Below are positions 1 through 20,393 of a stretch of 20,393 nucleotides of DNA, piece by piece. A model generated the notes under the pieces. It searched no databases. It was not told the DNA's origin and saw only the letters and a list, made by a program, of their open reading frames with translations. The stretch's first letter is position 1, and every line of letters starts with the position of its first letter. Location: positions 1 to 20,393 of IMG/VR virus record IMGVR_UViG_3300043410_002385, one strand, 5' to 3'. A program made the position numbers and the translations under genes. The stretch comes from a virus.

Positions 1-165
1 ATCCGCTGGGGGCTGTCCGTCAAGACCCTACGCCGCTGGCGCCAGGAACAGATCGGCCCGATCTTTTGCAAGCTCGGTGCGAGCGTCCGGTACCAGATCT
101 CTGCCATCGAGCAATACGAGCGCCAAGTAGCCCGGTTCTCGACCTCTGCTCGCGCATACCAGTGA
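1..165 (+). CDS. Partial helix-turn-helix DNA-binding protein (C-terminal end)
   Basis: Reading frame 1 is open from the window edge to TGA at 163-165, giving the last 54 residues. The visible part (starting IRWGLSVKTLRRWRQEQ and continuing to an IGPIFCKLG segment) looks like the recognition helix and wing of an excisionase or MerR-like HTH protein: a Trp/Arg-rich helix, then a short strand-like segment ending in RYQISAIEQYE. Small proteins of this kind act as phage regulators or excisionases, but the N-terminus is missing, so the role cannot be fixed. The next gene starts 12 bp downstream, which suggests co-transcription. Confidence 0.6.
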   Translation: MRWGLSVKTLRRWRQEQIGPIFCKLGASVRYQISAIEQYERQVARFSTSARAYQ

Positions 166-176
166 GGAGGCCGACG

Positions 177-656
177 ATGACTGATCTGACCGTATTCCCC
201 GCCGACATCGCCGAGATGTCCATCGCCCAACTGGCTAGCCTGCCTGCCCAGCAACTTTACGAAATTGACACCAACCTCGACCAGGCCATCGACTGGCTCA
301 AGACTGCACGCACCAAGGTGGACACCGCCCTGGAGCAGCGCTTCGGCGCCCAAGGTCGTGAAGCCCTGCGTGACACCGGACGCGACTTCGGCACTGCCCA
401 CCTGAAGGCCGATGGCCTGCACGTGAAGTTCGAGTTGCCAAAGAAAGTGTCCTGGGACCAGAAGAAGCTCAAGGCCATCGCCGAACGCATCGTCGCCTCG
501 GGCGAAGCCGTCGAGAGCTACCTAGACGTAAAGCTGGCGGTACCCGAGTCCCGTTACACCAACTGGCCACCGGCCCTGCAGCAGCAGTTTGCCGATGCCC
601 GCACGGTGGAGGCTGGCAAGCCGACCTTTGAGCTGTCTTCGGACCAGGAGGGCTGA
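177..656 (+). CDS. Phage protein of unknown function
   Basis: This is a 159-residue protein. ATG at 177 is chosen because a strong GAGGAGG ribosome site lies just upstream; an upstream in-frame ATG at 66 would run over the preceding gene. Residues about 25-60 (DTNLDQAIDWLKTARTKVDT and following) look helical and possibly coiled. The middle carries a lysine-rich stretch (LPKKVSWDQKKLKAIAERI). No signal peptide or membrane segment is visible. I do not recognise the family. It sits directly upstream of the antirepressor and the recombination module, with only 2 bp to the next gene, so a role in early phage DNA metabolism or regulation is plausible but unproven. Confidence 0.75.
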   Translation: MTDLTVFPADIAEMSIAQLASLPAQQLYEIDTNLDQAIDWLKTARTKVDTALEQRFGAQGREALRDTGRDFGTAHLKADGLHVKFELPKKVSWDQKKLKAIAERIVASGEAVESYLDVKLAVPESRYTNWPPALQQQFADARTVEAGKPTFELSSDQEG

Positions 657-658
657 CC

Positions 659-1417
659 ATGAACCAGCAACTTGTCCCCTTTGATTTTGAAGGCCGCCCT
701 GTCCGTGTTGTGACGGATTCGCAGGGTGAGCCATGGTTCGTGGCGGCTGACGTCTGCCGCGTGTTGGAAATCTCCAAGCCCGAAAACGCATACGGTCGCC
801 TCGACGACGATGAAAGGGATACCCGCACAGTGGGTACCCTTGGTGGCCCCCAGGACATGGTGGTGATCAACGAGTCTGGCCTTTACAGCCTGATTTTGAC
901 CAGCCGCAAGACCGAAGCCAAACCCTTCAAACGCTGGGTCACGCACGAGGTATTGCCGTCGATCCGCAAGACCGGCAGCTACGCTGTTCCCGGTGTCATT
1001 GCCAGCCTGCCAGCACCTACCCAGGACCGTGTCACCGCGCTGCTTCTGATTGGCGAAGCCGTGGCCAAAGTGCCCGGGGTGAAGGCCGGCATCGCCATGG
1101 CGGCCACGCTCACCTGCATCCAAGAAAACACTGGCCTCGCCGTCGAGACCCTGCGTCGGACACTGCCATCCGCCAACGAGCCCATCTGTGCGCTCAACGC
1201 CACCCAGCTCGGAAAACTCGCTGGCTTGTCCGCCAAGACCACCAACCTGCGTCTGGCCGCCCTGGGTCTGCAGTACCGCAATGATCGCGACGAGTGGGAG
1301 TTGACCGAAGCAGGGGAAGCTTGGGCGGAGGCCATGCCGTATTCCCGAAACGGCCACAGCGGTTACCAGATCCTCTGGAATCCGGCGGTGGCTGAACAGT
1401 TGCGGGAGGTGGCGTGA
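659..1417 (+). CDS. Bro-N domain phage antirepressor-like protein
   Basis: This 252-residue protein has a recognisable Bro-N domain at about residues 5-105. Hallmarks are the opening segment VRVVTDSQGEPWFVAADVCR, the later VVINESGLYSLIL, and FKRWVTHEVLPSIRKTGSY at the domain end. Bro-N proteins are DNA-binding phage regulators, often antirepressors that counter the lysogenic repressor. The C-terminal half (about 110-252) lacks an obvious KilA-C or Ant domain. It contains an ATLTCIQENTGLAVETLRR stretch and a possible helix-turn-helix near LGKLAGLSAKTTNLRLAALG, which could be a second DNA-binding unit. The stop TGA overlaps the next ATG (TGATG), indicating translational coupling to the ATPase. 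Antirepressor function is inferred from the domain, not from a visible target. Confidence 0.85.
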   Translation: MNQQLVPFDFEGRPVRVVTDSQGEPWFVAADVCRVLEISKPENAYGRLDDDERDTRTVGTLGGPQDMVVINESGLYSLILTSRKTEAKPFKRWVTHEVLPSIRKTGSYAVPGVIASLPAPTQDRVTALLLIGEAVAKVPGVKAGIAMAATLTCIQENTGLAVETLRRTLPSANEPICALNATQLGKLAGLSAKTTNLRLAALGLQYRNDRDEWELTEAGEAWAEAMPYSRNGHSGYQILWNPAVAEQLREVA

Positions 1418-2256
1418 TGGCACTTCCAATCATCAGCGCTTCGCAGCGATTGGCAGAAAAGAAAGGCGTCAAGCTGGTGCTGCTCGGTAAGTCCGGCATT
1501 GGCAAAACCACCCAGCTCAAGACCCTGCCCGAGGACAGCACGCTGTTCGTGGACCTGGAGGCGGGCGATCTCGCGGTCAAGGACTGGCATGGCGACTGTG
1601 TACGCCCCGCCACCTGGCCCGAGTTCCGCGACCTGGTGGTCTTCCTGGCTGGCCCCAACCCAGCACTGCCCGCAGAGGCCCCGTACTCGCAGGCTCACTT
1701 CGACCATGTGTGTGAACGCTATGGCGACCCGTCCCAACTGGCCAAGTACGACACCTACTTCGTCGACAGCATCACGGTGCTGGCACGCCTGGCGCTGATC
1801 TGGGCCAAGGTCCAGCCGCAGGCCCTCTCCGAGCGCACCGGCAAGCCCGACACCCGAGGGGCTTATGGCCTGCTGGGCCAGGAGATGCTGACCGCACTGA
1901 CCCACCTGCAGCATGCCCGGGGCAAGCACGTCGTGTTCGTCTCCATCCTCGACGAGAAGCTCGACGACTTCAACCGCAAGGTGTTCGTCCCGCAGATCGA
2001 GGGCTCCAAAACCGCAGCCGAACTGCCGGGCATCGTCGACGAGGTGGTGACCCTGGCCGAGATCAAGGCTGAGGACGGTAGCAGCTACCGCGCCTTCATC
2101 ACCCACACGCTCAACCCCTACGGCTACCCCGCCAAGGACCGATCCGGTCAGCTTGATCTGCAGGAGCCACCGAACCTGCGCGCCCTCATCGACAAGTGCG
2201 CCGCTGCAACGCGTATGCCCTCTGGCAATTCCACATCCCAAACACCCAAGGAGTAA
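1417..2256 (+). CDS. RecA-fold ATPase, Sak4-like single-strand annealing recombinase
   Basis: This 279-residue AAA_24/RecA-core ATPase has a Walker A motif at about residues 24-32 (GKSGIGKTT) and a Walker B-like strand near residues 114-118 (YFVDS, Asp117). ATG at 1417 is preferred over GTG at 1414 because GGAGG at 1405-1409 gives better spacing and the TGATG overlap supports coupling. Phage Sak4 proteins are compact RecA relatives that anneal single strands and work with a cognate SSB. The next gene looks like such an SSB, which strengthens the assignment. Without a structure comparison, another phage RecA-like NTPase remains possible. It probably drives recombination-dependent replication or repair of phage DNA ends. 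Confidence 0.75.
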   Translation: MALPIISASQRLAEKKGVKLVLLGKSGIGKTTQLKTLPEDSTLFVDLEAGDLAVKDWHGDCVRPATWPEFRDLVVFLAGPNPALPAEAPYSQAHFDHVCERYGDPSQLAKYDTYFVDSITVLARLALIWAKVQPQALSERTGKPDTRGAYGLLGQEMLTALTHLQHARGKHVVFVSILDEKLDDFNRKVFVPQIEGSKTAAELPGIVDEVVTLAEIKAEDGSSYRAFITHTLNPYGYPAKDRSGQLDLQEPPNLRALIDKCAAATRMPSGNSTSQTPKE

Positions 2257-2259
2257 TTC

Positions 2260-2913
2260 ATGTCCAACTGGTCCGATTTCAACGACGCCGAACAACAGCA
2301 ATCCTTCGATCTGATCCCCAAGGGCACGGTCGCCAAAGTCCGCATGACCGTGAAACCCGGCGGGTACGACGACCCGAGCCAAGGCTGGCTGGGTGGTTAC
2401 GCCACCCAGAGCTTTGAGACCGGCAGCATCTTCCTGGCCTGCGAATTCGTCGTGCTCGAAGGTGAATACGCCCGCCGCAAGCTGTGGTCCAACATTGGGC
2501 TGTACAGCAGCAAGGGGCCCACCTGGGGCAACATGGGTCGCACCTTTGTGCGGGCAGCCCTGAACTCGGCGCGCAACGTCCACCCTGACGACAACACGCC
2601 CCAGGCTGCAGCGGCCCGCCGCATCCAGGGCTTTCATGAGCTGGACGGTCTGGAGTTCGTCGCCCGCATCGACATCGAGAAAGACGGTCGCGGCGAAGCG
2701 AAGAACGTGGTCAAGATGGCTGTGGAGCCAGGTGAGCCTGAATACGCGCCCACGATGGCTGGCGCAGGCTTCATCCCCAACCGTACGGCAGGGGCACCGG
2801 TGGCAACCCCAACCGCAGCCCCGCCCGTATCCCCGACCGCAGTCACAACCGCAGCCGCGCCGGCAGCGGCCCAACGCCCTGCCGTGTCCGGCAAGCCCGC
2901 CTGGGCGCAGTGA
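2260..2913 (+). CDS. Probable single-stranded DNA-binding protein (partner of the Sak4-like ATPase)
   Basis: This is a 217-residue protein with an AAGGAG ribosome site just before ATG 2260, 3 bp after the ATPase gene. Residues about 1-165 form a compact beta-rich domain (segments such as GTVAKVRMTVKPGGY, FLACEFVVLEGEYARRKLW, LDGLEFVARIDIEKDG), as expected for an OB-like fold. Residues about 170-217 form a low-complexity Ala/Pro/Thr/Val tail ending GKPAWAQ. A disordered tail is typical of SSB proteins, but the classical acidic DDDIPF tip is absent. The family is known to me as phage proteins encoded beside Sak4-type ATPases; ssDNA binding is inferred from that pairing and the architecture. Confidence 0.65.
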   Translation: MSNWSDFNDAEQQQSFDLIPKGTVAKVRMTVKPGGYDDPSQGWLGGYATQSFETGSIFLACEFVVLEGEYARRKLWSNIGLYSSKGPTWGNMGRTFVRAALNSARNVHPDDNTPQAAAARRIQGFHELDGLEFVARIDIEKDGRGEAKNVVKMAVEPGEPEYAPTMAGAGFIPNRTAGAPVATPTAAPPVSPTAVTTAAAPAAAQRPAVSGKPAWAQ

Positions 2914-2922
2914 GGGAGGGCA

Positions 2923-3402
2923 ATGAAATGCTGGGTCTGCTCAAGACAGGCCCGGGGGTACGGCCATACCGACAACCGGCATGGCATCGGCCACCCCCGG
3001 CGCTATCCCATCGACTGGGTCTTCTGTTCCCGCCGTTGCCAGGACGCTTTCCATCGCATGTACGGCAGCTGGGTGGATGCCCAGAAGTTCGGCAAGGAGG
3101 TCGAGATGATCGACGCTTCTGACATCGAACGCGCGGCCATGCGCCAGTGCCTCAAGGCCTTCGGTGAGGCCGCTGGCGAGATCGGCTTTGCCAAGCCGCT
3201 GGGTAATTACTCCGAGTCCGAGGCTCTGCGAGTGATCGACGCCATCGTGACTGGTTACACGGATGCCATGGCGGCGCACCACGAAGCCAGCAAGTTCCCT
3301 CCGGTGCGCGGCATGCCACCGACGCCGGATCCACTCGCGCACCCGTTTGCCGATCTGGAGGACGACTTTCCGTGGGACGAGCCGAAGGGGAAGAAGACAT
3401 GA
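2923..3402 (+). CDS. DUF6511-like phage protein with zinc-binding cysteines
   Basis: This 159-residue protein starts at ATG 2923, after a clear GGGAGGG ribosome site. The N-terminus carries two cysteine pairs, C3-x2-C6 and C35-x3-C39, spaced as in a small treble-clef or zinc-ribbon knuckle, with a Gly/His/Arg-rich loop between them. The middle (about 60-115) is helical. The C-terminal 40 residues are Pro/Asp-rich and probably disordered. The pattern matches what I remember of DUF6511, found in proteobacterial phages among replication genes. Function is unknown; a nucleic-acid-binding accessory role is plausible. Its stop overlaps the nuclease start (ATGA). Confidence 0.7.
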   Translation: MKCWVCSRQARGYGHTDNRHGIGHPRRYPIDWVFCSRRCQDAFHRMYGSWVDAQKFGKEVEMIDASDIERAAMRQCLKAFGEAAGEIGFAKPLGNYSESEALRVIDAIVTGYTDAMAAHHEASKFPPVRGMPPTPDPLAHPFADLEDDFPWDEPKGKKT

Positions 3403-4136
3403 TCGACTTCAACTCTTCGGCCAGTGTCTCTGGCCAGCTCACGGCCCTGGTGGATGCCGGGATGCAGCGTGCCCGGGCTTCCGAGTCAGGTCGGGATTAC
3501 CTTGGCGCGTCACGTCTGGGTGTGGCTTGCGAGCGCGCGCTGCAATACGAATTCGCCAAGGCGCCCATCGACAGTGGCCGTCGCCTGGAGGGGCGCATGC
3601 TGCGCATCTTCGAGCGTGGCCATGTGATGGAGGATTGCATGGTTGCCTGGCTGCGCGCAGCCGGGTTTGACCTTCGCACCCGAAAGGCCGACGGCGAACA
3701 GTTTGGCTTTTCGGCGGCTGACGGGCGGCTCAAGGGTCACGTCGATGGCGTGATCGTTGCCGGTCCCGAGGGTTTTGCATATCCCGCCTTGTGGGAGAAC
3801 AAGTGCCTGGGCAACAAGTCCTGGCGCGACCTCGACAAACACAAGCTGGCTGTCTCCAAGCCCGTCTACGCGGCGCAAGTCGCGATCTACCAAGCCTATC
3901 TCGAACTGCACGAGCATCCGGCCATCTTCACGGCGATCAACGCCGACACCATGGAGATCTACACCGAGCTCGTGCCCTTTGATCCTGCGCTGGCGCAGCG
4001 GATGTCGGATCGGGCCGTCAAGGTCATCACCGCCACCCAGGCCGGGGAGCTGCTGCCGCGCAGCTACAACGACTCGACCCATTTCGAATGCCGCATGTGC
4101 GCCTGGCAGGACCGCTGCTGGAGGAATCACACATGA
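3399..4136 (+). CDS. PD-(D/E)XK exonuclease, RecB/Cas4-like, with likely Fe-S cluster
   Basis: This 245-residue nuclease begins at ATG 3399, which overlaps the previous stop. The PD-(D/E)XK core is visible: His75 (RGH), Asp116 (HVDG), Glu133-x-Lys135 (ENK), and the RecB-family Q-x3-Y motif at Gln160/Tyr164. One early cysteine, Cys44 (GVACERAL), and a C-terminal trio, Cys231-x2-Cys234-x5-Cys240, give the 1+3 arrangement seen in Cas4 and AddB nucleases that bind a 4Fe-4S cluster. It probably resects phage DNA to make single strands for the Sak4-like annealer and SSB encoded just upstream. Nothing suggests a CRISPR role: there are no other cas genes or arrays here. Metal and cluster content are inferred from motifs. 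Confidence 0.85.
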   Translation: MIDFNSSASVSGQLTALVDAGMQRARASESGRDYLGASRLGVACERALQYEFAKAPIDSGRRLEGRMLRIFERGHVMEDCMVAWLRAAGFDLRTRKADGEQFGFSAADGRLKGHVDGVIVAGPEGFAYPALWENKCLGNKSWRDLDKHKLAVSKPVYAAQVAIYQAYLELHEHPAIFTAINADTMEIYTELVPFDPALAQRMSDRAVKVITATQAGELLPRSYNDSTHFECRMCAWQDRCWRNHT

Positions 4137-4369
4137 ACGACCACAACACCCCACAACCCGAACCCATGGTGGATGCCAAGCAGGCCGCCGCTGCATTGCG
4201 CTTGCCGTATTACTGGTTTGCTGACCCCGCGATGCGTCAACGCTATCGCATCCCCCACTATCAGATCGGTGCTCTGATTCGCTACCGCCTCAGCGAGCTC
4301 TCCATCTGGATGGCAAACAGCCATCTGAATCAGGATGGAGCCAGTGAAACGGTCGAGGAGGCTCAATGA
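4133..4369 (+). CDS. Small excisionase/AlpA-type helix-turn-helix protein
   Basis: This 78-residue protein starts at ATG 4133 through an ATGA overlap with the nuclease, and its own stop overlaps the primase start in the same way. The segment from VDAKQAAAALRLPYYWF through YQIGALIRYRLSELSIWM resembles the HTH_17 layout: helix, turn, recognition helix, then a basic wing and a closing helix ending in Trp. Such proteins bind DNA as excisionases, phage regulators or origin-binding accessories. Its place between the nuclease and the primase-helicase favours a replication-linked role, but this is inferred from position only. Confidence 0.7.
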   Translation: MNDHNTPQPEPMVDAKQAAAALRLPYYWFADPAMRQRYRIPHYQIGALIRYRLSELSIWMANSHLNQDGASETVEEAQ

Positions 4370-6654
4370 TCGATTTCAACGACATTGAGAACCCTGCGTC
4401 TGCCAGTCACGAAACCACGCGTGAACAGGTCCGTAGCGAGCTGTTGACCCGGCTCGAATCAGTGCTGATGGGCCTGTTCCCCGCAGGCAAAGTCAAGCGC
4501 GGCAAGTTCCTGGTCGGTGACATCTTGGGTAGCCCGGGCGACAGCCTGGAAGTCGTTCTCGCTGGTGAGAAGGCGGGCCTTTGGACTGACCGCGCCGATG
4601 ACTCTGGTGGCGACATCTTCGACCTGATCGGCGGCCACTTCGGCATCGACGTCCATGGTGATTTCAGTGCAGTGCTCGCCCGCTGCGCCGACCTCATGGG
4701 ACGCGCGGCAACAACCCCGCGCAAGTCCAAAAAAGACGTGCCCGTCGATGAACTGGGTCCGGCCACCGCCAAATGGGACTACCTCGATGGCGAAGGCAAG
4801 CTGATCGCCGTCGTCTACCGCTACGACCCGCCCGGTGGCAAGAAAGTGTTCCGGCCCTGGGATGCCAAGCGTCGCAAGATGGCGCCGCCCGAGCCTCGGC
4901 CGCTCTACAACCAGCCTGGCATGCGGGCGGTCGACACTGTCCTCCTGGTCGAGGGTGAAAAGTCTGCCCAGTCCCTGATCGACACCGGCATTTGCGCCAC
5001 CACGGCCATGCACGGAGCCAATGCGCCGATCGAGAAGACCGACTGGTCACCCCTGGCCGGCAAGGTCGTGCTGATCTGGCCGGACAAGGACAAGCCCGGC
5101 TGGGAATACGCAGACCGTGCCTCGCAGGCGATCCTGATGGCCGGGGCCCGCACTTGCCACATCCTGTATCCGCCAGAAGACGCACCAGAAGGCTGGGATG
5201 CTGCAGACGCCCGTGCGGAAGGCTTCGATGTGGCCGGCTTCATCGCTCACGGTCCGCGCATGCAAATGCACCTGGTCGATGACGATCCGGACACCTTGGC
5301 CAACGCGGTCGGACCGGAAGAGGCGGTCTGGGGCACGGAGGATGCGCTGGCGCTGTCCTTCACCCGCCGGTATCACAAGGACTGGCGCTATGTGGCCGGC
5401 TGGGGCAAGTGGCTGGTCTGGGATGGTCAGCGCTGGCGCTCGGAAGACACGCTCGCTGCCACCGACCTGATCCGTCATGTGTGTCGGCACGCCTCGCTCA
5501 ACACCCGCAACCCGCGCATCGCCTCCAAGCTGGCTGCGTCCAGCACGGTGGGCGGTGTCGAGCGTTTGGCACGGGCCGATCGCAGGCATGCTGCCACCAC
5601 CGAGGAGTGGGACGCCGATCCCTGGCTGCTCAACACCCCGGGTGGCGTGGTCGATCTGCGCAGTGGCCGTCTGCGCCCGCATGAGCGTGCCGACCGCATG
5701 ACCAAGATCACCACGGCCACACCCCGTGGCGAATGCCTGCAGTGGCGAGCGTTCCTTGATGACGTGACAGGCGGTGACCAGAACCTGCAGGACTACTTGC
5801 AGCGCATGGTGGGTTACGCATTGACGGGCTCCACGCGTGAGCACGCGCTTTTCTTCCTGTACGGCACTGGGGCCAACGGCAAATCGGTGTTCGTCAACAC
5901 CCTGGCCGACATCCTGGGGGACTACGCAACCAATGCGCCCATGGACACCTTCATGGAGACACGCACCGACCGGCACCCGACCGATATGGCGGGGTTGCGC
6001 GGCGCGCGCTTTGTGGCGGCCATCGAAACCGAACAGGGGCGGCGCTGGGCCGAGTCGAAGGTCAAGAGCCTGACTGGGGGCGACAAGATCGCCGCGCGTT
6101 TCATGCGCCAGGACTTCTTTGAGTTCTTTCCGCAGTTCAAGCTGTTCGTGGCCGGCAACCACAAGCCAGCCATCCGCAACATCGACGAAGCCATGAAGCG
6201 GCGGTTGCACCTGATCCCGTTCACGATCACCGTGCCACCCGAGAAACGCGACAAGCACCTGCAGCAAAAGCTGCTGGCTGAACGCGACGGAATCCTTGCC
6301 TGGGCGCTGGAAGGCTGTCTGGCCTGGCAACGGCTGGGGCGGCTCGATCCGCCACAACAGGTCTTGGATGCCACAGACGAGTACTTCGAAGCCGAGGATG
6401 CCCTGGGCCGCTGGCTCGATGAGCGCTGCGTGCGCGTAGGTACGGCCAAGTCGCTGACGGCTGAGCTCTTCACGGATTGGAAACAGTGGGCCGAGGCCGC
6501 TGGGGAGTTCGTGGGCTCGCAAAAGCGCTTTGCCGACTTGCTACTCACCCGTGGCTTGGAGAAGTGGCGCAACGGTATGGGGCTGCGAGGCTTCCAAGGC
6601 ATTGGCCTCAAGGCACCGCCCACACCAGCTTACACCCCGTACTCGGACAACTGA
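4366..6654 (+). CDS. Phage primase-helicase (TOPRIM plus SF3/D5-type helicase)
   Basis: This 762-residue replication protein is a fusion. Residues about 20-110 resemble the N-terminal module of phage primases (GLWTDRADDSGGDIFDLI) but lack zinc-finger cysteines. A TOPRIM domain follows at about 185-265, with the VEGE glutamates near 195-198 and the acidic WPDKD pair Asp240/Asp242. The C-terminal half (about 430-740) is a D5/P4-type superfamily 3 helicase, with Walker A GTGANGKS at 500-507 and a downstream segment containing KLFVAGNHKP and MKRRLHLIPF. It would prime and unwind phage DNA at the replication origin. The start overlaps the stop of the small HTH gene (ATGA). Length and order are typical of plasmid/phage P4-like primases. 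Confidence 0.9.
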   Translation: MIDFNDIENPASASHETTREQVRSELLTRLESVLMGLFPAGKVKRGKFLVGDILGSPGDSLEVVLAGEKAGLWTDRADDSGGDIFDLIGGHFGIDVHGDFSAVLARCADLMGRAATTPRKSKKDVPVDELGPATAKWDYLDGEGKLIAVVYRYDPPGGKKVFRPWDAKRRKMAPPEPRPLYNQPGMRAVDTVLLVEGEKSAQSLIDTGICATTAMHGANAPIEKTDWSPLAGKVVLIWPDKDKPGWEYADRASQAILMAGARTCHILYPPEDAPEGWDAADARAEGFDVAGFIAHGPRMQMHLVDDDPDTLANAVGPEEAVWGTEDALALSFTRRYHKDWRYVAGWGKWLVWDGQRWRSEDTLAATDLIRHVCRHASLNTRNPRIASKLAASSTVGGVERLARADRRHAATTEEWDADPWLLNTPGGVVDLRSGRLRPHERADRMTKITTATPRGECLQWRAFLDDVTGGDQNLQDYLQRMVGYALTGSTREHALFFLYGTGANGKSVFVNTLADILGDYATNAPMDTFMETRTDRHPTDMAGLRGARFVAAIETEQGRRWAESKVKSLTGGDKIAARFMRQDFFEFFPQFKLFVAGNHKPAIRNIDEAMKRRLHLIPFTITVPPEKRDKHLQQKLLAERDGILAWALEGCLAWQRLGRLDPPQQVLDATDEYFEAEDALGRWLDERCVRVGTAKSLTAELFTDWKQWAEAAGEFVGSQKRFADLLLTRGLEKWRNGMGLRGFQGIGLKAPPTPAYTPYSDN

Positions 6655-6793
6655 CCCCATGAAAACCGCGCATCTGACGGATCGGACAGACCTTGTCGAA
6701 ACCCCTATATCCCGCGCGTCACGCGCACGTGTAGAGAGTTACGTCAAAACCTGTCCGATCCGTCAGACCGAACCAAAAACAAGGACTGACAAC
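6655..6793. other. Intergenic leader between primase-helicase and resolvase
   Basis: This 139-bp gap is the only sizeable break inside the early operon. It holds the 17-bp inverted repeat (6673-6767) and, between its arms, a 6-1-6 dyad at 6714-6726 (GCGCGT C ACGCGC). The resolvase frame is open across the whole gap from an ATG at 6659 that has no ribosome site, so a 45-residue N-terminal extension is possible but unlikely. Regulatory DNA, an RNA structure or an origin-proximal element are the main options. Confidence 0.6.
6673..6767. repeat. Perfect 17-bp inverted repeat, 61-bp spacer
   Basis: The left arm at 6673-6689 reads TCTGACGGATCGGACAG. The right arm at 6751-6767 is its exact reverse complement. 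Perfect 17-bp complementarity in a 139-bp gap is not expected by chance. In RNA it would form a long stem closing a 61-nt loop; in DNA it could be a pair of binding sites for a dimeric phage protein. Confidence 0.85.
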
Positions 6794-7264
6794 ATGAATA
6801 CGACCATCCTCGCCCTCGATCTGGGCACCACAACAGGCTGGGCACTGGCCTGCCGCGACGGCAGCATCACCAGTGGCAGCCAATCCTTCAAACCGCAACG
6901 CTTCGAAGGCGGCGGCATGCGCTTCCTTCGGTTCAAGCGCTGGCTCACCGACATCAAGCAGTGCAACGACAGCATCGACCAGGTGGTCTTCGAAGAGGTC
7001 CGCCGCCACGTCGGTGTCGACGCTGCACACGCCTACGGCGGCTTCATGGGCCAGTTGACCGCCTGGTGTGAGCACCATCAGATCCCGTACCAAGGCATTC
7101 CGGTCGGCACGATCAAGAAGCACGCCACCGGCAAAGGCAACGCCAGCAAGGACGAGATGGTGGCATCCGTCCGTGCACGCGGCCACAGCCCAGCAGACGA
7201 TAACGAGGCCGACGCCATCGCCTTGCTGTACCTGGCCCGTGAGATGACGCAGGAGGGGGTGTGA
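6794..7264 (+). CDS. RuvC-like Holliday junction resolvase
   Basis: This 156-residue RNase H-fold nuclease is like phage RuvC proteins. It opens with the hallmark strand ILALDLGTTTGWAL, carrying catalytic Asp9. A VVFEEVR segment holds the second acid (Glu67 or Glu68). The C-terminal DDNEADAIALLYLA block holds the last acids (Asp136 and Asp140). ATG 6794 is chosen because the conserved strand begins within five residues of it; the in-frame ATG at 6659 would add a low-complexity extension. The enzyme would cut branched recombination or replication intermediates made by the upstream Sak4-like, nuclease and helicase genes before packaging. Confidence 0.88.
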   Translation: MNTTILALDLGTTTGWALACRDGSITSGSQSFKPQRFEGGGMRFLRFKRWLTDIKQCNDSIDQVVFEEVRRHVGVDAAHAYGGFMGQLTAWCEHHQIPYQGIPVGTIKKHATGKGNASKDEMVASVRARGHSPADDNEADAIALLYLAREMTQEGV

Positions 7265-7265
7265 C

Positions 7266-7475
7266 ATGAAAGTGCCGCAATACCGCTACCGCTGCCCCCT
7301 GGGCAATCTGCAGCCGACCACGCCGGATCTGGACGTCGTCAAACGCGAGGGCTGGCGCAACGACCACATCCTGGTGGTGTCGGAAGAAGACGAGCGCCTG
7401 GACTGGATCGAACGGCAATTCGTCCGTCGCCTGGGTGAACGCCTCTACGGGGATGGAGGCAAGCGCCATGACTGA
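7266..7475 (+). CDS. Small phage protein of unknown function
   Basis: This is a 69-residue protein with a strong purine-rich ribosome site (AGGAGGGGG, near 7250-7258) and a start 1 bp after the resolvase stop. It begins MKVPQYRYRCPLGNLQPTTPDLD and ends in a charged helical stretch (EEDERLDWIERQFVRRLGERL). It has no clear domain or membrane segment. The stop overlaps the next start region by 8 bp, so it belongs to the same operon. I do not recognise it. Confidence 0.65.
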   Translation: MKVPQYRYRCPLGNLQPTTPDLDVVKREGWRNDHILVVSEEDERLDWIERQFVRRLGERLYGDGGKRHD

Positions 7476-7893
7476 GACCCGAACCGAATGGACCGCTGAG
7501 GACGTAGCGGCCCGCTTTGCCGAGGCGGCCGAAACCGCACACAAGCTGCCCAGGGTCCGCCCGGGCGGCTACTTCAACCCCTGGATGACGCTGGCTATGC
7601 ATGTACCCGAGCGCTACCCCGACCCCGATCGGCTGTACCGGCCCATGCCGCCCAGTCCACAAGCGGTGGAGAGGATGCTCGAGACCATGCGCTGGGTGCA
7701 GTGGCTGGAGGTGGAGCAGCGGCATCTGGTGTGGATGCGCGCCAACCGCTACGAGTGGCAGCAGATTGGCAGACGCTTTGCCTGTGACCGGAACACGGCG
7801 GCGCGGCGGTGGAACAAGGCGATCTCACTTGTTTTGTTGCACCTGAATCACCCACATATCTGCAGGCCCAAAGCCATGAGTCAGGGAGGGTAA
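7468..7893 (+). CDS. DUF6362-like protein with helix-turn-helix
   Basis: This is a 141-residue protein. ATG 7468 is preferred to the upstream ATG at 7435 because GGAGG sits about 10 bp before it and the 8-bp overlap with the previous gene is compact. Residues about 75-125 contain WVQWLEVEQRHLVWMRANRY, then WQQIGRRFACDRNTAARRW: an HTH in which a helix, a turn and a recognition helix with repeated arginines are easy to see. This matches my memory of DUF6362, found at the end of phage early operons. It resembles the HTH of sigma-like or late-gene regulators, so control of the following methyltransferase/late genes is a reasonable inference only. Confidence 0.7.
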   Translation: MTETRTEWTAEDVAARFAEAAETAHKLPRVRPGGYFNPWMTLAMHVPERYPDPDRLYRPMPPSPQAVERMLETMRWVQWLEVEQRHLVWMRANRYEWQQIGRRFACDRNTAARRWNKAISLVLLHLNHPHICRPKAMSQGG

Positions 7894-8129
7894 GGGTCAG
7901 TTACTTTGTCCAAGGTTTCGGGTGTTTGGCCGAAATTCGCACTTGTGAGCATGCAGCATGGTGGCCCATTTGAGCGTACAGTTTCGGCTATGGTCAGGAA
8001 AGAAGCGCAAGACGCTGATGCCGTCAAAATTCTGACGCATCCGACGCATATTTGATGGGTCCTTCCGGTCGCCTCCGCTATGCGGGGGGCAACAGCGCGA
8101 GATTTCGATAGCGACTGACCTGAAAAACA

Positions 8130-8188
8130 GGTTACCACCCGGCCAGGTTACCGGCCTGTGGTTACCACCGCCCCTGACAGTTACCACC
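8130..8188. repeat. Four GTTACC-type iterated repeats
   Basis: GTTACCACC occurs at 8131-8139, 8161-8169 and 8180-8188, and a variant GTTACCGG at 8147-8154. Start-to-start spacings are 16, 14 and 19 bp. The GGTTACC core is itself a palindrome. The cluster lies 54 bp upstream of the ParB-domain methyltransferase start. Such spacing fits binding sites for a dimeric regulator, which could be a phage repressor or the ParB-domain protein itself. Confidence 0.75.
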
Positions 8189-8204
8189 CCCTGAATACTT
8201 CCAA

Positions 8205-8235
8205 CCTGCCCGGCGGCAACGCTCGGCGGGTTTTT
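8205..8235 (+). terminator. Intrinsic hairpin with T-tract, just upstream of the methyltransferase gene
   Basis: The arms at 8205-8215 (CCTGCCCGGCG) and 8220-8230 (CGCTCGGCGGG) pair over 11 positions with one C/C mismatch and two G-T wobbles. They close on a GCAA (GNRA) tetraloop and are followed by TTTTT at 8231-8235. The gene start is only 7 bp beyond the T-tract. It either ends early transcription or acts as an attenuator for the methyltransferase operon. Confidence 0.75.
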
Positions 8236-8242
8236 CAATTCC

Positions 8243-9667
8243 ATGACGCCCAACCTGCAGATCGAATACCGCCCGATCGATGCGCTGCTGCCCTACGCGC
8301 GTAATCCGCGTACGCATTCGCCAGCCCAGATCGCCAAGATCGCGGCCAGCATCGTGGAGTTCGGCTGGACCCAGCCCATCCTGGTCGATGGCGACAACGG
8401 GATCATTGCCGGCCATGGTCGCCTGGCAGCGGCGCGCAAACTGGAACTGGTCGAAGTTCCGGTCATCGAGTTGGGCCATCTGAGTCCGGCGCAGAAACGC
8501 GCCTACGTGATCGCCGACAACCGCCTGGCTTTGGACGCCGGCTGGGACGATGAACTGCTGGCACTGGAATTGGCGGAGCTGTCCGAAGCAGGATACGACC
8601 TGCTGCTGACCGGCTTCGAGGATGACGAGTTGGCCAAGATGCTGGCCGACCTCGGTGACGATGGCGATGCAGCGCCGGAGCAGGATTCGGATCTCGAAGC
8701 AGACGATGAGGTCCCCGAGCCACCCAAGCAGCCGATCAGCCGTCCCGGCGATGTCTGGCAACTGGGCCCGCACCGCCTGATCTGCGGCGATGCCAGTGAT
8801 CCGTCGGTTATCGCTACCCTGATGCAGGGTGAGCAGGCGAGCCTGTGCTTCACGTCGCCGCCCTACGGCAACCAGCGTGACTACACCTCGGGCGGCATCG
8901 CTGACTGGGATGGTCTGATGCGTGGCGTGTTCGCCCAGGTGCCCATGGCTCCCGATGGCCAGGTGCTGGTCAATCTCGGACTGATCCACCGCGACAACGA
9001 GTTCATCCCGTACTGGGACCAGTGGCTCGCCTGGATGCGCAGCCAAGGCTGGCGGCGCTTTGCCTGGTACGTCTGGGATCAAGGGCCAGGCATGCCTGGT
9101 GACTGGCAAGGTCGCCTGGCCCCCAGCTTCGAATTCATCTTCCACTTCAACCGCCAGACCCGCAAACCCAACAAGACCGTGCCCTGCAAGTTCGCCGGCC
9201 AGGAAACCCATCTGCGTGCCGATGGCTCATCGACCGCGATGCGTGGCAAGGACGGCCAGGTCAACGGCTGGACTGCAGCAGGTCAGCCCACCCAGGACCA
9301 CCGCATCCCTGACTCGGTGATCCGGGTCATGCGCCACAAAGGAAAGATCGGCAAGGACATCGACCATCCAGCGGTGTTCCCGGTGACGCTCCCTATAGAG
9401 GTCATCGAGACCTACACGAAGAAAGGCGAGATCGTCTTCGAACCCTTTAGCGGCAGCGGCACCACGCTGATGGCCGCCCAGCGTACCGGGCGCATTGGCC
9501 GGGCCGTCGAGATCGCACCCGAGTACGTCGATGTGGCGCTGATCCGTTTCCAACAGAACTTCCCCGGCGTGCCGGTCACCTTGGCCGCCACCGGAGAACC
9601 CTTTGAGTCCGTTGTCCAGCAACGCAACACCGAGCGCCGACAAGAGAGCGAACATGCAATTGTCTGA
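8243..9667 (+). CDS. ParB-domain DNA methyltransferase, TSPPY type
   Basis: This 474-residue fusion has a ParB/Srx-like domain at residues about 5-110, with the signature AGHGRLAAARKL and IADNRLALDAGW. A linker to about residue 170 follows, then a methyltransferase domain. Catalytic motif IV is TSPPY at 204-208, and the SAM-binding motif is EPFSGSGTT at 400-408. Motif IV precedes motif I, so it is a beta-class enzyme. TSPPY is more typical of N4-cytosine enzymes, but base specificity cannot be settled by eye. It probably modifies phage DNA, guarding it against host restriction. There is no good ribosome site: only GGCGGG inside the terminator's 3' arm lies upstream. No restriction endonuclease is nearby. 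Confidence 0.88.
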   Translation: MTPNLQIEYRPIDALLPYARNPRTHSPAQIAKIAASIVEFGWTQPILVDGDNGIIAGHGRLAAARKLELVEVPVIELGHLSPAQKRAYVIADNRLALDAGWDDELLALELAELSEAGYDLLLTGFEDDELAKMLADLGDDGDAAPEQDSDLEADDEVPEPPKQPISRPGDVWQLGPHRLICGDASDPSVIATLMQGEQASLCFTSPPYGNQRDYTSGGIADWDGLMRGVFAQVPMAPDGQVLVNLGLIHRDNEFIPYWDQWLAWMRSQGWRRFAWYVWDQGPGMPGDWQGRLAPSFEFIFHFNRQTRKPNKTVPCKFAGQETHLRADGSSTAMRGKDGQVNGWTAAGQPTQDHRIPDSVIRVMRHKGKIGKDIDHPAVFPVTLPIEVIETYTKKGEIVFEPFSGSGTTLMAAQRTGRIGRAVEIAPEYVDVALIRFQQNFPGVPVTLAATGEPFESVVQQRNTERRQESEHAIV

Positions 9668-10103
9668 ACATTTCGAACTGGCCGAGTTTCTGGTCTCAGA
9701 GACCGCCGCACGCCGTGGCATTGCCAATGAACCCACGCCGGAGGTTATCGAAAACCTGCGTCGGCTGTGTCAGTTGGTGCTGCAGCCTCTGCGCATCCAG
9801 CTCGCTCGCCCGGTGGTCATCACATCTGGGTACCGCTCACCGGCACTGAACCGCGCCGTGGGTGGCAGTAAGACCAGCCACCACATGCAGGGGCGCGCCG
9901 CCGATCTCATCGTGCCAAGGCTGCCGCCGCTGGCCGTCTGCCAAACCGCACAGCAGATGAAACTACCCTGCGTGCAGATCATTCACGAGTTCGGTCATTG
10001 GGCGCATTTAGCGGTGGCCCTGCCGAGCGAGCGCACCCAATTGCTGACGGCCAAGCTGGCGCAGGGCAAGACGGTTTACGAGCCGGGGTTGGTCCATGTC
10101 TGA
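9654..10103 (+). CDS. M15-family peptidase (D-Ala-D-Ala carboxypeptidase/endolysin-like)
   Basis: This 149-residue protein starts at ATG 9654 after a purine-rich AAGAGAG site, inside the end of the methyltransferase gene (14-bp overlap). The M15 zinc signature is clear: SGYRSPALN, then H77-x2-G-x-A-x-D84 (HMQGRAAD), then E112 and H118 in EFGHWAH. Enzymes of this family cleave peptidoglycan peptides and serve phages as endolysins or virion peptidases. No signal peptide or membrane anchor is visible, so export would need a holin. It overlaps the second methyltransferase by 8 bp. Its position between two methyltransferases, with no classical holin or spanin pair beside it, is unusual. Confidence 0.85.
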   Translation: MQLSEHFELAEFLVSETAARRGIANEPTPEVIENLRRLCQLVLQPLRIQLARPVVITSGYRSPALNRAVGGSKTSHHMQGRAADLIVPRLPPLAVCQTAQQMKLPCVQIIHEFGHWAHLAVALPSERTQLLTAKLAQGKTVYEPGLVHV

Positions 10104-11388
10104 ACCTTGGCTCTCCACCCATATCGAGCGCTGGCCCACCGAAAAGCTGGTGCCCTACGCCCGCAACGCTCGCACCCACTCCGAGGAGCAGGTGGCGCAG
10201 ATCGCCGCCTCCATCGTCGAGTTCGGTTTCACCAACCCGATCTTGGCCGACTCCGACGGCGTGATCGTCGCAGGACATGGTCGCTTGGCCGCCGCCCGGA
10301 AGCTGGGCCTGGACACCGTGCCCGTGGTCGTGCTCGATCACCTGACGCCCACTCAGCGCCGGGCGCTCATCATTGCGGACAACCGCATCGCAGAAAACGC
10401 CGGCTGGGACGATGCCATGCTGCGTATCGAGCTGCAGTCGCTGCAGGAGGATGGTTTCAACTTGGACATCACCGGCTTCGATGCCGACGCCCTGGCCGAG
10501 ATCATGGCCGGCGAGGAGACCACGGTCGATGGCCAGACCGACGATGATGCGGTGCCTGAGGTGCCGGTCACGCCGATCTCCCGTCCAGGGGATGTCTGGG
10601 AGCTTGGCAACCACCGCTTGCTGTGTGGCGACGCCACCGACCCAGCGAGTTACGAGGCGCTGATGGCCGATGCCATGTCCGACATGGTGTTCACCGATCC
10701 GCCGTACAACGTCGACTACGCCAACAGCGCCAAGGATAAGTTGCGCGGCAAGGACCGCCCGATCCTGAACGACAACCTGGGCGATGGCTTCTACGACTTC
10801 CTGTTGGCCGCGCTGACTCCGATGTTGGCGCGATGCGCTGGCGCCACTTACATCGCCATGTCCTCCAGCGAGCTGGACACGCTGCAGCAAGCTTTCCGGG
10901 CTGCCGGCGGCAAGTGGTCGACCTTCATCATCTGGGCCAAGAACACCTTCACGCTGGGCCGTGCCGACTACCAGCGCCAATATGAACCCATCCTCTACGG
11001 CTGGCCCGAGGGGCAAAACCGCCACTGGTGTGGTGACCGCGACCAGGGCGATGTCTGGAACATCAAGAAGCCGCAGAAGAACGATCTGCACCCGACCATG
11101 AAGCCGGTGGAACTGGTCGAGCGGGCCATCCGCAATTCCAGCCGACCAGGAGATACCGTGCTTGATCCCTTCGGCGGCTCTGGGACAACCCTGATCGCCG
11201 CAGAAAAGTCCGGCCGCATCGGCTGGCTGATCGAACTCGATCCCAAGTACGTGGACGTGATCGTGCGCCGATGGCAGGACTGGAGTGGGCAGGAGGCTTG
11301 CCGGGAAGCCGATGCGGTCAAGTTCAATGACCTGGCGGCAGCGGAAGGCATGTCGACCCCAGCAGATTCAGCGGCGGCCAACGCATGA
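10096..11388 (+). CDS. ParB-domain DNA methyltransferase, DPPY type
   Basis: This 430-residue paralogue of the upstream methyltransferase has a ParB-like domain at residues about 5-115 with the same blocks (IAASIVEFG, AGHGRLAAARKL, ISRPGDVW). The catalytic motif is DPPYN at 201-205 and the SAM motif is DPFGGSGTT at 357-365, again in beta-class order. DPPY is the usual motif of N6-adenine enzymes. The block between the motifs (including IIWAKNTFTLGR and LHPTMKPVELVERAI) matches known phage ParB-methyltransferases. It starts within the M15 peptidase gene and its stop overlaps the next start (ATGA), so the four genes form one operon. The likely role is phage DNA modification or gene regulation by methylation. 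Confidence 0.9.
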   Translation: MSEPWLSTHIERWPTEKLVPYARNARTHSEEQVAQIAASIVEFGFTNPILADSDGVIVAGHGRLAAARKLGLDTVPVVVLDHLTPTQRRALIIADNRIAENAGWDDAMLRIELQSLQEDGFNLDITGFDADALAEIMAGEETTVDGQTDDDAVPEVPVTPISRPGDVWELGNHRLLCGDATDPASYEALMADAMSDMVFTDPPYNVDYANSAKDKLRGKDRPILNDNLGDGFYDFLLAALTPMLARCAGATYIAMSSSELDTLQQAFRAAGGKWSTFIIWAKNTFTLGRADYQRQYEPILYGWPEGQNRHWCGDRDQGDVWNIKKPQKNDLHPTMKPVELVERAIRNSSRPGDTVLDPFGGSGTTLIAAEKSGRIGWLIELDPKYVDVIVRRWQDWSGQEACREADAVKFNDLAAAEGMSTPADSAAANA

Positions 11389-11633
11389 AACAGTCGCGCC
11401 TGATGTCTCTGGTGGAGTCGCTGGTCAATGTGCTGGTCGGGTATGGCGTGGCAGTGGCCACGCAGATGGTGGTCTTCCCGATATTTGATCTCGCCGTGAC
11501 CGTCACGGAGAATCTGTTGATCGGCCTGATCTTCACGGTCGTGTCGATCGTGCGCAGCTACGCACTGCGCCGGGGCTTCGAAGCCCTGCGGGTGCGTCAA
11601 TCCGCAATCGCCTCTTCCACGATCTCGCAGTGA
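11385..11633 (+). CDS. Small two-helix membrane protein, DUF7220-like
   Basis: This 82-residue protein starts by an ATGA overlap with the methyltransferase. Two hydrophobic helices are visible, at about residues 8-32 (starting SLVESLVNVLVGYGVAVATQ) and 40-60 (ENLLIGLIFTVVSIVRSYAL), followed by an Arg-rich cytoplasmic-type tail. The pattern fits my memory of DUF7220, found in proteobacterial phages near methyltransferases. A two-helix protein next to an M15 peptidase could be a holin, but the family is not established as such. The last 37 bp overlap the end of the opposite-strand gene. Confidence 0.75.
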   Translation: MKQSRLMSLVESLVNVLVGYGVAVATQMVVFPIFDLAVTVTENLLIGLIFTVVSIVRSYALRRGFEALRVRQSAIASSTISQ

Positions 11634-11971
11634 ATCACGAATCCGGTGAGGTAAGGCAGCCCCTTGGGGATGCCGTACTGCTTGCTGGTTTGGCGACCGA
11701 TGGTCCAGCCCATCCAGCGTTGGGTGGCGGCGTGGATTGCGTCCTTCAGGTTGGCGCCGGCGTGCAGTTCGTTCAGGACGTCGTCCGCAAAGTGCCGACC
11801 GTGGCGGCTGTCGAGAAAGGTGCGGACAGATTCGTGGGGCTGGTAGGTGGCGTCTGAGATCGCGGTCAGCGCGATCGGCCAGGCGGCTTCTGCCCGTTCA
11901 TTCATCGTTCCCCAAAAGCCCCAGGCATCGTTCTGGGTTGCGGGAATTTTTGCTTGCTGGGTGGTGGTCAT
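11597..11971 (-). CDS. Unknown protein, last gene of the reverse-strand cassette
   Basis: This 124-residue protein begins MTTTQQAKIPATQNDAWGFWG. The ATG at 11971 has a GGAG site and lies about 25 bp after leader-repeat copy 1. An alternative ATG at 12067 overlaps the upstream stop (ATGA) and would add 32 residues read through the repeat. The protein has a conserved-looking core (FLDSRHGRHFADDVLNELHAG, then AATQRWMGWTIGRQT) and an acidic end, with no membrane segments. I remember similar plasmid- and ICE-borne hypothetical proteins but no function. Its 3' end converges with, and overlaps by 37 bp, the membrane-protein gene on the other strand. Confidence 0.7.
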   Translation of the reverse strand: MTTTQQAKIPATQNDAWGFWGTMNERAEAAWPIALTAISDATYQPHESVRTFLDSRHGRHFADDVLNELHAGANLKDAIHAATQRWMGWTIGRQTSKQYGIPKGLPYLTGFVIHCEIVEEAIAD

Positions 11972-11993
11972 CGTGGGCTCCGTGTCTGTGTTG

Positions 11994-12040
11994 GCGATGA
12001 CTCCATTCACGCGCTGTTCGATACGAAAGCCAAGGCTTTC
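11994..12040 (-). promoter_or_regulatory. Leader repeat copy 1 (candidate promoter)
   Basis: Read on the reverse strand, it has TTGGCT (12028-12033), 17 bp, then GTGAAT (12005-12010), placed just before the 11971 gene. The -35-like box matches TTGACA at 4 of 6 positions; the -10-like box is weak (3 of 6). A 7-2-7 palindrome, GAAAGCC/GGCTTTC, at 12025-12040 covers the -35-like box. Over 45 bp, 40 positions match copy 2. Confidence 0.55.
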
Positions 12041-12063
12041 TCGATCATTCTTGGATGCCGTGA

Positions 12064-12327
12064 TCATTTTGCGACGCTGGCCAATTCGGCCTGTGCGTTG
12101 GCCATCAGGTCCAGGCGCAGGTTGGGGGTGATGTTGCAGGCCAGGGCGTTGAGCGTCCAGTTCATCACCTGCGATTTGTCCTGGGGCGTCTCGGCGGCAT
12201 CGAGCCGCTCGATGTAGTGGTCCAATTCCCGCAGGCTGCGTTCCAGGGTGGAGCGGGCGGTCAGCAAGGCATCTTTGGCCTTTTGTTCAGCCATCTGGCG
12301 CATCAGGGTGTCGAGGTCGAGGGTCAT
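12064..12327 (-). CDS. Small helical protein of unknown function
   Basis: This is an 87-residue protein. The start is supported by a GGAG ribosome site and by leader-repeat copy 2 about 25 bp upstream. Nearly the whole chain looks alpha-helical (DTLMRQMAEQKAKDALL, LERSLRELDHYIERLDAAE), so it may form a coiled coil or helical bundle. It has no Cys pairs and no membrane segment. Its stop overlaps an ATG of the downstream gene's frame at 12067. I do not recognise a family. Confidence 0.65.
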   Translation of the reverse strand: MTLDLDTLMRQMAEQKAKDALLTARSTLERSLRELDHYIERLDAAETPQDKSQVMNWTLNALACNITPNLRLDLMANAQAELASVAK

Positions 12328-12351
12328 GGTGGGGCTCCGTTCAATCGTTTT

Positions 12352-12398
12352 GCGATGACCCCATTGACGCGCTGTTCAATCAGAAAGCCAAGGCTTCA
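12352..12398 (-). promoter_or_regulatory. Leader repeat copy 2 (candidate promoter)
   Basis: This has the same layout as copy 1: TTGGCT, a 17-bp spacer, then GTCAAT at 12363-12368 (reverse strand), upstream of the 12327 gene and after the stop of the 12840-12433 gene. The palindrome is reduced to 5-2-5 (AAGCC/GGCTT, 12385-12396). Placement in a 105-bp gap between two genes supports a separate transcription start here. Confidence 0.55.
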
Positions 12399-12432
12399 TC
12401 CGTAGAGGATGCACAGTGTGGCGGCAGAGCCA

Positions 12433-12840
12433 CTACCCCAGACGGGCGACGTAGCGCGCGTAGTCTCCGCCGGACGGATCGACATACAGATACGGGCGAC
12501 CTGGCGCGTGGACTTCGACGCACAGGCATCCCTGACCCACATACCCGCCCTTGCCGGCCAGCCAGTCGCGTGAGACCAGCAGGTTGGCGGCAAAGCCGTC
12601 GAACTCTTCGGGCGTCATGGTCCGTGTCTCGGTGACATAGACCACGTAGTCGCCGCTGGCGCTCATGTCTTTCAAGTCCGCTGGCTTGCGGGCAAAGGGT
12701 AGGCGAATACCGAGTTGCTCGACCTGGATTGCCTGCCCCTCCCACTGGAGGGTCATGGGCGTGCGTTCAATGGTGATGGACATGCTGAGCATGGCGGGCC
12801 TTTCTGGTTGAGTCGGTTCGGTACTTGGAGTGGCGTTCAT
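12433..12840 (-). CDS. Unknown protein of plasmid/prophage cassette type
   Basis: This 135-residue protein starts at ATG 12840, which overlaps the stop of the DUF3489-like gene (ATGA), so the two are translationally coupled. The N-terminal 20 residues are Pro/Thr-rich. Then comes a beta-rich part (MLSMSITIERTPMTLQWEG), a segment with YVVYVTETRTMTPEEFDGFA, and a Gly-rich C-terminus with two cysteines (GQGCLCVEV) and Tyr/Asp residues. No membrane segment is visible. I do not recognise a family with confidence. Its operon partners are typical of accessory modules on mobile DNA. Confidence 0.65.
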   Translation of the reverse strand: MNATPSTEPTQPERPAMLSMSITIERTPMTLQWEGQAIQVEQLGIRLPFARKPADLKDMSASGDYVVYVTETRTMTPEEFDGFAANLLVSRDWLAGKGGYVGQGCLCVEVHAPGRPYLYVDPSGGDYARYVARLG

Positions 12841-13397
12841 GCGACCTCCGCTTCGCTGGCGGTCGATTCGGTCTGGGCCGCTATGCGATACACGCGCTGA
12901 CCACCGGCCTCCTTGCTGGAATTGATGGTCAGGCCCAGGCGTTTCTTGAGCGTGCCCGCGAGGGTGCCGCGTACCGTGTGCTGTTGCCACCCCGTGGCCT
13001 CCATGATCTGCGCGATCGTGGCGCCCTCGGGGCGCTGCAGCAGACCAATGACCAGCGCTTGCTTGCTGTCCGCGCGGGTGCGAAGGGGCTTCTGTTTGGC
13101 AGGGGCCTGCCAAGTCGCCTCGGCGCTCTCAACGGCGGCCTCCAGTGCCGGATCGTCAAGCGTGATGGTCGGTGGCAATGCGCCCGGCCGGGGCAGGCCC
13201 AGGGCGTCGTAGCCCTCGGCAGCGACCACCCAGTCATCGCCGTCGGGCGTGATCAGGGTGCGTTTGAACAGACCCTCGAGCACCTTGGCGCGGGCGCCGC
13301 CCTTGATGTGCTCCGGGAACCAGGCGATCTTGCCGGCGTTGTCTTGCACGGCGCGCTCCAGGATGGTCTGTTGGTTGGGGTTGAGTGTCGTTGCCAT
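12837..13397 (-). CDS. DUF3489-like protein with winged-helix C-terminus
   Basis: This 186-residue protein starts at ATG 13397 (MATTLNPNQQTILERAV). The N-terminal half (about 1-75) has the repeated layout of a helical pair followed by LITPDGDDWVVAAEGYDALG. The C-terminal half (about 115-175) holds SKQALVIGLLQRPEGATIAQ and then a predicted recognition helix (TGWQQHTVRGTLAGTLKKRLG), a winged-helix arrangement typical of DUF3489. The family is common on plasmids and integrative elements next to recombinase-linked genes and is probably DNA-binding; its exact role is not established. It is likely co-transcribed with its neighbours, with 7 bp after the DUF6900-like stop. Confidence 0.82.
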   Translation of the reverse strand: MATTLNPNQQTILERAVQDNAGKIAWFPEHIKGGARAKVLEGLFKRTLITPDGDDWVVAAEGYDALGLPRPGALPPTITLDDPALEAAVESAEATWQAPAKQKPLRTRADSKQALVIGLLQRPEGATIAQIMEATGWQQHTVRGTLAGTLKKRLGLTINSSKEAGGQRVYRIAAQTESTASEAEVA

Positions 13398-13404
13398 GGC
13401 TGCC

Positions 13405-13689
13405 TCACGCTTGCAGGGCGGCGGCGCTGCCGTTGGTGGGATTTGTTCCGTTGGCCTTGCGGCTGCGATGCACCGGCTGCTTTGGGGTACCTCCCGCTGC
13501 CCGCAGGCCGGCGTCAAACGCAGCTTGCAAGGCGCTCTTGACGCCCCAAACGCTGACGTCGTGGAAGTCCAGGCTGTCGCGGTGGCGGGTCTGCAGGGTT
13601 TCGATGAACAGGTGATCGAGGGCAATCGATTCGAACAACAGTTCGATCTCGTCGGGGGACAGTGCGGTGGGGGACATCTTCTTGGCCAT
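13405..13689 (-). CDS. DUF6900-like protein, first gene of the reverse cassette
   Basis: This is a 94-residue protein. ATG 13689 is chosen for the AAGGAG site six bases upstream; an earlier ATG at 13734 lies inside the leader repeat without a ribosome site. The core has IELLFESIALDHLFIETLQT, then RDSLDFHDVSVWGVKSALQAA, the signature I associate with DUF6900. The C-terminal tail is basic and low-complexity. Function is unknown. It is the promoter-proximal gene of an operon with the DUF3489-like gene. Confidence 0.72.
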   Translation of the reverse strand: MAKKMSPTALSPDEIELLFESIALDHLFIETLQTRHRDSLDFHDVSVWGVKSALQAAFDAGLRAAGGTPKQPVHRSRKANGTNPTNGSAAALQA

Positions 13690-13731
13690 TGGGGGCTCCT
13701 TGGTGGTGGGTTGCTTGTCAATCGACATCCG

Positions 13732-13767
13732 CATTCACGCGCTGTGCGCCACAGAAGCCAAGCGCTT
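13732..13767 (-). promoter_or_regulatory. Leader repeat copy 3 (candidate promoter of the reverse cassette)
   Basis: This copy keeps the two blocks exactly: 14 bp CATTCACGCGCTGT and 8 bp AAGCCAAG (plus strand), at the same 23-bp offset as copies 1 and 2. On the reverse strand this again gives TTGGCT-17 bp-GTGAAT, about 40 bp before the DUF6900-like start. The region between the blocks has diverged, so conservation is confined to the promoter-like boxes. Confidence 0.55.
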
Positions 13768-13850
13768 TTTAATCCCGGGTGATTCACTCGCCTTTGCCTG
13801 ACCAACCGCATCCAGGAGGCCACCCACACTTGCACTGAGTCGATCTACAC

Positions 13851-14441
13851 ATGGGACTGTCCATTCGCGCCTACGCGCGCCACCGAGGCGTGTCGCACGT
13901 GGCCGTCAAGAAGGCCATCGACACGGGGCGCATCACGCCTTTGCCGGATGGCACGATCGATCCGTTGGCGGCCGATGCCCAGTGGGCGGCCAACACCACG
14001 CCGACCAGGCGGTCAGTAGCGGCCGAGCCCCAAGAGGCGCCGCAGACTGCCGCAGCAGCAGTCCGCACGATTCCGCAAGCATCCGCATCTGCCAGCAGCC
14101 GTCCGCAGCGTGATGTCGCTGAACCACCGACGCCGGCGCTCTCTACCGGCGGTACGTCGCTGTTGCAGGCGCGCACCGTCAACGAAGTCGTCAAGGCGCA
14201 GACCAACAAGGTTCGCCTGGCTCGCCTCAAAGGCGAACTGGTTGATCGCTCGCAGGCTGTGGCCCACGTGTTCAAGCTGGCCCGTGCCGAGCGGGATGCC
14301 TGGCTCAACTGGCCGGCGCGCATCTCGGCGCAGATGGCCGCTGGCCTGAACGTCGATCCCCATGTGCTGCACGTCGCGCTGGACGCCGCCGTACGCCAAC
14401 AGCTGCAGGACCTGGGCGACTTGCAGCCGAAGGTCGACTGA
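13851..14441 (+). CDS. Terminase small subunit (Nu1-like)
   Basis: This 196-residue protein is encoded immediately before the large terminase, with which it shares a TGATG overlap. The N-terminal 45 residues form a helix-turn-helix (IRAYARHRGVSHVAVKKAID), as in the cos-binding domain of lambda Nu1-type subunits. An Ala/Pro/Ser-rich linker (about 50-105) follows, then a helical C-terminal half (VRLARLKGELVDRSQAVAHV), likely for oligomerisation and large-subunit contact. It would recognise the packaging site on phage DNA. No good ribosome site precedes ATG 13851; the nearest AGGAGG (13813-13818) is 33 bp away, so expression may be weak. Confidence 0.82.
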   Translation: MGLSIRAYARHRGVSHVAVKKAIDTGRITPLPDGTIDPLAADAQWAANTTPTRRSVAAEPQEAPQTAAAAVRTIPQASASASSRPQRDVAEPPTPALSTGGTSLLQARTVNEVVKAQTNKVRLARLKGELVDRSQAVAHVFKLARAERDAWLNWPARISAQMAAGLNVDPHVLHVALDAAVRQQLQDLGDLQPKVD

Positions 14442-16429
14442 TGGGTGGACTGACCATGGATGAGTCGTTTTACGAAGGCTGGGACGCGATCGAGCGCGCC
14501 TGGCGCGAAGGCCTCACGCCCGATCCGCTGCTCACGGTGTCTGAGTGGGCTGACGAACACCGGGTGCTCTCCAGCAAGGCGGCCTCCGAGCCGGGGCGCT
14601 GGCGCACCAATCGCACGCCTTACCTGCGCGAGATCATGGATTGCTTGTCGCCCATGTCGCCGATCGAGCGGGTGGTGTTCATGAAGGGGGCACAGGTCGG
14701 CGGCACCGAACTGGGCCTGAACTGGGTGGGCTATGTGATCCACCACGCCCCGGGGCCGATGATGGCGGTGTGGCCGACCGTGGAGATGGCCAAGCGGGCC
14801 TCGAAGCAGCGCATCGACGCGCTGATTGAAGAAAGCCCGGCCATCCAGGAGCGGATCGCGCCGGCACGCAGCCGGGACTCGGGCAACACCATCCTGGCCA
14901 AGGAGTTCCATGGCGGGGTGCTGGTGATGACCGGCGCCAACAGCGCGGTCGGCCTTCGCTCGATGCCTGTGCGCTACCTGTTCCTGGACGAGGTCGACGG
15001 CTACCCGCTGGATGTGGAAGGCGAAGGCGATGCGATTTCGCTGGCCGAGGCGCGCACCCGCACCTTTGCCCGACGCAAGATCCTGATCGTCTCGACGCCA
15101 ACCATTGCCGGGGCGAGCGCGGTCGACCGGGAGTTCGAAGCCTCGGACCAGCGCCGCTACTTCGTGCCGTGCCCGCACTGCGCACACCGTCAGTGGCTGC
15201 GCTTCGAGCAACTGCGCTGGGAGAGCGGACAGCCGGAAACAGCGGCCTACATCTGCGAAGGCTGTGCCGAACCCATCGCCGAGCACCACAAGACATGGAT
15301 GCTGGAAAACGGCCAGTGGCAGGCCTGCGCGCCAGAGAACGCCGGTCGCACGGCAGGTTTCCATCTCTCCAGCCTCTACAGCCCGGTCGGTTGGCGCAGC
15401 TGGATCGAGATTGCCCGAGCCTGGGAGTCGGCAGCGATGTCCGACACGCGTTCGGCTTCGGCCATCAAGACCTTCAAGAACACCGAACTGGGTGAGACCT
15501 GGGTCGAGGAGGGCGAAGCGCCGGATTGGCAGCGTCTGCTGGAGCGGCGGGAGGATTACCGCGTCGGCACCGTGCCCACGGGCGGCTTGCTGCTCACGGC
15601 TGGCGCCGACGTCCAGAAAGATCGGATCGAAGTCTCGGTCTGGGCCTTTGGGCGGGGCAAGGCGGCGTGGCTGGTGGAGCACCGGGTGCTGATGGGCGAC
15701 ACCGCCAGAACCGATGTGTGGTCAGCCTTGGCCCAGCTGATGGGTGAAACCTGGACCCACAGCAGTGGTTGCCAGCTGAGCTTGGCGCGTATCGCTCTCG
15801 ATACCGGCTACGCCACCCAGGAGGCCTATGCCTTCGTGCGCAGCGTGCGCGATGCCCGACTCATGCCCATCAAGGGCATTTCCGGGGGCGCGGCGCTGAT
15901 CGGCACACCCACGGCAGTGGATGCCACCGCCAGTGGCAAAAAGCTGCGCCGTGGGATCAAGGTGTTCCCAGTGGCAGGCGGCATTGCCAAGCTGGAGTTC
16001 TACAACAACCTTCGCAAGAGTGCGGAGGTGGCCGAGGACGGCGTGACGACCATCTACCCGGCGGGCTACGTGCATCTGCCCAAGGTCGACGCCGAATACT
16101 TGCAGCAACTCTGCGCCGAGCAGTTGATAAACCGGCGCGATCGCAACGGCTTCGCCCACCGCGAGTGGCAAAAGATGCGTGAGCGCAATGAAGCGCTCGA
16201 CTGTTACGTCTACGCCCGAGCCGCTGCGGCAGCGGCAGGCCTGGACCGGTTCGAGGACCGCCACTGGCAAGAACTGGGAAAACAGCTCGGTGTCGGTCCA
16301 CCGACCGATGCTGTCCCTACTAACACCCCCGAGGCCCCCCGAGAACAACGGTTCGACGGTGGCCTCAGCACTTCTGGCAGCACCCCGGCGCCCGCACGGC
16401 GTGTGGTGCGCAGCCGATGGATGACCTGA
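14441..16429 (+). CDS. Terminase large subunit (lambda gpA family)
   Basis: This 662-residue packaging motor/nuclease of the GpA type starts at ATG 14441, supported by the TGATG overlap (a second ATG is at 14456). The ATPase domain shows a degenerate Walker A at 82-90 (KGAQVGGTE) and Walker B LFLDE at 180-184. A CxxC pair at 244/247 and a CxxC-like pair at 272/275 form a zinc knuckle typical of the family. The RNase H-like nuclease domain starts near AGADVQKDRIEV with Asp390. The enzyme cuts concatemers at cos and pumps DNA into the procapsid. The C-terminal 50 residues are Pro/Thr-rich and probably bind the portal. A gpA-type terminase implies cos packaging. Confidence 0.95.
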   Translation: MGGLTMDESFYEGWDAIERAWREGLTPDPLLTVSEWADEHRVLSSKAASEPGRWRTNRTPYLREIMDCLSPMSPIERVVFMKGAQVGGTELGLNWVGYVIHHAPGPMMAVWPTVEMAKRASKQRIDALIEESPAIQERIAPARSRDSGNTILAKEFHGGVLVMTGANSAVGLRSMPVRYLFLDEVDGYPLDVEGEGDAISLAEARTRTFARRKILIVSTPTIAGASAVDREFEASDQRRYFVPCPHCAHRQWLRFEQLRWESGQPETAAYICEGCAEPIAEHHKTWMLENGQWQACAPENAGRTAGFHLSSLYSPVGWRSWIEIARAWESAAMSDTRSASAIKTFKNTELGETWVEEGEAPDWQRLLERREDYRVGTVPTGGLLLTAGADVQKDRIEVSVWAFGRGKAAWLVEHRVLMGDTARTDVWSALAQLMGETWTHSSGCQLSLARIALDTGYATQEAYAFVRSVRDARLMPIKGISGGAALIGTPTAVDATASGKKLRRGIKVFPVAGGIAKLEFYNNLRKSAEVAEDGVTTIYPAGYVHLPKVDAEYLQQLCAEQLINRRDRNGFAHREWQKMRERNEALDCYVYARAAAAAAGLDRFEDRHWQELGKQLGVGPPTDAVPTNTPEAPREQRFDGGLSTSGSTPAPARRVVRSRWMT

Positions 16430-16431
16430 AC

Positions 16432-16638
16432 ATGACCTACACCCCCGAACACCTGCAGGCCCTGCGCGAAGCACTGGCCAGCGGCGAGCACCGCGTGACC
16501 TACGAGGGCAAGAGCATCGAATACCGCAGCGTGGCCGATCTCAAAGCCGCGATTGCCGAGGTCGAAGCCACCCTTGCGCGTGAATCCGGCGCACCGAAGT
16601 CACGCCAGATCCGCGTGACCACGAACAAGGCGCTCTGA
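16432..16638 (+). CDS. gpW-like head-tail connector protein
   Basis: This 68-residue protein is the same length as lambda gpW. It starts at ATG 16432, two bases after the terminase stop. It has a helix (EHLQALREALASG), a short beta hairpin (HRVTYEGKSIEYRS), a second helix (VADLKAAIAEVEATLARE) and a basic tail (RQIRVTTNKAL). In lambda, gpW sits on the portal after packaging and is needed for tail attachment. The stop overlaps the portal start (TGATG). Confidence 0.88.
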   Translation: MTYTPEHLQALREALASGEHRVTYEGKSIEYRSVADLKAAIAEVEATLARESGAPKSRQIRVTTNKAL

Positions 16639-18146
16639 TGACTTGGCTCAAAAACCTTCGTCGCCGAATGTTCGGAGGAACGCCCGTCTACGACGGCGTT
16701 GGCGGTGGTCGCCGGGCCTTGGCCTGGATGCCGGGCAACCCAGGCGCGGTGGCTGCGTTGTCGCTGGCTCAAGATGAACTGCGCGCCAAGAGCCGGGATC
16801 TGGTGCGGCGCAACGCATGGGCCGCTGCTGGCATCGAAGCCTTCGTGGCCAATGCCATCGGTACGGGCATCAAGCCACAGAGCATGGTGCAAGACCAGGC
16901 TATCCGCGAAGCCATTCACTGCCTGTGGTGGGATTGGTGCGAGCAGGCGGATGCCGCAGGGCTCACCGACTTCTATGGACTGCAGGCCTTGGCCACGCGG
17001 GCCATGCTAGAAGGCGGTGAAGCGCTGGTCCGGCTGCGCTACCGCCGCACCGAGGATGGTCTGCCGGTGGCATTGCAGATCCAGGTGCTGGAGGCCGAAC
17101 ACCTGCCTACTACCATGAACCAGGATATTCCTGGCGGCAACGTCATTCGCGCCGGTATTGAGTTTGACCGCTTGGGTCGCCGGGTGGCGTACCACCTGTA
17201 CCGCTCGCACCCCAACGACGGGCTGTTGGCACCGATGTCCAGCAACGCAGGCGGCGGAATGGACGCCGTGCGGGTGGATGCCAGTGAAGTGATCCACCTG
17301 TTCCGCCCGCTGCGTCCCGGTCAGATTCGGGGCGAGCCGTGGCTGACGCGGGCACTGGTCAAGCTCAATGAACTCGACCAGTACGACGACGCCGAGCTGG
17401 TGCGCAAAAAGACGGCGGCCATGTTCGCTGGCTTCATCACCCGCATGGCCCCCGAAGACAACCTGATGGGCGAGTCGGCAGCGGATGCCAATGGCGTGGC
17501 ACTCGCGGGCATGGAGCCCGGCACGCTGCAGATCCTGGAGCCGGGGGAGGACATCAAGTTCTCGGCGCCGGCGGATGTCGGTTCGTCCTACGCCGAATTC
17601 ATGCGTCAGCAGTTTCGGGCAGTGGCTGCGGCCATGGGAATCACCTACGAGATGCTCACCGGGGACCTGACTCAGGTGAACTACTCCTCCATCCGGGCGG
17701 GCCTGCTGGAGTTCCGTCGCCGCTGCGAAGCCTTGCAGCACGGCGTGATCGTGCACCAACTGTGCCGCCCGATCTGGCGTGCCTGGATGGACCAGGCCGT
17801 GCTCGAAGGTGTCCTCGACTTACCCACCTACCGAAAAAGCCAACGCCAATACCAAGCCGCCAAGTGGATCCCACAGGGCTGGAAATGGGTGGACCCGCAG
17901 AAGGAATACAACGCCATGAAGTTGGCGATTCGCGCGGGCCTCATGAGCCGGTCGGAAGCGATCTCCGGTAATGGCTACGACGCTGAGGACGTGGATCGTG
18001 AGATTGCCGCTGACAACGCCCGAGCCGATGCCTTGGGTTTGGTCTTCGATTCGGATCCCCGTTACGACCAACCCCTGACGACTCCTTCACCACCGGCCAG
18101 CGATGCCACGCTGTCCGATCTCTCAACTGATACTTCTCTGGAGTAG
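16638..18146 (+). CDS. Portal protein (lambda gpB family)
   Basis: This 502-residue portal protein begins with a basic stretch (MTWLKNLRRRMFGG). Family features are a RRNAWAAAGIEAFVANAIGTG segment, the VIHLFRPLRPGQIRGEPWL block, and the YSSIRAGLLEFRR motif near residue 360. It forms the dodecameric ring through which DNA enters and to which the connector binds. Length and order (after gpW, before the protease) match lambda. The acidic C-terminal tail (after about 470) is Asp/Ser/Thr-rich. Translational coupling to gpW is indicated by the shared TGATG. Confidence 0.95.
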   Translation: MTWLKNLRRRMFGGTPVYDGVGGGRRALAWMPGNPGAVAALSLAQDELRAKSRDLVRRNAWAAAGIEAFVANAIGTGIKPQSMVQDQAIREAIHCLWWDWCEQADAAGLTDFYGLQALATRAMLEGGEALVRLRYRRTEDGLPVALQIQVLEAEHLPTTMNQDIPGGNVIRAGIEFDRLGRRVAYHLYRSHPNDGLLAPMSSNAGGGMDAVRVDASEVIHLFRPLRPGQIRGEPWLTRALVKLNELDQYDDAELVRKKTAAMFAGFITRMAPEDNLMGESAADANGVALAGMEPGTLQILEPGEDIKFSAPADVGSSYAEFMRQQFRAVAAAMGITYEMLTGDLTQVNYSSIRAGLLEFRRRCEALQHGVIVHQLCRPIWRAWMDQAVLEGVLDLPTYRKSQRQYQAAKWIPQGWKWVDPQKEYNAMKLAIRAGLMSRSEAISGNGYDAEDVDREIAADNARADALGLVFDSDPRYDQPLTTPSPPASDATLSDLSTDTSLE

Positions 18147-18149
18147 TTC

Positions 18150-19391
18150 ATGCTGCCTCACCTCGCTTCCCGCCTGTTCGGGACGCCCTTGCTCGTCCAT
18201 CGCGCCAAACTCGATGTCATTCTGGCGGTGATGGGCGAGCGCTTAGGCGTCGCGCCTCCATTGGCGGATCTGGCCTTGCCGGTACCGAAGTCGGCTACCA
18301 CCGCTCCAACGGGGATTGCCGTCATTCCCATTCTGGGAACGCTCGTCAAGCGCTCACTCGGCATGGAAGCCGCCTCAGGCCTGACGTCCTATAGCGAGAT
18401 CGCCGCGATGCTGGATGCGGCCGTCGCCGATCCCATGGTCAGCGGCATCCTGCTCGACATAGATTCCCCCGGTGGTGAAGCCTCGGGCAGTTTCGAGTTG
18501 GCCCGCCGCGTGCGCGAGGCAGCCGCCATCAAGCCCATCTGGGCAGTGGCCAACGATGCGGCGTATTCAGCCGCCTATGCGATTGCTGCCAGTGCCCAAC
18601 GTCTGTTCGTCACCGAAACCGGTGGCGTCGGTTCGATCGGGGTCATTGCGCTGCATATTGACCAGTCGATCAAGGACGCCAACGACGGCTACCGCTACAC
18701 CGCCATCACCGCTGGCGCGCACAAGAACGACTACTCGCCGCACGAACCCTTGTCGGATGCAGCCAAGTCGGAACTGCAAAGTGAAGTCGACCGGCTCTAC
18801 GCGATCTTCACTGAACATGTCGCGGCCATGCGCGGGCTGGATCTCGATGCCGTGCGTGCGACCGAGGCTGGACTGTTCTTCGGCGCGAATGCCGTGGTCC
18901 AGGGGCTTGCCGATGGTATCCAAACCCTGGACGCCACCCTGACCGAATTTCAGTTGTTTCTCAACGCCCCTAAAAACGCCCTGACCCAGTCGCCGTCTCA
19001 GGCGCGGGGCGTCTTCCGTACTGAGACGGCTAATCCTAAAAAGGATCTGAACATGAGTGAAGAACAAACCATCGATATTCCCGGTGGCGACGAAGCTGCT
19101 GCGCAACTGGCGCAAGCCGTGGCCGATGCCAAACGTGATGTCACCCAAACCGCGCAGGCCATCGCTGAAGTTTGCATGCTCGCCGGTTGTCCTGAGCGTG
19201 CCGCTGAATTCATCGCGGCGGGCAAGTCGCAGTCCGAGGTGCGCCGCGTGCTGATCGATGCGCGTGCCGCCGACGCTGAGGCCACCGCGATTCGCTCGAC
19301 CATCACCGCCGAGGCGGGTACCGCCTTACCCAGTCACGCCGAAGCTTCGCCGATCGTCGCCGCCGTCAAGAAACTCACTGGCACCGCCTAA
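18150..19391 (+). CDS. Head maturation protease (S49/SppA-like, lambda gpC type) with C-terminal scaffold
   Basis: This 413-residue protein has a serine peptidase domain at residues about 55-265. The catalytic dyad is visible as Ser140 (DAAYSAAYA) and Lys192 (AHKNDYSP); the 52-residue spacing equals that of lambda gpC (Ser166/Lys218 as I remember it). Other S49 hallmarks are ILLDIDSPGGEASGS and TGGVGSIGV. Residues from 302 to the end form an Ala/Glu/Gln-rich helical scaffold-like region that can also be made alone from an internal start. The protease processes scaffold and portal during procapsid maturation. Confidence 0.92.
   Translation: MLPHLASRLFGTPLLVHRAKLDVILAVMGERLGVAPPLADLALPVPKSATTAPTGIAVIPILGTLVKRSLGMEAASGLTSYSEIAAMLDAAVADPMVSGILLDIDSPGGEASGSFELARRVREAAAIKPIWAVANDAAYSAAYAIAASAQRLFVTETGGVGSIGVIALHIDQSIKDANDGYRYTAITAGAHKNDYSPHEPLSDAAKSELQSEVDRLYAIFTEHVAAMRGLDLDAVRATEAGLFFGANAVVQGLADGIQTLDATLTEFQLFLNAPKNALTQSPSQARGVFRTETANPKKDLNMSEEQTIDIPGGDEAAAQLAQAVADAKRDVTQTAQAIAEVCMLAGCPERAAEFIAAGKSQSEVRRVLIDARAADAEATAIRSTITAEAGTALPSHAEASPIVAAVKKLTGTA
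19053..19391 (+). CDS. Nested scaffold protein (lambda Nu3-like) within the protease gene
   Basis: In the protease frame, ATG 19053 is preceded at a 7-bp distance by AAAAAGGA (19038-19045), a good ribosome site deep inside the gene. The resulting 112-residue product is acidic and helical (AAAQLAQAVADAKRDVTQTA), as expected for a scaffold. In lambda, Nu3 is made in the same way from the 3' end of gene C. Independent translation is inferred from the site and from that precedent. Confidence 0.7.
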   Translation: MSEEQTIDIPGGDEAAAQLAQAVADAKRDVTQTAQAIAEVCMLAGCPERAAEFIAAGKSQSEVRRVLIDARAADAEATAIRSTITAEAGTALPSHAEASPIVAAVKKLTGTA

Positions 19392-19405
19392 GAAAGGAAT
19401 ACCCC

Positions 19406-19783
19406 ATGTCTGTCATCACCCAAGTCTTTGATCTCGCCGACCTGCTGCGTTTCGAGGGCGAGAACCGCTATTCCCGTGAACGCGCCACCCTCGCAGCGGG
19501 CCACAACCTGATGCTTGGCTCCGTGGTTGCCACCGATACGGCCACTGGCAAGATCGCCCCGCTCGATCCGGCCGACACCGGCTCGCTTGCTGACGCCACG
19601 GGTGTGCTGCTCAACGATTGCGATGCCAATGCTGCTGACAACCCCGACGCCCTGGTGGTGGTCCGCCACGCCATCGTCTTGCGCGATGCGCTGATCTGGC
19701 CGCCGGCTATCACTGCGGAGCAGAAGGCGGCCGCCATTGCCCAACTGCGCGCACTGGGTATTCTGGTTCGCGACACTGTTTGA
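19406..19783 (+). CDS. Head decoration protein (lambda gpD-like)
   Basis: This 125-residue protein has an AAAGGA ribosome site at 19393-19398 before ATG 19406. It carries the HDPD features ERATLAAGHNLMLGSVV and GKIAPLDPADTGSLADATGVLL, followed by VVVRHAIVLRDAL and a C-terminal helix with LRALGILVRDTV. gpD trimers stabilise the expanded capsid at its threefold sites. Its position between protease and major capsid protein matches lambda. It is slightly longer than lambda gpD (110 residues). Confidence 0.92.
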   Translation: MSVITQVFDLADLLRFEGENRYSRERATLAAGHNLMLGSVVATDTATGKIAPLDPADTGSLADATGVLLNDCDANAADNPDALVVVRHAIVLRDALIWPPAITAEQKAAAIAQLRALGILVRDTV

Positions 19784-19829
19784 ACACTCACTACCTCGCC
19801 ACCGTTCCAACTTTCTTCCGTCATCCCTT

Positions 19830-19866
19830 CGGCCCGCCAGTTATTCCGCGGGCCGTTCCTTTTATT
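19830..19866 (+). terminator. Hairpin terminator between decoration and capsid genes
   Basis: A perfect 8-bp stem, CGGCCCGC (19830-19837) with GCGGGCCG (19848-19855), encloses a 10-nt loop and is followed by a T-rich stretch (TTCCTTTTATT, 19856-19866). The capsid ribosome site GGAG (19867-19870) follows at once. It may partly terminate transcription or protect the 3' end of the upstream message. Confidence 0.7.
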
Positions 19867-19877
19867 GGAGCCCTCTC

Positions 19878-20393
19878 ATGCAAAACCCTTTCCAGAATCC
19901 CGGGTTCTCGATGGCCAGCCTCACGGCGGCCATCAACCTCATCCCCAACCGCTATGGTCGACTGGAGGAACTGAATCTGTTCCCGGCCAAGCCCGTGCGC
20001 ACCCGCTCGGTGGTGATCGAATCGCGCAATGGCACCTTAAACCTGCTGCCCAGCCTGCCGGTGGGCAGTGCCGCGACGCAGAACAAGCACGACAAGCGTC
20101 AACTGCACTCCTTCGTGATCCCGCACATTCCGCTGGAAGACGTGGTACTGCCCGAGGAAATCCAGGGTGTACGCGCCTTTGGCTCTGAGACCGAAATGGA
20201 AACGGTAGCCCAGGTGCTGGCCCAGCATCTGGAGTCGATGCGCAACAAGCACGCCATCACCCTGGAGCACCTGCGCATGGGTGCCTTGAAGGGCGTGATT
20301 CTGGACGCCGATGGCAGCGTGCTGCACGATCTCTTCGACGTCTTCAAGCTCAATCCCACCACCGTTAACTTCCAGCTCAATGCTGACGGCACC
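19878..20393 (+). CDS. Major capsid protein (lambda gpE family), 5' part
   Basis: ATG 19878 follows GGAG at a 7-bp distance, and the frame stays open for 172 codons to the window edge. The start (MQNPFQNPGFSMASLTAAIN) and blocks such as NRYGRLEELNLFP, RSVVIESRNGTLNLLPSLP and FVIPHIPLEDVVLPEEIQGV are typical of the gpE family. TLEHLRMGALKGVILDADGS, near residue 133, is the well-conserved helix-turn of that family. The product forms the icosahedral shell. The C-terminal half lies outside the window. Confidence 0.93.
   Translation, partial: MQNPFQNPGFSMASLTAAINLIPNRYGRLEELNLFPAKPVRTRSVVIESRNGTLNLLPSLPVGSAATQNKHDKRQLHSFVIPHIPLEDVVLPEEIQGVRAFGSETEMETVAQVLAQHLESMRNKHAITLEHLRMGALKGVILDADGSVLHDLFDVFKLNPTTVNFQLNADGT

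Follow-up and report, generated by a model that had tools for sequence, protein, structure and literature searches.

Fusions of ParB to a methylase are common in phages. In the literature we searched, no experiment was found that settles their job. The idea of a ParB-terminase (ParB-Tls) locus is said to be Iyer's, from 2013. In the Paracoccus prophage version of this locus, with 36 examples, ParB is fused to an m6A/m4C-type methyltransferase and lies upstream of the terminase (PMC6536676); the ParB-Tls passages of that paper describe no coupled TSPPY/DPPY pair such as the one in the DNA analysed here. The methylases met1 and met2 of Wolbachia phage WO, which passages of PMC3089641 present as two slightly differing copies on two prophages, also consist of ParB and a DPPY methyltransferase and are ~50% identical to one of our two enzymes (MT2, below). 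In one WO region the methylase is upstream of the terminase, and no TSPPY partner was found in the two WO regions examined.

Closer still are Gp24 and Gp25 of Acidithiobacillus phage AcaML1 (JX507079), which correspond to the MT1 and MT2 described here in gene order and in context, with identities of 63% (MT1) and 76% (MT2). They differ in that no M15 gene lies between them and in that the motif reads TSPPYA. We found no description of a coupled TSPPY/DPPY pair in the titles, abstract openings and passages of the open-licence literature, and the passages covered of two published methylomes (PMC8754150, PMC7736820) tie no ParB-methyltransferase to a motif.

The MT1-MT2 locus

The window, i.e. 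the whole 20,393-nt stretch of virus record IMGVR_UViG_3300043410_002385 that was analysed, carries the MT1/MT2 cassette between replication genes and terminase, so that ParB-methyltransferase genes lie upstream of the terminase genes, as in ParB-terminase loci. Both open reading frames are where an earlier note on this DNA had placed them. The features are as follows.

6719..7264, + strand: RuvC-like resolvase, upstream of the pair, start codon uncertain (PHROG)
7435..7893, + strand: DUF6362 protein, upstream of the pair (Pfam)
8243..9667, + strand: MT1, ParB module plus TSPPY-type beta-class amino-methyltransferase, 474 aa (Pfam, PHROG, BLASTP)
8243..8650, + strand: MT1 ParB module (aa 1-136), AGHGR motif (Pfam, PHROG, structure comparison)
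8852..8866, + strand: MT1 motif IV, TSPPY (aa 204-208)
8903..9358, + strand: MT1 middle segment (aa 221-372), presumed target-recognition region (conservation)
9440..9466, + strand: MT1 motif I, EPFSGSGTT (aa 400-408), SAM site
9654..10103, + strand: M15_3 peptidase / endolysin-like gene, ATG at 9654, stop at 10103 (PF08291, 5.5e-21; PHROG 894, endolysin)
10096..11388, + strand: MT2, ParB module plus DPPYN-type beta-class amino-methyltransferase, 430 aa (Pfam, PHROG, PADLOC)
10096..10506, + strand: MT2 ParB module (aa 1-137), AGHGR motif (Pfam, PHROG)
10696..10710, + strand: MT2 motif IV, DPPYN (aa 201-205)
10744..11079, + strand: MT2 middle segment (aa 217-328), presumed target-recognition region (conservation)
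11164..11190, + strand: MT2 motif I, DPFGGSGTT (aa 357-365), SAM site
11385..11633, + strand: DUF7220 small protein, ATGA overlap with the MT2 stop (Pfam)
13851..14441, + strand: terminase small subunit, downstream of the pair (PHROG)
14441..16429, + strand: terminase large subunit (GpA), downstream of the pair (Pfam)

The earlier note had called the two genes a tandem. They are indeed two linked ParB-methyltransferase genes, but a Peptidase_M15_3 gene intervenes, overlapping MT1 by 14 nt and MT2 by 8 nt; with the 4 nt shared by MT2 and DUF7220, all four frames in this block overlap. The M15 gene is no constant part of the pair, being absent from most related loci, and DUF7220 was matched in 9 of 80 GTDB loci. 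As the note had also remarked, no nuclease partner is visible, in that a Pfam scan of 20 window proteins detected no restriction nuclease. A PD-(D/E)XK-superfamily match lies at 3372-4136, amid the replication genes.

The two proteins share the ParB-methyltransferase architecture previously attributed to them. Both match PF01555 (N6_N4_Mtase; cut-off 26.7 bits), MT1 with 81.3 bits (1.3e-22) and MT2 with 93.5 bits (2.5e-26), and PHROG 498, MT1 over aa 2-469 (389 bits) and MT2 over most of its length (555 bits). Against ParB_N (PF02195; cut-off 26.3), MT1 scores 24.0 bits, just below the cut-off, and MT2 26.4 bits, just above it. By structural alignment, residues 1-99 of MT1 have the ParB/sulfiredoxin (Srx) fold (Z scores of 11.0 for ParB, 10.7 for PadC and 10.6 for sulfiredoxin), and the MT2 module matches Noc/PadC in Foldseek (4e-5). 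Both modules carry GHGR, which we take to be the GxxR motif, a feature of CTP-clamp ParB proteins, which bind and hydrolyse CTP and clamp DNA. Such proteins also have a central helix-turn-helix DNA-binding domain; beyond residue ~100, the models of MT1 and MT2, which are weak there, suggest short helices followed by the methyltransferase.

Motif IV differs between the enzymes, as first noticed: it is of the TSPPY type in MT1 (FTSPPYGNQRDY) and DPPYN in MT2 (FTDPPYNVDY in context). TSPPY occurs in all 177 distinct MT1 sequences counted, and 8 of 166 distinct MT2 sequences have SDLPYN, hence DLPY and not DPPY. Beta-class amino-methyltransferases have motif IV first, then a middle segment, and motif I near the C-terminus, and this is the order seen in both MT1 and MT2. 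Judged by motif IV, for which m4C enzymes have (S/T)PP(Y/F) and m6A enzymes (D/N)PP(Y/F), MT1 most likely writes N4-methylcytosine and MT2 most likely N6-methyladenine. Structure comparison fails to separate m4C from m6A for MT1, its matches including the m6A enzymes M.BceJIV (Z 12.8) and CcrM (11.3), the m4C enzyme PvuII (11.1) and the uncharacterised TTHA0409 (12.4). The structure models are weak, with a mean pLDDT of 63.7 for MT1 (<50 for aa 277-380) and 57.5 for MT2, and the middle segments of both are mostly below 50.

Pairing and conservation across loci

MT1 and MT2 form a stable cassette, found complete in 79 of 80 GTDB loci, in 77 of 80 IMG/VR loci recovered with MT1 as query, and in 72 of 77 recovered with MT2, many contigs being common to the two IMG/VR queries. 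The nine loci lacking a partner are all cut off by a contig end. Among 274 sampled genomes, MT1 was found beside MT2 for all 7 MT2 orthologues (75-82% identity). Among the 79 GTDB pairs, 66 junctions without the M15 gene could be placed and 11 have it; a 4-nt frame overlap is seen at 60 of the 66. The surroundings are similarly constant, with the resolvase (65/68), DUF6362 (64/68) and primase (62/68) upstream in GTDB loci with room for them, and TerL downstream in 52 of the 59 with at least 5 kb of room. Prophages with the pair come from many different beta- and gammaproteobacteria; it also occurs in numerous bacterial assemblies, entries for Cupriavidus, Comamonas and Caldimonas among them, where it presumably belongs to prophages. 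Pairing is not strictly needed, since one MT1-type enzyme (L393) stands alone in a prophage.

MT1 and MT2 are under purifying selection, dN/dS being 0.02-0.24 in 66 window comparisons of whole genes and domains. Within both proteins the middle segments rank with the most conserved regions, with mean pairwise identities of 86% for MT1 and 84% for MT2 (n = 28 sequences each) versus 79-80% for the ParB modules. Descent within one phage group could also leave conserved middle segments; the ParB modules and linkers have diverged more.

Origin of the catalytic domains and ParB modules

The earlier note proposed to derive the two enzymes from a tandem duplication, after which the target base changed. 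Their likeness is no chance match, because BLASTP gives 38% identity over 444 positions with E = 8e-81, and it is unevenly spread. The ParB modules are 57% identical. The methyltransferase flanks are 56% identical around motif IV and 43% over the C-terminal motifs (about 48% together), and the middle segments give no useful alignment. The flanks of MT1 are as similar to the ParB-methyltransferases of other phages as to MT2 (48%), and 31-37% identical to those of L386, L387 and L391.

In trees of the whole catalytic domain, MT1 lies outside a clade of MT2 and all other sampled DPPY ParB-methyltransferases (branch support 100/99.9), and with the flanks only (114 columns) the DPPY enzymes are on one side of a branch and MT1 is off it (100/99). 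Holding MT1 with MT2 gave AU P values of 0.0026 for the whole domain and 0.025 for the alignable flanks, the groupings for both tests being chosen with an earlier tree in view. A preceding test on fewer sequences, with 14 of the 25 representative pairs and no ParB-less relatives, gave 0.2. (Representative pairs were chosen by a similarity filter, some loci being named beforehand.) The whole-domain tree also left out PopTart, Shambre1, L112, L388, L389 and the solo methyltransferase of L395, and the flank-only tree PopTart and the same solo methyltransferases. The WO methylases are sister to MT2 in whole-domain trees, a kinship missing from the flank-only tree (P = 0.077 when held). A value of P = 7e-58 for MT1 with MT2 was set aside: that set of 11 loci counted the unlike partner in L395 as MT2, lacked L393 in the MT1 group, and was short of L112_MT1 and four outgroup rows, which the cutting pattern had removed.

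A duplication within this phage group is thus disfavoured, and we consider a copy made there unlikely. With moderate confidence, MT1, which has its own middle segment, represents an early branch separate from the DPPY ParB-methyltransferases, MT2 included. Wholly different sources of the catalytic halves, which would have spoken against the earlier idea altogether, are contradicted by the identity of the flanks. One very old ParB-methyltransferase ancestor is likely enough, because the flanks are alike to this degree and the start of the methyltransferase domain is common to both. The flanks also make an ancient split possible, in which both motif IV and the middle segment would have had to be replaced. 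Duplication of one ParB-methyltransferase and a later change of target base, in a split predating the sampled DPPY ParB-methyltransferases of Wolbachia, Streptococcus and Vibrio phages, would account for the overall, ParB and flank identities, and the kinship values for ParB (AU P = 0.44, below) and for the smaller catalytic set allow it; given the two low P values and the unalignable middle segments, we hold it to be improbable.

MT1-type methyltransferases (TSPPYxxQR) also occur without the ParB module that MT1 has, in L384/L393 (59% identity) and L385/L394 (41%), with more distant ones in L386-L391 (about 29%). In L393 and L394 the module may just have been lost. The enzyme of L394 is one base from a D12-class m6A methyltransferase, near a tail-fibre gene, and in L395 an MT1-like enzyme is coupled, in reversed order, to a DPPYG ParB-methyltransferase of the AmM-1/ctOK67 type.

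Separate trees of the two domains, proposed earlier as a check on duplication, set the catalytic halves apart, as above, but not the ParB modules. For the modules of MT1 and MT2 as closest kin, the AU test gave P = 0.44 (13 of the 25 representative pairs; L235, the two WO rows and five rows that aligned badly were excluded). A value of P = 0.0007 for this kinship was set aside because it was driven by the MT2 of L235, in which a DGHLR ParB of the WO type, unlike the AGHGR type of MT1 and MT2, sits on an MT2-type methyltransferase. Several lineages show exchange of ParB modules. The two modules of a pair are mismatched in L365, L383 and L235 (45-54% identity) and are twins in L395 and L396 (branch support 100/100). 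Within-pair matching exceeded all shuffles (0/5000), but L004, L395 and L396 carry this signal, and once they are removed it is no better than shuffled (408/5000); we rejected general matching. Gene conversion of the AcaML1 MT1 module, 72% identical to the ParB of its own MT2, is hinted at by identity, but the trees give it no clear support (AU P = 0.41-0.44).

Candidate roles of the two predicted marks

That this pair recurs in many bacterial viruses with its target-reading parts almost unaltered suggests two different DNA marks with a constant function, and not a gene duplicated recently. We give about an even chance to the reading that in temperate phages the two enzymes form an orphan DNA-modification cassette, which sets fixed-site marks, putatively m4C and m6A, before packaging. 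MT1 and MT2 would be made together, their genes lying in one block with replication genes on one side and packaging genes on the other, and the overlapping frames suggest translational coupling. MT2 would form N6-methyladenine and MT1 N4-methylcytosine, if motif IV is a guide, each at a fixed sequence probably set by the strongly conserved middle segment. The N-terminal ParB/sulfiredoxin-fold module may act as an exchangeable tether or a nucleotide-responsive anchor that brings the methyltransferase to phage DNA. Phage DNA would be marked at fixed sites before it is packaged, and hence be protected or tagged as the phage's own.

Anti-restriction is the classic role of phage orphan methyltransferases, and two marks would broaden the protection of phage DNA against the restriction enzymes of the host. 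MT2 matches the PADLOC type II methyltransferase model PDLC03229 over nearly its whole length (691 bits; MT1 reaches 254 bits as a whole protein, in two stretches, the best being aa 6-210, mostly the ParB half). An arms race predicts varied targets, however, whereas the recognition segments are strongly conserved across beta- and gammaproteobacterial prophages, and unchanged where motif IV or ParB changes. An unvarying target would suit such segments better, and anti-restriction, while possible, is on the unlikely side.

Unlikely, too, is a more specific form of the fixed-site cassette, namely a two-letter m4C and m6A code with near-constant targets across prophage lineages and a swappable ParB, read as a conserved signature in replication or packaging. 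Catalytic partners would stay together, or another m6A enzyme would be recruited, while ParB would be swapped in or copied from the partner.

In type IIS systems, M1 and M2 methylate opposite strands of one asymmetric site. MT1 and MT2 might do the same, with near-obligate adjacency, four-base coupling and conserved middle segments in both, and with TSPPY enzymes still joined to an m6A-type enzyme where the partner is another (L395, L394); the unalignable middle segments and the lone enzyme of L393 make this quite doubtful.

Nonspecific nicking has been reported for a B. cereus ParB-methylase (a passage of PMC5512222, citing Xu 2012), so nuclease activity is possible even with no separate nuclease gene among the proteins scanned. 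ParB could thus nick unmodified DNA that the methyltransferase protects, the cassette acting against rival DNA or in replication, whose genes adjoin MT1 and MT2. The nicking report, however, concerns a different protein; no catalytic nuclease residue was identified, and the same fold occurs in chains solved with nucleotide, which leaves this reading with little probability. Marks that regulate host or prophage genes in the lysogen would suit a pair found in so many bacterial assemblies, but the genes sit between replication genes and terminase, and this role has an equally slim chance.

A pair with two different predicted marks is a variant within the known ParB-methyltransferase fusions. Being widespread, with conserved recognition segments and an exchangeable ParB, it makes the role of ParB-methylases testable. 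With truly fixed targets, the two marks would also be of use for recognising this prophage group in long-read sequencing.

Gene pair and its neighbourhood

The window comprises 20,393 bases of an IMG/VR virus record. The named phage nearest to it is Acidithiobacillus phage AcaML1 (megablast, 78% identity in pieces, 20% of the window), and gene order around the pair of ParB-methyltransferases is alike in the two.

Genes of the pair in the window
8243-9667: MT1, 474 aa, N-terminal ParB module and C-terminal beta-class amino-methyltransferase (MTase) domain
9654-10103: M15 peptidase gene (M15_3, endolysin-like), between MT1 and MT2, with overlaps of 14 and 8 nt
10096-11388: MT2, 430 aa, N-terminal ParB module and C-terminal beta-class amino-methyltransferase domain
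Directly after MT2: DUF7220 gene, ATGA overlap with MT2

MT1 and MT2 are 38% identical over 444 positions (BLASTP, E=8e-81), with motif IV reading TSPPY in MT1 and DPPYN in MT2. The former motif is typical of m4C enzymes, the latter of m6A enzymes. Hence the tandem arrangement described in the earlier note holds for shared architecture and differing motif IV, but not for direct adjacency, as the M15 gene intervenes. A gene of lysis type is an odd member of a modification operon.

In IMG/VR, both genes were present in 77 of the best 80 loci for MT1, and in 72 of 77 further loci among the best 80 for MT2; many contigs are common to both sets. Among GTDB genomes, 79 of the 80 loci kept carry both, and each of the nine loci with a single gene (IMG/VR and GTDB) has a contig end beside that gene. 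The M15 gene lies inside the pair in 26/77, 19/72 and 11/79 loci (IMG/VR with MT1, IMG/VR with MT2, and GTDB, respectively); at 60 of 66 placeable GTDB junctions lacking it, the end of MT1 and the beginning of MT2 share four bases. Among 274 sampled genomes from the class of the Cupriavidus pauculus genome with locus L172 (itself counted in), MT1 adjoins all seven MT2 orthologues at 75-82% identity, and no MT1 was found within the 3.8-4.3 kb retrieved around three distant DPPY ParB-MTases (39-45%). In GTDB loci that extend 5 kb or more on the side concerned, the pair is preceded by resolvase (65/68), DUF6362 (64/68) and primase (62/68) genes and followed by TerL (52/59). The MT1/MT2 pair is a cassette. 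At a Caldimonas locus (L222, 4778-5316), ∼540 bases with no match to the window proteins searched separate MT1 from MT2; in one metagenomic contig (L015), two reading frames make up MT2, which may reflect sequencing error.

ParB-MTases, their locus and the two methylase genes of AcaML1 were already known. One report places 36 ParB-MTases of Paracoccus prophages in the ParB-terminase interval (PMC6536676), the same interval as that of the pair. A search of open-licence literature found neither a conserved coupled TSPPY/DPPY pair nor ParB exchange, which is no proof of absence.

Age of the catalytic split

The 22 MTase proteins taken from 21 phage records comprise 20 with DPPY, Javan191 with DAPY and PopTart (302 aa) with TSPPY. 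Searches of 398 and 399 genomes were made with MT1's MTase domain, which finds ParB-less TSPPYxxQR proteins at 59% identity (L384/L393, a prophage site between RusA resolvase and terminase), 41% (L385/L394) and about 29% (the distant L386-L391). With these included, one branch of the unrooted tree sets off all DPPY enzymes (support 100/99.9), the Wolbachia phage WO methylases are sister to MT2 (97/94), and a tree with MT1 and MT2 constrained together is disfavoured (AU test, p=0.0026). In flanks only (114 columns, the unalignable middle segment between motifs IV and I removed), the DPPY side persists (100/99) and MT1 with MT2 gives p=0.025; the MT2-WO kinship was not recovered in this tree. 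The set without ParB-less proteins gives p=0.2. MT1's flanks are 48% identical to those of MT2, 50% to Shambre1, 49% to a Porphyromonas phage, 64% to L393 and 31-37% to L386, L387 and L391.

Judged from these sequences and unrooted trees, the catalytic halves parted long ago, and MT1 did not arise by recent copying of MT2. Of the duplication followed by target-base change proposed in the earlier note, a recent copy is thus disfavoured, while common descent from one old ParB-MTase may still apply; in L393 and L394, ParB may have been lost. Aeromonas phage ST4 (L243, 1299-4383) has two neighbouring ParB-MTases, both DPPY and not grouped as sisters, so tandem ParB-MTases arise in another way too.

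Exchange of ParB modules

The ParB modules of MT1 and MT2 are 57% identical, and MT1's is 55% identical to that of an Anaerosphaera phage (split BLAST). In the main clade, MT1 modules group with one another and so do MT2 modules, which makes any duplication an old one. The separate tree of this domain, which the earlier note had also suggested, gives no preference on whether the MT1 and MT2 modules are mutual closest kin (p=0.44).

Twin modules occur at L396 (95% identical, 91% in DNA; 100/100 pair), where the contig end cuts the partner and leaves its MTase outside the sequence, and at L395 (74%; 100/100), where the second enzyme, an AmM-1/ctOK67-type DPPYG MTase, precedes MT1, again with a start/stop overlap. 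L235 (7370-8662, Candidatus Accumulibacter) is a clear domain swap, with a WO-type DGHLR ParB in front of an MT2-type MTase. Modules are mismatched within the pairs of L365 (47%) and L383 (45%), and, L004, L395 and L396 apart, the two modules of a pair resemble each other no more than shuffled ones do (408/5000). Twins, swap and mismatches together indicate, at the level of sequence comparison, that ParB has been exchanged both ways and that within-pair matching is no rule.

Predicted marks and proposed role of the cassette

For the MT1 MTase model, structure matches were M.BceJIV (Z 12.8), TTHA0409 (12.4), CcrM (11.3) and PvuII (11.1), values too close together for the fit to settle the target base. 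In sequence search, PvuII, an m4C enzyme, takes second rank for MT1, and m6A enzymes rank high for MT2, which is weakly in line with the bases predicted from motif IV. The MT1 ParB model matched CDP-bound ParB (11.0), PadC (10.7) and sulfiredoxin (10.6). A single base separates ParB-less L394 (6994-8623, TSPPYAHQR) from the D12-class m6A MTase downstream of it, with a phage tail-fibre gene nearby; the two marks predicted there match those of MT1 and MT2, but the partner enzyme is of another kind. In Gardnerella phage AB1 and Streptococcus phage Javan29 (L257, 2162-2947; L261, 1-938), the ParB-MTase has a SAM synthetase gene upstream, so some phages bring their own methyl-donor supply.

In this enzyme class the middle segment reads the target; the predicted structures of MT1 and MT2 are too weak there to show target reading. 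Mean identities, over pairs below 85% overall identity among 28 MT1 sequences, are 86% for the middle, 79% for ParB, 78% and 78% for the flanking catalytic parts and 37% for the linker; for MT2 they are 84%, 80%, 71% and 87%, and 61%. Between L235 and the window the middle segment is 87% identical and ParB 55%. Eight of 166 distinct MT2 sequences have SDLPYN instead of DPPYN yet keep the middle segment; relatives of this type were seen at L007, L018, L027, L033, L112, L120 and L172. All 66 dN/dS comparisons (whole genes and domains) fell at 0.02-0.24.

The main rival explanation for the pair is anti-restriction, which may still apply even though the strong conservation of the recognition segments argues against a fast arms race. 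A nicking role for the ParB module would rest on analogy with one case, a B. cereus ParB-methylase reported to nick DNA (PMC5512222). The most likely reading, with a chance that we put at about even, is that MT1 and MT2 form an orphan modification cassette, presumably coupled in translation, which would mark fixed sites on the phage genome ahead of packaging.
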